Origin: Candidatus Zixiibacteriota bacterium
GTDB taxonomy: Bacteria > Zixibacteria > MSB-5A5 > GN15 > FEB-12
NCBI GenBank assembly: GCA_022571985.1
Contig: JACZWU010000003.1
Span: 62,001 to 126,000, forward strand
Reading direction: 5' to 3'
DNA: 64,000 nt
The position numbers and the translations under genes are program-made. Numbering within the stretch: position 1 is the stretch's first letter; every line of letters begins with the position of its first letter. Positions 1-64,000 of the stretch are shown here, piece after piece. The notes below the pieces were generated by a model that made no database searches, had not been told where the DNA came from, and worked only from the letters and a program-made list of their open reading frames with translations.

Positions 1-1
1 G

Positions 2-550
2 CTGGCGGGTGGCGTGCGATCGTTCTGGATAGACGAACTGTTTGAAAAGGCTGATTTACATTTTTGGTTTGATGATATTAATACAGAAAACAAAGTAGAG
101 ACTGCTTCGGAAATTTCGTCCAAAGCAATGTCGGCAGCTCTAAAAGCAGTAAACGGACGCAGCTGGGGGGAAGTAAACAGCCTGTCGATGAATCATCCGC
201 TGGGGCGGGTACCGCTTATTGCTGATTTTTTAAATCTTAACCATGGCCCCTGGGACTGGCCTGGAACAAGCAACTGCCTGAACGCTTCCTATATTGTTTC
301 TAACAGCCGGGACGGTTACAGCACCGTGGTTGGCGCCAGCTGGCGGTTTGTAATAGATTTTGCAAAAGTCGACGAAGCAGAATTTACTCTGCCATCGGGT
401 AATTCCGGCAACCCCATGAGTGAGCATTTTTTTGATTTCCACAATTTCTGGCGATACGGCGGCAAATGGAAAGTTCCGCTCTCTTATGACCGAGTTAAAG
501 AAAAAGCTGTCTCTGTTCTGACAATAAAGCCTGACCCAGGTTCGAATTAG
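2..550 (+). CDS. Penicillin acylase family protein, C-terminal fragment
   Basis: This is the 3' end of a gene whose start lies before the window; the reading frame is open from base 2. The roughly 180 visible residues resemble the C-terminal part of the beta chain of penicillin amidase-type N-terminal-nucleophile hydrolases. Visible signs are 'GASWRFVIDF' near the middle and 'SGNSGNPMSEHFFDFHNFW' followed by Gly-Gly and a closing strand. Members cleave N-acyl amide bonds in the periplasm after self-processing. The catalytic serine and signal peptide would lie upstream and cannot be checked. It ends 2 bp before the converging nucleotidyltransferase gene. Family assignment is fairly sure; the substrate is unknown. 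Confidence 0.75.
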   Translation: MAGGVRSFWIDELFEKADLHFWFDDINTENKVETASEISSKAMSAALKAVNGRSWGEVNSLSMNHPLGRVPLIADFLNLNHGPWDWPGTSNCLNASYIVSNSRDGYSTVVGASWRFVIDFAKVDEAEFTLPSGNSGNPMSEHFFDFHNFWRYGGKWKVPLSYDRVKEKAVSVLTIKPDPGSN

Positions 551-552
551 TT

Positions 553-1275
553 TTATTCCAGAAGATATTTAATTTTTTCAACGTCATTGTTGGCCCTGGC
601 ATAGTCATCATGACGGCCAATATCCAGCCAGTAGCCCTGATAAGGATATGAATTGATAGCAGCGCCTTTGTCAAGCAGCTCGTACATCAGAGAGTCGAAA
701 CCATAAGCAGTGTCAACCGGCACAAAGTCGAGTATTTTTTTTGAAAAAACATAAATGCCCATCGAGACGACAAAATTAAAAACCGGTTTTTCGTTAAAGC
801 CCACGACGTGGCCGCTTTCTTCAACTGACAGCACTCCGTAGTCGGCCTGGCTGTGGCGCTGGTAAGATGCAATCGTCAAATCTGATTTACTTTCGAGATG
901 CTGTTTAAATAGCTTTTTGAAATTCAGATCGGTTATGACATCAGCATTGGCGACGATAAAATGTTCGGGCAGATTTTTTATCAGTTTTAAGGGACCGACT
1001 GTTGACAGCGGTTTTTCTTCATGTGAATAAGAAATTTTTAGTCCAAGTTTTGAGCCATCCCCCAGAGCTGCTTCTATTTTTTCAGCCAGGTGATTGACAG
1101 CCATATGAATTATTTTTACGCCGGTCCGCTGCATCTGCTTGAGCAGTATTTCAACAACCGGCTGACCGCCTACCGGCATCAGCGGTTTGGGGGTTTCATC
1201 TGTTTCCGGCATCAGTCTGGTGCCTTTGCCTCCGGCCAGCACGACGGCTGTGATTGAATTTTCTATTGTAGTCAT
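553..1275 (-). CDS. Sugar-phosphate nucleotidyltransferase
   Basis: This 240-residue protein has the nucleotidyltransferase signature 'VVLAGGKGTRL' at residues 11-21, with a following Pro-Lys-Pro, and a metal-binding 'ANAD' segment near residue 110. Such enzymes couple a sugar 1-phosphate to an NTP to make NDP-sugars for surface polysaccharide or LPS. The length matches the short HddC/RmlA-like class, with no extra acyltransferase domain. Its start lies 12 bp after the stop of the epimerase gene on the same strand, so the two probably form an operon that makes and modifies one nucleotide sugar. The exact sugar (heptose, mannose or glucose) cannot be decided from sequence alone. Confidence 0.85.
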   Translation of the reverse strand: MTTIENSITAVVLAGGKGTRLMPETDETPKPLMPVGGQPVVEILLKQMQRTGVKIIHMAVNHLAEKIEAALGDGSKLGLKISYSHEEKPLSTVGPLKLIKNLPEHFIVANADVITDLNFKKLFKQHLESKSDLTIASYQRHSQADYGVLSVEESGHVVGFNEKPVFNFVVSMGIYVFSKKILDFVPVDTAYGFDSLMYELLDKGAAINSYPYQGYWLDIGRHDDYARANNDVEKIKYLLE

Positions 1276-1287
1276 GTAGTCACTTTT

Positions 1288-2274
1288 TTAGTTTCTGTAT
1301 TGCTGAGCGTGAATATCTGTTATCGCTCCGCTTTTTATGGCTTCAATATACTCACAGATACCATTTGAAATTGTCTTAGTTTTTGAATAGCCCAGAGTTT
1401 TTTGGATTTTATCAAAATTCACCCGATAGTCTCTGGGATCTTCGTCCTTAGCTACAAAAAGAACTTTATCAGCAGCCTCAGGAAGTTCTTTTAAGATAAG
1501 TTCTATCAGAGTTTTTTTCTGAAAGTTTTCAGAGGTATCACCAACGTTGAAGGCCTGAGTTGCCACCATAGACTCATCGGCTTCAAGCATCAGCTGACAG
1601 ACCCGGGCAATATCCTGAGTATGACAGTATGGCCGCCAGAAATCTGCACCATAGATTTCGAGTTTCTCTCCCACAGCCAGAACGGCCGTAAATTCGTTAA
1701 CGGTCAGATCGAGTCTGGGGCGGGGCGACATACCATAGGCTGTTGCAAAACGCAAAATAACCGGAGAAAACGAAGCACTCTTTTGAGAAAACAAGAACTC
1801 TTCAAAATCCACTTTGAGTCTGGCGTAATGTGAAACCGGTTTAAGCTCTGAATTTTCATCGACATAACCATCTTTTGTCTCCATCTTGCCATAATTGCTG
1901 CAGGTTGACGCAAAGATGAATCGTTTTATTTTTTGCTCTTTAGCCAGAGTAGAGAGCGATTGAGAAGCTTCTTTGTTTACTGCGGTTGCTAACTGCCTGT
2001 CTTTTTCACAGGCAGGGTCACCTACTATTGCGGCCAGATGCACTACCGCCGAAATGCCCTCCAGAGCTTGTTTAACAAGAGTTTCATTTCGAATATCACC
2101 GTCAACTATTTCTAAATTTTCATTATCACAAAAGAGTTTCAGCGAATCCTGCTGGTGCATCAAGTTATCAATAACTCTGACCCGGTAGTTATTTGAAAGC
2201 AGCTGTCCGACTAAAACCGAACCGATATAACCAGCACCGCCGGTTATTAGTATGGGAAAATCGTTTTGAGTCAC
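1288..2274 (-). CDS. NAD-dependent epimerase/dehydratase (extended SDR)
   Basis: The 328-residue protein is an extended short-chain dehydrogenase. The Rossmann glycine motif 'GGAGYIG' is at residues 12-18, and the catalytic Tyr-x-x-x-Lys appears as 'YARLK' near the middle, after a Ser/Thr-rich strand. Enzymes of this family epimerise, dehydrate or reduce NDP-sugars. The start codon is GTG. It is the first gene of a pair with the downstream nucleotidyltransferase, which suggests it acts on the NDP-sugar made by that partner. No residue seen fixes the substrate. Confidence 0.87.
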   Translation of the reverse strand: MTQNDFPILITGGAGYIGSVLVGQLLSNNYRVRVIDNLMHQQDSLKLFCDNENLEIVDGDIRNETLVKQALEGISAVVHLAAIVGDPACEKDRQLATAVNKEASQSLSTLAKEQKIKRFIFASTCSNYGKMETKDGYVDENSELKPVSHYARLKVDFEEFLFSQKSASFSPVILRFATAYGMSPRPRLDLTVNEFTAVLAVGEKLEIYGADFWRPYCHTQDIARVCQLMLEADESMVATQAFNVGDTSENFQKKTLIELILKELPEAADKVLFVAKDEDPRDYRVNFDKIQKTLGYSKTKTISNGICEYIEAIKSGAITDIHAQQYRN

Positions 2275-2407
2275 TGGCCGCTTCTATTTAAGATCCAGAA
2301 AAAACATTTTTGTGTCATATACCATGGGTAGATTTGAAAATAGGGCTGCAACAGAATTAGGCCAAGCCTTTTGAATAATCAAAATCTGTTTTTTTCAGGT
2401 AGCGGTC

Positions 2408-4588
2408 TTAGAGATTGACCAGAAGTTCTTTAGCTTTTATAAGCTTTTCTCCGCCAAGACCCAGGTCTATCGCTTTTTGAAGGCTCGGCTTAGCTTCTTT
2501 TCTGCTAAGTTGTGCTGCTGCTCTGCCTTTTTCGTACCAGACGAGAGATGACTTTGGGTGCGCATTGCAGGCTTTGCTGGCCGCGCCATAGGCAAAATTA
2601 TATTTGCCATATCTGAAATAGACTTCGCTTAAATTCAGCTGCGCTTTGACAGCACTATAAAAAACGTTAATCGCCGAACGTGCCAGGTTGGTGGCTCTGG
2701 GGGCATCTATATTTTCCAGGGACAGAATTTGCGAATAATAGTAATTTACATCGCCGAAGATGGGGTCTTCATCAAGAACTGCCTCGAAAATGTCGAAAGC
2801 CTGTTCTCTTTCCCCCATACCGTATAGTGTTCTGGCTTTTTGGATTCGCGCTTCTAAGTAATCTGAATCAGCGGCCAGCGCTTTTTCTATGTCACTTTGG
2901 GCTTTTTTAAAATCGCCGCGATCGTTAAATAGCCTGGCAGAAAAAGTAAGCAGATCGGGATTATCTTTAGCCAGCCCCGAACAAAGCAGTGCCAGTTCAG
3001 CTATTTTTTCGTGCTCATAACTTTTTTCAATTGTAAAGAGAAGTTCCTGGAAGTAAGCCGGCTCTCCTTTCAGCTGCTGTCCATATTTCTCAAAAATTTC
3101 AAAAGCTTTGTCAAATTGCCCGCTGCGGGCAAAGACCAGTCCGCTAAGAAGATTAATCTCTGCAGACCATTTCAGCAGATGTGAAAATTCATCAATAGTA
3201 TTCCGGGCATCTTCGATTCTGTCTAATGATAACAGCATTTTAATTTTTTGGATCAGAGCTTTTCGGGACCATTTGTCATTCTTGAGAGCCATGTCGTAAG
3301 TCTCTTCAGCAAGTTCAATTTTAAATATCTGAGCAGCATAAATATCGGCAATGTCTATCAGCCAGTCAGTATGATGAATATGCATAGCCCGTAAGTTCTG
3401 CAGATTTTTCAGGCCTTTATCAAACTGTCCGGTAGAGTAAAGCAAATTTGCTTCTTGAAGCTGGACCATTTTGAGTCTTGATAATGGTTTTTCAATGTTT
3501 CTTAATTCCCTCCAGGCTGTGATCCTTTCTGCGGTATACCCTTTGCGTATGGCTATTTTCACATTTACGAATTCTCTGACTTCTGTTACATAGTCAAATT
3601 CATCCATATAGGCGTTGACAATGCTCTTGACAGCTGTAGGAAGCCTGGTGTAGGTGTGCTGATCTCCGCCTGAAATGAGGTCATACATCATTATGCTGAC
3701 ATTTCTGGGAGTTACTTCCAGCATATCTGAACAACGCATTATGGAGTAAACGAAATTACCCCTGTCCATTTCGAGCAGCATTCTTAAGGTCAGTTGAATG
3801 CCAGGGGCGGCGCCCCGGTCGCTTAGCTGCCGAATGGCCTGCCTGGCTTCAAAGTAGTAATTGTTATTAAGGGCACGGTCAAAGTGTTCATATATATCAG
3901 CAGCGGTGGCTTCGGGAAGCGATACTGCTTTACTGCTGAGCGCCATGGCTGAGTCGACGTTGCCGATAGCTTCAAAGACACCGGCAGCCGCGAAAAAATG
4001 GGCTGCGGTTGTCAGATCAGAAGCGCTTACTCCCTGCAGAAGCGAGTCAGCTTCTGCAAAATCATGTAAGCGGAACTCCGATTTGATCTTCTGAAACAAA
4101 GACAGGGTTTTATCCATTCCGGCGGATTCTGCCAGCTCCAAAATTTTTGCCGAATTATATATTTGACCAATTGCTTCATTATAGCTGGCCATCACCAGAG
4201 CCGAGGCCGGGCTTTTTTCTTCAAGCGTATAGAATCTTGAGGCAGCAGCTCCGGCTCGTTCCAGATATCCCAATCTGACATAAATTCTGAATACTCCTGA
4301 ATAGGGCAGAGAAAATTCCGGGTTGAGTTCTATCGCTTTCAGGTAGTAATTAAGAGCATCGTAATGATATAGCTGCTGTTCTAAAATAAGAGCTTTTCCG
4401 TACTGGCTATAAGGAATAGTGTCAGAATTTTCTGCTGCAATGTCGAACTCTTTCTGTGCCTTTTCAAAATCAAAAGACTCCAGATACTGCTCTGCTTTCA
4501 GAATCGAGGCAGTAATTTGCTCCTCAGGTGTTTTGGAGCAGCCGGCTATAGCTATGCACAAGATTAAGGCCAATAGTCCCTTTTTCAT
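2408..4588 (-). CDS. TPR-repeat lipoprotein
   Basis: This is a roughly 726-residue lipoprotein. A short signal peptide ends in the lipobox 'IAGC', so the mature protein begins with a lipidated Cys. The rest is almost entirely alpha-helical tetratricopeptide-like repeats, with many Ala/Leu-rich pairs such as 'YGKALILEQQ' and 'ARTLYGMGEREQAFDIFE'. Such proteins scaffold envelope complexes or bind partners. The start is placed at the second ATG (4588) because AGGA lies 8 bases before it; an ATG at 4603 is in frame but is itself part of that ribosome-binding region. It is divergent from lptB. No specific function is recognised. Confidence 0.8.
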   Translation of the reverse strand: MKKGLLALILCIAIAGCSKTPEEQITASILKAEQYLESFDFEKAQKEFDIAAENSDTIPYSQYGKALILEQQLYHYDALNYYLKAIELNPEFSLPYSGVFRIYVRLGYLERAGAAASRFYTLEEKSPASALVMASYNEAIGQIYNSAKILELAESAGMDKTLSLFQKIKSEFRLHDFAEADSLLQGVSASDLTTAAHFFAAAGVFEAIGNVDSAMALSSKAVSLPEATAADIYEHFDRALNNNYYFEARQAIRQLSDRGAAPGIQLTLRMLLEMDRGNFVYSIMRCSDMLEVTPRNVSIMMYDLISGGDQHTYTRLPTAVKSIVNAYMDEFDYVTEVREFVNVKIAIRKGYTAERITAWRELRNIEKPLSRLKMVQLQEANLLYSTGQFDKGLKNLQNLRAMHIHHTDWLIDIADIYAAQIFKIELAEETYDMALKNDKWSRKALIQKIKMLLSLDRIEDARNTIDEFSHLLKWSAEINLLSGLVFARSGQFDKAFEIFEKYGQQLKGEPAYFQELLFTIEKSYEHEKIAELALLCSGLAKDNPDLLTFSARLFNDRGDFKKAQSDIEKALAADSDYLEARIQKARTLYGMGEREQAFDIFEAVLDEDPIFGDVNYYYSQILSLENIDAPRATNLARSAINVFYSAVKAQLNLSEVYFRYGKYNFAYGAASKACNAHPKSSLVWYEKGRAAAQLSRKEAKPSLQKAIDLGLGGEKLIKAKELLVNL

Positions 4589-4681
4589 CAACACAATCCT
4601 CATATTTTAGTGAACTGATCCCGGTTCTTAAATCAACGGGGCTCAGTTTTTTACTTTTCAAGGCCGTTACTTAATATTAGA

Positions 4682-4711
4682 AATATAGCAATAATTGTGC
4701 GCAACCGCCAA
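4682..4711 (-). promoter_or_regulatory. Probable sigma70-type promoter of the TPR lipoprotein gene
   Basis: On the minus strand TTGGCG is followed after 18 bp by TATATT, and the predicted transcript starts about 85 bases before the chosen ATG. It lies in the divergent region shared with lptB. This is a consensus match by eye only. Confidence 0.45.
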
Positions 4712-4756
4712 TTTGTATTGGTATAAGTGCCAGCTTAATTTATATTTATACTAATT

Positions 4757-5482
4757 ATGGTAAGTTTGGAGTCTGTAAATTTAAAGAAATACTACCGCAA
4801 AAGGGCAGTTGTTGACGGAGTCTCTATTAAGGTCGACCCGGGTGAGGTAGTCGGGCTGCTGGGACCTAACGGAGCTGGTAAAACTACCACCTTTTATATG
4901 CTGATTGGATTTATTCGACCAGATGGCGGAAATGTCTTTTTGGGCGGAGAAGATATCGGTAATATGCCCATGTATAAACGTTCCCGCCGCGGCATAGGCT
5001 ACCTGGCTCAGGAACCGTCGGTATTTCGGAAAATGACTGTTGAAGAAAACATAATGTCTATATTGCAGTTTCAAAAAATGAGCGGCAAGAAAAGAAAAGA
5101 AAGGCTCGAAAAACTTCTGAAAGAACTGGATATCAGCCATCTCAGAAATCACAAAGCCTACACTCTCTCTGGCGGAGAAAGAAGACGGGTTGAAATTACC
5201 AGGGCTTTGGTAAATGAGCCTAAATTTATTCTTTTGGATGAACCTTTTGCCGGAATTGACCCGCTCGCCGTTGAAGATATTCAGGGGATTATTTCCCGTC
5301 TGGTAGAAACAGGGCTGGGAGTGCTCATAACCGACCATAACGTCAGAGAGACCCTTTCTATTTGCTCCCGGGGCTATATAATGTGTGATGGTAAGATTTT
5401 AACATCCGGAAGTTCCGATTTTTTAGCTAATGATCCGGAAGCTCGAAAAATCTACCTGGGCGAAAAATTTCGCCTAAACTAA
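4757..5482 (+). CDS. lptB: LptB, LPS export ABC transporter ATP-binding protein
   Basis: This 241-residue cytoplasmic ATPase powers the LptB2FG extractor, which lifts lipopolysaccharide from the inner membrane into the Lpt bridge. All ABC motifs are present: Walker A 'GPNGAGKTT' at residues 36-44, the signature '[11 protein letters not shown]', Walker B '[13 protein letters not shown]', and the switch His in 'ITDHNVRET'. The C-terminal 'GEKFRLN' matches LptB. The length is normal (about 240). An lptB-rpoN-hpf order is found in many Gram-negative bacteria and supports the assignment. An LptE-like gene lies elsewhere in the window, at 48038. Confidence 0.95.
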
Positions 5483-5539
5483 AAGATATATTGTAGTGTT
5501 TAATAAGTGAACGATGTTGACTGCAAGTGTAAACCTGAA

Positions 5540-5574
5540 GCCTCTTAAAACCGATAAATGCTTATATAAGAGGC
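5540..5574 (+). promoter_or_regulatory. Hairpin in the lptB-rpoN intergenic region
   Basis: GCCTCTTA at 5540-5547 and TAAGAGGC at 5567-5574 form a perfect 8-bp inverted repeat with a 19-base loop, about 45 bases before the rpoN start. There is no T-run, so it is not an obvious terminator. It may be a regulatory hairpin or an mRNA processing site. Confidence 0.3.
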
Positions 5575-5617
5575 ATCGACAGAGAAAAACACTTATTGAG
5601 ATATTGCAGGTACTGAT

Positions 5618-7024
5618 ATGAAATTACATCTACAGTTAAGACAGTCTCAGACACTGGCTCCCCAGCTTATTCAGTCCTTGAAGATGCTGCAGATGCCGGC
5701 TTTGAGACTGGAACAGACCATCCGTCTGGAACTTGCTACCAATCCTATGCTTGAAGAAATAGAAGAACTTGAAGCAGATACCAATGATGATGAAGAGGCT
5801 GAGTTTGAAGTAGCTGAAGACGAAAAGGATAAAGAATCGGATGACAGTGTCGACTGGGAAGAATTCTTGTTCGACGACGATGACGGCTACAAAATCCGCG
5901 AGACCAAAGAGCAGCGAGAAGAAATAATCGAAGGCAGCGCCGCCCAGACTAATAATCTTTATCATCACCTGACCGAACAGCTGCATCTGCTAAAGCTGAC
6001 CGAGCAAGAGCAGCTCATCGGTGAATATATAATCGGCAATATCTCTCCGGATGGCTATCTGGGCATATCGGTTGAAGAAATGGGTGTTGAATTAAATATC
6101 CCGAATGAAAAAATAAACGACGTTCTGGAGATGATAAAGAGATTTGACCCGTCGGGAATAGGAGCCAGAAATTTGAGAGAATCTCTGATGATTCAGTTCA
6201 GAGATAAAGGTATGGAAGGCACCCTGGCTTACCGGATTGTAGACGAACATATCAGCGACCTGGAGAGAAAATCGATATTGCAGCTCTCCAAGCTGATGGG
6301 AGCACAGGAAGAAAGAATCCAGGCAGCTCTGGAAGAAATCAAATCTCTGTCACCAGCTCCGGCTCACGGCAGATTTGATCAGGGTGCCATGCCCATAGTG
6401 CCGGATTTGATTGTCGAAAGAATAGGTGATGAATATGTGGTTTTTCATAATAATTCGCACATGCCCAGACTCAGGATTAATTCCAGCTACAAACAGCTGG
6501 TTAAACGGGGCAATTCTTCATCTGAAGATACCAAAAGTTACATAAAACAGAAGCTGGAGCAGGCCCGCTGGCTCTTAAATGCTATCAACCAGAGACGCTC
6601 TACTATGATCAGAGTAATGCAGTCAATCATTGAGCGGCAGAGCGAGTTTTTTGAAAAAGGACCGGCTTTTTTGAAACCGCTGATTATGGAAGATATTGCC
6701 CAGATGGTAGACATGAACGTAGCCACTATCAGCCGGGTAGCTAACAGCAAATATGTGCAGACTCCTTTAGGGGTTTACGAAATTAAGCACTTTTTTAATT
6801 CGGGCATTACCCGCGAGGACGGCACCGATATGTCCAAGCGCTCTGTAAAACAGCGCATCAGGGAAATAATTGAAGCTGAGTCAGTTTCCAAACCTCTTTC
6901 AGACCAGGAGATTTTCCGCCGTCTAAATGACGAAGGCATCAAACTGGCCCGCCGGACTGTTACCAAATACCGCGAGGAACTAAAAATCCCCTCTGCCAGA
7001 CTGAGAAAAAGAGTGGGGGCCTGA
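5618..7024 (+). CDS. rpoN: RNA polymerase sigma-54 factor
   Basis: Sigma-54 directs RNA polymerase to -24/-12 promoters and needs AAA+ activators to open DNA. The 468-residue protein has the glutamine- and leucine-rich region I at the N-terminus ('LRQSQTLAPQLIQSLKMLQM'). An acidic region II follows at residues 50-95, then the core-binding domain and the C-terminal RpoN box 'ARRTVTKYRE' that reads the -24 element. The length is typical. It follows lptB and precedes hpf, a conserved neighbourhood. No activator gene is visible here, but one good candidate target promoter lies at 9385-9401. Confidence 0.96.
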   Translation: MKLHLQLRQSQTLAPQLIQSLKMLQMPALRLEQTIRLELATNPMLEEIEELEADTNDDEEAEFEVAEDEKDKESDDSVDWEEFLFDDDDGYKIRETKEQREEIIEGSAAQTNNLYHHLTEQLHLLKLTEQEQLIGEYIIGNISPDGYLGISVEEMGVELNIPNEKINDVLEMIKRFDPSGIGARNLRESLMIQFRDKGMEGTLAYRIVDEHISDLERKSILQLSKLMGAQEERIQAALEEIKSLSPAPAHGRFDQGAMPIVPDLIVERIGDEYVVFHNNSHMPRLRINSSYKQLVKRGNSSSEDTKSYIKQKLEQARWLLNAINQRRSTMIRVMQSIIERQSEFFEKGPAFLKPLIMEDIAQMVDMNVATISRVANSKYVQTPLGVYEIKHFFNSGITREDGTDMSKRSVKQRIREIIEAESVSKPLSDQEIFRRLNDEGIKLARRTVTKYREELKIPSARLRKRVGA

Positions 7025-7198
7025 TAAATTAAGATATTGTTGAGTCTGCCTGAAAAGGGGTGCAATTCTGCTATTTCATGTCGTCTAAAATTTTTGTATC
7101 TTAGCTTATACAAGCAGCAATGAGTTGGTTTTCCGGCAAGGAAAAACGTTGAGTTCGCTCATAGTTTTTTTGTCGGTGTTGAAAGGAGCCTTTTAAAA

Positions 7199-7555
7199 AT
7201 GCTAAAAACTATAACTGCCCGGCATTTTGATTTGTCAGATGAAATGAGAGCGAAGGCAGAGGATGAAATGGAAGGCCTCAAAAGATACTTTGATAATATA
7301 ATCTCTGCTGAACTGATTCTGGCTACAGAAAAACATATCAAGAAAGCTGAACTGAAAGTAAGGGTCTATAATCAAACCCTGGCTGCCAAAGCTGACGCGG
7401 ATGACTTTTACAGTTCAATTGCCAGCGTAGTAGATAAAATAAAATCTCAACTGAGAAAGTACAAAGGCAAGCTGAAGGATAAAAAGCCCGGGGAGATAGC
7501 AGACTTTATTGATGAGCATTCCAAACCTTCGACAGATACCGAAGGACTGGAATAG
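7199..7555 (+). CDS. hpf: Ribosome hibernation promoting factor, short form
   Basis: The 118-residue protein belongs to the sigma-54 modulation/YfiA/HPF family, which binds the 30S decoding centre in stationary phase and stores ribosomes in inactive form. The beta-alpha-beta fold is recognisable from 'ITARHFDLSDEMRAKAEDE', the Lys-rich central helix, and the 'DDFYSSIASVVDKIKSQLRKYKGKLK' region (residues about 75-100). It lacks the C-terminal dimerisation domain of long HPF, so it is the short type. An AAGGAG ribosome-binding site precedes the ATG. It lies after rpoN and is closed by a clear terminator. Confidence 0.93.
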   Translation: MLKTITARHFDLSDEMRAKAEDEMEGLKRYFDNIISAELILATEKHIKKAELKVRVYNQTLAAKADADDFYSSIASVVDKIKSQLRKYKGKLKDKKPGEIADFIDEHSKPSTDTEGLE

Positions 7556-7580
7556 CCTTTTTTATCATATAATGATTTTT

Positions 7581-7610
7581 AAAGCCCGCTTGGAAAAGCG
7601 GGCTTTTTTT
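7581..7610 (+). terminator. Rho-independent terminator after hpf
   Basis: AAGCCCGCTT pairs with AAGCGGGCTT around a very short loop and is followed by a run of T. It closes the lptB-rpoN-hpf transcription unit. Confidence 0.9.
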
Positions 7611-7766
7611 GCAACTTTTTGCAGAGAAAACAGCTGTATTTTAGATGCTTCGGGCAGTCCGCTAAGCACACCTAACTACCTATATTACAATTACTTAACT
7701 TAGATTATCAGCCTTCAATCCGGCCTTTGGCACAAAAGTTACCTTAGTAATAGCTGAGGTGAATAT

Positions 7767-8273
7767 ATGTACGAACAAATTAGCTATTGGCTTGGAGATA
7801 TGATGGTTATGATTCTAATAATGTTAGCAGTCCTGGGCATGTTTATGGCAGTCGGGGCTCTGAGAGCTTTTCGCACCAACTTAACCACTGCTTTTATATA
7901 CGCAACTCTCTCGTTGTTTTGCTGGACTCTGCACTTTGTCTGGCTGGTAAATGCTCCTGATGGCAGTATTCTCTATTACTTCACAGATATGAGCGCTGCC
8001 AGATGGCTGGTGTTTATTTTTGCTCCGGCCTTAGTGATTCTGTTTTTAACTTCGGGGGCTTATTGGTATGCCAAAGAAGGGCTTGTCGAAGCTCTGCCGA
8101 GATTATTTTTCGGACTTACGCTTCTATTACTTTTATATATGCTGGGTATTGACTGGCCTCTGGAGCTCAGAGGGCTGCTTAGTCTTTTCTGGGCTGCCTT
8201 TCTGTTTGCCAGCGAGTTCCCCTACTCTGATAAGAAACCGACTTTCGTTTATCAAGTCAGGCGAATGCTCTAA
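7767..8273 (+). CDS. Small integral membrane protein of unknown function
   Basis: I do not recognise this 168-residue protein. It is very hydrophobic, with about five predicted membrane spans: near residues 10-32, 40-60, 78-98, 110-127 and 132-147. The C-terminus is short, basic and cytoplasmic. A good ribosome-binding site (GAGGTGA) precedes the ATG. Its stop is 2 bp from the end of the converging DMT transporter gene. A TTGGCAC motif stands 40 bases upstream, but the -12 part of a sigma-54 site is degenerate. Confidence 0.65.
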   Translation: MYEQISYWLGDMMVMILIMLAVLGMFMAVGALRAFRTNLTTAFIYATLSLFCWTLHFVWLVNAPDGSILYYFTDMSAARWLVFIFAPALVILFLTSGAYWYAKEGLVEALPRLFFGLTLLLLLYMLGIDWPLELRGLLSLFWAAFLFASEFPYSDKKPTFVYQVRRML

Positions 8274-8275
8274 GT

Positions 8276-9205
8276 TTAAGTAATAAAGAGCAGCGCTACT
8301 CCCAAAACAGCAATGACCGCTCCGGCCAGAGCCCGGACAGACGTTTTCTCCCGGTAGAATATAAACATTATAGGAATTATCATTATGGGCACCGTAGCAT
8401 TAAGCGTGGCGGCTACGCCTGTAGAAATATAATTAAGCGCCAGCAAAGACAGCCAGACTCCTAAAAAAGGCCCGCAAATTGAACCACCCAAAGTAAATTT
8501 GAATGTCTCTTTGTTAGTGAATATGGCGGCGACTTCATTTAGTTTCCCTCTGAAAGCAGAAACAAGCCAGATTATGGCGCAGGCAATGAGCATTCGCACA
8601 AACGAAGCCAGCATTGGGTCTAATTCAGATCCGGCATTAGTCATCCCCTGCTTGGCCAAGACCAAACCAACCGCCTGGCCGAGCGAAGCTCCCAACGCTA
8701 AAATTACTCCTTTTTGATATGAGCCGCTGTCAGCATGTTTTATTGAAGATTCCGGCAGTTCCTGATTGTCCCGACGGCCTTCCGCTACAATCCAGCTTAC
8801 ACCGGCAACTGTAACCGTAATCCCCAAAACGTCCAGCATGCCCAGCTTTTCTCCGAGAAAAACCCAGGCGATGATTGATGTCATGATAGGCGTAGTTGAG
8901 AATATCAAAGTAGTAAGTCTGGGACCTATAATAACCAGTGCTTTAAAAATGCAGAGATCACCCAAAACCAATCCTACAAATCCCGACAGACCCAGCCAGA
9001 AAAGCTGCGTAGAATTAAGGTCCTGATGAAACAGGGAGCCATGCAGGATTAGCAGGACCATAGCATAAATTATAACCGCCATGAGCAGACGGACTTTGTT
9101 GACATTAAAGGCGCCGGCTCGTTGACTCGCTTTAGAAAATAAAATTGCGGTAAAAGCCCAAAAAAAGGCAGTTCCAAGTGCGGCTAATTCGCCGAGGTAA
9201 GTCAT
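8276..9205 (-). CDS. EamA/DMT-superfamily transporter
   Basis: This 309-residue inner-membrane protein has the two-repeat EamA layout, about ten transmembrane helices in two homologous halves. The halves begin near 'LGTAFFWAFTAILFSKASQ' (residue 9 on) and near 'LALGASLGQAVGLVLAKQG' (residue about 170). Each half closes with a typical 'LGEKLGMLDVLGITVTVAG' or 'YREKTSVRALAGAVIAVLG' helix pair. Family members export or import small metabolites such as amino acids, purines or drugs; the substrate is unknown. It diverges from the small exported-protein gene at 9429 across a region holding a perfect 24-base dyad. Confidence 0.88.
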   Translation of the reverse strand: MTYLGELAALGTAFFWAFTAILFSKASQRAGAFNVNKVRLLMAVIIYAMVLLILHGSLFHQDLNSTQLFWLGLSGFVGLVLGDLCIFKALVIIGPRLTTLIFSTTPIMTSIIAWVFLGEKLGMLDVLGITVTVAGVSWIVAEGRRDNQELPESSIKHADSGSYQKGVILALGASLGQAVGLVLAKQGMTNAGSELDPMLASFVRMLIACAIIWLVSAFRGKLNEVAAIFTNKETFKFTLGGSICGPFLGVWLSLLALNYISTGVAATLNATVPIMIIPIMFIFYREKTSVRALAGAVIAVLGVALLFIT

Positions 9206-9253
9206 CGCAGAATATAAATATCATTTGTCGCTAAAACAATTCAGCTTAATAAG

Positions 9254-9277
9254 AATTGTGAAACTGCTTTCACAATT
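9254..9277. promoter_or_regulatory. Perfect dyad, possible operator between divergent genes
   Basis: AATTGTGAAA and TTTCACAATT form a perfect 10-bp inverted repeat around CTGC. It lies about 50 bases upstream of the DMT transporter start and 150 upstream of the gene at 9429. The half-sites TGTGA and TCACA recall CRP/FNR-type operators, but they are 8 bp apart rather than the usual 6. The absence of a T-run argues against a terminator. Confidence 0.45.
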
Positions 9278-9384
9278 ATTTTCATAAATTGCATACTACT
9301 TGAGCACCCATAAGACATTGCCGGATTTGTGACTCTAACTTTCCTTCAGTCAAGGACTTGCGGGATTGCTTGTTTCTCTTTTAG

Positions 9385-9401
9385 TTGGCACGTTCTTTGT
9401 A
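9385..9401 (+). promoter_or_regulatory. Candidate sigma-54 promoter (-24/-12)
   Basis: TTGGCACG is followed by four bases and TTGTA, so the -24 GG and the -12 G have the exact sigma-54 spacing. The -24 half is a full consensus match; the -12 has GT instead of GC. The predicted start is about 12 bases further, giving a short leader before the ATG at 9429. rpoN is present in the same window. Confidence 0.55.
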
Positions 9402-9428
9402 CTAAGTAGAGATTAGAAAGGTTATCTT

Positions 9429-9845
9429 ATGAGTAAACAACTAAGTATTAATCGAACAATTCGAACTTTTACTTTTCTGAGCATTTTTGTTTTTGCAATG
9501 TCTTTGTTTTCTGCCGAAGAATCCAGAGCTGATACGGCCGACTATGACCCCTGGTATTATGTTGATGCCTCTTACAAGTTTTCTGTGCCGGACAAATTCC
9601 AGCATTTCTGGGGATCGGCTGCTTTGACTGAAATTCTTGGTCCCATGCCTGCTTTGGCCCTAGGCATTAGTAAAGAAATTTATGACGACAAAAAAACTAA
9701 GGCTGGATTTTCTTCTCGTGATATTGTCGCCGATATATTGGGAGTTATTTCGGCCAAATTGACAGAGAGAAATAAAGTCAGTCTCTGGCTTGACTGGCGC
9801 CCAGCAGAAGATGTAATTATTGTACAGATCGGAATCGGTTTATAG
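9429..9845 (+). CDS. Exported protein of the YfiM/DUF2279-like type
   Basis: This 138-residue protein starts with an N-terminal signal peptide (to about residue 34, ending near Ala-Asp). It carries the pattern 'VPDKFQHFWGSA', then 'KEIYDDKK' and 'FSSRDIVADILG', which resembles the YfiM-like family of putative envelope proteins. The biochemical role is unknown. The DKxxH and D-x-x-x-D-x-x-G residues give a weakly polar, membrane-near pattern. A strong sigma-54-like promoter precedes it, so expression may answer to a stress or nutrient signal. The gene ends 3 bp from gyrA, which converges on it. Confidence 0.6.
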   Translation: MSKQLSINRTIRTFTFLSIFVFAMSLFSAEESRADTADYDPWYYVDASYKFSVPDKFQHFWGSAALTEILGPMPALALGISKEIYDDKKTKAGFSSRDIVADILGVISAKLTERNKVSLWLDWRPAEDVIIVQIGIGL

Positions 9846-9848
9846 CAT

Positions 9849-12272
9849 CTATTCTGTTACGACCCTGGCGACATCTACTACAACATCACCTGATCTTAAT
9901 GAAATCAGACGAACACCCTGAGTGTTTCTGCCGATAACGCTTATATCTTTGACCGATTGACGGTTGGCAATTCCCCTTTTGGTAATCAGAATCAGCTCGT
10001 CTTTGTCTAAGACTTCTTTGATAGCCACTACTTCGCCGTTTCTGTCAGATGTTTTGACGTTGATGACACCTTTGCCGCCACGGTTGGTAATGCGGTAGTC
10101 ATCGATATTGGTCCTTTTGCCGTAGCCGTTTTCAGTTACTACTAAAATTGTGCTGTCGCGTTTGACCACCACCATGCCTATGACATAATCATCTTTGGCC
10201 AGTCTGATACCTTTGACACCATAAGAAGCTCGCCCCATAGAGCGGAATTTAGTTTCATGAAATCTTATAGCCATGCCCTGTCTGGTCGCTATCAGAACTT
10301 CATAATTGCCGTCGGTGATGGCAGCTTCGATTAGCTCGTCCCCTTTGGGCAGATTGATAGCGTTGACGCCTTTCTGGCGGGGGTTGGAAAAAGCATCGAG
10401 CGGAACTTTTTTGATAGTGCCTTTTTTAGTAGCCATAACGACGAATTTATCTTCTGAGAAATCCCGGACTTTGCAGAAAGCGGTGATATTCTCGCCCGGT
10501 TCCATCTTGCACATATTAACAATCGGCTTACCCTTGGCCATCTTGCCGCCGCTGGGAATGTTATGCACTTTAACCCAGTAGCAGCGCCCATAACTTGAGA
10601 AAAACAGAATATAGTCGTGGGTCGAGGCAATAAAGAGATGCTCAGCGAAATCATCGACTTTGGTCTCTATGCCTATGACTCCCTTACCGCCTCTTTGCTG
10701 GCGCCTGTAGGCCGAAACAGACAAGCGCTTGACATAACCGGCGTGGGAGATGGTAATGACCATGTCTTCTTCGGCTATCAAATCTTCGACTGTAAGTTCT
10801 TCGGCTGCCGCCTGAATTTCTGTGCGCCGGTCATCGCCAAATCTTTTCTTCATATCTTTGGTTTCATCTTTAATGATGTTCATGCGCAGTTCTTTTGAAC
10901 CCAAAACAGAAGTCAGCTGTTCGATCGTTTTTATCAGCTGCTCGTATTCATTCTGAATCTTCTGACGTTCCAGACCGGTCAGTCTCTGCAGGCGCATCTC
11001 TAAAATAGCGCTGGCCTGAATTTCTGAGAGCTTGAACTTTTCCATCAAACCGGTGCGGGCCTCAGGAGTATCTTTCGACTTCTTGATTAATTTGATGACA
11101 GCGTCTATATTGTCCAGAGCAATCTTGTAACCTTCGAGAATATGAGCGCGCTCTTCGGCCTTGCGCAAATCAAACTTCGTCCGTCTGACAACAACTTCGT
11201 GGCGATGCTTGATAAAGGCTTCAATAATCTGCTTGAGATTTAAGAGTCTGGGAACACCGTGGTCGAGACTAAGCATTATTATAGAAAAAGTTACCTGCAT
11301 GGTGGTGTGTTTGTAAAGAAGATTGAGCACAATCTCTGCCTGGGCATCGCGTTTGAGCTCTATGACAATGCGCATACCGTCGCGGTCTGATTCGTCACGG
11401 AGGTCTGAGATACCGTCGATCCTTTTATCTCTGACAAGATCCGCGATTTTTTCCAGAAGGTTGGACTTGTTAACCTGATAAGGAATTTCAGTGACTACGA
11501 TCATTTCTTTGCCGCTTTTGAGAGTTTCGACGGCAGCTTTTGCCCGAAGCGGAATATGTCCGCGGCCGGTCTGGTAAGCCTGATGTATGCCTTCGCGGCC
11601 GTTTATAATGCCCCCGGTAGGAAAATCCGGTCCCGGCACAATTTTTATAAGGTCGGCGATGGTAACGTCCGGCTGGGCAATAACTTTTAAGATAGCTTCA
11701 CTGATTTCGTTAAGGTTGTGAGGCGCCATGGAAGTAGCCATGCCGACAGCAATACCGGTAGTGCCATTGCAAAGTAGATTAGGGAATTTACCAGGCATTA
11801 CTTTCGGCTCTGATAAAGTACCGTCGTAGTTTGGCATAAAGTCGACAGTCTCTTTTTCAATATCAGCCAGCATTTCTACTGCTATTGGCGTCAGACGAGC
11901 CTCGGTATATCGCATGGCAGCGGCGCTATCGCCGTCAATAGAACCAAAATTTCCCTGACCGTCGATCAGCGGGTAGCGCAGGTTGAAATCCTGCGCCATT
12001 CGTACCAGAGTGGGATAGACAACCTGCTCGCCGTGGGGATGATAATTGCCCGAAGTATCTCCGCAAATTTTGGCGCATTTGCGGTGAGGTCGGCCCGGGC
12101 TCAGATTGAGATCGTTCATTGCAAAAAGAATACGGCGGTTGGAGGGTTTCAGCCCGTCGCGGTTATCCGGCAGAGCGCGGTTGGTAATAACGGACATGGA
12201 GTAGTCCAGATATGAGGATTTCATCTCCTCTTCTAAGAAAATAATTTCTATTTTTTCACGCTCAATAGCCAT
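9849..12272 (-). CDS. gyrA: DNA gyrase subunit A
   Basis: This 807-residue subunit breaks and rejoins DNA in negative supercoiling. The catalytic tyrosine lies in '[11 protein letters not shown]' near residue 120. The C-terminal beta-pinwheel carries a GyrA box 'QRGGKGV', which separates it from ParC. The segment matching the quinolone-contact region reads '[17 protein letters not shown]': the positions of E. coli Asp82, Ser83 and Asp87 are Glu, Gln and Pro here. The length is within the usual 800-880. gyrB is not next to it. No good -35/-10 pair was found upstream. Confidence 0.97.
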
Positions 12273-12460
12273 TTTTGATCCTTATATCATCGCCTGAAAG
12301 TTATCAATATCAAGCTTATACTATGAAAAAAAGCAGATTAAATCAATCAAAAACATCAAGCCGGCATCTCTCTAATCCGCTGAATTATAGGGATTTATAA
12401 ACTATTTTAAGCTGATTATCTGGCTGGACTATTTTAATTGTAAATGCTATAGGAATTTTT

Positions 12461-13009
12461 GTGTACAATAAGAATATGTTAAAAGCAAAACGGAAATCTG
12501 TGATATTGATTGTATTTTCTCTCCTGACGCTTGTGATGATTAATTCAAAGAGTTATTCCGAGAGCAAGATTATCGTTATCGACCTGGCTAAATTGGATGG
12601 TGACTGGAAAGGTTCGGGCAGTTACCTGGTGCCGTTTACAACAATGACGGCTTCGATAAATGCAGAGGCAAAGTTTATTTATGACAGTTCCAAAGGCTAC
12701 CTGCGGACGTTCATGAGCGCCGATGATCTTTTATTTAGTTATTCTGATTCAGGACATTTGCAAATAAACTCAAAGGGAGACTCGGCCGTTTGGGAATCGT
12801 GGAACAGCTGGGGGTATCACTTAAAATACAGAGGAACTGTAAAAGAAAAGACAATTTCTGGCAGCCGCCTTAAGGGAAAACTCAAATACGATGTTTATGT
12901 AGAAATAGTTAATTATGACAGTCTTTATTGTCGTTTGATATTGACCAATGAAAAGGGAGAGTCAAGTGAGCAGGCCAGCTGTAGTTTTAAGCGAATAGTT
13001 AAAGAATAG
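12461..13009 (+). CDS. Exported protein of unknown function
   Basis: I do not recognise this 182-residue protein. A basic N-terminus followed by a hydrophobic stretch (residues about 12-32) looks like a signal peptide. The mature part is rich in Ser, Tyr, Lys and beta-forming residues, with 'LDGDWKGSGSYLVPF' near the start of the mature region, which resembles small lipocalin-like or DUF-type sheet proteins. The GTG start is chosen because AGGA lies 6 bases before it; an in-frame ATG at 12476 is an alternative. It ends 6 bp from the converging M15 peptidase gene. Confidence 0.6.
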   Translation: MYNKNMLKAKRKSVILIVFSLLTLVMINSKSYSESKIIVIDLAKLDGDWKGSGSYLVPFTTMTASINAEAKFIYDSSKGYLRTFMSADDLLFSYSDSGHLQINSKGDSAVWESWNSWGYHLKYRGTVKEKTISGSRLKGKLKYDVYVEIVNYDSLYCRLILTNEKGESSEQASCSFKRIVKE

Positions 13010-13015
13010 CCGGCG

Positions 13016-13633
13016 CTAATGATTGAGGCTGTCTGAGTCGAAAGTCCAGTGCCATGATTCCCAGGGAATTAAGCCGGTGGTATCTTCGGGATAGGTTTCA
13101 TAAAAACCAAAATAGCCGGCATTTGTTTTTAGCCAAAGATACTCTTTGGTTTTGGCAAACATCGCTTCGCTGGGCACAAAATCTACCGCCAGGCCGCTAT
13201 GATGCTGGGAGTAGCCGGGAGGCGCTACGTAACTAATAACTTTTTGGTATTCTTCTCCTGCCATCAAACGGTTTTTTATAATTCGCTTTTGAAAACCAAC
13301 CGACCTGAAGCCGGAATCTACAATTAAAAAGACGCTGTCTTTTCTGGCTTGCGTTGACATCAGCAAAAGCGCCTCTTTTGTTTCTGGCAAAACATAAATT
13401 CGATAAGATTCAAAGCTGAGAGAATCCGGCAGCTTAGTCAGTTTATCGGGGTCGGCCATATCGAGTGAGTCCAATTTTTTATCGCACCATCTTTCAGGCA
13501 GCTTGTATTCAACGCTGTCTATGACAATTTTTTCGCTGCAGTCTGCGGCGTTAGTTGAAAAAGAAATAAAGCCGGCCAGTATAAATAGCAGCAACGATGA
13601 TTTAAAGAAATTTTTTATAGCATGGTGCCTCAA
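13016..13633 (-). CDS. D-Ala-D-Ala carboxypeptidase-like peptidase, M15 family
   Basis: This 205-residue exported protein has a signal peptide at residues 1-30 and the zinc ligands of LAS/M15 peptidases. The His and Asp occur in 'SQHHSGLAVDF' and the last His in 'WESWHWTF'. 'DSGFRSVGFQKRI' before them matches the substrate-side strand. Relatives (VanY/DacB type) trim the D-Ala-D-Ala end of peptidoglycan stem peptides in the periplasm. It follows two dockerin-bearing proteases on the same strand, 8 bp after the M14 gene, and is probably co-transcribed with them. Family confident; true substrate inferred. Confidence 0.88.
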   Translation of the reverse strand: MRHHAIKNFFKSSLLLFILAGFISFSTNAADCSEKIVIDSVEYKLPERWCDKKLDSLDMADPDKLTKLPDSLSFESYRIYVLPETKEALLLMSTQARKDSVFLIVDSGFRSVGFQKRIIKNRLMAGEEYQKVISYVAPPGYSQHHSGLAVDFVPSEAMFAKTKEYLWLKTNAGYFGFYETYPEDTTGLIPWESWHWTFDSDSLNH

Positions 13634-13641
13634 TTTATCAG

Positions 13642-15240
13642 TTACAAACAGGTCGGTCCCGGACCGCCTCTGAAAACGTAATCAACTATATAGGTTAAAT
13701 CAAGAACGTCGGCTATGCCGCCGGAGCCGTCAAGGTCGGCTGCCAGTTCATTTGCCGGCTGTGGACCTCCCCTGAAAATAAAATCTACAAGAAAAGTCAA
13801 TTCCAAAATCCCCTGAAACTGGCCGTTGTTATCGATGTCACCACACAGCCAGAAAGTGGGAATAAGCTCAGTATTGACGACCGAGGCACTATCAGCTGCA
13901 ACAGAAATATCCATTATTAACAGAGTATCATAACCCTCAGCGTAAAATTGCAGCGAATATGTGCCCGGTTGGAGCATTCGGTAGTAGTCGCCTACATCCG
14001 GGTCGCTGAAAACTTTGGACGAAGCGGCATCGCGGCCAATGACGGTAACTGTGGCAGCAACCGGCTCTCCTGTGGAAGAATCGGTAACAATGCCTCTGAT
14101 GCCATAGTTGGCCTGCCTGAGCCAGTCAAAGAGAGAGACGCGATTGTACTCCCAATGAGCAGGCAGCAAGGCCGCATTCAGAAGTTTAACATTAGAAATT
14201 TCAATAGTAACTTCGCGGGAACCATGGAAATAATTCATATAGTCCTGTCGGCCGCCGAAAATCGGATACCAGTCCCAGCCGTTGGTGATGCCGTTATTGA
14301 GTTGAGTCATATATCCGAATGGACTATAAGCATGTGCCGAATCGGCATATTGTCTGCTGACATTGATATACCAGAGATCATCGGGGTGGCGGGCAAACCA
14401 GGTATCCCAGGGGTAGTTGATGACTTCGGCGCCGCCGTGGAAATTGCCGGAAATTACCCAGCTTTGCTGTTCGGCTATATTCATCATGGCGACAGTTTCT
14501 GCCTGCCAGGTTTTGCCGTCGGGGTGGGGTCCTTCGTCGGGGTCGGGAAAATTACGATTAAGATCTACAAAGTTTGAGTTGCCGCGAATTGCACCGGCTA
14601 CGGTTGAATCATCAATTCGATAAGCGCCGTCGGGATTAGCCAGCGGGTTTATCCAGATTTCGATGTTGTCTACCATGGCTGTTATTTCGGGGTCCGTGCC
14701 GTAAGTTGTCAGGATGGAGTCGATCATCCTGAGCATCAGCACGTAACCACAAAGTTCATTGCCGTGCATAGAGCTTGAGTACATGACTTCCGGCTCGGCT
14801 TCCTGGCTATGGACGTTGTCAGAAATTTTTACAAATAGAATTTCGCGGCCGAGCTCAGAATATCCAGCTACAATCGTTGTACAGATACTCGGGTAGAGCG
14901 TGCCGAAGCTGTACATCATTGAAACGTAATTACCGTAGCTGGGGTAAACGTCCCAGCCGGTTATTTCGGCCTGAGTCTTAGCCATTTTAGGATTGGCAAA
15001 TTTGGATGGATGCTCCAGCAGCTCTATCTGGTAGCCGGCTGCCATCGCTCTGTTAATGTCGGCCAATGTTCCGAAAGCATAGACGGTGTCGTTTTTATAG
15101 TTGTCGATTGAAACAAGGCGCGTTATTTTGAGAAGATCGGATCTGTTTTCTACCTGAAAACGAAAATATAATTCTTCTGCTTCTGCTTGACTTGACAGAA
15201 CCGATAGAGAGATGAGAATAAGCAATTTCAGAGTTTTCAA
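13642..15240 (-). CDS. Secreted M14 zinc carboxypeptidase with C-terminal dockerin-like repeats
   Basis: This 532-residue exported peptidase begins with a signal peptide of about 20 residues. The M14 domain shows the zinc motif HxxE in 'SSMHGNELCG', the Asn-Arg substrate pair in 'DLNRNFPDP', the third ligand His in 'NFHGGAEV' and the catalytic Glu in 'EVTIEIS'. A CarboxypepD_reg-like beta domain follows ('GIRGIVTDSSTGEPVAATV'), then two dockerin-like calcium loops at the C-terminus. The TTG start at 15240 is chosen because AGGAAAG lies 7 bases upstream and a signal peptide begins there; it then starts 13 bp after the stop of the S1 gene. Likely a digestive exoenzyme. Confidence 0.88.
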   Translation of the reverse strand: MKTLKLLILISLSVLSSQAEAEELYFRFQVENRSDLLKITRLVSIDNYKNDTVYAFGTLADINRAMAAGYQIELLEHPSKFANPKMAKTQAEITGWDVYPSYGNYVSMMYSFGTLYPSICTTIVAGYSELGREILFVKISDNVHSQEAEPEVMYSSSMHGNELCGYVLMLRMIDSILTTYGTDPEITAMVDNIEIWINPLANPDGAYRIDDSTVAGAIRGNSNFVDLNRNFPDPDEGPHPDGKTWQAETVAMMNIAEQQSWVISGNFHGGAEVINYPWDTWFARHPDDLWYINVSRQYADSAHAYSPFGYMTQLNNGITNGWDWYPIFGGRQDYMNYFHGSREVTIEISNVKLLNAALLPAHWEYNRVSLFDWLRQANYGIRGIVTDSSTGEPVAATVTVIGRDAASSKVFSDPDVGDYYRMLQPGTYSLQFYAEGYDTLLIMDISVAADSASVVNTELIPTFWLCGDIDNNGQFQGILELTFLVDFIFRGGPQPANELAADLDGSGGIADVLDLTYIVDYVFRGGPGPTCL

Positions 15241-15253
15241 AGATTGTTCTTTC

Positions 15254-17107
15254 CTACTGGCAGACAGGAGCCGGGCCTGATCTGAAAACGAAATCAACCA
15301 TATAGGTTAAATCGAGTATGTTGGCCGAGCCTCCGGAACCGTTAACGTCTGCTGCCAGCTCGTTTTCCGGCGGTGGGCCGCTGCGGAAAATAAAATCTAC
15401 CAGGTATGTCAATTCCAAAATTCCCTGAAACTCGCCGTTGTTATCAACATCACCACAGACATACGGCGGCTCTAAAATAGCAAATGAATAAAGTATGCTG
15501 GTTGAAACATCGCCTCTGTCATTTTGAGCGAAAATAAAATATTCGATAAATGAGCCGGCTTTTTGGGCCGGTATGAAACCGTGATATTCATCAGCGTTGC
15601 CGGTAGGTGTAAGAGTGTTTACAAAAGGAACAGAGTCGACTTGATAAAACAGCAGCAGAGAATCAGAATTGAGAGTTGTGTCTGATTTTATAATAGTCAC
15701 GACTTTATAGTCGAAAAGAGTATCTTCGGTGTTGGTTAAAGATATATGTGCAATTGTCAGATTTGAATCGGGGTCGTAGCCATCAAGCGCCAGTAGTCCA
15801 CTGTTGTCCGGGTCGAGCCAGGGTTTGAGGCTGTTTGATGAAGATCCTCCTCCTAACCATGAACGGGCCACGCTGCCGTACCAGTCAGCAGTGATACTGG
15901 CGCAGGATGCGAAGCCGCCATGAAGCTGCCCGATAATGCGATTGTTCTTGTCAAAAAGCGGCGAGCCGGATGAGCCCGGTTCAGTTGTGCCATCTTCCCA
16001 TTGAGCTACTCTCCAGTGAGTTGTGCCGGGAGATGTACCGAGATATGAGGTGGCCGAAACAAAGTCGTAGTCGAACGTAATTTTTTTAATATCCCCCCTG
16101 GGGTGATGGATACCTACCGATGAATCAGCAGAAGTTTCTTCAGCCGACCAGCCGCTGTAATAGATATTGAATGAGTCGGGCGGAGTCTCGTCTAACAAAA
16201 GCAGAGCAAAGTCTGAGGGAGAGTATCTTGCCAGCCGGGTAGAACCCTGTACGGTCATGTTGGTGGGGCCATCTATATTAGAGCAGGTTGGACTCTGGTA
16301 GTTGAACATGAATATCCAGGAAGATTCACCGCCCAGACAGTGATTGGCTGTCAGAAAAAACGGCGTGCCGTCTGCTCGCACATTGTTAATCATAGAGCCG
16401 GAGCAGATTCTGGCTCCACCGGCAGTAATAATCATAGTTACCGAGCGAATCTGGTCACGCCAGCCGTCGCCTTCGGGACAATTGACATTATTGTTACAAA
16501 AACCAGCATCTCCAAAGCCTGAAACTTTATCAGTAATACTCCTGTCAAAAATATTTCTGTATGCGTGAACTACCCGGGAAATTCTTATTACGGCAGTTTC
16601 TGTAACAGAAGCAGGCTGGTGATATTCAAGAGTTACTCTGTCACCGGAAATTGGTGCGGTAGAGAATTTCCTGTGGGTTTTGTTGTTGGCTGATGTAAAA
16701 GCCCCCAGCAGATAACTTTGGTCGCTGCTGTAAAGAAATAACCGGCTGCCATCGGGCAAATAAAATTCATCGTATAAAAGATTGAGAGAATAGGCGCCTT
16801 CCGATATAATTTCCAGCCTCCAGATTTTGCTGCCATCGGGGAGCCTGCTCCAGCTGCCGCTGTTATTCATATCATAGCTGACATCTATCGGCGCCCCAAA
16901 TCTGTAAGGAATATCTTTGCCGGCCTGCTGCATATCTTCGGCCAAAAAAGCAGCGACATCAACCGGCGGAAGTTTTTCAGATTGTATATTATCAGCAATA
17001 GATTTGCCAAAACTGGCCGGTTTTCCGCCAATACTTAGCTGAGCCTTAACAGAAACAGCTGACAAGACCAAGAAACAGATAAAGCTGACGAAAACTTTGG
17101 AGTACAA
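15254..17107 (-). CDS. Secreted trypsin-like serine protease (S1) with C-terminal dockerin-like repeats
   Basis: This 617-residue exported protein starts from TTG with a signal peptide ending near Ala-Gln at residue 23. The peptidase domain resembles lysyl endopeptidases: catalytic His in 'FFLTANHCLGG', Asp in 'SDFALLLLDE', Ser in 'EPGSSGSPLFD'. The N-terminal part is a propeptide-like beta region. A short linker then leads to a two-loop dockerin-like domain nearly identical to that of the next gene. It is first in a three-gene peptidase run and has a strong promoter. Known dockerins bind cohesins, but in this lineage they may instead serve surface attachment (inference). Confidence 0.88.
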   Translation of the reverse strand: MYSKVFVSFICFLVLSAVSVKAQLSIGGKPASFGKSIADNIQSEKLPPVDVAAFLAEDMQQAGKDIPYRFGAPIDVSYDMNNSGSWSRLPDGSKIWRLEIISEGAYSLNLLYDEFYLPDGSRLFLYSSDQSYLLGAFTSANNKTHRKFSTAPISGDRVTLEYHQPASVTETAVIRISRVVHAYRNIFDRSITDKVSGFGDAGFCNNNVNCPEGDGWRDQIRSVTMIITAGGARICSGSMINNVRADGTPFFLTANHCLGGESSWIFMFNYQSPTCSNIDGPTNMTVQGSTRLARYSPSDFALLLLDETPPDSFNIYYSGWSAEETSADSSVGIHHPRGDIKKITFDYDFVSATSYLGTSPGTTHWRVAQWEDGTTEPGSSGSPLFDKNNRIIGQLHGGFASCASITADWYGSVARSWLGGGSSSNSLKPWLDPDNSGLLALDGYDPDSNLTIAHISLTNTEDTLFDYKVVTIIKSDTTLNSDSLLLFYQVDSVPFVNTLTPTGNADEYHGFIPAQKAGSFIEYFIFAQNDRGDVSTSILYSFAILEPPYVCGDVDNNGEFQGILELTYLVDFIFRSGPPPENELAADVNGSGGSANILDLTYMVDFVFRSGPAPVCQ

Positions 17108-17156
17108 CTACTGTTACTACCTATTTGGCGGATATTTCGACTACAATATTAACAGC

Positions 17157-17184
17157 CTTTTTCGCTGAATTTCAGCTGAAAAAG
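17157..17184 (-). promoter_or_regulatory. Hairpin at the 5' end of the protease transcript
   Basis: A stem of about 12 bp with one bulge (CTTTTTC pairs with GAAAAAG, then GCTGA with TCAGC) begins a few bases after the predicted transcription start. It could stabilise the mRNA or act as an attenuator for the S1-M14-M15 unit. A weak role as the ferritin terminator is also possible, but no T-run follows. Confidence 0.4.
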
Positions 17185-17194
17185 ACTGCTCTTA

Positions 17195-17222
17195 AATGTA
17201 GCCACTTTCCTGAAACTGTCAA
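17195..17222 (-). promoter_or_regulatory. Sigma70-type promoter of the dockerin protease operon
   Basis: On the minus strand a perfect TTGACA is followed after 16 bp by TACATT. The predicted start is near 17188, about 80 bases before the TTG start codon, with a hairpin at the very 5' end of the transcript. Confidence 0.65.
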
Positions 17223-17246
17223 GGCAATTTCAGATAAGACGGGCTG

Positions 17247-17753
17247 CTAATGCCCTTCTCTGACAGCTATTAACTTGCCAACCTTACCTTCCAGCATAAA
17301 CAATTCTCTCTGAGACGAGGCTGTCTTGGTGAGGGTCAGCAGATATTCAACACTGGCCACTTCTTCAACCTGCTCGGCCACTTTCCAGCCGATAAAGTTC
17401 TCTGTGGCCGGGTCATTTTCGGAGCGGGACAAAGCCAGTATTTGATGAACCTGGTTGGTTACTTTCTTTTCATGCTCTAAAGCTTTCTCAACAATCTCCT
17501 GCACCGAAGCAAATTCTGCCTGAGGTTCCGATAGAGACTTCAGAGTCACCTTAGCACCCTGGTCCAGAAGGTAGTCAGCGATTTTCTCGGCGTGTCCTTT
17601 TTCTTCACCTGCCTGTATAAAAAACCATTTGGCATACACTTTTAAATCCATACTCTCCAGCGCATAGGCCATGGCAGTATATGTCCAGGAGGCGAAATAC
17701 TCGTGGTTTACCTGTTCATTTAAGCGGTCAGCTACTTTTTGCGGTATCATCAT
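17247..17753 (-). CDS. ftnA: Ferritin (iron-storage protein)
   Basis: This 168-residue four-helix protein has the ferroxidase ligands of bacterial ferritin A: an early Glu in 'NHEYFASWTYTAM', Glu and His in 'QAGEEKGHAEKI', and Glu/Gln in helix C and D ('AEQVEEVASVEYLL'). Twenty-four subunits form a shell that oxidises Fe(II) and stores the mineral, limiting oxidative damage. It is of the haem-free type, since no bacterioferritin Met ligand is apparent. The length is normal. It stands alone between two oppositely placed units. No clear Fur box was seen. Confidence 0.93.
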   Translation of the reverse strand: MMIPQKVADRLNEQVNHEYFASWTYTAMAYALESMDLKVYAKWFFIQAGEEKGHAEKIADYLLDQGAKVTLKSLSEPQAEFASVQEIVEKALEHEKKVTNQVHQILALSRSENDPATENFIGWKVAEQVEEVASVEYLLTLTKTASSQRELFMLEGKVGKLIAVREGH

Positions 17754-17979
17754 TACTATTTATTTCCTTTCGTTATAGAAAACTCTCAAAGTTCTAAAGT
17801 CATATCTCGTATGAATTATCTTAAAAAATATTTAAAAATCAACTGTATCCTTATAAAACTTACAACAAATGAAAACCTGTTTCAGTTCGGATTTACCCGC
17901 TCCTTATTTTCATTCATTTTAGCTTCTTCTTTAGTTATCTTTCTTAAAGTATAAACAAATAGTCAGAAAAGGTAAATTT

Positions 17980-18390
17980 ATGTATCTCCATAAATTGACA
18001 GCTCAGGTTCATGATACGGATGCCGCGGGCGTCATCTATTTTGCCAATTTTTACCGTATGGCTCACTCGACCTATGAAGCTTTTATGGAATCGATTGGCT
18101 ATTCGATCAGATATTTTTTGGATCAGGCCGAGGTAGTACCGCTAATCGTCCACTCTGAAGCTGACTACAAGAAATCAGTAAAAACAGGTGACAAGCTTAC
18201 AATTGAATTGAAAATAGAAAAAGTAGGTATTTCTTCCTACGTGCTGAGCTATAATATATTTAATGACAAAGACGAAATTGCAGCAGCCTTAAAAACAGTT
18301 CATGTATCAGTCGACAAAGAAAAACGGACCAAAGTTCCGCTTCCTGAAAAGTTCAAAGAAACACTTCTGGAATTTCTCAAGACTGCTTAG
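17980..18390 (+). CDS. menI: Hot-dog thioesterase, probable 1,4-dihydroxy-2-naphthoyl-CoA hydrolase
   Basis: This 136-residue protein is a 4-hydroxybenzoyl-CoA thioesterase-type hot-dog enzyme. The catalytic segment 'HDTDAAGVIYFANFYRMAH' is near residues 11-29. It converges on menE, its last 14 bp overlapping the 3' end of that gene. In menaquinone synthesis the CoA ester made by MenB must be cleaved to DHNA before MenA acts; this is the obvious candidate because all other men genes lie beside it. The family is certain. The precise substrate rests on context. Confidence 0.8.
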   Translation: MYLHKLTAQVHDTDAAGVIYFANFYRMAHSTYEAFMESIGYSIRYFLDQAEVVPLIVHSEADYKKSVKTGDKLTIELKIEKVGISSYVLSYNIFNDKDEIAAALKTVHVSVDKEKRTKVPLPEKFKETLLEFLKTA

Positions 18391-19822
18391 CCTGCTGCTC
18401 TTTTTTTGCCAGCCTGGTGAGTTTCTGGCGGTCGGGCTTTAGTGAGCCGTTGAGAGCTTGCCTGGGCCAGTTCAGAAATTTTACGGGAATTTTATAGCGC
18501 GGCAGATTTTTTTCTAGTTCTTTTTTTAAACGTCCGGAGAATTTACTAAACTTGAGGCTGTTGCTGCCTTTGACAAAGGCTACCGGCCTCTCTCCAAATT
18601 CCTTGTCTTTTATACCTACTACGATTGCTGTTTCGACATAGCTTAACTGCATCAGATAACTTTCGATCTCTTCGGGAAATATATTTTCTCCTCCGGAAAT
18701 CAGCATATTATCTTTTCTTCCTAAGAAAGTCAGCCGGCCTTTTTTGTCTAGCCTGCCAATGTCGCCAGTGTGAAACCAGCCCTGGTCATCAAGCGGAAGT
18801 TCTGCTATATCGTTTTCAACATACCCCAAAAACAGAGTCTTGCCTTTTACCAGAATTTCGCCATCATCTGCAATTTTCAGCTCGCGATGTTTAAGCAGGT
18901 GTCCTGAATGGCCGTGATTGTCAGCCACGCCGATAGTCACCTGTGAAGCCATCTCCGTTAAGCCGTAAGTAGTGTAAAGCTTAAAGCCAAATTTCAGACC
19001 CTCTTCGATTAGTTCTGCAGTTGCCGGGGCGCCGCCGAGAATAACTTTTGGATAATGATTTAAGGAGACTGCCTGTCCGCTGTTTAAGAGCCGGTAAAAT
19101 TGAGTCGGCACAAACGAAGTGTGGCTGATTTCGAATTTATTAATTGAAACAGCTGTCTCCTCTTTACTGTCAGCAATGACTACCGCTCCTCCGTTTATTA
19201 TAGATCTAAACAGAATTCCCAAGCCGCCGACATGACAAAGCGGCAGAGACAAAAGCCAGCGGTCATTTTCCGCAAACGAAATAAATTTGTTGGCGCTGAC
19301 GGCACTGTAGTAAAAGTTTCCGTAGGAGAGCAGTGCCGCTTTGGGCCTGGCGCAGCTTCCGGAGGTAAATATTATGGCTGTCGGATGGTCAAGTCTTACT
19401 ACCGGTTCAGAACGAAGTCTGAATTTTTTTAATTTCCGCGGCACTATATCATTTGACTGCCATTCTGTAATCGCTGGTTCATTAAGAGATTTTGATTTGT
19501 CTTTGGTGAAAATGAGGATGGGGCAGTCCAGAGAAATTAGAGCTTTTATGACGGCTCTTTTGGGCCAGCGCTGATTTACGGCACAGAAAATAGCGCCGAT
19601 TCTTAAAAGCGCCAGCACCAGTACGTAATAGTCAAGGGAGTTCGTGCCTAAAATCGCAACATGGGAGTTTCTGGCCACCCCGCGTTCTTTTAAGTTTACG
19701 GCGCTGACATGAACCAGCTGCTCCAGTTCGCTGAAAGTGGTAATACCAGACGCTGTAACGACTGCTGCTGAGTCTGGCTGCTTTTCGGCCGTAAGGTTTA
19801 AGGGGCAACGAAGTTCTTCCAT
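18377..19822 (-). CDS. menE: o-Succinylbenzoate-CoA ligase
   Basis: This roughly 481-residue acyl-adenylating enzyme activates o-succinylbenzoate to its CoA ester. Motifs run in order: the AMP loop 'IIFTSGSCARPKAALLSYG', 'TYGLTEMASQ', and the hinge and C-terminal 'GWFHTGDIGRLDKKGRLTF' with 'GRKDNMLISGGENI'. The start is placed at the ATG 4 bp after the menC stop; an in-frame start 45 bases earlier would overlap menC by 41 bp. It is the last gene of the men operon and runs into menI from the opposite side. Confidence 0.93.
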   Translation of the reverse strand: MEELRCPLNLTAEKQPDSAAVVTASGITTFSELEQLVHVSAVNLKERGVARNSHVAILGTNSLDYYVLVLALLRIGAIFCAVNQRWPKRAVIKALISLDCPILIFTKDKSKSLNEPAITEWQSNDIVPRKLKKFRLRSEPVVRLDHPTAIIFTSGSCARPKAALLSYGNFYYSAVSANKFISFAENDRWLLSLPLCHVGGLGILFRSIINGGAVVIADSKEETAVSINKFEISHTSFVPTQFYRLLNSGQAVSLNHYPKVILGGAPATAELIEEGLKFGFKLYTTYGLTEMASQVTIGVADNHGHSGHLLKHRELKIADDGEILVKGKTLFLGYVENDIAELPLDDQGWFHTGDIGRLDKKGRLTFLGRKDNMLISGGENIFPEEIESYLMQLSYVETAIVVGIKDKEFGERPVAFVKGSNSLKFSKFSGRLKKELEKNLPRYKIPVKFLNWPRQALNGSLKPDRQKLTRLAKKEQQAKQS

Positions 19823-19826
19823 TGCC

Positions 19827-20921
19827 TCAAATTTCCGTAAGCGGCAGAGATTCAAATTGTTTATCAATAACTGCTATATTTTTCATTTCAATCCGGCCAT
19901 TTTTGACGGGAAATAATTTCAGATAGCTATCATCGGCATAGATGCCCAAAGTGTCAAGGCCGCAGGCAGAGTTTATGGAATTAGCGGCTGCCAGCTGGGC
20001 AATAATCGACAGCCCTAAAACCGATTCATAAGATGAACTAAAGACGCAGGCTATCTTCTGAGCTTTAGCCAGCCCGGCAAAACTGATAGTTTTTTCAAGC
20101 CCCAAAAGAGTAGGCTTGAGAACAAGGGCACTGGCTGAACTGAAATTCTTAAAATCTGATATTTCTATCTCTGTCAGCGTTTCATCTAAAGCTACCGGGA
20201 TAGCCAGGCTGCTGTCAGCCAGCAGCTCTTGCAGCTCTGAACTGTTAGAAACCGGCTCCTCAATATATTCAATTCGACAGTCCTTGGTTTGACTATGAAA
20301 AGTAGCTGCCTGCTCCAGACTCCAGCTGCGGTTGGCGTCCAGGCGCAGGTTCATACTTTCACCAAGCTGCTCACTTACTTTCCGGGTCATGTCTATATCT
20401 TCTGACAAATCTCTACTGCCAACCTTCAATTTAACCGAGCCGTAATTGCTCTCTTTGATATGAGCCAGCGAGGTCAGTATTTCTTCTTTGCTGCCGCTCA
20501 GGAGGGCGTTCACTTCCAGACTACCGCTACAGTTCTTGTTTAACAGTTCTGACAAACTAATGTTTCGCCTGTCGGCGCTTAATATTAAAAGCGCAGAAGC
20601 TACCCCAAAACTTACCGAAGGATAAACGTCACCCGGAAAATCTTTCATGGCGCTGTTGATTTCTTCAGGCTGCTGAAGAGACAGAGGTTTTTTTAATGAA
20701 TTGCAGATTTGAATCGTTTGAGATTTTGCCTCTTCGAGGTTTTCGCGGCTGAAACCGGGCAGCGGAGCTATTTCGCCGAAACCACAGTTGCCGCCATCGT
20801 CAAAGATTTTCAAAATAAGACCTTCCCTGGAATCGATTGAAACAGATTTGAGTTTAAGAGTTCTCTTTAGACGGATTTTATAGCTGTACAATTTAAAACC
20901 TTTGAATTTCAAAGCAACCAT
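19827..20921 (-). CDS. menC: o-Succinylbenzoate synthase
   Basis: This 364-residue enolase-superfamily enzyme dehydrates SHCHC to o-succinylbenzoate. Metal and base residues are visible: Lys in 'VKLKVG', Asp in 'RLDANRSW', Glu in 'YIEEPVS', Asp in 'VALDET', and a second Lys in 'LVLKPTLLG'. The length is that of the MenC/OSBS branch. It overlaps the end of menA by 13 bp and is followed by menE after 4 bp, so translation is probably coupled. Confidence 0.93.
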   Translation of the reverse strand: MVALKFKGFKLYSYKIRLKRTLKLKSVSIDSREGLILKIFDDGGNCGFGEIAPLPGFSRENLEEAKSQTIQICNSLKKPLSLQQPEEINSAMKDFPGDVYPSVSFGVASALLILSADRRNISLSELLNKNCSGSLEVNALLSGSKEEILTSLAHIKESNYGSVKLKVGSRDLSEDIDMTRKVSEQLGESMNLRLDANRSWSLEQAATFHSQTKDCRIEYIEEPVSNSSELQELLADSSLAIPVALDETLTEIEISDFKNFSSASALVLKPTLLGLEKTISFAGLAKAQKIACVFSSSYESVLGLSIIAQLAAANSINSACGLDTLGIYADDSYLKLFPVKNGRIEMKNIAVIDKQFESLPLTEI

Positions 20922-21799
20922 CCGATCGAAAACAAAAGGCTGTAAAGCAAAAGAGTTTGAGCAGTCTGTACCAGCACAGAGTTCAGCTCTATTCCATCTT
21001 TGCTGCCTAGAACTTTTCTGACAGGCCGATACGCTAAGAGAATCACGGCGGCTGCAATAGTTGCTTCGGCATGCTCGTTAGTCGTTAGATAAAGAATGAA
21101 CGGCACCAGCGTTGCTGCTGTTATGGCGAAAACATATTCAGCTTTTGCGAACGTTGCTCCGAATCTGACCGCCAGAGTTTTCTTGCCGGCGATTTTATCA
21201 GTTTCTATATCACGCAGGTTGTTGACTGTTAAAATTGCTACTGAAAACAGACCGGGAGCCAGACCGGCCAGTATTACTGCAATGTTTATTTCGAGTGTCT
21301 GAACGTAAAAAGTGCCGCCGGTGGCTACCGGTCCAAAAAAGAGCAGTACAAAAAAATCTGCGAGGCCGGTATAGCCTAAAGCTAATTTGGTGGCGGTGTA
21401 TAAGACACCGAAGGTGATCGACAGAATTCCGATAGCGACTATCGGCCAGCCGCCCAGGAAGACAAGATAGATACCCGCCAAAAAAGCCAGACTGAATGCC
21501 AGAACCATGGCTGTTTTTATTTCCCTGGCTGTGACGAGTCCGGCCTGAGTTACTCTGACAGGTCCTAACTCTCTCTGGGCATCGGCGCCTTTTTTAAAAT
21601 CAAAAAAATCGTTGGCTAAGTTAGTGCCGATTTGAATCATTGTTCCCCCAAAAAGTGCTGCTAAAAAAGCCAGCAGCTGAAAACTTCCGGCTTCACAGGC
21701 CATAGCCGTGCCGATAAATACCGGAGCAACTGCCGCCCACAAAGTTTTTGGGCGAATGGCCAGAAGCCAGATTTTTAATTTGGAGTAAGACGTAGACAC
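20909..21799 (-). CDS. menA: 1,4-Dihydroxy-2-naphthoate polyprenyltransferase
   Basis: This 296-residue integral membrane UbiA-type prenyltransferase attaches the isoprenoid tail to DHNA, giving demethylmenaquinone. The first Asp-rich motif is visible in 'GTNLANDFFDFKKGAD' (residues about 57-72) and the second in 'NNLRDIETDKIAGKKTLAV'. Eight to nine hydrophobic helices surround them. It lies between menB and menC and overlaps menC by 13 bp. Confidence 0.94.
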   Translation of the reverse strand: MSTSYSKLKIWLLAIRPKTLWAAVAPVFIGTAMACEAGSFQLLAFLAALFGGTMIQIGTNLANDFFDFKKGADAQRELGPVRVTQAGLVTAREIKTAMVLAFSLAFLAGIYLVFLGGWPIVAIGILSITFGVLYTATKLALGYTGLADFFVLLFFGPVATGGTFYVQTLEINIAVILAGLAPGLFSVAILTVNNLRDIETDKIAGKKTLAVRFGATFAKAEYVFAITAATLVPFILYLTTNEHAEATIAAAVILLAYRPVRKVLGSKDGIELNSVLVQTAQTLLLYSLLFSIGWLL

Positions 21800-21827
21800 T
21801 TTATTTTAGCCCGCTACTTGTATCGTC

Positions 21828-22649
21828 TTATGGCTGGCGGGGGAATTTTGAGAAATCCGGTTTTCTTTTTTCATTGAAGGCGTTGCGGCCTTCCTGGCCT
21901 TCTGCGGTCATATAATACAACATAGTAGCGTTGCCGGCTAATTCCTGAATGCCGGCCAGTCCGTCGCAGTCGGCATTAAGGGCTGCTTTCAGACATCGAA
22001 TCGCCATAGGCGAGTTAGCCAGAATCTCCTGACACCATTTTATTGTTTCATTTTCAAGCTCAGCTAAGGGAACGACCGTGTTGACCAGTCCCATTTCCAG
22101 CGCCTGTCTGGCGTCGTACTGACGACAGAGAAACCAAATTTCGCGTGCCTTTTTCTGGCCGACTATCCGGGCTAAGTACCCGGCGCCGTAGCCGCCATCA
22201 AAAGAGCCAACCCGCGGTCCGGTCTGACCGAAAATTGCGTTGTCGGCAGCGATAGTCAGGTCGCAAATTAAGTGCAGCACCTGGCCGCCTCCGATAGCGA
22301 AGCCTGCTACCATGGCGATGATTGGCTTGGGGCAGGTGCGCATTTGACGCTGAAAGTCCAGGACATTAAGTCGGTGTACGCCGCTCTCGTCTTTGTAGCC
22401 TGAGTCACCGCGTACTTTTTGATCGCCGCCTGAACAGAACGCTTTCTCTCCCTGTCCGGTCAGAATAACCACGCCGATTGACTGGTCTTCGCGGGCATTT
22501 TCTAAGGCTTGGGACATTTCAAAAACAGTCTGCGGCCGAAAAGCATTGCGGACCTCAGGACGATTGATGGTTATTTTAGCAATGCCTTCAAACTTGTGAT
22601 ACAGAATATCTTTGTAGTCACCCGCATTCTGCCAATTTATTTTATTCAT
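21828..22649 (-). CDS. menB: 1,4-Dihydroxy-2-naphthoyl-CoA synthase
   Basis: This 273-residue crotonase-fold enzyme closes the second ring of the naphthoquinone from o-succinylbenzoyl-CoA. Characteristic segments are '[15 protein letters not shown]' (oxyanion hole and anion-binding loop), '[17 protein letters not shown]' and '[18 protein letters not shown]', which mark MenB rather than a generic enoyl-CoA hydratase. It follows menH by 14 bp in the operon. Length and motifs are fully typical. Confidence 0.96.
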
Positions 22650-22663
22650 TGTAGCCTCTTTCT

Positions 22664-23458
22664 TTATATCAAAAACTTTTGCAGTTCGATCATGTATTCT
22701 TGTGACCTTTCAAAATGCACATTATGTCCGGCGCCTGCGATTGTTACGACTCTGATTGCAGCCGATCGCTCTGCCATTTCTAATGCTACAGACTTGAATT
22801 TATTGTCATTACCGCCGACTATCAAGAGAGTTGGCGGCTTTAAGTCAGGTAAAACGTCCCAGAGAGAGGGCTGGACACCGCTGCCCATAGAATTTAGTGA
22901 TTTGCTCAAGGCTTCGGCCTTGTTTTCAGACCTGCTTTTTAGAAGTTTTTCAAATTTGTTGCTGTCCTGTCTGATTGAGTCAAACAATGGCTGACTGTAC
23001 CAGCTTGTAATAAATTCGTCCATCGTCTGAGTTTTAAGTCTGCTGATGACAGCAGCGTCTGATTTGATTCTGTCTTCACGTTCTTTCTTTGTTTTGAGTC
23101 CCGGCGAGGCTGATTCCAAAATAAGCTTAGAAAAATATTCGGAGTACGTTAGCGCCACGTAAAGCGCCAGCCGACCGCCCATCGAGTAACCGACCAAAGC
23201 GCATTGCCTGACTTCTTCCTGCTCTAAAATAGCGAGTAAAGATAGAGCAGCCGACTGCATGGTGTGGTCAGATTCGGAGAGCGGTATTGTCCGGCCGTGT
23301 CCGGGCAGATCCGGCACAATGCAAAAGAGCTTTTCTTTGAGAGTTTCTGTAACTTCGCTCCAATCTTTAGAACTGCCCAAAAAACCGTGCAGCATTAAAA
23401 TAGCGGGTGAAGTTTTACTGCCGTGTGTCTCGTAATAAAGATGCTGGCGGGCTGGCAT
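22664..23458 (-). CDS. menH: SHCHC synthase, alpha/beta hydrolase
   Basis: This 264-residue alpha/beta hydrolase removes pyruvate from SEPHCHC to give SHCHC. The nucleophile serine sits in '[10 protein letters not shown]' (GxSxGG). An HGF oxyanion strand ('[13 protein letters not shown]') lies near residue 22, and the final catalytic His is in 'GAGHNVHFE'. It stands 4 bp after menD. A hydrolase with this fold could be another esterase, but the position between menD and menB makes MenH by far the best call. Confidence 0.9.
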
Positions 23459-23462
23459 AAAT

Positions 23463-25223
23463 TTAACTGCCGGCTAAAACTTTGTTAAGAGCGGCTGTGA
23501 TTTCCTGATGCAGTTTGAAATTTGCTTTGCGCTTAGTTTTGACTTCAATGATAGACGGCTTATTTGATATCTGGCAGGTAGCATAGCATCGACCGAACTC
23601 TTTTTTTGATTTAGGCTGAAAGTATTCCAGACCAAACTGCCTGGCGGAATTTTCAAAACTCAGGCCATGCGGGGTACCGAAGAACTTTTCGAAATCTTTA
23701 GTCTCAGATACAACCGGCAGAAAAGAAAAGATTCCGCCGCCATCGTTATTGAAAACAATAATTGTCAGCGGCTGCTTTGAATCGCAGACAAGTTTAAGAG
23801 AATTCAGATCGTGCAGAAATGTTAAATCACCGATTACGAGTGTGACCGGGGCCCTTCGGCCATTGGCATAACCTACAGCCGTTGCGATAGTGCCATCGAT
23901 TCCCGAAACCCCGCGATTGTATTCTACCGCCACAGCGTTACCAGACGCGGATGCAAACCTGTCCATCTCCCTGACCGGCAGACTATTGCCGAGAAACAGC
24001 GCAGCACTATCGGCTATTTGTTCGGATATCTCGCGGCAGACCGCCGGCTCTGAAATTGCGTCATTACTACCTAAAATATCGTTCAATGTTTTATCAATTT
24101 GTTTTGATTGTTTTGATAATGTTTCAGTTAGTTTACTGGTTCCTTGCTGCTGAGTTAAATTTTCTAAACCTTCACAAAACGAAGCTATGCTGCACTCGAG
24201 CCTGAGCGTGACCTGATGGTTGGGATCTTCTCTTTCGGCGTGGCTGGCAATTTGAATGTAATGTTTCGGTCGGGCACGGTTAAGCGACTTTAGCAAATTT
24301 TTGGAGACAGGCTGATCGCCAAACTGGATGACGGTATCAACCTCTGAAAGCAGATCATCATTGGTCGCAAGCATCAGGTCAAAATATGATATTGTGTTTT
24401 CTGAAATTTTAGAGCCAAGACGCAGGCCTGAGGCAATATCCGGCAATAGCGGCCAGCCGAGGCGAATCGCAAGAGACTCTACCAGCTTGCTTTCAGCCGC
24501 GCTAACTTTGCCGACTACGATAACGCCGCTTTTGGTTTCATTTATTATTTTTGCCGGTTCATCGAGTTGAACTTCTGAAAGCCGCGGCTCCGGCCTGCTA
24601 TAAGTAGTAAAGGCTTTGTCGTGTTTTAACCAGCCCGAAAGATTCACCAAATAATCAGAGTAATCTTTGCTGTTGGCTGTCGCCGCCAGCGGTTCACGGA
24701 ACATACAATTGAGATGTACCGGTCCCGGCGGGGATGACAGCGAGCGATGCAGTGCCTGATCGACTGTGGTCAGGACAAATTCCGGCGCTATTTTTTCATC
24801 GGGGCAGGGGATATCAAACTGCCAGCGGACAAATTTCCCGTAAAGTCCGGATTGATTTATAGTCTGGTTGGCAGCAGTCTCTTTCAGTTCCGGAGGACGA
24901 TCAGCAGTTAACACGATAAGCGGGATCTTGCTTTCAGAGGCTTCGACAATTGCCGGAAAGAAATTTGCTGCCGCCGTCCCGGAAGTGCAAACTATAACAG
25001 CGGGATTTCCTGCGGCTTTGGCATAACCGAGTGCGTAAAAAGCGGCGCCTCTTTCATCGTAATGGATTGTAGTCTTGACACTCCTCTGCTCCGCTATCCC
25101 CAGTACTAAAGGAGTCGAGCGCGAACCTGAGGCCAGAGAAAAACAGATCACTCCGCCGCGAACCAATTCCTCAATCAGCAGTTTGCCCCAAAGTAGATTA
25201 ATATTGTCGAACTGAGTTTGCAT
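23463..25223 (-). CDS. menD: SEPHCHC synthase
   Basis: This 586-residue thiamine-diphosphate enzyme condenses isochorismate with 2-oxoglutarate, the first committed step of the classical pathway. 'FSLASGSRSTPLVLGIAE' at the N-terminus and 'GDLTFLHDLNSL' (the ThDP/Mg site near residue 440) are diagnostic. 'CTSGTAAANFFPAIVEASES' is the conserved second-domain strand. The ATG overlaps the last base of the menF stop codon, indicating coupled translation. Confidence 0.95.
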   Translation of the reverse strand: MQTQFDNINLLWGKLLIEELVRGGVICFSLASGSRSTPLVLGIAEQRSVKTTIHYDERGAAFYALGYAKAAGNPAVIVCTSGTAAANFFPAIVEASESKIPLIVLTADRPPELKETAANQTINQSGLYGKFVRWQFDIPCPDEKIAPEFVLTTVDQALHRSLSSPPGPVHLNCMFREPLAATANSKDYSDYLVNLSGWLKHDKAFTTYSRPEPRLSEVQLDEPAKIINETKSGVIVVGKVSAAESKLVESLAIRLGWPLLPDIASGLRLGSKISENTISYFDLMLATNDDLLSEVDTVIQFGDQPVSKNLLKSLNRARPKHYIQIASHAEREDPNHQVTLRLECSIASFCEGLENLTQQQGTSKLTETLSKQSKQIDKTLNDILGSNDAISEPAVCREISEQIADSAALFLGNSLPVREMDRFASASGNAVAVEYNRGVSGIDGTIATAVGYANGRRAPVTLVIGDLTFLHDLNSLKLVCDSKQPLTIIVFNNDGGGIFSFLPVVSETKDFEKFFGTPHGLSFENSARQFGLEYFQPKSKKEFGRCYATCQISNKPSIIEVKTKRKANFKLHQEITAALNKVLAGS

Positions 25224-26644
25224 CAGCCGGTCACGGCGTTTAAAAAACTGCCGATCTTACTTTCGATTTCATCCCATTCCCGCCGGGGAGTGGAGCCTCT
25301 GACAATCCCTGCTCCCGAATACAAGCTTAGTTTTTTACCTGTAACCAGGCCGGAGCGAATGCCGACAGCAAATTCAGCCGAGTTTCTGCCTATCCAGCCG
25401 ATTGCTCCGGCATACCAGCCGCGGTCAAACGGTTCGTATTCGGAGATTCTTTTTTGGGCGAGTTTCGAAGGAAAGCCGCCGACCGCCGAAGTTGGATGTA
25501 ATAAACTTAAGATACGGGCATCTGTTACACTTTCTTTGAGGGTGCCGGTAAAGCGCGTTACCAGATGCTGCACTCGGGCCAGTTTGAAAAGAGATTCCTG
25601 TTTATCAAATTCAATATTTTCGCAGACATTTTCAAGGGCCGATTTTATATTTTGTACCACGTACTGGTGTTCTCTTTTCTCTTTGTCATCGCTTAAGAGT
25701 TCGTCTCCAAGATTTGCATCTTCGATTTCATCTCTCCCCCGCCGGCGTGTCCCGGCCACGGCTTCGCTTTCGATACTTCTGTCTATGCGTTTATAGAGAC
25801 GCTCGGGCGAGGCGCCGATAAACGATATATCTTTGGCCGGCTGAAACAGATAATGAAAACAGTTAGGGGTTGTCTTGCTCAACCGCTTCATAATTGCCAA
25901 GGCATCGCAGCTGTCTTTAAATTTGAAAATCGACTGCCGCGCCAGCACTATTTTTTCGATTTTACTCCTGCTGAAATCATCCAGAATTGCCCGAACGTTT
26001 GACTGCCAGCCCTCAAATAATGGTAAATCAGTGCGCACTTCAAACTCCTGAACAGCAACCTCACTGCCTGAGAGTTCAAAGCAAACTGATTTTAGCTCTC
26101 TGAGAATATTATCTTTTGCGGCTCTGTCAGTCTGCAAATTAAGATTGCAGACAAACCAAGTCTGTCCGGCCTCACTGATAAGTTCAAAACGAGGCAGCAC
26201 AAATTTTGCGGCACCAAAAGCCTGCCATTCTGCGGAGTTCGCCCCGCTTTTAGAATCAGAAGGAAATCTCATGCCGCCATAAAAGCGAATGCTGTCGCTG
26301 CTTTGGCTGAGCAGTTTTTCTATTTTTTCGACCAATTGATGTCGCTCATCAAGGTTTTCTATTTCAAGCGAAGCACATTGTCCGATTGCAGCAGATTCAA
26401 ACAAATTGTCGCGGTCGCCCCAGTAAAATTTCTGTTGGTTCTCTTGAGCACTAAGCCAGTTAAGCGGCGAAATTGTTTCAGGGCTCGAGCTTGGAATTAA
26501 TACTGCAACTCTGTGAAACAGCGGAGCAGCTGCAATTTTTTCGGCTAAAGCCATTTTAATTTCATGCACAAGAGCTTCTTTGGCCGCCTCAAATATAGGT
26601 GTGTAAGTTTTATCAGTAAGCTGACTCAAATTATGATTTTCCAA
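25223..26644 (-). CDS. menF: Isochorismate synthase
   Basis: This 473-residue chorismate-utilising enzyme converts chorismate to isochorismate. The active-site motifs are visible in the C-terminal half: 'GASPERLYKR', 'AGTRRRGRD', and 'HPTSAVGGFP'. The N-terminal half is less conserved, as usual for isochorismate synthases. Its place upstream of menD separates it from salicylate or anthranilate synthases. It follows menG after 4 bp. Confidence 0.93.
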   Translation of the reverse strand: MENHNLSQLTDKTYTPIFEAAKEALVHEIKMALAEKIAAAPLFHRVAVLIPSSSPETISPLNWLSAQENQQKFYWGDRDNLFESAAIGQCASLEIENLDERHQLVEKIEKLLSQSSDSIRFYGGMRFPSDSKSGANSAEWQAFGAAKFVLPRFELISEAGQTWFVCNLNLQTDRAAKDNILRELKSVCFELSGSEVAVQEFEVRTDLPLFEGWQSNVRAILDDFSRSKIEKIVLARQSIFKFKDSCDALAIMKRLSKTTPNCFHYLFQPAKDISFIGASPERLYKRIDRSIESEAVAGTRRRGRDEIEDANLGDELLSDDKEKREHQYVVQNIKSALENVCENIEFDKQESLFKLARVQHLVTRFTGTLKESVTDARILSLLHPTSAVGGFPSKLAQKRISEYEPFDRGWYAGAIGWIGRNSAEFAVGIRSGLVTGKKLSLYSGAGIVRGSTPRREWDEIESKIGSFLNAVTG

Positions 26645-26648
26645 TAAA

Positions 26649-27401
26649 CTATTTTTCTCCTTCGTAAATTGTGGCCACCCCGAATGTCAGCGGATGCGCT
26701 TTGGTGAACTTGAAACCAGCTTCGTCCAACAGCATTAAAAAATCGCTGCCGTAAGGAAATGATTCGATAGTTTTATTTAAATAGTGATAGGCTGCTTTAT
26801 CACCTGATATCAGACCGCCAATCGCCGGCAGCAGATAACGCAGATAAAACAGATGCAGATTTCTGATTAATCTGTTCGGGGGCAGCGAGAATTCCAGAAT
26901 CAGAACTTTGCCGCTTTCGTTTAAGACCCGGTGCATCTCGCTTAGAGATTTTTTGACATCGGTGACATTGCGAATACCAAAAGCAATGGTGACGACGTCA
27001 AAAGAATTATCACAGCAGGGAATAGAGGTAGCGTCGGCTCGCACCAGAGATAGATTATCTGCTATGGTCGAACCGGGCAGCTTGCGCCTGGCTTCAGCCA
27101 GCATTTTAGCCGACATATCCAGCCCGATGCCAAATTTGATATTTTTGGAATATTTGACCAAACTCAAAAGCACATCACCGGTGCCGGTGGCCAGATCCAA
27201 AATGCTTTGCGATTGTTTCCGGGGCAGTAGTCTGGCCAGTTTTTTGCGCCACCTTATATCCTGTCCAAATGACAGTAATCTGTTGACCAGGTCATAACGG
27301 CTGGCAATGCGGTCAAACATCCGGTAGACATCCTGTCGGCCGGGACTTTTTTCAGCCTGGCTGCCGAATGGCTCTTTTATAGCGACACCTGCTTTTTGCA
27401 T
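26649..27401 (-). CDS. menG: Demethylmenaquinone methyltransferase
   Basis: This 250-residue SAM-dependent methyltransferase of the UbiE/MenG family carries out the last step, C-methylation of demethylmenaquinone. SAM motif I is 'ILDLATGTGDVLLSL'. 'VTIAFGIRNVTDVKKSL' and 'YHYLNKTIESFP' are UbiE/MenG signatures. It is the first gene of the eight-gene men operon and has a good promoter upstream. The organism may use menaquinone only, because no ubiquinone genes are visible here. Confidence 0.94.
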   Translation of the reverse strand: MQKAGVAIKEPFGSQAEKSPGRQDVYRMFDRIASRYDLVNRLLSFGQDIRWRKKLARLLPRKQSQSILDLATGTGDVLLSLVKYSKNIKFGIGLDMSAKMLAEARRKLPGSTIADNLSLVRADATSIPCCDNSFDVVTIAFGIRNVTDVKKSLSEMHRVLNESGKVLILEFSLPPNRLIRNLHLFYLRYLLPAIGGLISGDKAAYHYLNKTIESFPYGSDFLMLLDEAGFKFTKAHPLTFGVATIYEGEK

Positions 27402-27452
27402 CAGTAGTTCATACTTCCGGCGCTTTTCCTTGAGCCGGATTCTATGGCTGGC

Positions 27453-27480
27453 AATATAGCAACTGGCCGGGCAAATTCAA
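27453..27480 (-). promoter_or_regulatory. Sigma70-type promoter of the men operon
   Basis: On the minus strand TTGAAT and TATATT are separated by 16 bp, with a predicted start near 27446 and a leader of about 45 bases before menG. It is the only good match upstream of menG. Confidence 0.6.
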
Positions 27481-27546
27481 GTTTATCTGAATACGAACAT
27501 CCCTGCGGCAACCTCATACTTTCCAGACAGTTAAATCTCTAATTGG

Positions 27547-27575
27547 TTGCCAAAAAGACTTTGGGTGGCTACAAT
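27547..27575 (+). promoter_or_regulatory. Sigma70-type promoter of the aldo/keto reductase gene
   Basis: TTGCCA and TACAAT are separated by exactly 17 bp, and the ATG at 27613 follows about 30 bases after the predicted start. This site makes in-frame TTG or GTG starts further upstream unlikely. Confidence 0.65.
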
Positions 27576-27612
27576 TGTTATTCTTAAGCAGTATTCTAAA
27601 GAAAGGTGCCGG

Positions 27613-28554
27613 ATGAAATATAGAAGAATTGGTAGTAGCGGACTAAAAGTATCAGAAATATCGCTGGGGGCCTGGCTTACTTATGGCCGCTCGGTAGATG
27701 ACAAGCTCTCAGAATCTATTATACATAAGGCGATAGAATCTGGTGTAAACTTTATTGATATCGCCGATGCTTACGCCGGTGGCAGCGCCGAGAAAGCTGT
27801 CGGCCAGGCTATCAAACTGTTTAAGCGCTCTGATCTGGTTATTTCTACCAAACTCTTCTGGCCGATGTCGGATAATGTCAACGACCGCGGACTGAGCCGT
27901 AAACATATAATGGAATCGATAGACAAGTCGCTCAAACGAATCGGCACAGATTATGTCGATATTTATTTCTGTCATCGCTATGACGAAGAAACCGAAGTTG
28001 AAGAAACTGTACGGGCTATGGACGACCTGATACGACAGGGGAAAATTCTTTACTGGGGAACTTCGGTCTGGGAAGCTGACCAGATTCAAAAAGCCAATGA
28101 CATCGCTCAGAAATTTGGCGCTTACGCCCCGATAGTGGAACAGCCGCAATACAATATGCTCGACCGGCATATCGAGACAAAGATAATGCCTGCTTGTAGC
28201 TCAAACGGTATGGGTTTTACGGTCTGGTCGCCGCTGGCGGGAGGGATTTTGACCGGCAAATATGTAGACGACATTCCCAAAGGCAGCCGCGCCGATACCA
28301 CCCAGTTTGTAACTGATGAACTTACAGCTGAAAACAGAAGTAAAGTAATCGATCTGCTGGCGCTGGCCCGGAAACACGACCTTACTCTGGCGCAGCTGGC
28401 TCTGGCCTGGGTCTTAAAGAGAGAGGAAATCGCTTGTGCTATTATTGGGGCAACCAGCTTAAAGCAGCTCGAAGAAAATCTTAAGGCCAAAGACGTGGAG
28501 CTTGGCGCTGAAATTATGGAACCAATAGAAGAAATTCTTGAAAATAAATATTAA
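27613..28554 (+). CDS. Aldo/keto reductase, KCNAB (voltage-gated potassium channel beta) type
   Basis: This 313-residue (beta/alpha)8 reductase uses NADPH. The N-terminus 'MKYRRIGSSGLKVSEISLG' and the catalytic set Asp-Tyr-Lys-His ('FIDIADAYAGG', 'STKLFWP', 'YFCHRYDEE') are those of the KCNAB/YghZ branch. Real substrates are usually small aldehydes or ketones, here unknown. The start at 27613 is chosen because AAAGG lies 5 bases upstream and the conserved N-terminus begins there. It is monocistronic between the men operon and a lipoprotein gene. Confidence 0.88.
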   Translation: MKYRRIGSSGLKVSEISLGAWLTYGRSVDDKLSESIIHKAIESGVNFIDIADAYAGGSAEKAVGQAIKLFKRSDLVISTKLFWPMSDNVNDRGLSRKHIMESIDKSLKRIGTDYVDIYFCHRYDEETEVEETVRAMDDLIRQGKILYWGTSVWEADQIQKANDIAQKFGAYAPIVEQPQYNMLDRHIETKIMPACSSNGMGFTVWSPLAGGILTGKYVDDIPKGSRADTTQFVTDELTAENRSKVIDLLALARKHDLTLAQLALAWVLKREEIACAIIGATSLKQLEENLKAKDVELGAEIMEPIEEILENKY

Positions 28555-28618
28555 ATAAATTAAATTTTTTAGTAGACCTTGATAATTATCAGAGTCATTA
28601 TTGTAGACGGAGGAAATT

Positions 28619-29044
28619 ATGGAAAATCATTCAAAGTATATCATAGCCGGCCTGTTCGTCTTACTATGCCTGAGCGCCTGTACCAAGATTGACTACATCG
28701 GCGAAGAATATCCGCCCACCACTCATGTTGATCTGTTTTTTGATATTGACGATGTCACCCGCGAGCATAAAGTAATGGGGAATCTTATTGCCACCGCCGA
28801 TGATGGGGTCAGTACAGAAAAAATGCAAAAGAAGATAATTGAGAAGGCTATGAAAAAAGGCGCTGACGCAGTTGTAATAATGGGTTTTGAAAAATATCAA
28901 TCCGGTGAGTCTACCACTTATAGAGAAACTTCCGAAGAGGGCAAAACCAAAAAGGGAACATCCAAAACAACCACAACAGCTACCAGTTCAACATCGGTTA
29001 AAGAAAAGAAGCAAATCAAGGCGGTTTTCCTAAAATATTTGTAA
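28619..29044 (+). CDS. Small lipoprotein of unknown function
   Basis: This 141-residue protein has a signal peptide with lipobox 'LSAC' near residue 21. The short mature part contains a Lys-rich segment ('MQKKIIEKAMKKGADAVVI') followed by a Thr/Ser-rich low-complexity stretch (residues about 100-130). The middle resembles small YajG/DUF4156-like stress lipoproteins in which a beta strand ends in 'ADAVVIMGFE'; this is a weak resemblance. An AGGAG ribosome-binding site stands 7 bases before the ATG. Confidence 0.65.
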   Translation: MENHSKYIIAGLFVLLCLSACTKIDYIGEEYPPTTHVDLFFDIDDVTREHKVMGNLIATADDGVSTEKMQKKIIEKAMKKGADAVVIMGFEKYQSGESTTYRETSEEGKTKKGTSKTTTTATSSTSVKEKKQIKAVFLKYL

Positions 29045-29201
29045 TAATACTGTCGTTACTTGCGTCTCATCAATAAGGCTTCATATAGTTGGAAAAGTAG
29101 TGACAATTTTCTGTTGCTGACAAATATTCGCCTCCTGCAAACATGAACAATTCCGATATTAACAATACCTGCCAATAGAAATTTCAAACCAGAGGAATCT
29201 A

Positions 29202-31343
29202 ATGATTAATATATGCCGCAAGAGCCGACTCAATCTCAGGAATATGATTTTGCTTGCGACCGTTGCGATATTAACGGCGATCATCTCTTCATGTACAGTT
29301 ACCGAAATCCCAAAACCGCCTGTGGCGAAAATTGAAGCCAAAGTAGATACCAGTTTTGGTGATATCCGCATAGATAATTATTTCTGGCTCAGACAAAGAG
29401 GTGACTCTGCGGTTATAGATTATCTCAATGAAGAAAACGCCTACACTAAAGCAATGATGAAACATACTGAGAACATGCAGGAAGATTTGTATGAAGAACT
29501 TCTCGGGCGTATCAAAGAGACGGACGAAGAGGTGCCTGTCAAAAAGGGTGATTATTTTTATTACAGCCGCACCGTAGAAGGACAGCAGTACAAAATTTAC
29601 TGTCGCAAAAAAGGCAGCCTGGACGCTGACGAAGAAATAATTTTGAATGTAAACGAGCTTGCTGAAGGTCACGAATTTTTGTCAATAGGAATATTCGAAG
29701 TCAGCTACAACCACGAGCTTTTGGCATATTCGGTTGATACCAGCGGCTCGGAGACTTATGACCTTTATGTCAAGAATCTGAATACCGGCAAATTGTATGA
29801 CGATGTCATCCCGAATACTTCCTCGACGGCAGCATGGGGTAACGACAATCAAAATATCTTCTATACCACTGACGATGAAGCCAGAAGGCCCTATAAACTT
29901 TTCCGGCACAGGTTGGGAGACAGCCTCGAAAATGATCTGCTGTTATATACTGAGACAGATGAAAAATTCTTTTTGTATATAGCCAAGACAAAAAGCAAAA
30001 AATATCTGCTGCAGTATTCCGAAAGTATAACTACTACTGAGATTCACTTTCTTGATGCCGACAACCCCACCGGCAAATTCAAAGTCATCCACCCCCGCCA
30101 GCAGGATATGGAATACGATGTCGCCCATCATGGCACTGATTTTTATGTCAAGACCAACGAAAATGCCAAAAATTTCAAACTTATGAAAACTCCGGTTCGC
30201 AGCCCCGGTAAATCAAATTGGCGCCAGGTAATTCCGCATAGAAAAGAAATTAAGATTGAAGATGTTGATGTTTTTGAGAACCATCTGGTCATATATGAAC
30301 GTGAAAACGGGCTTGAAAATATCCGGATTCTCAATCTGCAAACGGGCGAGAACCACCATATTGAGTTTCCTGAACCGGTCTACGGCTTAAGAACACAAAG
30401 TAATCCGGAATTTGAAATCGACCAGTTGCGCTTTATGTATTACTCGATGGTTACGCCTAAGAATGTCTTTGACTACAATATGAACACTAAAGATCGTGAG
30501 CTCAAAAAAGAGTATGAAGTAATTGGCTATAACAAATCACTTTATGAAACCAAACGAATATTTGCCGAAGCCGAAGACGGCACAAAAATCCCAATTTCAA
30601 TAGTGTACAAGAAAGATTTTCGACAGGATGGCACCAGACCGCTCTATCTGTATGCTTACGGTTCTTACGGCTATAGCATGGAACCGTATTTCTCTTCTAA
30701 TCGTATCAGCTATCTGGACCGGGGCTTTGCTTTTGCAATAGCCCATATCAGAGGCGGCAGCGAAATGGGACGCTACTGGTATGACGAAGGTAAACTCTTA
30801 AATAAGAAAAACACTTTTACCGATTTTATAGCCTGCGCCGAACACTTGATAAACGAAAATTATACAACAAGTAACAGGCTAGTCATAAGCGGCGGTTCAG
30901 CTGGCGGTCTCTTGATGGGCGCTGTTTTGAACATGCGGCCGGATTTGTTTGAAGTAGCCGTTGCCGATGTCCCGTTTGTAGATGTAATAAATACGATGCT
31001 GGATGAGACTATTCCACTAACAGTTACAGAATACGAAGAATGGGGTAACCCCCATGATTCTGTCTTCTATACCTATATAAAATCCTATTCTCCTTATGAC
31101 AATGTCAGCGCCAAAGAATATCCTCACATGCTGATAACTGCCGGAATTAATGATCCCAGGGTACCATATTGGGAGGCGGCCAAGTGGACCGCCAAGCTGC
31201 GCGCCAATAACCTGGGCGATAACTGGCTGCTGTTGAAAACAAACATGGGCGCCGGTCATATGGGTGCTTCGGGAAGATATGATTATCTTAAAGAGATCGC
31301 ATTCGAAATGGCATTCATATATGACAGGCTGGATATTGACTGA
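29202..31343 (+). CDS. Prolyl oligopeptidase-family serine peptidase (S9A), lipoprotein form
   Basis: This 713-residue enzyme is of the oligopeptidase B/protease II type. A lipobox-like 'IISSC' near residue 30 suggests lipid anchoring in the envelope. A seven-bladed propeller fills residues about 80-430. The hydrolase domain follows with the nucleophile serine in 'ISGGSAGGLLMGAV', the Asp in 'GINDPRVPYWEAAKW' and the His in 'GAGHMGASGRYD'. It cleaves short peptides after basic residues (family knowledge). Together with the dockerin proteases it points to peptide scavenging. It ends before a strong terminator. Confidence 0.9.
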   Translation: MINICRKSRLNLRNMILLATVAILTAIISSCTVTEIPKPPVAKIEAKVDTSFGDIRIDNYFWLRQRGDSAVIDYLNEENAYTKAMMKHTENMQEDLYEELLGRIKETDEEVPVKKGDYFYYSRTVEGQQYKIYCRKKGSLDADEEIILNVNELAEGHEFLSIGIFEVSYNHELLAYSVDTSGSETYDLYVKNLNTGKLYDDVIPNTSSTAAWGNDNQNIFYTTDDEARRPYKLFRHRLGDSLENDLLLYTETDEKFFLYIAKTKSKKYLLQYSESITTTEIHFLDADNPTGKFKVIHPRQQDMEYDVAHHGTDFYVKTNENAKNFKLMKTPVRSPGKSNWRQVIPHRKEIKIEDVDVFENHLVIYERENGLENIRILNLQTGENHHIEFPEPVYGLRTQSNPEFEIDQLRFMYYSMVTPKNVFDYNMNTKDRELKKEYEVIGYNKSLYETKRIFAEAEDGTKIPISIVYKKDFRQDGTRPLYLYAYGSYGYSMEPYFSSNRISYLDRGFAFAIAHIRGGSEMGRYWYDEGKLLNKKNTFTDFIACAEHLINENYTTSNRLVISGGSAGGLLMGAVLNMRPDLFEVAVADVPFVDVINTMLDETIPLTVTEYEEWGNPHDSVFYTYIKSYSPYDNVSAKEYPHMLITAGINDPRVPYWEAAKWTAKLRANNLGDNWLLLKTNMGAGHMGASGRYDYLKEIAFEMAFIYDRLDID

Positions 31344-31353
31344 GATAAAAAAT

Positions 31354-31403
31354 AAATGGAGGACCCAACCTAACCAAAACCCAAAAATTAAGGTCCTCCA
31401 TTT
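31354..31403. terminator. Bidirectional terminator between the S9 peptidase gene and tRNA-Glu
   Basis: AAATGGAGGACC and GGTCCTCCATTT form a perfect 12-bp inverted repeat around a 26-base loop. T-rich sequence follows on both strands, so it can end both the peptidase transcript and the oppositely transcribed tRNA. Confidence 0.75.
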
Positions 31404-31412
31404 TCTTTGATT

Positions 31413-31484
31413 TAGCGGTACGGGGAATCGAACCCCGGTTTGATGGCTGAGAACCATCCGTCCTGACCACTAGACGATACCGCC
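31413..31484 (-). tRNA. tRNA-Glu (anticodon CUC)
   Basis: The 72-base minus-strand segment folds into a full cloverleaf. A 7-bp acceptor stem (GGCGGTA with TACCGCT, one G-U pair) is followed by a D arm with GTCTAGTGGTCAGGAC, the anticodon stem GATGG/CCATC with loop TTCTCAG, and a T arm with TTCGATT. The anticodon CTC is at 31449-31451 on the plus strand as GAG. CCA is not encoded. A consensus promoter lies directly upstream. Confidence 0.97.
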
Positions 31485-31522
31485 TGAATCAATGCGCAAC
31501 GCCAAAAAAGCAACGCAGATTC

Positions 31523-31551
31523 ATATTATGCTCTAAGCTGCAAACTGTCAA
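31523..31551 (-). promoter_or_regulatory. Strong sigma70-type promoter of tRNA-Glu
   Basis: A perfect TTGACA and TAATAT are 17 bp apart on the minus strand. The predicted start is about 30 bases before the mature tRNA, as expected for a processed tRNA precursor. Confidence 0.8.
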
Positions 31552-31835
31552 GTCTTGCTAACTTATTGATTTGCAGCAGCTTACAATATTCAAACGGCTA
31601 ATTTGAAGCTGTTCATTGGCTTGTCAAAACAACAAATTCAACACTTTTTTAGTTTATTTCAACTTTTTCCTGTTAATGTCACTGCCAGAGTGGCAGGCCT
31701 AGACAGTTCTATGTCATATTCTTCGATATCGGCCTGGTAATCGATAATTTAGCCAGGATCTGCTAACATTATTGTAGATAACTTTCCAAAACTCTCTTAT
31801 ATCAATTCTAAATAGAAAAAGGCAAACAAGATAAA
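31552..31835. other. Intergenic region without a recognised gene
   Basis: These 284 bases lie between the tRNA promoter and the Lon-like gene. They are AT-rich and contain no long open frame, hairpin or repeat seen elsewhere in the window. The Lon-like gene promoter is presumably here, but no convincing -35/-10 pair was found. Confidence 0.5.
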
Positions 31836-34313
31836 ATGGCAGTCAAAAGAAAAAAGGCAAAAGAACTCAGCTACAAAGAGGCCTCCCACCGTATAGATTT
31901 CACATTTAAGGGAATTAAGTCCTCAGCAGATGTAGAACCCTGCCGGGGCATTATCGGTCAGCATAAGGCAATTGCAGCCATAAGAACCGGCCTTAAAGTA
32001 AAAGGCCGCGGTTATAATATTTTCATATCTGGAACCTCCGGCACCGGCCGTAACTCGGCCATCATGCATTTTCTGGAGCAGGAGTTAAAAAATGTCAAGC
32101 CGAGGCTGAGAGATTTTTGCTATGTCAATAATTTCAAAAACGAAGACAAGCCCCGCCTTTTGATTTTTAATCCGGGCGATGGCCGTCGCTTCAAACGCGA
32201 TATGGGCTACCTGGTTAGTTCGATACGCAAAGCGGTGCCTAAAATATTTATGTCCGAAGATTACAAGGACAGGCACAGCCGGGTCTCGCGCGAATTTGAG
32301 GGGCGCCAAAAAGATTTAATCGGCAATTTTGAAGACAGACTCACAGCGGAAGGTTTTGTGATGGTTCAGCTACAATCCGGCATGACCACCCGTAACGAAA
32401 TTCAGCCGCTTGTTGACGGCGAACCAAACTCACTTGATAAACTTGAGAAGCTTGCGGCGGAAGGAAATTTTTCCGAATCAAAGCTCGATGAATTCCGTCG
32501 CCGTTGGGACAGCCTCAGAAGAGAATTCGATGTTGTCTCTGTTGAATCAAAAAAGCTGTCGAACAAACTTGATGATGCCCTTGAAAAACTTGATTACTCT
32601 ATGATCGCCCCGCTCATAACCGACAAAGCCTCGCTGCTCAGACGGCGTTATCAGATTGAAAAAGTTATTTCTTATCTCGACGAAGTTGAAGAAGCCCTGC
32701 TATCGGACCTTGACAGATTCCGGGAAGCTCAGCCCCGCCGGGGCGAGCAGGAGGCTCCCCCCTATCGCAAGCGCGAGCCGTTTGAAGAATTTTCTGTTAA
32801 TCTGATTCTTGACCATGCTGATACCAAAAAAGTTCCGCTGATGGTTGAAAAATCACCATCGTATAAAAATCTGTTTGGATCATTGGAGCGGGTGGTTGAC
32901 AGATTCGGTTACTGGCGGACAGACTTCACCAGAATCTTTACCGGCTCTATCATAAAAGCAACAGGTGGATTTTTATTGGTTAATGCCATGGACCTGCTGA
33001 CGGAGCCCGGAGTCTGGCTTAATCTGAAGCGTGCCATAAGGAACTCTGAGGTTGAAATAGCCGCTTACGATCCTTTTTATATGATGGCCGGAGCAGGTAT
33101 AAAACCCGAACCGATACCGCTTGATGTCAAAGTTGTGCTGATTGGCCAGAGTGACACTTATAATTTGCTCTGGCAATGGGATGAAGATTTCAAACGGATT
33201 TTCAAAATCAAAGCGGAATTTGATAGCGTCATAAAACTCAATAAAACAAATGTAAAAAATTATTTTCAATTTATAAAACTCATCATCGAACAGGTCAAGC
33301 TTCCTGATTTTGACCTTTCAGGAATGCAGGCTATAACCGAATACGGTCAGAGGCTTTCGGGTCAAAGGAACAAGCTGACCTCGCGCTTTTCTTCTATTGC
33401 CGATTTGATAAAAGAGTCGGCGCTGTGTGCCGAGCAGAACAAGAGCAAACAGGTCAACCGCCGGGATGTTGAGTGCGCCGTAGAACAGAAAAAGTATCGT
33501 GCAAACCTGATCGAAGAAAAAGTGCAGGAGATGTATGACAACGAAACTTTGCTGGTCTCTACTTCGGGTTCTGCGACAGGGCAAATTAATGCTCTGGCTG
33601 TGTACAAAGTTGGAGAATATTCTTTCGGGCGGCCGACACGGATTACTGCTTCGGTATCTTTAGGACGCGCCGGAATAATTAATGTCGAGCGTGAAGCTGA
33701 CCTTTCAGGACCTATTCATACCAAAGGCGTGCTGGTGCTGACAGGCTATTTGCGCCATCTGTTTGCACAGGATAAACCGATGGCCATGTCTGCCTCGATT
33801 ACATTTGAGCAGTCATATTCTGGCATTGACGGTGATTCGGCCTCGGCGGCAGAGATATTCGTCTTAATCTCGGCACTGACACAGATTCCTATAAAGCAGG
33901 GCATTGCTGTCACCGGTTCTGTAAATCAACACGGAGAGATTCAGCCTATTGGCGGAGTCAACGAAAAGATCGAAGGCTTTTATGATGTTTGCAAATCACG
34001 CCGAATGACAGGTAGTCAGGGAGTTATCATTCCGCACCAGAATGTACAGGAGCTGATGCTTCGTTCTGACGTTCTTGAGGCCATCAGGAAAGGCAGGTTC
34101 TTCGTCTATCCCATCAGAACAATCGAAGAAGGTATAGAAATTTTAACCGGTAAACCTGCCGGCAAACGCAACCGCAACAACAAGTTCACGCCCGGCTCTG
34201 TTTTTGCCAGGGCTGATGACAAACTTCGCCAAATGGCTATTTTGTTAGACAGGTTTGGCAAAGACGCTAAGCCCCATAACAACTCGAATAAGAAACTTAA
34301 ATCCAATAAATAA
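31836..34313 (+). CDS. Lon-like ATP-dependent protease (AAA+ domain with Lon catalytic domain)
   Basis: This 825-residue protein belongs to the Lon-related COG1067 group rather than classical LonA. The N-terminal AAA region has a Walker A-like 'GTSGTGRNSA' with Arg where Lys is usual. A coiled-coil insertion spans about residues 140-290. The C-terminal peptidase has the Ser-Lys dyad: Ser in 'DGDSASAAEIF' and Lys in 'GGVNEKIEGFYDV'. These proteases degrade damaged or regulatory proteins; the physiological substrates are unknown. AAGG stands about 12 bases before the ATG. It ends at a strong bidirectional terminator. Confidence 0.9.
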   Translation: MAVKRKKAKELSYKEASHRIDFTFKGIKSSADVEPCRGIIGQHKAIAAIRTGLKVKGRGYNIFISGTSGTGRNSAIMHFLEQELKNVKPRLRDFCYVNNFKNEDKPRLLIFNPGDGRRFKRDMGYLVSSIRKAVPKIFMSEDYKDRHSRVSREFEGRQKDLIGNFEDRLTAEGFVMVQLQSGMTTRNEIQPLVDGEPNSLDKLEKLAAEGNFSESKLDEFRRRWDSLRREFDVVSVESKKLSNKLDDALEKLDYSMIAPLITDKASLLRRRYQIEKVISYLDEVEEALLSDLDRFREAQPRRGEQEAPPYRKREPFEEFSVNLILDHADTKKVPLMVEKSPSYKNLFGSLERVVDRFGYWRTDFTRIFTGSIIKATGGFLLVNAMDLLTEPGVWLNLKRAIRNSEVEIAAYDPFYMMAGAGIKPEPIPLDVKVVLIGQSDTYNLLWQWDEDFKRIFKIKAEFDSVIKLNKTNVKNYFQFIKLIIEQVKLPDFDLSGMQAITEYGQRLSGQRNKLTSRFSSIADLIKESALCAEQNKSKQVNRRDVECAVEQKKYRANLIEEKVQEMYDNETLLVSTSGSATGQINALAVYKVGEYSFGRPTRITASVSLGRAGIINVEREADLSGPIHTKGVLVLTGYLRHLFAQDKPMAMSASITFEQSYSGIDGDSASAAEIFVLISALTQIPIKQGIAVTGSVNQHGEIQPIGGVNEKIEGFYDVCKSRRMTGSQGVIIPHQNVQELMLRSDVLEAIRKGRFFVYPIRTIEEGIEILTGKPAGKRNRNNKFTPGSVFARADDKLRQMAILLDRFGKDAKPHNNSNKKLKSNK

Positions 34314-34527
34314 ATTGCAGTTCAAATATCACCGGCTCTTTTTGTTTTTCTTTTTTCAGGAATGCAAAAATAGTCAGCCTGTCATTTTTCACTTGACCTA
34401 TAAGAGCGAATATGACTTTTTTAGTTTGTATCCGATAGCAGCAGATGCTCGATGCGCAAAGCCAAAAGAAAGCACGCAACTCACTCTTGGTGCGCTTACG
34501 GAAGCATCGCCTGAGTTTTCATCACTC

Positions 34528-34556
34528 AAAAAAAGCGGCTGCATAGCAGCCGCTTT
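34528..34556. terminator. Bidirectional rho-independent terminator
   Basis: AAAAGCGGCTGC and GCAGCCGCTTTT pair around a 3-base loop, with A-runs before and T-runs after. It lies between the converging Lon-like and peptidase/propeller/barrel genes and can serve both. Confidence 0.88.
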
Positions 34557-34588
34557 TGGTTTATCTCACAACTCGGATTTAAGTTTTT

Positions 34589-37500
34589 TTAAAAACCCGC
34601 TCCGAATGAAAAGTATGAAGTTGAGTGCGGCTCTATGCTGTTGAAATCTGTCGCCCAGGCCAGGTCGTAGCGAAGCAGTAAGAAGCCTAAATTGGCTCTC
34701 ATTCCAAATCCAAAACCAGAACGTAAATCTTTCAGCCTGCTGTTACCTCCTTCACTGGTACCCCCCTTAAAATTGCTGCCAAACCAGGCCGACCCGATAT
34801 CAAAAAACATGGCGCCCTGTACTCTGGCGATTGTCATACGCAGCGGGAAACGCATTGCAAAATAGTCTATCATGGGAAAACGAAATTCCAGATTGACCAG
34901 GCCGTAGCGGTCACCGGATAATTCATAATATGGTATGCCTCGGAGCGGCGTGACGACATCTGCAAAATACAAATTTTCGACTTCGAATACTCTGGCATCA
35001 AGCGTGCGGTTGCCGATCCAGTTGGTGGTACCACCAAGAAAGTATTGTTTGGGAGTTGAGCCGAAAGATGCTGCTCCTGACATACGAAAAGCGAAAGAAT
35101 AGCCGCTGCCAAAGTGCCAGTACTTACGGTAGTCAAGCTCAGCTGCATAGAACTCAATGTCACCGGCATTAAACAGATTAACACTGGCTTCTAAATCAAT
35201 TCTCATGCGACGGCCGTTTAGCGGACCGGTGATACCCCAGACAATATTATCAAAGATCCAGGAGAGTTCCCCGGTACTCACTTTTGAACTGCGGTCAGGC
35301 GGACTTCCTAAATCATAGTATTGGCGGTCAATGAAATATTGAGAGGCGGTAAAGTCAATCCGGCTGAATACAGAGAACGGCCTCCGGGCATAAAACTGCA
35401 AACCATAGAATCTGTCAGAAAAAAGGCGCCCAAGCGGGTCCAGGTAGAAATACTTGGAATGAAAAAAACCACCGCCCAGGCTGGTGCGTTTTCTATTATA
35501 AAGATAAAAGGCCTGAATATTGGACTGGTCGATTGTATTGATAAGGTCGGTGGCAATAAAGATCTGGTGGTTCCCCAGATAATCAGAGAAGACAAAGAAA
35601 GTCTGTCCTCTTAAGCCGAAGAAAGTATCATAACCAATGCCGCCGCCGATATAATCGGGTGTAAATTTGGTTTTGTAGTTTCTGATTTCATAATCTTCCC
35701 CCGGAGAGGGCACTTTAATATCATCAAATTCTTTTGGTTCTTTTAACGGCCTGATAATGTCTTCATCTTCGGGAATATCAAACATGAGAGTATCGAGCGG
35801 ATCTTTTTTATTGTCGCCAACGAAAACGAAATCGCCGTCGTGAATTCCTGTTTCTGTAATAACTTTTTCTCTTGCTGTTGAATCCGCGCTGGCTGTGCTG
35901 TCAGAGTTGAGCGAATCAACAGCCGAGTACAGAGTCGTATCTGCTGCCTTAGAAGTCGAGTCAGAACTATCTTCGGCAGCGTCTATGGACATAACACTTT
36001 TGAGTAAATCGTATTCTGATTTGGCAAAAGCAGTCAGTTCAATAACTCCTTCTTCCCCAACAGGGATTATTTCTTTCATGAGAAAGATATCGAAAGCGCC
36101 GTTATGGAATGCTTCAAAGACAAGCTTTTTGCTGCTGGGCGACCATGATACAGAGATTATGCCGGTAAGAATATCAGTTATCGCAAAGTTTTTCAGTTCA
36201 CCATCGGAACTTACGGAATCCAGATAGGCAATATATAAATTATCTATGCCGTTGCGCGACGAAATGAAAGCAAGCTTGGAGCCATCGGGTGAAACCGCGG
36301 GCGATTTATTTTGACCCTTACCCAGGCTCAGGGGCTCAAGCTTTTCTGAGTTAATTTCCAAACTGAATAAATTATAGAAGCCATATTGAAAGCCGCCCGG
36401 CATAAGTACGTCGTGGTGAGTATATACGTGCGCTTCGACCAGACTGTCAACATTCGGATTTGTGGGATGCGGCCTGTCAGATGAAAAAATAAGCGAGCGT
36501 GAGTCTTTTGTCCAGGTGGGATCCAAGTCATCAAAGCGGTCGTTGGTCAGCTGAGTTATTTCGTCGCTCTCTAAATTATAAACGTAAACATCTCTCTGTA
36601 AAACCCTGAGAGCGGTAAAGGCAATTTTCTTTCCGTCGGGTGAGTATTGAGGTGAACGGATATTGTGAAACTTAAATTTGCGGCGCTTAAAAATTTTCCC
36701 TTTTTTTAGATTATAAAACATCAGCGCATCTTCTCCTTTTGACTTGGCCACAAAGACCATATCGCTGCCGTCAGGAGAAAATGACATTCCGGAAACATAA
36801 GCGTGCAGCGATTCCAAGTCAGCAGACTTCGAACCTTTGACCATCCGCTTGACAACTTTACCGTTTTCTGCCGAGATAAGAACAATTTCCGGATAATCCC
36901 AGCGGTCGGTGAAGATAGCAATATGCTCGCCGTCGGGAGAAAAAACTGGTTTTTCGTTAAAGTAAGAACCGTCCTGGCGCGAGCGGGTGAGCTTTTCGGA
37001 GATTTCGTCTACTTCCTTGCGTGTTACAATATCCGGCCAGTAACGTTTTTTCATCTCTTTGGAGAATTCTTTCCAGAATTCTTTTTCGTCTATCCCGATT
37101 GATTCTTTCATTGCTTTATTTAGTGTCAGGTAACGTTTGCCTTTGTATAGAATCTCACCGATTTTCTTTTCGCCGTATTTATCCGCGATGAATTTTATCA
37201 TCGCCTGCCCCTGCTTGTAGGCTGCAAATCCGCCAATTGCCCAGGGGGGTTGTAAGTAATTATTGATGGTGGCGTCGCGTACATACATGTCAGAGAAAGA
37301 ATCCCAGCCATGGCGCGACGAATATTCGGCGTAGCCTTCGGCAAACCATAAAGGCGGCGAAAACAGACGGCGGGTCGATATCAGCGATGTCAATAAGTTG
37401 CCGTAGAGCATATCAAAGATAACGCCGTGCGTCAATTCATGGTGCAGCACATGGCGGAGATCTTCGTAGGAACCATTAAAGTGAACAACCATGCGCTTCT

Positions 37501-37849
37501 TGCTGGCTTCGGTAACTCCGCCTACACCTTCGGGAATGAGCATTGAAATGATATTGGTCTGCTGCAGGTCGTTTTGTGAATTGTAAATGAAAAGCGGAGC
37601 ACGTTGTTGAATGTGGTAGTTTAGTTCTTCACTTATCTCGGCGTATGAAGACTCCATTACGGCGGCCGCAAATTCAGCAATTTCGTAAGCATCTTCATAG
37701 AAGTGAATGTCAAAGTGGCGGGTCTGGATATATTTCCAGTCAAAGTTTTTATAGCGAACTTTATTCTTGCCAAAAAATGTTTCCTGAGACAGAACATTTC
37801 CGGCAATCACAGCTAACAGAACAACTGTTATCGGTATTAATCTTTTCAT
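34589..37849 (-). CDS. Outer-membrane barrel protein with gluzincin-like peptidase and TolB-type propeller domains
   Basis: This 1086-residue protein has a signal peptide to about residue 20. It then has a peptidase-like domain with HExxH ('VLHHELTHGVIFDM', residues about 135-150) and a following Glu in 'LWFAEGYAEYSS'. A propeller of repeated 'FSPDGxxIAF'-type strands spans residues about 310-600. A Ser/Asp-rich linker near residues 640-700 leads to a C-terminal beta-barrel of Omp85/surface-antigen type. The role is unknown; the layout suggests a surface protein that binds or processes secreted proteins. The ATG at 37849 is chosen after AAGGG. A promoter is proposed upstream. Confidence 0.83.
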   Translation of the reverse strand: MKRLIPITVVLLAVIAGNVLSQETFFGKNKVRYKNFDWKYIQTRHFDIHFYEDAYEIAEFAAAVMESSYAEISEELNYHIQQRAPLFIYNSQNDLQQTNIISMLIPEGVGGVTEASKKRMVVHFNGSYEDLRHVLHHELTHGVIFDMLYGNLLTSLISTRRLFSPPLWFAEGYAEYSSRHGWDSFSDMYVRDATINNYLQPPWAIGGFAAYKQGQAMIKFIADKYGEKKIGEILYKGKRYLTLNKAMKESIGIDEKEFWKEFSKEMKKRYWPDIVTRKEVDEISEKLTRSRQDGSYFNEKPVFSPDGEHIAIFTDRWDYPEIVLISAENGKVVKRMVKGSKSADLESLHAYVSGMSFSPDGSDMVFVAKSKGEDALMFYNLKKGKIFKRRKFKFHNIRSPQYSPDGKKIAFTALRVLQRDVYVYNLESDEITQLTNDRFDDLDPTWTKDSRSLIFSSDRPHPTNPNVDSLVEAHVYTHHDVLMPGGFQYGFYNLFSLEINSEKLEPLSLGKGQNKSPAVSPDGSKLAFISSRNGIDNLYIAYLDSVSSDGELKNFAITDILTGIISVSWSPSSKKLVFEAFHNGAFDIFLMKEIIPVGEEGVIELTAFAKSEYDLLKSVMSIDAAEDSSDSTSKAADTTLYSAVDSLNSDSTASADSTAREKVITETGIHDGDFVFVGDNKKDPLDTLMFDIPEDEDIIRPLKEPKEFDDIKVPSPGEDYEIRNYKTKFTPDYIGGGIGYDTFFGLRGQTFFVFSDYLGNHQIFIATDLINTIDQSNIQAFYLYNRKRTSLGGGFFHSKYFYLDPLGRLFSDRFYGLQFYARRPFSVFSRIDFTASQYFIDRQYYDLGSPPDRSSKVSTGELSWIFDNIVWGITGPLNGRRMRIDLEASVNLFNAGDIEFYAAELDYRKYWHFGSGYSFAFRMSGAASFGSTPKQYFLGGTTNWIGNRTLDARVFEVENLYFADVVTPLRGIPYYELSGDRYGLVNLEFRFPMIDYFAMRFPLRMTIARVQGAMFFDIGSAWFGSNFKGGTSEGGNSRLKDLRSGFGFGMRANLGFLLLRYDLAWATDFNSIEPHSTSYFSFGAGF

Positions 37850-37896
37850 AATAATCACGCCCTTACCTGACGGCTCTTAAACCTTTTTCAAACATC

Positions 37897-37926
37897 ACTA
37901 TACCTTATACATTATACTTTATGCAA
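37897..37926 (-). promoter_or_regulatory. Possible promoter of the peptidase/propeller/barrel gene
   Basis: TTGCAT and TATAGT are 18 bp apart on the minus strand, with the start codon about 40 bases downstream. The site lies just after the murA stop codon. Confidence 0.4.
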
Positions 37927-37940
37927 TGACAGCAAACTAA

Positions 37941-39203
37941 TTATTCGCGCACCCTTTTTATATTGGCTCCGATAGATGAAAGTTTTTCCTCAAGGTTGCT
38001 GTATCCCCTGTCTATATGATAAATTCTCAAAATCTCCGACCGCCCATGTGCCGCCAGACAGGCCACTACCAGCGCTGCTCCGGCTCTGATATCAGGAGCC
38101 ATGACTTCGGCTCCCTGGAGCTTTCTGACACCATTTATAATGGCTTCGCCGCTGGTGACTGTAATATAAGCTCCCAGTCGTCCCAGTTCCATAGCGTGCA
38201 GATATCTATCTTTAAAAACAGTCTCTACTATATGAGAAGTTCCCGATGCCACCGCAGCCGCAGCCATTGCGCAGGGCTGCAGGTCGGTGGGGAAGCCCGG
38301 ATAGGGAAAGGTTGTCAAAGAACCCGGCTTGAGTCTTTTGGGGGCGGTTATATTTATTCTGTTTTTAGAGAGCTTAATATTACAGCCCATTTCCATCAAT
38401 TTATGGTTTACCATAGTCAGCTCATTGGGGTCGCAGCCGGTTATCTCCAGTTTGCCTCCGGTCGCGGCCACAGCATACATATAAGTTCCGGCTATAAGAC
38501 GGTCGCCGGCTACTTTGTATTCAACCGCTTTTAACTTCTTGACCGGTTCTATGACCATATTCGGAGTTCCGGCGCCGGAAATTTTGGCTCCGGCCTTATT
38601 TAGAAAATTGGCAACATCGACAATCTCCGGATCGCAGCCGGCATTGATAATGTATGTTTTTTCTCTGGCGAAGACTGCCGCAAACATGACGTTTTCTGTA
38701 CCGGTATGCGAGGGTCTGTCGAAATAGACGGTGCCGCCTTTCAGAGGTTTGCCTTCGGCAATCACAAAGCCCCCCCGCTCGGTGACTTTGGCGCCCATTT
38801 TTCTAAAAGCCGCAATATGAAAATTGACCGGCCTGGCCCCTATTGAGCAGCCGCCCGGCAGAGCGATTTTTGCTTTTCCTAATCGTGATAAAACCGGCCC
38901 CAGCACCAGAAACGAAGCCCGCATCTTGCGCATCAGGTCATAGGGAGCGGTATCTTTGCCGACATCTTTAGCATTAATCGTTATTACCTGAGCTTTGGCA
39001 TCGTAGCTGACTTTGGCGCCTAAGTGCGTCATTACTTCTATGGAAGTGAAGATATCTCTTAAGGGTGGCACATTTCGGATTACCGTTTCGCCTTTGTCGA
39101 TTAAGAGAGAGCCCAAAATGATGGGCAGAGCGGCGTTTTTGGAGCCTTCGACTTTGATTGAGCCTGATAGCTTTTTGCCGCCTTTTATAACAAATTTATC
39201 CAT
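37941..39203 (-). CDS. murA: UDP-N-acetylglucosamine 1-carboxyvinyltransferase
   Basis: This 420-residue enzyme starts peptidoglycan synthesis by adding enolpyruvate from PEP to UDP-GlcNAc. The N-terminal 'KLSGSIKVEGSKNAALPI' binds the substrate. The catalytic cysteine is present in 'ALPGGCSIGARPVN' near residue 115, so the enzyme should be fosfomycin-sensitive. 'GFPTDLQPCAMAAAAV' is also typical. Length and motifs are fully canonical. It is followed on the same strand by the barrel-protein gene. Confidence 0.97.
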   Translation of the reverse strand: MDKFVIKGGKKLSGSIKVEGSKNAALPIILGSLLIDKGETVIRNVPPLRDIFTSIEVMTHLGAKVSYDAKAQVITINAKDVGKDTAPYDLMRKMRASFLVLGPVLSRLGKAKIALPGGCSIGARPVNFHIAAFRKMGAKVTERGGFVIAEGKPLKGGTVYFDRPSHTGTENVMFAAVFAREKTYIINAGCDPEIVDVANFLNKAGAKISGAGTPNMVIEPVKKLKAVEYKVAGDRLIAGTYMYAVAATGGKLEITGCDPNELTMVNHKLMEMGCNIKLSKNRINITAPKRLKPGSLTTFPYPGFPTDLQPCAMAAAAVASGTSHIVETVFKDRYLHAMELGRLGAYITVTSGEAIINGVRKLQGAEVMAPDIRAGAALVVACLAAHGRSEILRIYHIDRGYSNLEEKLSSIGANIKRVRE

Positions 39204-39338
39204 TCTCTTCCTTATAAACGCTTAGGTCTGATTTGGCCTCATTTACAGAATAAAAACGTCCTGTTGCTTAATCTTTATATCGGCACTCAATTTGTGGGTA
39301 TAGGAGATAAATATAAAGTTTTTTTTGATTTTTGATTA

Positions 39339-39893
39339 CTAACCGACTGCTGACTCGGCCAGTTCGAAACTTTCTAAAACTCGAATGAAAAACTCAATCG
39401 CCTCTCCCCGGCAGTAATCCGGGTTGGTCCAGGGCAGACGCCGGAACTGCCCGCGAGCATATATCAGAGCCAGTTCGGCATAAACACCATCTTTTAAGTA
39501 AACCCGGTGGTTGAGCTCGCGGTGAGAGGCCATTGTCAGATTCGAGGGGGTTAAAATACCCGGGTCGATATTTACGGTGCGAAAATCGTAGCCGGCAGTC
39601 TGGTCGGCAAAATTCGGTTCTATCTTATGGCAGATTTTTTTCATCTCGGCCAGAGAGCCGCGTTCGGCCAGTCTTTCAAACGAAAAAAAACGCCTGAGCA
39701 GGTCGCTGCCCATTTCTTCGGTGTACATCTCAGTCTTGCTGCAGTCGATTTCAAGAGTCTCAAACTGCACCGGCCCGAATTTTCGCTCCAGCGCTTTGAG
39801 CGAGTCGGACAGCGCATCCAGCGAAGAGTAGATTATTGAGACTATCGGTCTGCCTTTGGTAGGTTCCTGTACACGTGCCATAATAGAGGGCAT
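39339..39893 (-). CDS. DUF4416 family protein
   Basis: This 184-residue protein is recognised as DUF4416 from 'YSSLDALSDSLKALERKFGP', 'SFERLAERGSLAEMKK', 'NIDPGILTPSNLTMAS' and 'LPWTNPDYC' near the C-terminus. The function of the family is unknown. The 'NIDPGILTPSNLTMAS' segment is the most conserved and could be a ligand site. It lies upstream of murA on the same strand, with 135 bp between them. No signal peptide is present. Confidence 0.78.
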   Translation of the reverse strand: MPSIMARVQEPTKGRPIVSIIYSSLDALSDSLKALERKFGPVQFETLEIDCSKTEMYTEEMGSDLLRRFFSFERLAERGSLAEMKKICHKIEPNFADQTAGYDFRTVNIDPGILTPSNLTMASHRELNHRVYLKDGVYAELALIYARGQFRRLPWTNPDYCRGEAIEFFIRVLESFELAESAVG

Positions 39894-39987
39894 GATATGA
39901 GCGTAAAACGCCTGAAATCAACAATAAAGCGGCATAATTAGTAACCGTAGAACACCATGTCTTTAGCGGATCTGCTTCTAAGCGTTA

Positions 39988-40024
39988 GTCAGGAACACGC
40001 CAAGGAGGCGGGTTCCTGACCTAC
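39988..40024 (-). repeat. REP hairpin, GTAG-foot family (long loop)
   Basis: GTCAGGAAC (39988-39996) pairs with GTTCCTGAC (40012-40020), and CTAC follows at 40021-40024, so read on the minus strand GTAG precedes the stem. The loop shares GGAGGCGG with copies near 50.8, 54.1 and 60.2 kb, while the stem differs by paired changes. Confidence 0.8.
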
Positions 40025-40088
40025 AAGAGATGATAGATTCCTGCCTTCGCCCCTCACAGGGACTAAAGCAGGAAAGGCAGAACTCGTC

Positions 40089-40108
40089 ATTCCCGCGGCT
40101 GCGGGAAT
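40089..40108. repeat. Short palindrome (ATTCCCGC hairpin)
   Basis: ATTCCCGC and GCGGGAAT form a perfect 8-bp inverted repeat around GGCT. Similar but degraded 'cattccc...ggaatcca' sequence occurs near 50872 and 53936, so this is probably a separate dispersed intergenic palindrome. Confidence 0.5.
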
Positions 40109-40151
40109 CCAGTCGGTAATACGAGCAGAAAAATTTAATTTGGGGTAAAAC

Positions 40152-40190
40152 GGGGCAGATGGGGACACGCCATGGCAGACCCCCACGAAA
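40152..40190. repeat. Dispersed repeat GGGGCAGATGGGGACA...CCCACGAAA, copy 1
   Basis: The same opening (GGGGCAGATGGGGACA) and closing (CCCACGAAA) sequence occurs at 60489-60520. In that second copy GGCAGATG and CATCTGCC form a perfect hairpin. No coding role is apparent. Confidence 0.6.
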
Positions 40191-40238
40191 CTGTCCATAC
40201 TCCTGGGTCTCGGGCTAACCTAAATCTTCTTAAAGCTA

Positions 40239-40266
40239 TTGACAAAATTGTAGATTGTATTATCTT
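40239..40266 (+). promoter_or_regulatory. Possible sigma70-type promoter
   Basis: TTGACA is followed after 16 bp by TATCTT. The predicted leader before the ATG at 40372 would be about 100 bases. The stretch from 40191 to 40371 holds nothing else that I can identify. Confidence 0.4.
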
Positions 40267-40371
40267 TTTCTTACAATTGCTTATTGAACTCGTATTTTGA
40301 AAGGGATATGCTTCTGAAATTTCATTAAAGTTGTAGTTTATACTTTAATATCTTTTACTGAGGATATCTCT

Positions 40372-42264
40372 ATGCTTTCAAGCAAATCTCCTTTTATCGT
40401 AATATTACTTATGTTTGTCATTCAGTCATTAGCTGGCTGTTCTGACGACGGCCCCTTATCTCCGGGTTCAACCAGCTCCACTAACGGCCGCTGGATACTG
40501 CAAAGTCCGCAGCCTACGGACAGGGCATTGTTTTCTATTCACTTTGAAGATGAGAATACTGGCTGGATTGCAGGAAGTGGAATAATTCTTCATACAGCAG
40601 ATGGCGGGCTGAACTGGACTACACAAATCAAGAACGATGATGAGTCATACAGGGACATTTCTTTTTCTGATAAGAACAACGGCTGGGCTGTTGGTAAATG
40701 GAATGTTGTCCGTCACACAAGTGACGGCGGCAAGACCTGGGAAAAGCAGGAAACTAAGACAGACGCAGGGCTATTGACTTCAATAGCAGTTCAAGACAAT
40801 CTGAATGCCACAGTAGTTGGCTGGAACAACATTGTCGTTCAAACAAGTGACGGCGGAAAAACTTGGGTTCAAAGATCCACTCCCGCGGACAGCTATCATG
40901 ACATTTTTGGAGGAGTTCATTTTCTTAATAAATCCCAGGGATGGATTGTAGGTTTTAACGGCACGGTAATGTGTACATTTGACAGTGGCAGCTCCTGGTC
41001 AATGTGCGGTGGATTAAGGAGTGGCGGTTCTTTCGCGGAAGTTATTTTCTTTGACAGCTTGAAAGGATTTATTCGTTCTAATACGGGATACATTCTTGCC
41101 ACCACAAACGGAGGATATCTTTGGAATACTCTTCATAAAGCACCGAGGTGGCTACAGGGCATGAGTTTTATAGACAGCCTTAGCGGCTGGATTGTGGGTA
41201 ATGACGGTTTGATTCAACATACTGTGGATGGTGGTAAAAACTGGACGACGCAACATAGTCTTGTAAAAAACGACCTTTATGGAATCTTCTTTTTAAATTC
41301 AAAGCTGGGCTGGGCTTCGGGTGTTGGCGGCGTGATTCTGAAAACAACCGATGGCGGCCTGAACTGGGAATTATTAACCAAACCCACGATTCTTAATCTC
41401 TATGCAACAGATTTTGTAAATGAGTGGCGGGGTTGGGCTGTTGGAGAAAGAGGAACTTTGATTTCTACTATTAACGGCGGAAAAACCTGGCAAACGCGAA
41501 AGAAAGTTACTGACCAGCAATTGAACAGCGTTGATTTTGTTGATGCCCAATACGGCTGGGCAGTCGGCAACAGTGGCGTAATCATTCATACCTCTGATGG
41601 CGGAATGAGCTGGCAGTTTCAGCAGAGTGGGACCAACAGTAGGTTCAATAGAGTGCAGTTTGTTGATAGACAAGTTGGCTGGGCAGTTGGGTCGGGCGGA
41701 ACTATTTTGAAAACTATAGACGGCGGTATGAATTGGAATGTACAAGAGTCTAATGAAAATAACTGGCTTTATTCTGTTTATTTTATCGATGAGAATAATG
41801 GTTGGGCATGCGGTTTTCAAATTATTCTTTATACAAAAGATGGCGGAGATACCTGGCAAACACAATTTGAATGGAATGGATTGACAGGGATTAGGGACAT
41901 ATTTTTTCTAGACGACGAAACTGGTTGGGCAGTTTCTGGACCAAATATTTTGTTTTCCACAACAAATGGAGGTGAGTCTTGGGGATACAAATATCTAGAA
42001 GTTGAAGGATTTCCAAGTTTTTTGATCTTTACGTCTATTCAATTCATAGATGATAAATATGGTTGGATAGTTGGAGACGAAAAATTAGGTCGTGTAGGTG
42101 TCATACTTTATACTAGAGATGGCGGCCTTACTTGGACGCCAGACGATTTTATTACCGGTAACGGGATGTACTCGGTAGAATTCCTGACCAGAAATAAAGG
42201 CTGGATTGTGGGTGCGAACGGCATGATTCTGCATACTACCAGAGGCGGCTATAGTGGGCAATAA
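40372..42264 (+). CDS. Ycf48-like lipoprotein with 14 BNR/propeller repeats
   Basis: This 630-residue lipoprotein has lipobox 'LAGC' near residue 23. The rest consists of about 14 repeats of roughly 43 residues, each ending in a 'TxDGGxxW' or close variant (for example 'HTADGGLNW', 'HTSDGGKTW', 'YTRDGGLTW'). The plant/cyanobacterial Ycf48 is a seven-bladed propeller, so 14 repeats fit two stacked seven-bladed propellers. Ycf48 helps assemble membrane complexes; here the role is unknown. No catalytic residues are apparent. It is flanked upstream by several repeats and may be a less conserved gene. Confidence 0.8.
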   Translation: MLSSKSPFIVILLMFVIQSLAGCSDDGPLSPGSTSSTNGRWILQSPQPTDRALFSIHFEDENTGWIAGSGIILHTADGGLNWTTQIKNDDESYRDISFSDKNNGWAVGKWNVVRHTSDGGKTWEKQETKTDAGLLTSIAVQDNLNATVVGWNNIVVQTSDGGKTWVQRSTPADSYHDIFGGVHFLNKSQGWIVGFNGTVMCTFDSGSSWSMCGGLRSGGSFAEVIFFDSLKGFIRSNTGYILATTNGGYLWNTLHKAPRWLQGMSFIDSLSGWIVGNDGLIQHTVDGGKNWTTQHSLVKNDLYGIFFLNSKLGWASGVGGVILKTTDGGLNWELLTKPTILNLYATDFVNEWRGWAVGERGTLISTINGGKTWQTRKKVTDQQLNSVDFVDAQYGWAVGNSGVIIHTSDGGMSWQFQQSGTNSRFNRVQFVDRQVGWAVGSGGTILKTIDGGMNWNVQESNENNWLYSVYFIDENNGWACGFQIILYTKDGGDTWQTQFEWNGLTGIRDIFFLDDETGWAVSGPNILFSTTNGGESWGYKYLEVEGFPSFLIFTSIQFIDDKYGWIVGDEKLGRVGVILYTRDGGLTWTPDDFITGNGMYSVEFLTRNKGWIVGANGMILHTTRGGYSGQ

Positions 42265-42315
42265 TTGATTGATTACCAGACTATTTGAGAGATTTCGAAT
42301 TTTTTTAATCGATTG

Positions 42316-42891
42316 TTACGGTCTCCTATTCCACGGCTCGACTGTCCCGATAATCGAATTTCTCGTATCATTCTCAATGGCCTCGATAACTCCTGAACAG
42401 ATTTCTTTATCAGTCAGCCATCGTGAGGTCTGACCCTCTACTACGAAGCCAAGCAAAATTGTTCGGAAATCTATATTATCTAACGATTTGAAATCTTTGA
42501 AGATATCCCTCTTTTCATGTGAAGGGTCGGCTGTAGCGCTTGAGAGAAGCTGGTAGTATTTGCACTTTGTCTGTTTGTTTTGCTTGTGAATTGTTTCTGC
42601 AGTAATGGTAGCTGCTTCTGGCGCTTTTGAAGTATGCATCCAGCATATGGCCAATTCTACAGGCCCATTTGTAAAGATTGATTCTTTGAGATCGTCTTTG
42701 AGCTGTTCATAATCGGCATAATCAAGAGAGAGTGGATTTATCGAACCGACCAATTCTTTGGTTTCCAAAGCGAGACGGTTTAATCGCTTTTTATTTCTTG
42801 CAATGACAGTAACTGTGTTAACGCTCCCGCATAAATGCCGGCAGACATCATAGAGCATTCCCGTTCCGCCAACAACCAGAATATGTCCCAT
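42316..42891 (-). CDS. Short-chain dehydrogenase-like protein
   Basis: This 191-residue protein opens with a Rossmann strand and glycine motif 'ILVVGGTGMLYDVC' at residues 4-17. After that it lacks a clear Tyr-x-x-x-Lys catalytic pair: 'CKYYQLLSS' is the nearest candidate. It is therefore a reduced SDR, possibly a binding protein or an atypical reductase. Its ATG overlaps the GNAT stop codon by one base, so the two are translated together. No substrate can be inferred. Confidence 0.68.
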   Translation of the reverse strand: MGHILVVGGTGMLYDVCRHLCGSVNTVTVIARNKKRLNRLALETKELVGSINPLSLDYADYEQLKDDLKESIFTNGPVELAICWMHTSKAPEAATITAETIHKQNKQTKCKYYQLLSSATADPSHEKRDIFKDFKSLDNIDFRTILLGFVVEGQTSRWLTDKEICSGVIEAIENDTRNSIIGTVEPWNRRP

Positions 42892-43445
42892 TAGTTTTTC
42901 TTCCGGGCTGACCGGTAGTCGTCTTTGGTGATGGCGTACATATAAGCGTCTTTGATGCGTTTATGATGACGATAGTAGTTGCGGTGTCTGCCTTCGTATT
43001 TGAAACCGCAACTTTTGAGAAGCTTCTGTGAAATAACATTTTCAGGCAGCGTTGGTGCCTGCACCCGCTGTAATTTTAGTTCTTTGAAACAAAATTTCAA
43101 TGCCAGGCCAATCGCTTCGGGCATTATCCCCCGCCCTCGAAATTTTTTGGCTAACCAGTAGCCTACTTCTGCCTTTTTATGCATAACGCTGACATCGTGA
43201 ATGCCGAGCGTCCCGACAACCTCGCTGGCATCGTCTGGCACTATTCCGAAAATATAGATAGTTCCTTTGCGCGCAAACTTGTGGGATTTTTTTATAAATG
43301 TTTCGATATTTTCGATAGTGTTCGGCGAGGGCACAAATGTATAGCGGGGAATGTCAGGGAATTTTGTGTATTTAAAAATTGAAGAGACATCTGACTTCTT
43401 CAGAGGTCTTAGTATGACGCTTTTGCCCTTTAATTCTAAATCCAT
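42891..43445 (-). CDS. GNAT family N-acetyltransferase (RimJ/RimL-like)
   Basis: This 184-residue protein has the GNAT fold of the RimJ/RimL branch: the opening 'VILRPLKKSDVSSIFKY', a middle 'VGYWLAKKFRGRGIMPEAIG' with the acetyl-CoA-binding R/G-x-x-G-x-G/A pattern, and 'VISQKLLKSCGFKYEGRHR' at the end. It acetylates an amino group of a small molecule, a protein N-terminus or a ribosomal protein. The start at 43445 has GGAG 7 bases upstream; an in-frame ATG 30 bases earlier is less likely. It is coupled to the SDR gene. Confidence 0.85.
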   Translation of the reverse strand: MDLELKGKSVILRPLKKSDVSSIFKYTKFPDIPRYTFVPSPNTIENIETFIKKSHKFARKGTIYIFGIVPDDASEVVGTLGIHDVSVMHKKAEVGYWLAKKFRGRGIMPEAIGLALKFCFKELKLQRVQAPTLPENVISQKLLKSCGFKYEGRHRNYYRHHKRIKDAYMYAITKDDYRSARKKN

Positions 43446-43566
43446 AGCCCATCTCCAAATTCCTAAGACTGTCAATTTAATCTATATTGTAATCCTGACT
43501 CATTCAACTAATAGAAACGCTTAATTGACTGCCTCACACTCTCAGCCTATATTTGAATTTACGCTT

Positions 43567-45228
43567 ATGGAACAAAAGTCAAAACCGAAACAAATCAGAG
43601 CCGCCAGAGGCAATACGCTGTCCTGCAAGGGCTGGCATCAGGAGGCCGCCCTGCGGATGCTGAACAATAATCTCGACCCGCAAGTTGCTGAAAAACCTGA
43701 TGAGCTGATAGTTTATGGCGGTTCGGGTAAAGCTGCCCGCAACTGGCCGGCTTATCATGCAATAGTCGAATCACTGAAAACATTAGAAAATGACGAAACC
43801 CTGCTGATACAGTCCGGTAAAGCTGTCGGGGTTTTTCGCACGCATGAATATGCTCCAAGAGTATTGATTGCAAATTCCAACTTAGTGCCGAAATGGGCGA
43901 CCTGGCAGAAATTCCGCGAACTGGAAAAACTGGGGCTTATAATGTACGGCCAGATGACCGCCGGCAGCTGGATTTATATCGGCACCCAGGGGATTATTCA
44001 GGGTACTTACGAAACTTTTGTGGCGGCGGCAGCTAAACACTTTAATGGAAAATTAAACGACCGCTGGATACTGACTGGCGGCATGGGCGGTATGGGCGGC
44101 GCTCAGCCACTGGCCGCGACCATGGCGGAAGCGTCGATACTGGTTGTCGAAGTTGACGAAAGCCGTATTGACCGCCGGGTTGCGCAAGGGTTCTGCGATG
44201 TCAAAGTAAGCTCTCTCAATGAAGCTTTGAAACTGATAGACGAACACACCAAAAATCAAAAACCGATTTCAATCGGCTTGGTCGGCAACTGTGCTGAGAT
44301 TTTCCCCGAAATTGCCAGTCGCGGCATCGTCCCCGATATAGTGACCGACCAGACTTCGGCCCACGATGAACTAAACGGCTATATTCCGATCGGACTGAGC
44401 CTAAAAGAAGCCGAAACGCTTCGCCAGAAAAACCCGGACGAATATATTAAGCGTTCATTTGAGTCGATGGTTGCTCATTGCCAGGCGATGGTAAATTTGC
44501 AAAAAACAGGCAGTATTGTCTTTGACTACGGTAACAATTTGCGCGGTCAGGCCGAGGCGGCTGGATACAAAAACGCTTTTGCTTACCCCGGTTTTGTGCC
44601 GGAATATGTGCGGCCGCTTTTTTGTGAAGGTAAGGGACCATTCAGGTGGGTGGCTTTGTCGGGCGATCCCAAAGATATTCAGATAACCGATGAAGTTATC
44701 TTAAAAGAATTTTCAGACAACCAGCCGCTGGTGCGCTGGATAAAAATGGCGCGTGAAAAAATTCCTTATCAGGGACTGCCGGCTCGTATCTGCTGGCTTG
44801 GCTACGGCGAGCGCGCCCGTTTTGGTGAAATAATAAATGACTTAGTCAAGAGCGGCAAAATATCGGCGCCGATTGTAATCGGACGTGACCATCTTGACTG
44901 CGGCTCGGTCGCCTCGCCCAATCGTGAGACCGAAAACATGAAAGACGGTTCCGATGCCATTGCCGACTGGCCTCTTTTGAATGCCCTCTTAAATACTGCC
45001 TCCGGCGCCAGTTGGGTTTCTATTCATCATGGCGGTGGCGTCGGTATCGGCAATTCCATTCATGCAGGGATGGTGGTCGTGGCCGACGGCACCAAAGAGA
45101 TGTCTGAGCGCATAAACCGGGTCCTGACCAACGATCCGGGTATCGGAGTGGCGCGTCATGTTGATGCCGGTTATGAAAAGGCTCAACAGTTTTCTGAAAA
45201 AAATAAAATAAAAATTCCCTCAGAATAG
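43567..45228 (+). CDS. hutU: Urocanate hydratase
   Basis: This 553-residue NAD-dependent enzyme hydrates urocanate to imidazolone propionate in histidine breakdown. The N-terminus '[20 protein letters not shown]' and the NAD-binding '[19 protein letters not shown]' are typical, as are '[15 protein letters not shown]' and '[17 protein letters not shown]' near the C-terminus. The start is placed at the ATG 43567 because the conserved region follows it directly; a TTG at 43525 is in frame. No clear ribosome-binding site precedes it. hutI lies two genes downstream. Confidence 0.95.
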
Positions 45229-45246
45229 AACGAATAAGAGTTAGTC

Positions 45247-46686
45247 TTGTTAAATTTGAATTCGAAGCAAATTGACAAATACTTTTTTGGTGCGGCAATT
45301 CTGATTTTTGTCTTTATGCACCTGCACTTTATTAACGCACCCCCAAACGGCTACCACCAGTGGCGTGAATCTGATACTTCGGCTATTATTTTCAATTTCT
45401 ATCAGGAAGACGCCAATATTTTACAGCAGCGCTGTAACCAGAGAGGCGCCGGCAGCGGTATCACCGGCGGTGAGCTGCCCACTTATTCTTACTTGAGTGC
45501 CACGCTCTATTTTTTGTTTGGAGCACACCATTTTTTGCCGCGCCTTTTGACTTTGGTAGGCAGCCTGGTGGCTCTCTTTTACTTTAGAAAGTCAGTAGAG
45601 CTACTTACGGATGATAAAAATGGTAAAACGGCAGACTATGCGACTATAGCTCTGGCGTTCTCTCCGGTTTTTCTCTTTTACAGCTATAAAATAATGCCCG
45701 ATATCTGGATGCTGATGTTTATGTCGATGTCGGTTTTCTATTTTCTAAAAGGTGCCGAGAGCAGGAAGCTTACTCAAATTGCGGCATCGTCTCTGTTGCT
45801 GATTCTTTCAGCCAGTATAAAACCACTCAGCCTCTGTCTCTTGGTGCCTTACTTATTTTATCTGTTTCATAAAAATTTCGGCGCCATGAGAGCCATAGTT
45901 ACTATCGGGGTTTATGGAAGCGTTACTCTTACTCTTGTGGCAGGCTGGTATATCTATGGAGTATATCTTAACTCGATTCATCAAAGCGAAGCTTTTTATA
46001 TGGGTGATTTGATATTGCAATCGCCGGAATACCTGATGAAATCCGAGTTTTATAAAAAGCTATTTTTGCAATGGCCGTTTGAGTTGTGGATTGGCTGGGC
46101 GCTGCTGCCAGCTTTTATCTGGGGCGCCTTAAAATTCAGGCAGGAACGATACGGCCAATTTGTATTAAGTTGGATAGTTGGCTGCTATATTGTATTTGCG
46201 ATTGTCGCGGCCCACGCCGGCTCGCATGACTACTATACTCTAATTATCGTACCGCCAATTGCCATGATTTCCGGCCGGGGTTTGTATTTACTATCGCTTA
46301 AACCAAAATGGAAAGTGCCCCTGCTTATTTTTCTACTAACAGTCCTGCCGGCAGTCAGTTTCTTAAGAATCTCCAGCCGCTTTACCGATATCGAAGAGTT
46401 TGATCTTATGCGTCAGTCGGCTAAACAGCACATTGATATTAACGCTCTGGTAATAGTTGATGAATCGACCAGCGCTATACGGCTTTATCAGCTAAACAGA
46501 AAAGGCTGGGCCTATCGTGATGAAATTACCAGCGTTAAGATAAAACCGCTAATCGCCCGGGGCGGAGAATATCTGCTTTTAAGAAAGCCAATCGGAGAAT
46601 ACGGAGAAGCTATGTCGCTCTTGGTGCAAGACAGCGTCATAAGGTTTGGTCCGCTTTATGGCTACAAAACAATAAACCGTGATTGA
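45247..46686 (+). CDS. Integral membrane glycosyltransferase (GT39/ArnT-like)
   Basis: This 479-residue protein has about 10-12 predicted membrane spans and the opening of ArnT/PMT-type transferases, where 'HQWRESDTSAIIFNFY' (residues about 37-52) matches the HQWRQTDT-like acidic motif near the active site. Such enzymes move a sugar from a polyprenyl phosphate to lipid A or a protein on the outer face of the inner membrane. It sits between hutU and hutI and has a TTG start 18 bases after the hutU stop. Its function is not obviously linked to histidine. Confidence 0.8.
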   Translation: MLNLNSKQIDKYFFGAAILIFVFMHLHFINAPPNGYHQWRESDTSAIIFNFYQEDANILQQRCNQRGAGSGITGGELPTYSYLSATLYFLFGAHHFLPRLLTLVGSLVALFYFRKSVELLTDDKNGKTADYATIALAFSPVFLFYSYKIMPDIWMLMFMSMSVFYFLKGAESRKLTQIAASSLLLILSASIKPLSLCLLVPYLFYLFHKNFGAMRAIVTIGVYGSVTLTLVAGWYIYGVYLNSIHQSEAFYMGDLILQSPEYLMKSEFYKKLFLQWPFELWIGWALLPAFIWGALKFRQERYGQFVLSWIVGCYIVFAIVAAHAGSHDYYTLIIVPPIAMISGRGLYLLSLKPKWKVPLLIFLLTVLPAVSFLRISSRFTDIEEFDLMRQSAKQHIDINALVIVDESTSAIRLYQLNRKGWAYRDEITSVKIKPLIARGGEYLLLRKPIGEYGEAMSLLVQDSVIRFGPLYGYKTINRD

Positions 46687-46692
46687 CCTGAG

Positions 46693-46712
46693 AGCCTGTT
46701 AGGCTTTTATTC
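46693..46712 (+). terminator. Weak terminator-like hairpin before hutI
   Basis: AGCCT and AGGCT pair around a 3-base loop and are followed by TTTTATTC, only a few bases before the hutI start. It is short and could be partial termination or translational control rather than full termination. Confidence 0.35.
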
Positions 46713-46717
46713 TAACT

Positions 46718-47986
46718 ATGCGTTCAGACAAACGAGCCAGCCTGCTTATAAAAAACGCCCGGCAGCTGATTACCATGTCCGGCCCGGTGCCGCGTATTGG
46801 TCCTCAGATGAACGAGCTGGGATTAATTGAAAACGGCGGACTGGCCGCTGCTGGCGATGAAATTATCGCAGTTGGAAAATCCGACGAAGTAGAACGGCAG
46901 ACTGAGCTGGCCGAAAATTGTTTCGTCATTGATGCCGATGGCGGCGTTGTCACGCCCGGTTTGATTGATCCGCATACCCATCCCGTATTTTCGATGACCC
47001 GTGAAATGGAGTTCGAAATGCGGACGCTGGGAAAAACCTATGAAGAAATAGGAGCGGCCGGCGGCGGCATTCGTGCTTCGGTGCGCGACCTTAGAGCGAC
47101 TCCAAAAGAAATAATAATGAACAAAACCAGAAAAAGGCTCGACCGGCTGCTAAAACATGGCGTGACCACGGCCGAGGCGAAATCGGGCTACGGCCTTTCT
47201 ACCGAATCCGAACTGATGCAGCTGGAGATTATTAAAGAACTAAATAGTTCACATTCGATTGATCTGGTGCCGACATTTCTGGGGGCGCACGAAGTCCCCG
47301 ATGAATATCAAAGCGATCGCAGTAAATATATAGAAATTATCATCAATGAAATGCTACCGGCTGTAGCCGAAAGAAAACTTGCCGAATTTTGCGACATCTT
47401 CTGCGAGGAAAACGTATACAATATAGATGAATCTAATAAAATACAGACAGCAGCCCGAAAATTGGGCATGAAACTAAAATTTCATGCCGATGAACTCAAA
47501 TCAACCGGCGGAGCGGAACTTGCTGCTTCACTTAAGGCAACTTCGGCTGATCACTTAGTTTATATTTCTGACAGTGGCATCAAAGCGCTGGCAGCAGCCG
47601 GTACTGTGGCGACACTACTTCCCGGCACCAGTTTTTCACTTCGCAGCAAACAGTACGCCCCGGCCAGAAGATTAATTGAAGCCGGAGCGATTGTGGCGCT
47701 GGCGACCGATTGTAACCCCGGCTCAAGTTACAGCGAGCATTTTCCGTTTATGGCCTCGCTGGCAGCGCTTAATATGAGACTTACTGCTGCCGAAGCTATT
47801 TCTGCCATGACAGTTAATGCCGCCTGTGCTGTCGGCCGAGAGAAGTCTGCCGGAAGGATCGAGTGCGGCCTGCCGGCCGATATTGTTATATGGGATATGG
47901 AAGACTACCGCGAATTGCCTTATCATTATGCTGTAAATCTGGTAAGCCATGTTATAAAAAACGGGCAGTTGGTGGTAGAAAATTAG
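46718..47986 (+). CDS. hutI: Imidazolonepropionase
   Basis: This 422-residue zinc-dependent amidohydrolase opens the imidazolone ring to N-formimino-L-glutamate. The metal motif 'TPGLIDPHTHPVFSM' is near residues 80-95. 'ATTAEAKSGYGLSTESEL'-like substrate contacts, the His in 'KFHADELKSTGG' and the Asp in 'ALATDCNPGSSYSEHF' follow. With hutU it makes two of the four classical steps; hutH and the formimino-glutamate step are not in this window. The length is normal. Confidence 0.95.
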   Translation: MRSDKRASLLIKNARQLITMSGPVPRIGPQMNELGLIENGGLAAAGDEIIAVGKSDEVERQTELAENCFVIDADGGVVTPGLIDPHTHPVFSMTREMEFEMRTLGKTYEEIGAAGGGIRASVRDLRATPKEIIMNKTRKRLDRLLKHGVTTAEAKSGYGLSTESELMQLEIIKELNSSHSIDLVPTFLGAHEVPDEYQSDRSKYIEIIINEMLPAVAERKLAEFCDIFCEENVYNIDESNKIQTAARKLGMKLKFHADELKSTGGAELAASLKATSADHLVYISDSGIKALAAAGTVATLLPGTSFSLRSKQYAPARRLIEAGAIVALATDCNPGSSYSEHFPFMASLAALNMRLTAAEAISAMTVNAACAVGREKSAGRIECGLPADIVIWDMEDYRELPYHYAVNLVSHVIKNGQLVVEN

Positions 47987-48037
47987 TATTATGATTATAA
48001 TGCTGAGACTATTGAATTAAGGTATAATGGAACTGCT

Positions 48038-48529
48038 ATGAACAGAAATTTCAAACACATCACCTTGCTGACACTGGCGGCATTTTTACTGTCCGGCTGC
48101 CCTTATTCTTTTAGCCCAAAAGGGAAACTTGACATAAACTCAGTGGCTATCCAGAGATTTGTAAACAATACGGCCGAGTTCGGTATCGAAGACCGCATGA
48201 CCGATGCTGTCATCGATGCTTTTATTGCCGATGGTACCATGCGGGTTCTGCCGAGCGATCAGGCAGAAGCAATTTTAGAAGGATCGCTAATCAGGTATAA
48301 CCGCAAACCCTATGAATATGATGAGTCGGATCAGGTAACGTCATATGTCGTGGAAATGGATTTTGTGATTCATCTCAAAAAACCCGGCGATGATTCAGAT
48401 TTCTGGACTGAAACAATGAGCCAGAGAGGCGTTTACGACTTACTTACCGAAACAGAAGAAGATGCCCGCCTAAAGGCAATAAACTTGCTGGTCGAAGCAA
48501 TTATTAACAGGACGACCAAGAGCTGGTAA
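48038..48529 (+). CDS. lptE: LptE-like LPS-assembly lipoprotein
   Basis: This 163-residue lipoprotein has lipobox 'LSGC' near residue 21 and the LptE pattern after it: 'YSFSPKGKLDINSVAIQRF' (a start strand after Tyr/Phe), 'NNTAEFGIEDRMTDAVID', 'VLPSDQAEAILEGSLIRY' and a 'KPYEYDESDQV' turn. LptE plugs and helps fold the LptD barrel that inserts LPS into the outer membrane. The Lpt ATPase LptB is in the same window. A TATAAT stands upstream, but no good -35 was found. The call rests on family pattern, not on experiments. Confidence 0.78.
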   Translation: MNRNFKHITLLTLAAFLLSGCPYSFSPKGKLDINSVAIQRFVNNTAEFGIEDRMTDAVIDAFIADGTMRVLPSDQAEAILEGSLIRYNRKPYEYDESDQVTSYVVEMDFVIHLKKPGDDSDFWTETMSQRGVYDLLTETEEDARLKAINLLVEAIINRTTKSW

Positions 48530-48558
48530 GACTATATTGTATTGATAGTGGAAATTGG

Positions 48559-48587
48559 TTGACATTAAAGTACATCTAAAGTTTAAT
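48559..48587 (+). promoter_or_regulatory. Sigma70-type promoter of the PorV-like gene
   Basis: A perfect TTGACA and TTTAAT stand 17 bp apart, with the predicted start only a few bases before a short leader to the ATG at 48607. Confidence 0.65.
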
Positions 48588-48606
48588 CGAATTAGAAAGA
48601 TTTTAT

Positions 48607-49563
48607 ATGATTAAGACTCACTCCATACTAAATCTGCTGACTGCCGCTTTTATTCTTTTTGGCAGCACTGCCGCTGTGGCAGGCGGGGTAAACTCAAACG
48701 CCGGAACTTCGGCCTTTCCATTTTTAAAAATAAATATCGGTGCCAGAGCTGTCTCAATGGGCGGCGCCTTTACCGGTCTGGCAGATGACGAGTCGGCCCT
48801 TTATTATAATCCGGCCGGGATTGCCTCGTATGACCAGAAAAGATTTATAGCCGGCTATCTGAATTATTTTGATGACATCCAGTCAGGGTTTTTGGGATAT
48901 ATCAAGCCTATAAAGCGCGATAAAATCATTTTGGGTTTTCACATTTCGTATCTGAATTACGGGGAATTTTTTGAGACAGATTCGGTCGGAAATCTGCTGG
49001 GGAATTTTTCCGGTAGTGATCTGGTGCTGGCCGGTACTATTGCTTTTAAGAAGGGTTATAGCTGGAAATTTGGGGCAACCACAAAAATAATTTACAAAAA
49101 AATTCATGATTTTTCCGAAGCCGGATTGGCTTTTGATCTGGGAGCAAAATATTCCAGCGATCGCGAATATTTAAACGTCGGACTGGCTGTTCAAAATCTC
49201 GGTTTCCAGTTTTCGGGGCTGGGGGATGAAACCAGCAAATTGCCTTTGACTGTGCGGGGCGGCGGCTCAATAAAACTTCGCCGCATGCCGCTGCTTCTGG
49301 CAGCAGATTTGATTCTGCCGGTCGACAATGATCTCTCGTTTGCATTTGGCGGAGATTACAGCGGACTCAAACCGTTTTATATCCGGGCCGGATGGAACAC
49401 CTTCGGTTCAAATTACCGCGCCGCCAAATCCCAGGACAGCTGGGCCGGTCTGGCGCTTGGCTTCGGCTTTGATTTTAAGGAATCTTTGCATATAGCTTAT
49501 GCTTTCACGCCCGGCGCCGAGCTGGGCGATAACCATCGCATTACTCTAACAGGAGGGCTTTAG
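48607..49563 (+). CDS. PorV/PorQ-family outer-membrane protein
   Basis: This 318-residue exported protein (signal peptide to about residue 25) has the PorV/PorQ opening 'INIGARAVSMGGAFTGLAD' followed by 'ESALYYNPAGIA' (residues about 40-75). The rest has alternating strands of an outer-membrane beta-barrel, ending in a characteristic final strand after 'LGDNHRITLTGGL'. In type IX secretion PorV shuttles cargo to the sortase; PorQ-like relatives occur more widely. It is coupled to a lipoprotein gene whose GTG start overlaps its TAG stop. Confidence 0.8.
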   Translation: MIKTHSILNLLTAAFILFGSTAAVAGGVNSNAGTSAFPFLKINIGARAVSMGGAFTGLADDESALYYNPAGIASYDQKRFIAGYLNYFDDIQSGFLGYIKPIKRDKIILGFHISYLNYGEFFETDSVGNLLGNFSGSDLVLAGTIAFKKGYSWKFGATTKIIYKKIHDFSEAGLAFDLGAKYSSDREYLNVGLAVQNLGFQFSGLGDETSKLPLTVRGGGSIKLRRMPLLLAADLILPVDNDLSFAFGGDYSGLKPFYIRAGWNTFGSNYRAAKSQDSWAGLALGFGFDFKESLHIAYAFTPGAELGDNHRITLTGGL

Positions 49564-50021
49564 TGGTGAAGACTGTTAAGAGCGTACTGGTATCCCTGAT
49601 TGCGTTATCAATTATGTTACTGTTTGTTTCATGTACTGGTTCGGGACCGTCAGGGCCGCGCGCTGCCGTCATTGAACTTTTTGGCGCTATGGAAAAAAAT
49701 GACCAGGCCGCGCTGGCGCATCTGCTGGACCTCTCAGCGCTGATGAAAAACTCTGAGTTCGACTACACCCTCAGCACTGAAGACGAGCCTCGTCAGTTTT
49801 CTTCTCCTATCGAAATTCTCGAAGATATGACTGGCGACGGACTAACCAAGAAACGCTGGTTCTCTTTTCAGCGGATTGTCAACCAGGTAGAATTTTTTGG
49901 CAACACTGCAACTGTCGAAGTAACTTTTATTGATAACAAAAATTCCAAGAGCTACTTGACCAAATTTGGAGTCCATGTCGTAAACGAAAAATGGAAAATA
50001 TATACCTTTAAGGCAGAATAG
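49563..50021 (+). CDS. Small lipoprotein with DUF4878/NTF2-like appearance
   Basis: This 152-residue protein has a signal peptide and lipobox 'FVSC' near residue 24. The mature part begins 'GPRAAVIELFGAMEKNDQAALAHLL', the usual opening of NTF2-like or DUF4878-type lipoproteins, and ends with a strand pair 'GNTATVEVTFI' and 'KFGVHVVNEKWKIY'. The function is unknown; such domains often bind small ligands or stabilise other envelope proteins. It starts from GTG overlapping the PorV-like stop, so both are coupled. Confidence 0.65.
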   Translation: MVKTVKSVLVSLIALSIMLLFVSCTGSGPSGPRAAVIELFGAMEKNDQAALAHLLDLSALMKNSEFDYTLSTEDEPRQFSSPIEILEDMTGDGLTKKRWFSFQRIVNQVEFFGNTATVEVTFIDNKNSKSYLTKFGVHVVNEKWKIYTFKAE

Positions 50022-50189
50022 CTCTGTATTTATCTTTTTGTGCTGCAACGCCTTAAGAGTTAAAAAGCACTTGCTTTTAATATTTATACCTGTCTGATAT
50101 TTAAAAAATTCAATGGGATTAAACGAAACTCTGTCTATATTCGTTATTTAAGGGTAGGCAAAATCTCTATCTTGTGCTTGTGATAGGGC

Positions 50190-50218
50190 TTGAAATCTGT
50201 AGTGGGTGTGTATATATT
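50190..50218 (+). promoter_or_regulatory. Sigma70-type promoter of the small lipoprotein gene at 50253
   Basis: TTGAAA and TATATT are separated by 17 bp, with the ATG about 35 bases after the -10. A GGAG ribosome-binding site follows at the expected place. Confidence 0.65.
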
Positions 50219-50252
50219 AGGCGCCCTATGATATTGAAGGAGAGAAATTAAA

Positions 50253-50684
50253 ATGAAAAACTGTTTTAGCATATTCGCTTTAGCGTTACTGGTGACCATG
50301 GTTTTTGCAACTTCATGCAGAGACGATATTTTTCTGGAGGCGCTGCCTACTCTTGAAGGTACCTACGATGGCACTTATAGTGTAATAACCGACCGCAACA
50401 CGCAAAATGAAAAGATAACAATTTCCGTTATAGAAATGAGATTTTCAGACGAATCCTACTGGTTTGATTCCGAAAATTCTCCTGACAATTTTTGCAGTCC
50501 GCGCGGGTCATATATATTGACTAATAATATGGAGTTGACAGAGAACCAGCCCGGCTGTAATGTTACCGCCAAAGAAAAAGACAACCCCATAGGTGCCTTT
50601 TCTATCAGACGCCCGGGCGACAGCGTCATCATGCTGCAGCAGACGGATGATCTGCTCAAGCAGATACTGCTTCTCAGAAGATAA
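50253..50684 (+). CDS. Small lipoprotein of unknown function
   Basis: I do not recognise this 143-residue protein. A signal peptide and lipobox-like 'FATSC' (Cys near residue 22) predict lipid anchoring. The mature region has an opening Gly-Thr-Tyr-Asp-Gly-Thr motif ('LEGTYDGTYSVITDR') typical of small lipocalin-like or META-type beta-barrels, then 'FCSPRGSYILTNN'. There is a clear promoter and ribosome-binding site, and the gene is closed by a terminator, so it forms its own transcription unit. Confidence 0.65.
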   Translation: MKNCFSIFALALLVTMVFATSCRDDIFLEALPTLEGTYDGTYSVITDRNTQNEKITISVIEMRFSDESYWFDSENSPDNFCSPRGSYILTNNMELTENQPGCNVTAKEKDNPIGAFSIRRPGDSVIMLQQTDDLLKQILLLRR

Positions 50685-50707
50685 AAACAGACTAAAATCA
50701 GATTAAG

Positions 50708-50740
50708 AGCGGCAGCGGTTTTCCCCTGCCGCTTTTCTTG
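50708..50740 (+). terminator. Rho-independent terminator
   Basis: AGCGGCAG and CTGCCGCT pair around a 10-base loop and are followed by TTTCTTG. It ends the unit of the lipoprotein at 50253. Confidence 0.8.
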
Positions 50741-50773
50741 TGATTACTTTTGACCGGCAAGTGCATTGCAATT

Positions 50774-50851
50774 GTAGGTCAGGAGTCTGGTACTACTGAC
50801 TTTTCTCATCGAAGCGTCAGGACCACGCCAAGGAGGCGGGTCCTGACCTAC
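50774..50851. repeat. REP pair (two GTAG-foot hairpins in inverted orientation)
   Basis: GTAG followed by GTCAGGAGT and ACTACTGAC gives a first imperfect hairpin on the plus strand. A second hairpin (GTCAGGACC with GGTCCTGAC, 50817-50847) ends in CTAC at 50848-50851. The outer TGTAGGTCAGGA and TCCTGACCTACA are a perfect inverted repeat. The loop of the second shares GGAGGCGG with the copies at 40.0, 54.1 and 60.2 kb. Confidence 0.8.
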
Positions 50852-51319
50852 AGGAAATTAGCGCCATTCTTGTCATTCCCTGCCTATCTGTCATCCCCGC
50901 TTTAGTCCCGTGTATTCACGGGAAGTGCCGTTGTCGGAAATCCATCTTCGTAAAGCCGTCGAAGCAGCGGGGCATCGAGCCAAATGGTCCGCGGACCTGC
51001 GACGCTCTGCGCGTTTGGGTTCGTTTTGTCATATTTTACTTTCTCGTTATCAAAAGTTGTTGGTTTTTTGCTCTGGTCGCATTGGCGATCAGGCGTAGTT
51101 ATGGCCGCTTTATTTTAGGGTAGCGGCAGTATTCTGCTGTGATTAGAAAGTCAATTTGCGATATGTCTGAATAGTCAGGACTACAAGAGTCCTGACCTAC
51201 AGGAACTCCACGGGAACCCGCCTGAAAAGCGGGCGACCCCGCCAAAAATATCATTGGACAATCTGGACTGCTTATTCGTCATTATTGGTAATTGAAGATT
51301 TGCGCGGCATTCGATTTAT
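50852..51319. repeat. Intergenic repeat-rich region
   Basis: About 470 bases hold no supported gene. They contain degraded palindromes related to 'cattccc...ggaatcca' near 50872-50945 and a small hairpin GCCGCT/AGCGGC at 51104-51127. A further GTAG-foot hairpin lies at 51174-51200 (GTCAGGACT with AGTCCTGAC, then CTAC). A 62-codon open frame over 50910-51098 lies in the palindromes and is not credible. Confidence 0.6.
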
Positions 51320-53917
51320 ATGAAAAATCTGAAGTACTTTATACTATTTGTATTGGCAATTCATTCAGTCTCCGGATTTGCACAGCAACTCGGCGGCTGC
51401 AGTGCGCGGCATACTGTAGGTAAAGTTGCGTTGTATCGCGGCACTATTCCAGGTTTCGGCGGAAGTAACCAGTTTCAAAACTTAGATTGCTTTACAGGGG
51501 GATTAACTCCAGTAGGAAGCTGCCTGTTTCCCAAGGGTTCATTTGTTACTTATCTGGATTACGCGACTGCATGGGTTGGAGGAGTTGTCGGAGGAGACAC
51601 TTTAGTTTCGAGTTACGCACTTTTACCATTTTATAGCTTTCTATTATATGACGATCCGATAGAATTTCATCCACGCGAATATCCCTATGCTTTCATGGAG
51701 CAGCGCTCTACTTTAGACCCATTTTCTCCGGAATTTGAGGGAGCAATCTCCGAACAGGATTTCATCTCTGTTTCAACTGATACTATCATCGAAGGCATTA
51801 GAATGTTTCCAGATTATTTCAAATTACGCCCCCACATTCCGCTCGGACTGGAATTTACTAACAGCTCTTATGCCTGGTCTCTCGGTTACGCCGAAGATAT
51901 AGTCTTTTTTGACTGGACTATAAAAAATATCAGCGACAATATCATCTCTGATGCTTTCATTGGTATTGAAATGGACGTTGCTGTGACGTATTTAGGAAGG
52001 ACCTCTTTTCAAAGAGATGACATGGGGGGCTTCATCGGTACAGCAATTTCACCTGATGGCTGTGGCTTTAGAGACAGCGTTCAAATTATGTGGAGCGCTG
52101 ACAGCGATGGCGACCCGGTTCTTGGCAAATTTGTAACCACACCTACCGGCGACCCGGCCTCCGGTGATTTCGTTGTCTCCTGCAGGGCAGTGAGTGCGGT
52201 AGAGCTGATTGATGCGCCGATTGATTTGATTCCCGGCCAAACCGTTTCATACAATTGGTGGACTGTTGCCGGGCCTCTTTTCGTTGACTTTGGCCCTCGT
52301 CACAGGGGAAATTTTCGTAATTTTCGCACTGGAGGTATAGGCGCCCCTTTTGGTGACGTGAATCAGTATTATATAATGCGAAACGGCGAAATTGATTATG
52401 ACCCGGCCCTGACTACTACCATAAAGCAGTATGACCTTAAATGGATGTACCCTCCTCAGGATATAGCGCTCGACATTGCCGATGGCACAGGAATGACACA
52501 GCTACTGTCTATCGGTCCTATAGATATAGCGCCAGGCAACGAAGTACCGATAGTGTTTGCCTTGGTGATGGGTGAAAACCTGCACACCAACCCGCGAAAT
52601 TTAGAAAACTTATATCGGGGTGATGTTGACGCCTACTATGCCAATCTTGATTTTTCCGATTTAATCAAAAATGCCCAGTGGGCCAGATGGATTTATGATA
52701 ATCCCGGTATTGACACCGATAACGATGGCTACGCCGGGGAGTTTCGGGTCTGCGTTTTTGATTCGGTGCTTGATGCTGATTCTTTCTGGGTGGCGACAGT
52801 TGCCGAGACAACCTGGTACAAAGGTGACGGCGTACCGGATTGGAGAGCGGCTCTGCCGCCACCGGCACCAAAGATATGGCTGACACCGACATTTAAGGGC
52901 ATAAATATCAGGTTCAACGGACAGGAGTCAGAAAATACTCCTGATATATTTACCAGGTTATTGGATTTTGAAGGGTATAGAGTATATATCGCCCGTGATG
53001 ACCGCGAGACAAGCTATTCGCTGCTGGCATCGTACGATATTGAAAACTATGACAAGTTTATCTGGAATTATGACAAGCAGCCTGAAGCCGGCTGGGAGCT
53101 GCTTAATTTTCCCATGACCCTTGAGGAAATCCGCTGTGCTTATGGTTCGACTTCGCTCACCATAGGCGCCTCAGCCTGTAACGATAGTTTATTTGATTTT
53201 TTGAAATTTCGGCCGAGTTTTCCCTATTCTCCTGCGAACTTCCCCGAATCACTTTTTTACTTTGTCAAACATGAATACAACGTTTCCGAATTCGGCGTCA
53301 CCACACCTATAATCAAACGCTTCCCCAATGCTCCCGACCCACGTGGTAAACCGGCAGATTCAATCACTTCAGACTTTTACACCGATGACGGTTATCTCAA
53401 ATACTTTGAGTATGAGTTCACGATCGAAAATATTATCCCGACTGTGGCCTATTATGTCAGCGTGACTGCCATTGATTTTGGCTGGCCGAAGTCAGGACTC
53501 GAGCCGCTGGAGACCTCGATAACAGAGAACGCCCGGCAAGTCTACGCCAAAATAGTTGACCCGGCAGTCGGCGCCGATAGTTTACGGATAGTCGTCTATC
53601 CTAATCCGTACCGTATCGATGCCAACTATCGTTCACGCGGCTTCGAAGGTTTAAACCAGGATGACCGCTGGAGCGAAAGAGTAAGAAGAATTCATTTTGC
53701 AAATATCCCGCCTAAGTGCACCATCAGCATATTTTCTCTTGATGGCGATTTAGTCAGAGAGATTCGTCACGACAAAGACCCTGGCGACCCGACCTCTCGT
53801 CATGCCGAGTGGGGGCTTATAAGCCGCAACGGCCTTCGAGTCGTTTCGGGATTATACTACTGGGTGGTTGAGTCCGACAGCCGGACGGAGATGGGGAAAC
53901 TGGTAATAATTTTGTAA
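51320..53917 (+). CDS. Large secreted protein with FlgD/T9SS-like C-terminal domain
   Basis: This 865-residue protein begins with a signal peptide (to about residue 21, ending near Ala-Gln-Gln). The long middle is made of Gly/Asn/Asp-rich beta structure with no recognised enzyme motif. The last 110 residues ('VVYPNPYRIDANYRSRG', 'ISIFSLDGDLVREI', 'LRVVSGLYYWVVES') match the Ig-like domain seen in FlgD and in type IX secretion C-terminal sorting domains. A likely role is surface display or secretion. No clear promoter was seen just before it. Confidence 0.75.
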   Translation: MKNLKYFILFVLAIHSVSGFAQQLGGCSARHTVGKVALYRGTIPGFGGSNQFQNLDCFTGGLTPVGSCLFPKGSFVTYLDYATAWVGGVVGGDTLVSSYALLPFYSFLLYDDPIEFHPREYPYAFMEQRSTLDPFSPEFEGAISEQDFISVSTDTIIEGIRMFPDYFKLRPHIPLGLEFTNSSYAWSLGYAEDIVFFDWTIKNISDNIISDAFIGIEMDVAVTYLGRTSFQRDDMGGFIGTAISPDGCGFRDSVQIMWSADSDGDPVLGKFVTTPTGDPASGDFVVSCRAVSAVELIDAPIDLIPGQTVSYNWWTVAGPLFVDFGPRHRGNFRNFRTGGIGAPFGDVNQYYIMRNGEIDYDPALTTTIKQYDLKWMYPPQDIALDIADGTGMTQLLSIGPIDIAPGNEVPIVFALVMGENLHTNPRNLENLYRGDVDAYYANLDFSDLIKNAQWARWIYDNPGIDTDNDGYAGEFRVCVFDSVLDADSFWVATVAETTWYKGDGVPDWRAALPPPAPKIWLTPTFKGINIRFNGQESENTPDIFTRLLDFEGYRVYIARDDRETSYSLLASYDIENYDKFIWNYDKQPEAGWELLNFPMTLEEIRCAYGSTSLTIGASACNDSLFDFLKFRPSFPYSPANFPESLFYFVKHEYNVSEFGVTTPIIKRFPNAPDPRGKPADSITSDFYTDDGYLKYFEYEFTIENIIPTVAYYVSVTAIDFGWPKSGLEPLETSITENARQVYAKIVDPAVGADSLRIVVYPNPYRIDANYRSRGFEGLNQDDRWSERVRRIHFANIPPKCTISIFSLDGDLVREIRHDKDPGDPTSRHAEWGLISRNGLRVVSGLYYWVVESDSRTEMGKLVIIL

Positions 53918-54036
53918 CGTCGCCCATTTGCCTTTCCAGCGTAGGCTGGAATCCATCTTCATATTGGGATAAACATCCCACCGCAAGCAGTAGGCCACCC
54001 GCCCTTCGACAAGCTCAGGGTGACGAGTGTGGCTCT
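53918..54036. repeat. Intergenic repeat region, start
   Basis: This contains 'cctttccagc...ggctggaatcca' (a dispersed palindrome at 53930-53957) and CCCTTCGACAAGCTCAGGG at 54002-54020. The latter is paired inverted with CCTGAGCGAAGTCGAAGGG at 54056-54074, and a related copy lies at 60630-60671. No gene is supported. Confidence 0.55.
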
Positions 54037-54037
54037 T

Positions 54038-54139
54038 GTAGGTCAGGAGTCTTGTCCTGAGCGAAGTCGAAGGGCTTGCACTCCTGACTTTTATTGTAGA
54101 AGCGTCAGGACCACGCCAAGTAGGCGGGTCCTGACCTAC
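54038..54139. repeat. REP pair with an insert (GTAG-foot family)
   Basis: GTAG with GTCAGGAGT and ACTCCTGAC forms the first hairpin. Its loop is enlarged by a segment that ends in GTCGAAGGG and belongs to the other palindrome family. The second hairpin (GTCAGGACC with GGTCCTGAC, then CTAC at 54136-54139) has a loop with AGGCGG. Apart from the insert the copy is colinear with that at 50774-50851. Confidence 0.75.
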
Positions 54140-54479
54140 AGGACTTCGACTCCCTCGTGTACATCGGGACTTTGCTGTAAGGCTCAGGATTGTAGGGTTC
54201 TGACCTGCAGGCGCTTTCGCAAAATCAATGGCGAATACTGCCGGTGCCGTGGCGTCCTAAGGCAGTCAAGACTGTATCACATTGGACAATCAGCTCAAGT
54301 TTTACTGACAGGTTCTGTCAGTAGTCTATCTGATATTAGCCCGAGACGGCGACTGGGTTGTTTCCGCCATATTTTTTTGCAGACTTTTGTTTCTTGTATG
54401 AGCAGAGGGGATGGAAGCGAGACCGGCAGGATTGGTCGGTCTTGCTTCTTCTATTTTACAATTTGGAGGGAACCGTAAT
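54140..54479. repeat. Intergenic region between repeats and comM
   Basis: The first part (54181-54210) holds a decayed GTAG-foot copy. The rest shows no gene: an open frame that runs through the repeats (54020-54478) is made of palindrome remains and is not credible. The comM ribosome-binding site GGAGG lies at the end. Confidence 0.5.
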
Positions 54480-56018
54480 ATGTTGTCAAAAATAATGTCA
54501 TCGGCGACGCACGGAGTGGACGCTTATAAAGTAGAAGTTGAGGCAGATATTCAGCAGCAGCTGCCGGCCTTTATAACTGTCGGACTTCCTGAAGGCGCTG
54601 TCAGAGAATCCAAAGAGCGGGTAACATCGGCCATAAAGAATTCCGATTTTGTCTTCCCTTCAAAGCGCATCACCATAAACCTGGCACCGGCCGACCGGCG
54701 CAAAGAAGGTTCGGCCTTTGATCTGCCGATTGCAATCGGGATTCTGGCCGCCACCGGTCAGATAATGCGCGACCGCTTTGACGAATTTGTAGTTTTGGGT
54801 GAGCTTTCTTTAGACGGCGCGCTTCGTCCGGTACCCGGTGTTTTACCGATGGCGCTTTCTTTTCAAAAGCAAAACGGCGTCAGGGGCATCATAGTCCCCC
54901 GCGATAACGCCAAAGAAGCTGCCATTGCCCAGACACTTCCGGTACATCCGGTAAAATCATTACAGGAAGCCGTACATTTTTTAGAAGATGAAAGTTCGAT
55001 TAAGGCTTTTACCGTAGACATAGCTGCCATCTTTAATGAGGCCCGGCATTATCAGGTAGACTTTGCCGATGTCAAAGGCCAGGAGTCCGCCAAACGTGCA
55101 CTCGAAGTTTCTGCTGCCGGCGGACACAATATTATAACAATTGGTCCTCCCGGTTCCGGCAAGACTATGTTGGCCCGGCGGATGCCAACTATTTTGCCGG
55201 ATCTTACTCTGACGGAAGCACTGGAAACTACTAAGATTCATTCGGTAGCCGGCCGGCTTGAGGCCGACCAAGCGCTGATTGCGGTCCGCCCCTTTCGCTC
55301 GCCTCATCACACTATTTCGTACGCTGGATTAATCGGCGGCGGCAGCATTCCCAAACCGGGCGAAGTTTCTTTATCGCACAACGGAGTACTGTTTCTGGAT
55401 GAACTTCCTGAATTCAAAAAGGACGTTTTAGAAATGCTGCGACAGCCTATGGAAGATAATTTCGTGACCATATCACGCGCTTCCACAACTCTGACCTACC
55501 CGGCCGGGTTTATGCTGGTGGCAGCAATGAACCCCTGCCCCTGCGGCTATCACGGTGACCAGAACCATGAGTGTACTTGTTCATCGGGAGAAATTCAAAG
55601 ATATATGTCACGCATCTCGGGACCATTGATGGACCGGATTGACATTCACATATCGGTACCATCCGTTAAGTTCGAGGAGTTGTCTTCGGAAACCAAGGGA
55701 GAGAAATCAGAAATTATCAGAAAGCGCGTCAATCAGGCCCGCCAGAGGCAGCTTGACAGGTTTTCCCACGAAGAGAAAATTTTCTGCAATGCTAATATGG
55801 AGTCCCGGGATATTCGCTCATATTGCAAAATAGATGACAAATCTCAGGCACTATTACAAATGGCCATCACTAAGCAGGGTTTATCAGCCCGGGCTTACGA
55901 CAGAATCTTAAAAGTATCCCGGACGATTGCTGATCTGGCGGCTTCTGACTCAATCGAAACGACCCATGTCGCCGAGGCGGTACATTACCGCTCTTTAGAC
56001 AGAAAGTTGTGGATGTAA
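54480..56018 (+). CDS. comM: ComM/YifB-type magnesium-chelatase-like AAA+ ATPase
   Basis: This 512-residue protein has the ComM layout. An N-terminal Lon-like substrate domain ('[18 protein letters not shown]', '[17 protein letters not shown]') is followed by the Mg-chelatase ATPase. In the ATPase Walker A is '[15 protein letters not shown]', Walker B is '[11 protein letters not shown]', and '[10 protein letters not shown]' is the Cys-rich zinc-like segment of YifB. ComM promotes branch migration during natural transformation (family knowledge). The start at 54480 has GGAGG 9 bases upstream and removes a repeat-derived N-terminal extension of 23 codons. Confidence 0.93.
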
Positions 56019-56112
56019 AAAACTGATTCTGTTAGAAATTACTTTCATGTTGTTCTAAGTGAACCTGGGGATCGCTCTAACGTCTTGTCCTGCCTAAATT
56101 TCCCAATTGTCC

Positions 56113-56140
56113 TTGCAGATTCTATATTTTTGGTTATATT
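56113..56140 (+). promoter_or_regulatory. Sigma70-type promoter of the DUF2344-rsmB-PASTA unit
   Basis: TTGCAG and TATATT are 16 bp apart, and the predicted start is about 35 bases before the small open frame at 56181. No other promoter is visible before rsmB. Confidence 0.6.
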
Positions 56141-56180
56141 TCAGACGAATCGTTAACCAGTAACCGAAGCACTTATTTTT

Positions 56181-56330
56181 ATGAAAGAACTTCTGGACGA
56201 GAAGTTTTACAGATCAATCTTTAGGCCCAGCCGCTCGGCCAGGTATGAACTAAGCCTGACCGGTTCCGGTTCTACCACATATTATCACCCTACCATTATT
56301 AAGTCTGTTTTTTTAAATGAAAGACTATAA
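56181..56330 (+). CDS. Small open frame, possible remnant of a radical-SAM partner gene
   Basis: A 49-codon frame follows a good promoter and overlaps the DUF2344 start by 14 bp. The peptide begins 'MKELLDEKFYRSIFRPSRS', which weakly resembles the first residues of the radical-SAM protein that normally precedes DUF2344 genes (a pattern like F-x-x-x-V-x-x-P-S-R-Y). No radical-SAM cysteine motif is present. It could be a deletion remnant, a short translation-coupling leader, or chance. Confidence 0.3.
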   Translation: MKELLDEKFYRSIFRPSRSARYELSLTGSGSTTYYHPTIIKSVFLNERL

Positions 56331-57063
56331 AGCTGTGCAATTTGGGCGTTTTAAAAAGAAGGTCGCTTCAAGAAGTCTGACTGCAGTTTCAGCCAAACGG
56401 CTGCGCATACGCTGGGGTAGAACAGAAAGCCATACTCATTTATCGCACTTAGATAATATACGAACCATTGAAGACGCCATCAGACGTTCTGAAATTCCGG
56501 TAATATATTCACAAGGCAAGCGCCCCAGAATGAAACTTTCGTTCAGTCCGCCGCTGCCAGTTGGCTTTACGTCGGAGACCGAGTTTTTCGATATCAATCT
56601 CAAGCAGGATTTTTCCAGCCAGATGATTAATTCCTTAAGAAAATCAATGCCCGAAGGATTTAAATTACTGGAAGCCAAAGCTGTATTTGCCAGAACAGCT
56701 GCGCTGTCGGAAGTAATCAACCTGGTCGTCTATACCTTGAAACTGGATAATCCAATTGATACCAAGCAACTGCAGTCGCGCATCTACGACATTATGAGCA
56801 AAGATAAAATAATAGTCAGCCGTAAATCAAAATCCGGTCAAAGCGATGTAAATATCCGCAAGTCGATTTATAAAATAGAATATTCTGAGAGGCTGTTAAC
56901 TTTGACACTCGGCATAGGCAGCGAAGGATATGTCCGCCCTACCGAAGTTGGCCGCTTATTATTTGGTATGGATGAAGACGAGGTTTCTAAATTGAAATTC
57001 CACAGAGCAGAAATGTTCCGGCAGGTAGACGAAAACAGTCGCATTCCGGCGATAGAGCTGTAA
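56317..57063 (+). CDS. DUF2344 protein (radical-SAM associated)
   Basis: This 248-residue protein is a full DUF2344 domain: 'KRLRIRWGRTESHTHLSHLD', 'RTIEDAIRRSEIPVIYSQG', 'PRMKLSFSPPLPVGFTSE', then 'FFDINLK'. In most genomes it is fused to, or directly after, a radical-SAM protein and is thought to take part in modifying RNA or protein; the reaction is unknown. Here no radical-SAM gene stands next to it. The ATG is inside the end of the small upstream frame. It is followed by rsmB after 2 bp. Confidence 0.85.
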   Translation: MKDYKAVQFGRFKKKVASRSLTAVSAKRLRIRWGRTESHTHLSHLDNIRTIEDAIRRSEIPVIYSQGKRPRMKLSFSPPLPVGFTSETEFFDINLKQDFSSQMINSLRKSMPEGFKLLEAKAVFARTAALSEVINLVVYTLKLDNPIDTKQLQSRIYDIMSKDKIIVSRKSKSGQSDVNIRKSIYKIEYSERLLTLTLGIGSEGYVRPTEVGRLLFGMDEDEVSKLKFHRAEMFRQVDENSRIPAIEL

Positions 57064-57065
57064 AC

Positions 57066-58424
57066 ATGCTTCAAAAAACAAAATCCAAAACCAGAAATTT
57101 TGATCCCGTAAGAGCCGCCGCTGTTGAAAGTTTAGTTCTCATTGAGCAGGGGCAACAGGTAGATTATGCCATTGAAGGCGTCATCAGAGACAAAAATTTC
57201 AGACCGCTTGATATTCGTTTCCTGTCACAACTGGTCAACGGCGCTACCAAAATGCGAAGACGCTTAGACCATGAACTTCGCTTCTACTTAGCGAAACCAT
57301 CAACCAACCTGCCCCTGCTGCTGGCCAATGTCCTCAGGTTGGGTTTGTACCAGCTTCGCTTCACCGACCGTATCCCCGATGCCGCGGCTGTCTCAGAGTC
57401 GGTCAATCTGGCCATGAGAATGATGGACAGGCCCCGGGCGAATCTGGTCAATGCGGTCTTGCGCGCCTCCATTCGAGATCCGGAAAAAGTGAAGTTTGTT
57501 TCAATTAATGATGATCCCGTTAAACATCTGGCAGATTTTTACAGCTTCCCTGACTATTTCGTAAAATATTGTTACCAGGAATATGGTCTCAAGCAGGCTA
57601 CAAAACTCTTGCAGAATTTCAACAAACCTCCGCACGTAACTTATCGTGTAAACTTTTTGAAAGCTAAGCCGGAGGAAATTATTGAGTTATTGAAAAAGGA
57701 AAAAGTTAAGTTTTCCGAAGGAAAGTTCATATCCGAGTTTTTGCATATTGACCAGGGCGGGCTTCCCTTAGAAAGAGAGTTACTGCAAAGCGGCAAAGTA
57801 TTTGTACAGGATGAGTCAGCCGGTATCGCGGTGCGACTCTTAAACCCCCGCCCGGATCAGAACTGTCTCGATCTGGCCTCTGCTCCGGGAGGAAAATCTA
57901 CTTATATGGCCATTCGCATGCGCAACAAAGGCAGGATAACTTCCGTTGATAAATCGAAAAGGAGATTAGAGGTTGTGGCAGAGAATACCAGGCGCCTTGG
58001 TATAAAAATAGTTTCGCCGGTAGCCTGTGATATTATGGAATTCAAAGGCGGCCCCTTCGACCGGGTTCTGCTTGATCCGCCTTGCACCGGCTGGGGTACT
58101 GCCGGCAAGCATTCTGATTTGCGCTGGAGTAAGACCGCTGATGATGTCAAGAATCTGGCTAAAATCCAAACTGCCATGATTGACCGGGCTGCAAAACTTG
58201 TCAAGCCCGGCGGTGTGCTGGTCTACTCTACCTGCACCATAATGCGTGCTGAAAATGACCAGATCATTGAGGAATTTCTGCTTAGAAATGAAAAATTTGA
58301 AATTGACCCGGCTTCTCAGTTTTTCCCAGCTAAGATTGCGACCGAGCGGGGGTTTGTAAAAACTTACCCCAATGTTTACGATCTCGACGGTGCTTTCTGC
58401 GCCCGTCTAAAGCGTAAGCTGTAA
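57066..58424 (+). CDS. rsmB: 16S rRNA m5C967 methyltransferase RsmB
   Basis: This 452-residue enzyme carries an N-terminal NusB-like RNA-binding domain ('DPVRAAAVESLVLIEQG', residues 9-140) and a C-terminal SAM methyltransferase. The methyl-donor site 'CLDLASAPGGKSTY' is near residue 265, and the catalytic cysteines are in 'LLDPPCTGWGT' and 'LVYSTCTIM'. It methylates C967 of 16S rRNA. It starts 2 bp after the DUF2344 stop and precedes the PASTA gene, a common order. Confidence 0.95.
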   Translation: MLQKTKSKTRNFDPVRAAAVESLVLIEQGQQVDYAIEGVIRDKNFRPLDIRFLSQLVNGATKMRRRLDHELRFYLAKPSTNLPLLLANVLRLGLYQLRFTDRIPDAAAVSESVNLAMRMMDRPRANLVNAVLRASIRDPEKVKFVSINDDPVKHLADFYSFPDYFVKYCYQEYGLKQATKLLQNFNKPPHVTYRVNFLKAKPEEIIELLKKEKVKFSEGKFISEFLHIDQGGLPLERELLQSGKVFVQDESAGIAVRLLNPRPDQNCLDLASAPGGKSTYMAIRMRNKGRITSVDKSKRRLEVVAENTRRLGIKIVSPVACDIMEFKGGPFDRVLLDPPCTGWGTAGKHSDLRWSKTADDVKNLAKIQTAMIDRAAKLVKPGGVLVYSTCTIMRAENDQIIEEFLLRNEKFEIDPASQFFPAKIATERGFVKTYPNVYDLDGAFCARLKRKL

Positions 58425-58578
58425 ACGGCTTGCTCTTCATTTTTTAGTTATCCTCATCTCTTAAAATCTGTATAACAAATTGAGCTGAGAATTATTATTG
58501 ATTTATCCAGCTGTTTTGATGCTTGTTAAAGTTTATTGATCTTAAAATCAAAAGTTAGAAAGTAACGGGATATTTAAT

Positions 58579-59388
58579 TTGAATCAGGTAAGAGCTTCAC
58601 GGCTGGAACAGCCGCAGAGACGGCAACAAGGTTTTATGTCGGACAAATTGCCCTATGGCTCCTGGCAGCGCCGCTTTGTTTTTTGGCTTATCGCTCCGAC
58701 TATTGTCATTTTAATTCTTTACTGGCTGACAAATTCTGTCCTGATGCCAATTATCACGCGCCACGGCGACGAGTTTGTGCTGCCGGACTATATCGACCAG
58801 AAACTGGTCGAAGTTCAGTTGAAGCTGGAACAACTGGGGCTGGGCTATGAGATTGCATCGGAAGAATTCTCTCCCGGCAAAGAAAAGGGCATTATCTTAA
58901 ATCAGTATCCGATTCCCGGCACAAAGGTAAAATCCCAGCGCGCCATCAAATTTATTATCTCGCTTGGACAAAAACTTGTGCCAATTCCGGAATTGTCCGG
59001 CTTGTCGGTGCGGCAGGCGATGCTTGATCTGGAGACCGCCGGTTTGGAACTGGGTGAGATTGCCTGGGCGCATTCCGATACTTTGCCTGAAAAAGTTGTG
59101 GTCTTTTCTTACCCGGCCGGCTCAACCGAAATCCCGCTGGGCTCGCCGGTTAACATTATGGTCAACCGCGGGCGGGCCTCGAACTTTACTTATATGCCGC
59201 GAGTGGTTGGCATGCAGCTAAGCGAAGCGGAAATGCTTCTGGAAGAAAAGATTTTGAAACTGGGGCTGGTAACTTACCGCCGCGATGAAAACTATCTGCC
59301 CGAAACGGTACTGGAGCAATCCGAGAGAGAAGGCAGCGAACTTGACAACTGGACCGAAATAGATCTGGTGGTCAGCAGCACGGAGTGA
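58579..59388 (+). CDS. Membrane-anchored PASTA-domain protein
   Basis: This 269-residue protein has one transmembrane segment near residues 30-52 ('FVFWLIAPTIVILILYWL'). Three PASTA repeats follow, each about 65 residues with a 'VP...G...A...L...GL' pattern (for example 'PELSGLSVRQAMLDLETAGL'). PASTA repeats usually bind muropeptides or beta-lactams and are found on Ser/Thr kinases; no kinase domain is present here. The TTG start at 58579 has ACGGGA upstream; an in-frame ATG at 58636 after AAGG is also possible. Confidence 0.8.
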   Translation: MNQVRASRLEQPQRRQQGFMSDKLPYGSWQRRFVFWLIAPTIVILILYWLTNSVLMPIITRHGDEFVLPDYIDQKLVEVQLKLEQLGLGYEIASEEFSPGKEKGIILNQYPIPGTKVKSQRAIKFIISLGQKLVPIPELSGLSVRQAMLDLETAGLELGEIAWAHSDTLPEKVVVFSYPAGSTEIPLGSPVNIMVNRGRASNFTYMPRVVGMQLSEAEMLLEEKILKLGLVTYRRDENYLPETVLEQSEREGSELDNWTEIDLVVSSTE

Positions 59389-59404
59389 TGTCTCTTATAA
59401 TTCA

Positions 59405-59643
59405 CGAGTAGGTCGAAACCCGCCTCCTGGGTGTGGTTTCGACACCTTCTTACCGTTACTTTCGTGAGTGAGTAGGTCGAAACCCGCCTCCCAGGTGGTG
59501 TTTCGACATTTAAACTAATCTTTGGATTCACATTAAACAAAACGAGCAGGTCAAAACCTCACGATAGCGGGATGGTTTCGATATCTTCATTGCCTTACTT
59601 TCATGAGTAGGTCAAAACCCGCCTCCTGGGTGTGGTTTCGACA
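59405..59643 (+). repeat. Array of four REP hairpins (GTAG-foot family) upstream of the transposase gene
   Basis: Four copies begin near 59406, 59470, 59544 and 59605, spaced 61 to 74 bases apart. Copies 1 and 2 read GTAG then GTCGAAACC, a loop containing CGCCTCC, and GGTTTCGAC or a close variant. Copies 3 and 4 have GTCAAAACC and one mismatch. The spacer also repeats (TTACTTTCGTGAGT and TTACTTTCATGAGT). They lie directly upstream of the REP-associated transposase. Confidence 0.85.
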
Positions 59644-59711
59644 TTCTTTCTCTATTTCACATATCGATAGCAGACTATTGCTACCAGGATATTCTTCTAT
59701 ATACTTGTTAC

Positions 59712-60215
59712 ATGACAAACATAAGACGATATTTTCGTGATGGCGACGTCGTTTTCGTAACCAATGTTACGCATAATCGCATGCCAATCCTTGTAGATAA
59801 TTTTGACCTGCTTTGGAAAGCTGTCGAAACAACCAATCTGAAAACTCGATTCGAAATTATTGCCTGGTCTATTTTACCTCACCACTTCCATATGATAGTT
59901 GACCCCAAAAACAACAATCTTTCGTCACTTATGAAGCGTATAAAACTATCGTTCTCTTGGCACTATCGAAAAAGAGCTGGTTTGGTAAAAGGACGAGTCT
60001 GGCAGAATAGATTTTGGGACCATATTATCAGAAGTGAAGAAGATTTGAATAAACATATCGACTATATACATTACAATGCGGTTAAGCATGGGTTGATTTC
60101 AAACACCATCGATTGGAAATATTCTTCATTTCAAAATTATTATGAGGATGGACTATATTCGAAGGATTGGGGCTCAACTGAAAAATTCTCATTTTCTGGA
60201 GAATTCGGTGAATGA
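59712..60215 (+). CDS. REP-associated tyrosine transposase (IS200/IS605-like, RAYT)
   Basis: This 167-residue protein is a Y1 HUH endonuclease. The metal pair is in 'ILPHHFHMIVDP' (His58-Phe-His60). The RAYT signature 'RVWQNRFWDHIIRSEEDL' (residues about 95-112) is followed by 'HIDYIHYNAVKHGL' with the likely nucleophile Tyr118. RAYTs cut single-stranded REP hairpins at a GTAG foot and can spread REP elements, but they are not classical mobile transposases. It is flanked by five matching hairpins and closed by a terminator. The residues needed for activity look intact. Confidence 0.93.
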   Translation: MTNIRRYFRDGDVVFVTNVTHNRMPILVDNFDLLWKAVETTNLKTRFEIIAWSILPHHFHMIVDPKNNNLSSLMKRIKLSFSWHYRKRAGLVKGRVWQNRFWDHIIRSEEDLNKHIDYIHYNAVKHGLISNTIDWKYSSFQNYYEDGLYSKDWGSTEKFSFSGEFGE

Positions 60216-60227
60216 GGTGCATTAGGA

Positions 60228-60264
60228 TGTCGAAACCTCACCCAGGAGGCGGGTTTCGACCTAC
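60228..60264 (-). repeat. REP hairpin directly downstream of the transposase, inverted
   Basis: GTCGAAACC and GGTTTCGAC flank a loop with AGGAGGCGG, and CTAC follows at 60261-60264. It begins 12 bases after the transposase stop codon and is inverted relative to the four upstream copies, so the gene is bracketed by matching hairpins. Confidence 0.85.
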
Positions 60265-60281
60265 TCCAACAAAGGCCTCAT

Positions 60282-60307
60282 TTGGGCCTCGTGCCCAAGT
60301 TTTTTTA
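60282..60307 (+). terminator. Rho-independent terminator after the REP-associated transposase
   Basis: TTGGGC and GCCCAA pair around a 5-base loop and are followed by seven T residues (60300-60306). It lies just beyond the downstream REP hairpin. Confidence 0.75.
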
Positions 60308-60365
60308 TCAAGCTAACCCCTTTATACGGCTTGTTTTAGGCTATTCGGGGAATCTTTTAAACTCC

Positions 60366-60393
60366 TTGCAAATATTTCGGTATTTACTATATT
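60366..60393 (+). promoter_or_regulatory. Sigma70-type promoter before a candidate structured RNA
   Basis: TTGCAA and TATATT are 16 bp apart. The predicted start near 60400 coincides with the 5' end of a nested stem structure. Confidence 0.55.
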
Positions 60394-60396
60394 AAT

Positions 60397-60481
60397 GGGC
60401 TGTGGTAGGCGGCTAAGGTTGAAGTATGCGCTGGTGAGAGGTTATTTTGCTCTCCACTTGAGATACAAAGCTGCCGAGCCT
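60397..60481 (+). ncRNA. Candidate structured small RNA upstream of ffh
   Basis: Four nested stems are visible: GGCT (60398) with AGCC (60477), GGCGGCT (60408) with AGCTGCC (60469), GTAT (60424) with ATAC (60463), and GTGAGAG (60434) with CTCTCCAC (60450), the last with one bulge. A promoter is placed just upstream. No standard RNA is recognised: the GGAA tetraloop of SRP RNA is absent, although ffh is next. It could also be a large palindrome of the repeat system. Confidence 0.4.
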
Positions 60482-60488
60482 TGTTAAT

Positions 60489-60520
60489 GGGGCAGATGGG
60501 GACATCTGCCGCCCACGAAA
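60489..60520. repeat. Dispersed repeat GGGGCAGATGGGGACA...CCCACGAAA, copy 2
   Basis: GGCAGATG and CATCTGCC form a perfect 8-bp hairpin, followed by GCCCACGAAA. It matches copy 1 at 40152-40190 over its beginning and end. Confidence 0.65.
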
Positions 60521-60532
60521 TTATGAAAACAG

Positions 60533-60605
60533 TTTGTAGGTCAGGAGCCTTGTGCTCCTGACGGTAACATCAAGAGTCAGGACTGCAAGAGTCCTGACCT
60601 ACAAA
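60533..60605. repeat. REP pair (short-loop GTAG-foot hairpins, inverted)
   Basis: Hairpin 1 is GTAG, GTCAGGAGC, a 5-base loop and GCTCCTGAC. Hairpin 2 is GTCAGGACT, GCAAG and AGTCCTGAC, ending in CTAC. The outer TTTGTAGGTCAGGA and TCCTGACCTACAAA form a perfect 14-bp inverted repeat. This is the short-loop variant of the same family as at 50774 and 54038. Confidence 0.8.
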
Positions 60606-60629
60606 AATTTTGAAACAAGTACACTTTGA

Positions 60630-60671
60630 CCCTTCGACCCCGGTCGGGACTGTCGCAGGCTCAGGGTGACT
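60630..60671. repeat. Palindrome CCCTTCGAC...GCTCAGGGTGAC
   Basis: It starts CCCTTCGAC and ends GCTCAGGGTGAC as at 54002-54024, but has an extra internal segment of about 20 bases. It lies directly upstream of the ffh leader. Confidence 0.6.
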
Positions 60672-60701
60672 AAGAATAAATGGTGTGTATAGATAAAAGT
60701 T

Positions 60702-62030
60702 ATGTTTAACAACCTGTCGGAAAAATTAGAAAGCGTCTTTAAGAAGCTTCGCTCTGTCGGCAAGCTCTCGGAGAAAAATATCCAGGAGTCAATGCGCGAG
60801 GTCCGTCAGGCCTTGTTAGAAGCGGATGTTAATTATAAAGTCGCCCGTGATTTTGCCAAAGCTGTGCAGGAAAAAGCTGTCGGACGAGAAGTCCTGGATT
60901 CTATTGATCCCGGGCAGCAGGTCATAAAAATAGTTCATGACGAACTGGTTGCACTTTTGGGGGGCAGTGCCGAGCCTCTGGCTCCGGTTGATAATCCACC
61001 GACTGTTTTTTTGATCTGTGGTTTACAGGGTTCAGGGAAAACAACTCTGGTCGGCAAGCTGGCTTTGATGTACAAGCGCAAAGGTAAAAAGACGCTGGTT
61101 GTAGCGGCCGACATATATCGTCCGGCGGCGGTCAAGCAGTTAAAAGTTCTGGCAGACTCAATTGACGTTGAACATTTCTATCTTGAAAACAAAACCCCGC
61201 AAGAGATATGCAGCGCCGCTCTCAAGTATGCTGAGAAAAACTTTATCGATCTTGTAATCTTAGATACTGCCGGCCGAATGCATGTTGACGCCGAAATGAT
61301 GACCGAGATAACCGAAATAAAAGAGCAGACCAGCCCTCATGAAATTTTACTGGTGGCGGACGCCATGACCGGTCAGGATGCTGTCAATGTCGCCAGAGAG
61401 TTTAACGAACGTCTGAGTATTACCGGCGTTGTACTTTCCAAGCTTGATGGTGACGCCCGTGGCGGCGCGGCGCTATCTATCCGTCAGGTAACAGGCTGCC
61501 CGATTAAGTTAGCTTCGGTGGGCGAAAAGCCGGGAGATCTGGAAGTTTTCCACCCCGACCGTCTGGCCTCCCGCATTCTGGGCATGGGCGATATTGTCGG
61601 CCTTGTGGAAAAAGCACAGGAGCATATTGATCTAAAAAAAGCCGCCGAGATGCAGGAGAAACTTCTTAAGGCACATTTTGACTTTGAGGATTTCTTAGAG
61701 CAGATGGCTCAGTTAAAAAAGATGGGGCCGCTTGAATCAATTATGGGCATGATTCCGGGAATCGGCAAAGCCATGAAGAATATTCAGGTTGATGAAAGAG
61801 CCATGGACCGCATGGTTGCTATCGTACAGTCGATGACAATCCAGGAAAGACAAAACCCGCACCTTCTTGATGGTTCACGCAAAAAAAGAATAGCGATTGG
61901 CTCGGGCAACTCGGTGCAGGCGGTCAATCAATTGATTAAACAGTTTAATGCAATGCAAAAAATGTTCAGCAGTATGAATAAAGGTAAACGAAAAGGCATG
62001 TCAAAAAGTATGATGCCGTTTTTTAATTAA
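60702..62030 (+). CDS. ffh: Signal recognition particle GTPase
   Basis: This 442-residue protein binds signal sequences and 4.5S RNA and delivers ribosomes to FtsY. The N domain (residues 1-90) is followed by the GTPase with G1 'LICGLQGSGKTTLVGKLAL', G3 'LDTAGRMHVD' and G4 'SKLDGDARGGAALS'. The C-terminal Met-rich M domain follows, with 'AMKNIQVDERAMDRMVAI'. The length is normal. It is first in the ffh-rpsP-khpA-rimM-trmD operon. Confidence 0.97.
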   Translation: MFNNLSEKLESVFKKLRSVGKLSEKNIQESMREVRQALLEADVNYKVARDFAKAVQEKAVGREVLDSIDPGQQVIKIVHDELVALLGGSAEPLAPVDNPPTVFLICGLQGSGKTTLVGKLALMYKRKGKKTLVVAADIYRPAAVKQLKVLADSIDVEHFYLENKTPQEICSAALKYAEKNFIDLVILDTAGRMHVDAEMMTEITEIKEQTSPHEILLVADAMTGQDAVNVAREFNERLSITGVVLSKLDGDARGGAALSIRQVTGCPIKLASVGEKPGDLEVFHPDRLASRILGMGDIVGLVEKAQEHIDLKKAAEMQEKLLKAHFDFEDFLEQMAQLKKMGPLESIMGMIPGIGKAMKNIQVDERAMDRMVAIVQSMTIQERQNPHLLDGSRKKRIAIGSGNSVQAVNQLIKQFNAMQKMFSSMNKGKRKGMSKSMMPFFN

Positions 62031-62049
62031 TGTTATGGAGGTTATTTAG

Positions 62050-62562
62050 TTGGCAGTACACATAAGACTTCGTCGGATGGGTAAAAAGAAACAACCTTTT
62101 TACCGGATTGTGGCCGCAGACCACCGCCGTGCCCGCGACGGCCGCTTTATTGAAATTTTGGGAACTTACAATCCGATGACCGTACCGGCCAAGGTGACGT
62201 TGTTGGAAGATAAAGTCACCAAATGGCTTAACGAAGGTGCCGAGCCATCGGATACGGTCAGCACTCTGTTCACCCAGATTGGCTTTACAGAAAAGTATCT
62301 GAAACTCAAAAAGGGTGAAGATGTTTCTGCAATTGAAATCAGGACAGAGATAACAGAGCGTCGCAAAAAAACTAAAGGGATGAAAAAGGCTGTCGCCGCC
62401 GAAGCAGAGGCCAAAAAAGCCAAAGCAGAAGAAGCGCCTGCTAAAGTTGCTACGACAGAATCAGCTCCCGCAGAAGAAGCTGCCCACGAAGAAAAGGCTG
62501 CGCCCGCCGAAGAAACAGCTCCCGCAGTAGAAGCTGATAGCAAAAAGGAAGACAAAGAATAG
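62050..62562 (+). CDS. rpsP: 30S ribosomal protein S16 with long C-terminal extension
   Basis: The first 80 or so residues are a standard bS16 ('[20 protein letters not shown]', '[17 protein letters not shown]'), a ribosome-assembly protein that binds 16S rRNA near the 5' domain. From about residue 85 a tail of some 80 residues follows, rich in Ala, Glu, Lys and Pro. Typical S16 proteins have 80-90 residues, so the tail is an addition rather than a second known domain. The start codon is TTG with GGAGG upstream. Confidence 0.95.
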
Positions 62563-62655
62563 ACAGAAATTCGTGATAGTTGAAATTCATATTGATATGA
62601 ACCGACCTGAATCTAATTTTGGAACTCAAACGAGTATGTAAAGGGGTACCCAAAA

Positions 62656-62886
62656 ATGAAAGAATTTATTGAGTACATCGTCAAGAATCTGGTAGACAAT
62701 CCGGATGCAGTAAATGTTGTCGAAATTGAAGGAACCCGTACCACGGTTTATGAACTGCGGGTAGGCGAGGGTGACCTGGGCAAAGTTATTGGCAAGGAAG
62801 GCAAAACAGCCAGATCAATCAGGACTATACTCTCAGCGGCCGCAGCCAGACAAGGCAAACGGGCTGTACTGGAAATTCTCGAATAA
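62656..62886 (+). CDS. khpA: KH-domain RNA-binding protein KhpA
   Basis: This 76-residue protein is a single type II KH domain with the GxxG loop in '[19 protein letters not shown]' (residues about 42-60). KhpA binds RNA, often with KhpB, and is thought to help translation or cell-size control. Its place between rpsP and rimM is the usual one. Its TAA stop is 2 bp before the rimM start. AAGG stands about 12 bases before the ATG. Confidence 0.95.
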
Positions 62887-62888
62887 CA

Positions 62889-63410
62889 TTGGCGGCCGAT
62901 CAAGAGTTTGTGACGGTTGGACGTCTGGGACGGCCACGGGGGTTGAGTGGAGAAATTTTTGTGACTCCCCTTACAGATTTCCCCGAGCGTTTTGAAAACA
63001 TTAAGGAGATTTTTGTAAGCAGCAAGAAAGACTGGGAAAAGAAGAAAGTTGTTTCGAGCAAACTTGTATCGGGACGCCCGGTATTGTTGTTTGAAAACAT
63101 AAACAGTCCCGAACAAGCATCGCGTCTGACCAACCGTTTCCTGGCAATACCGAAAAATATGGTAATGGAGCTGCCTGAAGGCAGCAACTATATATTTGAC
63201 TTAATTGGCTGCCAGGTAATTGATGAAAACACAGGCGAAACGATTGGCATGATTACAGATGTGGAACTGTTCCCGGCCAACGACGTCTATATGATTGAAA
63301 CTAATGACGGCAGAATTAAAAGCCTGCCGGTAATTGAAAGATATGTTAAAAAAGTTGACGCTGATTCAAAGAAAGTGTTTGTCGATCCCTCGGGGATGAT
63401 TGAACAGTAA
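62889..63410 (+). CDS. rimM: 16S rRNA-processing protein RimM
   Basis: This 173-residue protein binds S19 and matures the 30S head. The opening 'FVTVGRLGRPRGLSGEIFV' (residues about 7-25) is the RimM signature. The PRC-barrel half begins near 'FDLIGCQVIDENTGETIG' and ends 'PVIERYVKKVDADSKKVFV'. The start codon is TTG, only 2 bp after khpA. It leads directly into trmD, 2 bp after its stop. Confidence 0.95.
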   Translation: MAADQEFVTVGRLGRPRGLSGEIFVTPLTDFPERFENIKEIFVSSKKDWEKKKVVSSKLVSGRPVLLFENINSPEQASRLTNRFLAIPKNMVMELPEGSNYIFDLIGCQVIDENTGETIGMITDVELFPANDVYMIETNDGRIKSLPVIERYVKKVDADSKKVFVDPSGMIEQ

Positions 63411-63412
63411 AG

Positions 63413-64000
63413 ATGAAATTTGAAATTATTACATTATTCCCTGATTATTTTGTGCAGTCGCTTAAACAGTCCCTGCTGGGTAAAGCAGTAGCTGACGGAC
63501 TGGTAGAATTTGAGATAGTCGACCTGCGCAAATTCACGACTGACAAACACCGCACGGTTGACGACACTCCCTTTGGCGGCGGTGGCGGTATGGTTTTAAA
63601 AATCGAACCGCTTGATCAATGTTTAGCTTCCTTAGGCTATGAGCACAAAGTAAACGCAGAAAAAAGTGACGGTTCAAGGATTATGCTGACTTCAGCCGCT
63701 GGCGAAACATTTAATCAACGAAAAGCCATAGAATACTCCGGCTGCCAGAGGCTGACTATTATCTGCGGGCATTATCTGGGAATAGATGAACGATTATCAG
63801 AGCTATACAATGTTGACGAAATTTCTATTGGCGATTATGTCTTAACCGGCGGCGAACCGGCTGCAGCTGTGATAGTTGATGCCGTAGCCCGGCTGTTACC
63901 CAAAGTTCTGGGAAATTTCCAGTCGGCCTTAGGTGATTCCTTTATGGATCAAATTACCGGCACACCGGTCTATACCAGGCCGGCTGAGTACGAAGGCTTG
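63413..64000 (+). CDS. trmD: tRNA (guanine37-N1)-methyltransferase, 5' part
   Basis: The gene runs off the window edge, leaving 196 codons of a usually 230-260-residue protein. The SPOUT fold is recognisable: 'MKFEIITLFPDYF' at the start, 'RTVDDTPFGGGGGMVLKIEP' (residues about 43-62), and the SAM-binding trefoil knot in 'IICGHYLGIDERL' and 'ISIGDYVLTGGEPAA'. TrmD methylates G37 of tRNAs to prevent +1 frameshifting. It is the last visible gene of the ffh operon; rplS often follows, outside the window. Confidence 0.96.
   Translation, partial: MKFEIITLFPDYFVQSLKQSLLGKAVADGLVEFEIVDLRKFTTDKHRTVDDTPFGGGGGMVLKIEPLDQCLASLGYEHKVNAEKSDGSRIMLTSAAGETFNQRKAIEYSGCQRLTIICGHYLGIDERLSELYNVDEISIGDYVLTGGEPAAAVIVDAVARLLPKVLGNFQSALGDSFMDQITGTPVYTRPAEYEGL

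Follow-up and report, generated by a model that had tools for sequence, protein, structure and literature searches.

In the REPtrons described so far (Nunvar 2010, PMC2817692; Corneloup 2021, PMC8266576), a Y1 HUH gene lies within an inverted bracket of GTAG-footed REP hairpins, further REPs are dispersed over the genome, and the gene keeps its place while diverging faster than its neighbours. All of these features recur at the locus analysed here, which lies in a 64-kb window (the whole stretch of DNA under study) from a Candidatus Zixiibacteriota bacterium. It departs from the known REPtrons in its phylum, in its low copy number, in the solitary state of its cognate REPs, and in that several REPtrons with different stems occur across the Zixiibacteriota. 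The locus is a genuine REP/RAYT of the known REPtron kind in a little-studied phylum, ordinary in kind and informative in detail. Candidatus Zixiibacteriota is absent from the GTAG-REP survey consulted for comparison, and our literature search found no paper naming both REPs and Zixibacteria. The locus adds a phylum with near-universal RAYT relatives (detected in 118 of the 132 genomes searched) and with REPs typed by stem. Dozens of its RAYTs are paired with hairpins of differing stems, which is sufficient to propose, for how a RAYT recognises its own REP, residue-base-pair readings that are testable with short oligonucleotides.

E. coli TnpA-REP (PDB 4er8; group 2, subclass 2.2) resembles the protein described here in fold, in length (165 versus 167 aa) and in its YIHYN motif; its GTAG contacts W-Q, H and R are also present, E100 of E. 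coli corresponds to D, and in both systems the REP is long and its stem bulged. The two proteins are, however, only about one third identical, and the irregularity is a 1-nt side bulge here and a two-base mismatch in E. coli. On the same outer stem, relatives that are 57-59% identical to our RAYT have hairpins that are short and perfect; the distinction between bulged and perfect REPs therefore does not track RAYT clades here. Among other Zixiibacteriota, REPs of 27 nt also have perfect stems of 9 bp immediately after GTAG, like those of the group 3 TnpA-REP of S. maltophilia (PMC8266576), but whereas fixed loop bases are required in Sm and Mb, the Zixiibacteriota loops vary widely in length and sequence on one stem.

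The RAYT gene and its hairpin bracket

The ORF listed in Table 1 is a RAYT (TnpA-REP), an identity well supported by the combination that defines such proteins: a Y1 HUH nuclease, a score as a REP-associated tyrosine transposase and intact catalytic residues. It reaches 130.7 bits against NCBIfam NF047646 (REP_Tyr_transpos, REP-associated tyrosine transposase; cut-off 80 bits), and among PDB sequences only E. coli TnpA-REP 4er8 is related to it at E<0.001 (phmmer, E=3e-26). The same structure is the top Foldseek match of the AlphaFold model (mean pLDDT 90; E=3e-14), followed by the ISDra2 and IS608 transposases. The Y1 HUH motifs, which a sequence-only reading of this DNA had called intact, are all present (H58-F-H60, Y118, N122), and W97, Q98, D103, H104 and R107 align with the GTAG contacts of E. 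coli TnpA-REP, for which we relied on the catalytic and contact residues named in PMC8266576 and PMC6006769. Both histidines, Y118, N122 and the five aligned contact residues show little or no variation among 18 relatives.

Table 1. Features of the RAYT locus and its surroundings (positions within the window)
Feature	Position	Strand	Details
PASTA-domain protein gene	58579-59388		left neighbour of RAYT
REP hairpin 1	59408-59443	+	GTAG foot, perfect 9-bp stem GTCGAAACC/GGTTTCGAC; -11.4 kcal/mol as DNA, z -4.9
REP hairpin 2	59472-59507	+	same family, bulge position shifted; -11.9 kcal/mol, z -4.4
Degenerate REP	59546-59582	+	stem-A outer stem, GCAG foot, different inner module; z -2.0
REP hairpin closest to RAYT gene	59607-59642	+	GTCAAAACC, one stem mismatch; z -1.8
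RAYT (TnpA-REP) gene	59712-60215	+	167 aa; HUH H58/H60 and Tyr118 intact
Inverted REP hairpin, right bracket	60229-60264	-	directly 3' of RAYT; perfect 9 bp, z -5.0
REPIN, stem B (GTCAGGA..)	60536-60602		two inverted GTAG hairpins; neighbour, outside the RAYT bracket
ffh	60702-62030		right neighbour of RAYT

The sequence-only reading had correctly delimited the locus as 59405-60266 and had described four hairpins upstream and an inverted one downstream, each with GTAG at its foot, with matching stems and a shared CGCCTCC. This description fits the downstream copy and three of the upstream copies, which have the outer stem GTCGAAACC/GGTTTCGAC (stem A) in common; the remaining upstream copy is degenerate, folds weakly and departs from it in its foot and in its inner module (CTCACG...GGGAT), a module found intact on REPs of the genus. 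The second hairpin has a single mismatch if its stem is read in the 9-bp register; alternatively, its bulge is shifted. That the RAYT is bracketed by matching REPs was nonetheless well seen: the 871-bp segment contains four GTAG hairpins against 0.014 expected by chance (500 dinucleotide shuffles, maximum 1), and the whole window 12 against 0.9 expected. Folded as DNA (-11.4 kcal/mol, z about -5), the perfect copies have an outer stem of 9 bp and an inner stem of 4 bp, set apart by a single bulged nucleotide on the 3' side, and end in a loop of 5 nt; the reading of a 14-nt loop was dropped in favour of this fold. When 37 long REPs of the genus are aligned, 97.1% of cells pair, as against 90.4% in shuffles and at most 44% in slid alignments. 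Base-pair covariation in this set extends to 7 of the 13 pairs, which have changed on both sides; these changes fall mostly in the outer stem, and the inner stem varies chiefly between G-C and G-T.

Synteny, dispersal and turnover

The order PASTA gene-RAYT-ffh is common to four species of the genus. The RAYTs of the three other species share 74-80% protein identity with ours and the flanking proteins about 93-97%; the RAYT evolves faster than its flanking genes. The inverted bracket is kept in all four species, with between 1 and 3 GTAG hairpins upstream of the gene, depending on the species. The same place between the PASTA gene and ffh in four species argues for vertical inheritance without movement of a single-copy gene, so that the description of a self-contained locus holds for the bracketed RAYT and fails for mobility. 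Altogether the genome (G000) carries three RAYTs. The second (L149; contig C1, about 408.4 kb) is bracketed by GGCAGAACC (stem C) hairpins, which are the sole two exact copies in G000; in the sister genome G002, the RAYT syntenic to it contains an in-frame TAG, although the GGCAGAACC hairpin is present there in 14 copies. The third, distant RAYT (L032; contig C10, about 18 kb) is without GTAG hairpins, and on both of its sides are inverted CCCACAGC(TTG)CTGTGGG repeats, whose foot is GGTC-like.

If the hairpins were the dedicated substrate of the RAYT, as had been proposed, copies would be expected elsewhere. The exact stem-A pattern indeed recurs, with 13 copies on 7 contigs of the 2.93-Mb assembly (17 contigs; reversed control 0), and it is present in 37 of 60 related genomes; near matches in the same assembly number 29 when both stem families are counted (control 2). 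This dispersal makes a dedicated substrate plausible. Eleven genomes that possess an A-stem RAYT contain more stem-A copies than 8 in which no RAYT was detected (Mann-Whitney p=0.0009, with genome lists compiled by hand). REPs generally number >100 per genome (PMC2817692), an abundance that is usual rather than defining and that the 13 exact copies do not reach. Away from the RAYT gene, the exact stem-A copies of this genome are solitary and include no REPIN pairs, that is, no cognate REPs in close inverted arrangement. Few copies and solitary dispersed REPs make present-day activity doubtful, and the RAYT and its stem-A REPs are likely to be only weakly active at present.

A second family, built on stem B (GTCAGGACC), comprises 29 REPs in the same genome (GTAGGTCAGGA..TCCTGAC), among which are 6 exact REPIN pairs with spacers of 5-16 nt. 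Comparison with the sister species G002, which is collinear over 80 kb at about 88% nucleotide identity, had been expected to reveal copies absent from one genome. Most REP sites do differ between the two, and the stem-B REPIN of Table 1 is absent at its place in G002; the presence/absence differences seen are those of the second family, and none amounts to an empty site that is perfect to the base. The intergenic regions compared with G002 yielded neither clean target-site duplications nor exact empty sites, because they are too rearranged. RAYTs with B-type bracketing stems are present in G001 and G002. At the position where the sister species carry it, G000 lacks the B-stem RAYT and has about 2.2 kb of unrelated DNA instead (L193; contig C3, about 134-136 kb), so that the 29 stem-B REPs are orphaned unless another RAYT serves them in trans. 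A count with and without the transposase, as proposed earlier, thus shows these REPs persisting after the loss of their RAYT, a loss already suggested for such orphan REPs by Nunvar 2013 (PMC3686654).

The sequence-only reading had also taken GTAG for the place of cutting. This was mistaken: characterised TnpA-REP proteins cut not at GTAG but at a nearby CT dinucleotide, one of them also at CA (PMC8266576), and GTAG is a recognition or guide foot rather than the cut site. In the REP flanks of this genome, GA stands nearly always 5' of GTAG for stem A, and CT or TT for stem B, a difference possibly tied to the choice of cut site. GA as a family-specific cut dinucleotide is at most a tentative reading, since it precedes GTAG in just 26 of the 55 loci collected in all.

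Outer stems, inner modules and candidate recognition residues

The CGCCTCC..GG module behind a GTAG foot (at most 2 mismatches) is found in 28, 12 and 21 copies in three genomes of the genus; matches outside the genus are scattered and no more frequent than in the reversed control. It is carried by stems A and B and, in one G002 copy, by stem C, and a second inner module is likewise found on stems A and B. One orthologous REPIN has a long-loop right hairpin in G000 and a short-loop one in G002. These exchanges indicate that the evolution of outer stems is uncoupled from that of inner modules. As a RAYT-specific mark the CGCCTCC 'loop' is ruled out by its occurrence on three stems; it is a mark of the genus. 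Length variants with self-complementary loops inside one stem family are already known (PMC3733652), and a non-exhaustive literature search found no case of one module common to several stem families.

Among 58 RAYT loci that are bracketed on both sides, nearly all of them from Zixiibacteriota, 46 have the same 8-nt stem arm left and right (38 of 45 in the first locus set; permutation mean 5, maximum 14), RAYT distance correlates with stem distance (Mantel r 0.44, 0/2000), and in 49 of 61 cases the stem of the nearest RAYT differs by no more than 1 nt (chance 10.1), all of these statistics being inflated by association by descent. Of 164 four-residue windows, none predicts the stem among 89 RAYTs as well as residues 2-5 once whole-protein distance is controlled for (partial r 0.45; for the best window in permutations, the 95% limit is 0.13). 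The signal of these residues is 0.44 after dropping relatives with at least 65% identity and 0.47 when the GTCGGGT clade is dropped as well; in the full set, the next non-overlapping window is residues 97-100. N-termini of the form MT[NEKD]IRR go with GTCGAAA stems, M[KR][ST][LF]RR with GTCGGGT, and MSKL[LIK]R mostly with GGC/GGT stems. Leads for single pairs are bp2-R5, bp4-T2, bp5-I4 and bp8-K75/L79, and the associations of bp1 and bp3 depend on few variants. L79 aligns with E. coli K82 (position read from the 4er8 alignment), a residue that in the crystal structure makes contact with the bulged base (PMC8266576). Residues 1-5 have a pLDDT <50 in the apo model, which might fit a flexible DNA-binding arm.

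The outer stem, and not the inner module, appears to carry specificity and to be read by an N-terminal arm (residues 2-5), the 97-100 region and the helix with residues 75/79. In phylogenetically independent sign tests of single residues against stem bases, the direction is consistent, with 2-3 supported independent pairs and no significance; with so few supported contrasts, the residue 2-5 code is a strong lead and not proof. A roughly colinear code, in which residues 2-5 and the 95-100 region would read the foot-proximal pairs and helix 75/79 the distal ones, with inner modules freely exchangeable between the REP families of one genome, has in our estimation even odds of being right. The proposal of a dedicated substrate set is well supported, if indirectly, for the dispersed hairpin, whose stem varies with the RAYT across the phylum, and falls for CGCCTCC; the stem-A hairpins are the predicted dedicated substrate of this RAYT.

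Alternative readings of the locus

With a probability of roughly 0.87, we consider the locus to be a REPtron: a RAYT nuclease that is encoded at one locus, inherited vertically and accompanied by its cognate REP hairpins. The gene family, the matched bracket, the dispersed copies, the coevolution of stem and protein, the fixed position and, for stem B, the turnover of REPs all support this at the level of sequence, and we infer from it the binding, cutting and dissemination of REPs by the RAYT. The protein would bind the hairpin as single-stranded DNA, in one orientation, by way of its GTAG foot and outer stem, Tyr118 would cut a nearby dinucleotide to yield a 5'-phosphotyrosine, and the RAYT would then rejoin the strands; REP copies would occasionally be gained or lost elsewhere, the RAYT gene itself staying put.

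The fixed place of the gene in four species, the few and solitary stem-A copies, the second RAYT (L149) whose two bracketing hairpins are its only exact copies, and the 29 stem-B REPs that outlast their RAYT could also be accommodated by a domesticated, inactive pair, the RAYT being retained for another function and the stem-A REPs being immobile relics. We regard this as the less likely reading: the bracket stems stay paired and matching in spite of a protein divergence well above that of the flanking genes, which suggests ongoing selection on recognition, and all catalytic residues of the RAYT are retained. Under the REPtron reading, the hairpins may possibly have a secondary RNA role, since REPs can act on mRNA (PMC3733652), and their positions are 3' of the genes for the PASTA protein and the RAYT. 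That they are ordinary transcription terminators or stabilisers of mRNA 3' ends, among which the RAYT lies by chance, is nevertheless very improbable, as no T-run directly follows the stems in the stretch inspected, the GTAG foot is on one side only, and stem identity follows RAYT type throughout the phylum, both in the nearest-RAYT test and in the match of left and right arms. An insertion sequence of the mobile IS200/IS605 kind, its hairpins being subterminal, would have the same Y1 HUH fold and an inverted bracket of this transposon-like appearance, yet it stands next to no chance, because the ORF, far above the NF047646 cut-off, reaches 26 bits against the IS200 model (cut-off 55 bits), the gene is a single copy at one syntenic site and does not move with its ends, and identical hairpins lie on both sides and are dispersed without the gene.

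Other repeats accompany the REPs of this genome. At 54038-54139 of the window, a REPIN orthologous to one in G002 has a 24-bp insertion, CCTGAGCGAAGTCGAAGGGCTTGC, in the loop of its left hairpin, and this insertion resembles another dispersed repeat. A further dispersed repeat, CCCTTCGAC...GCTCAGGGTGA, is found at 60629-60669 and in other intergenic regions, beside several REPs.
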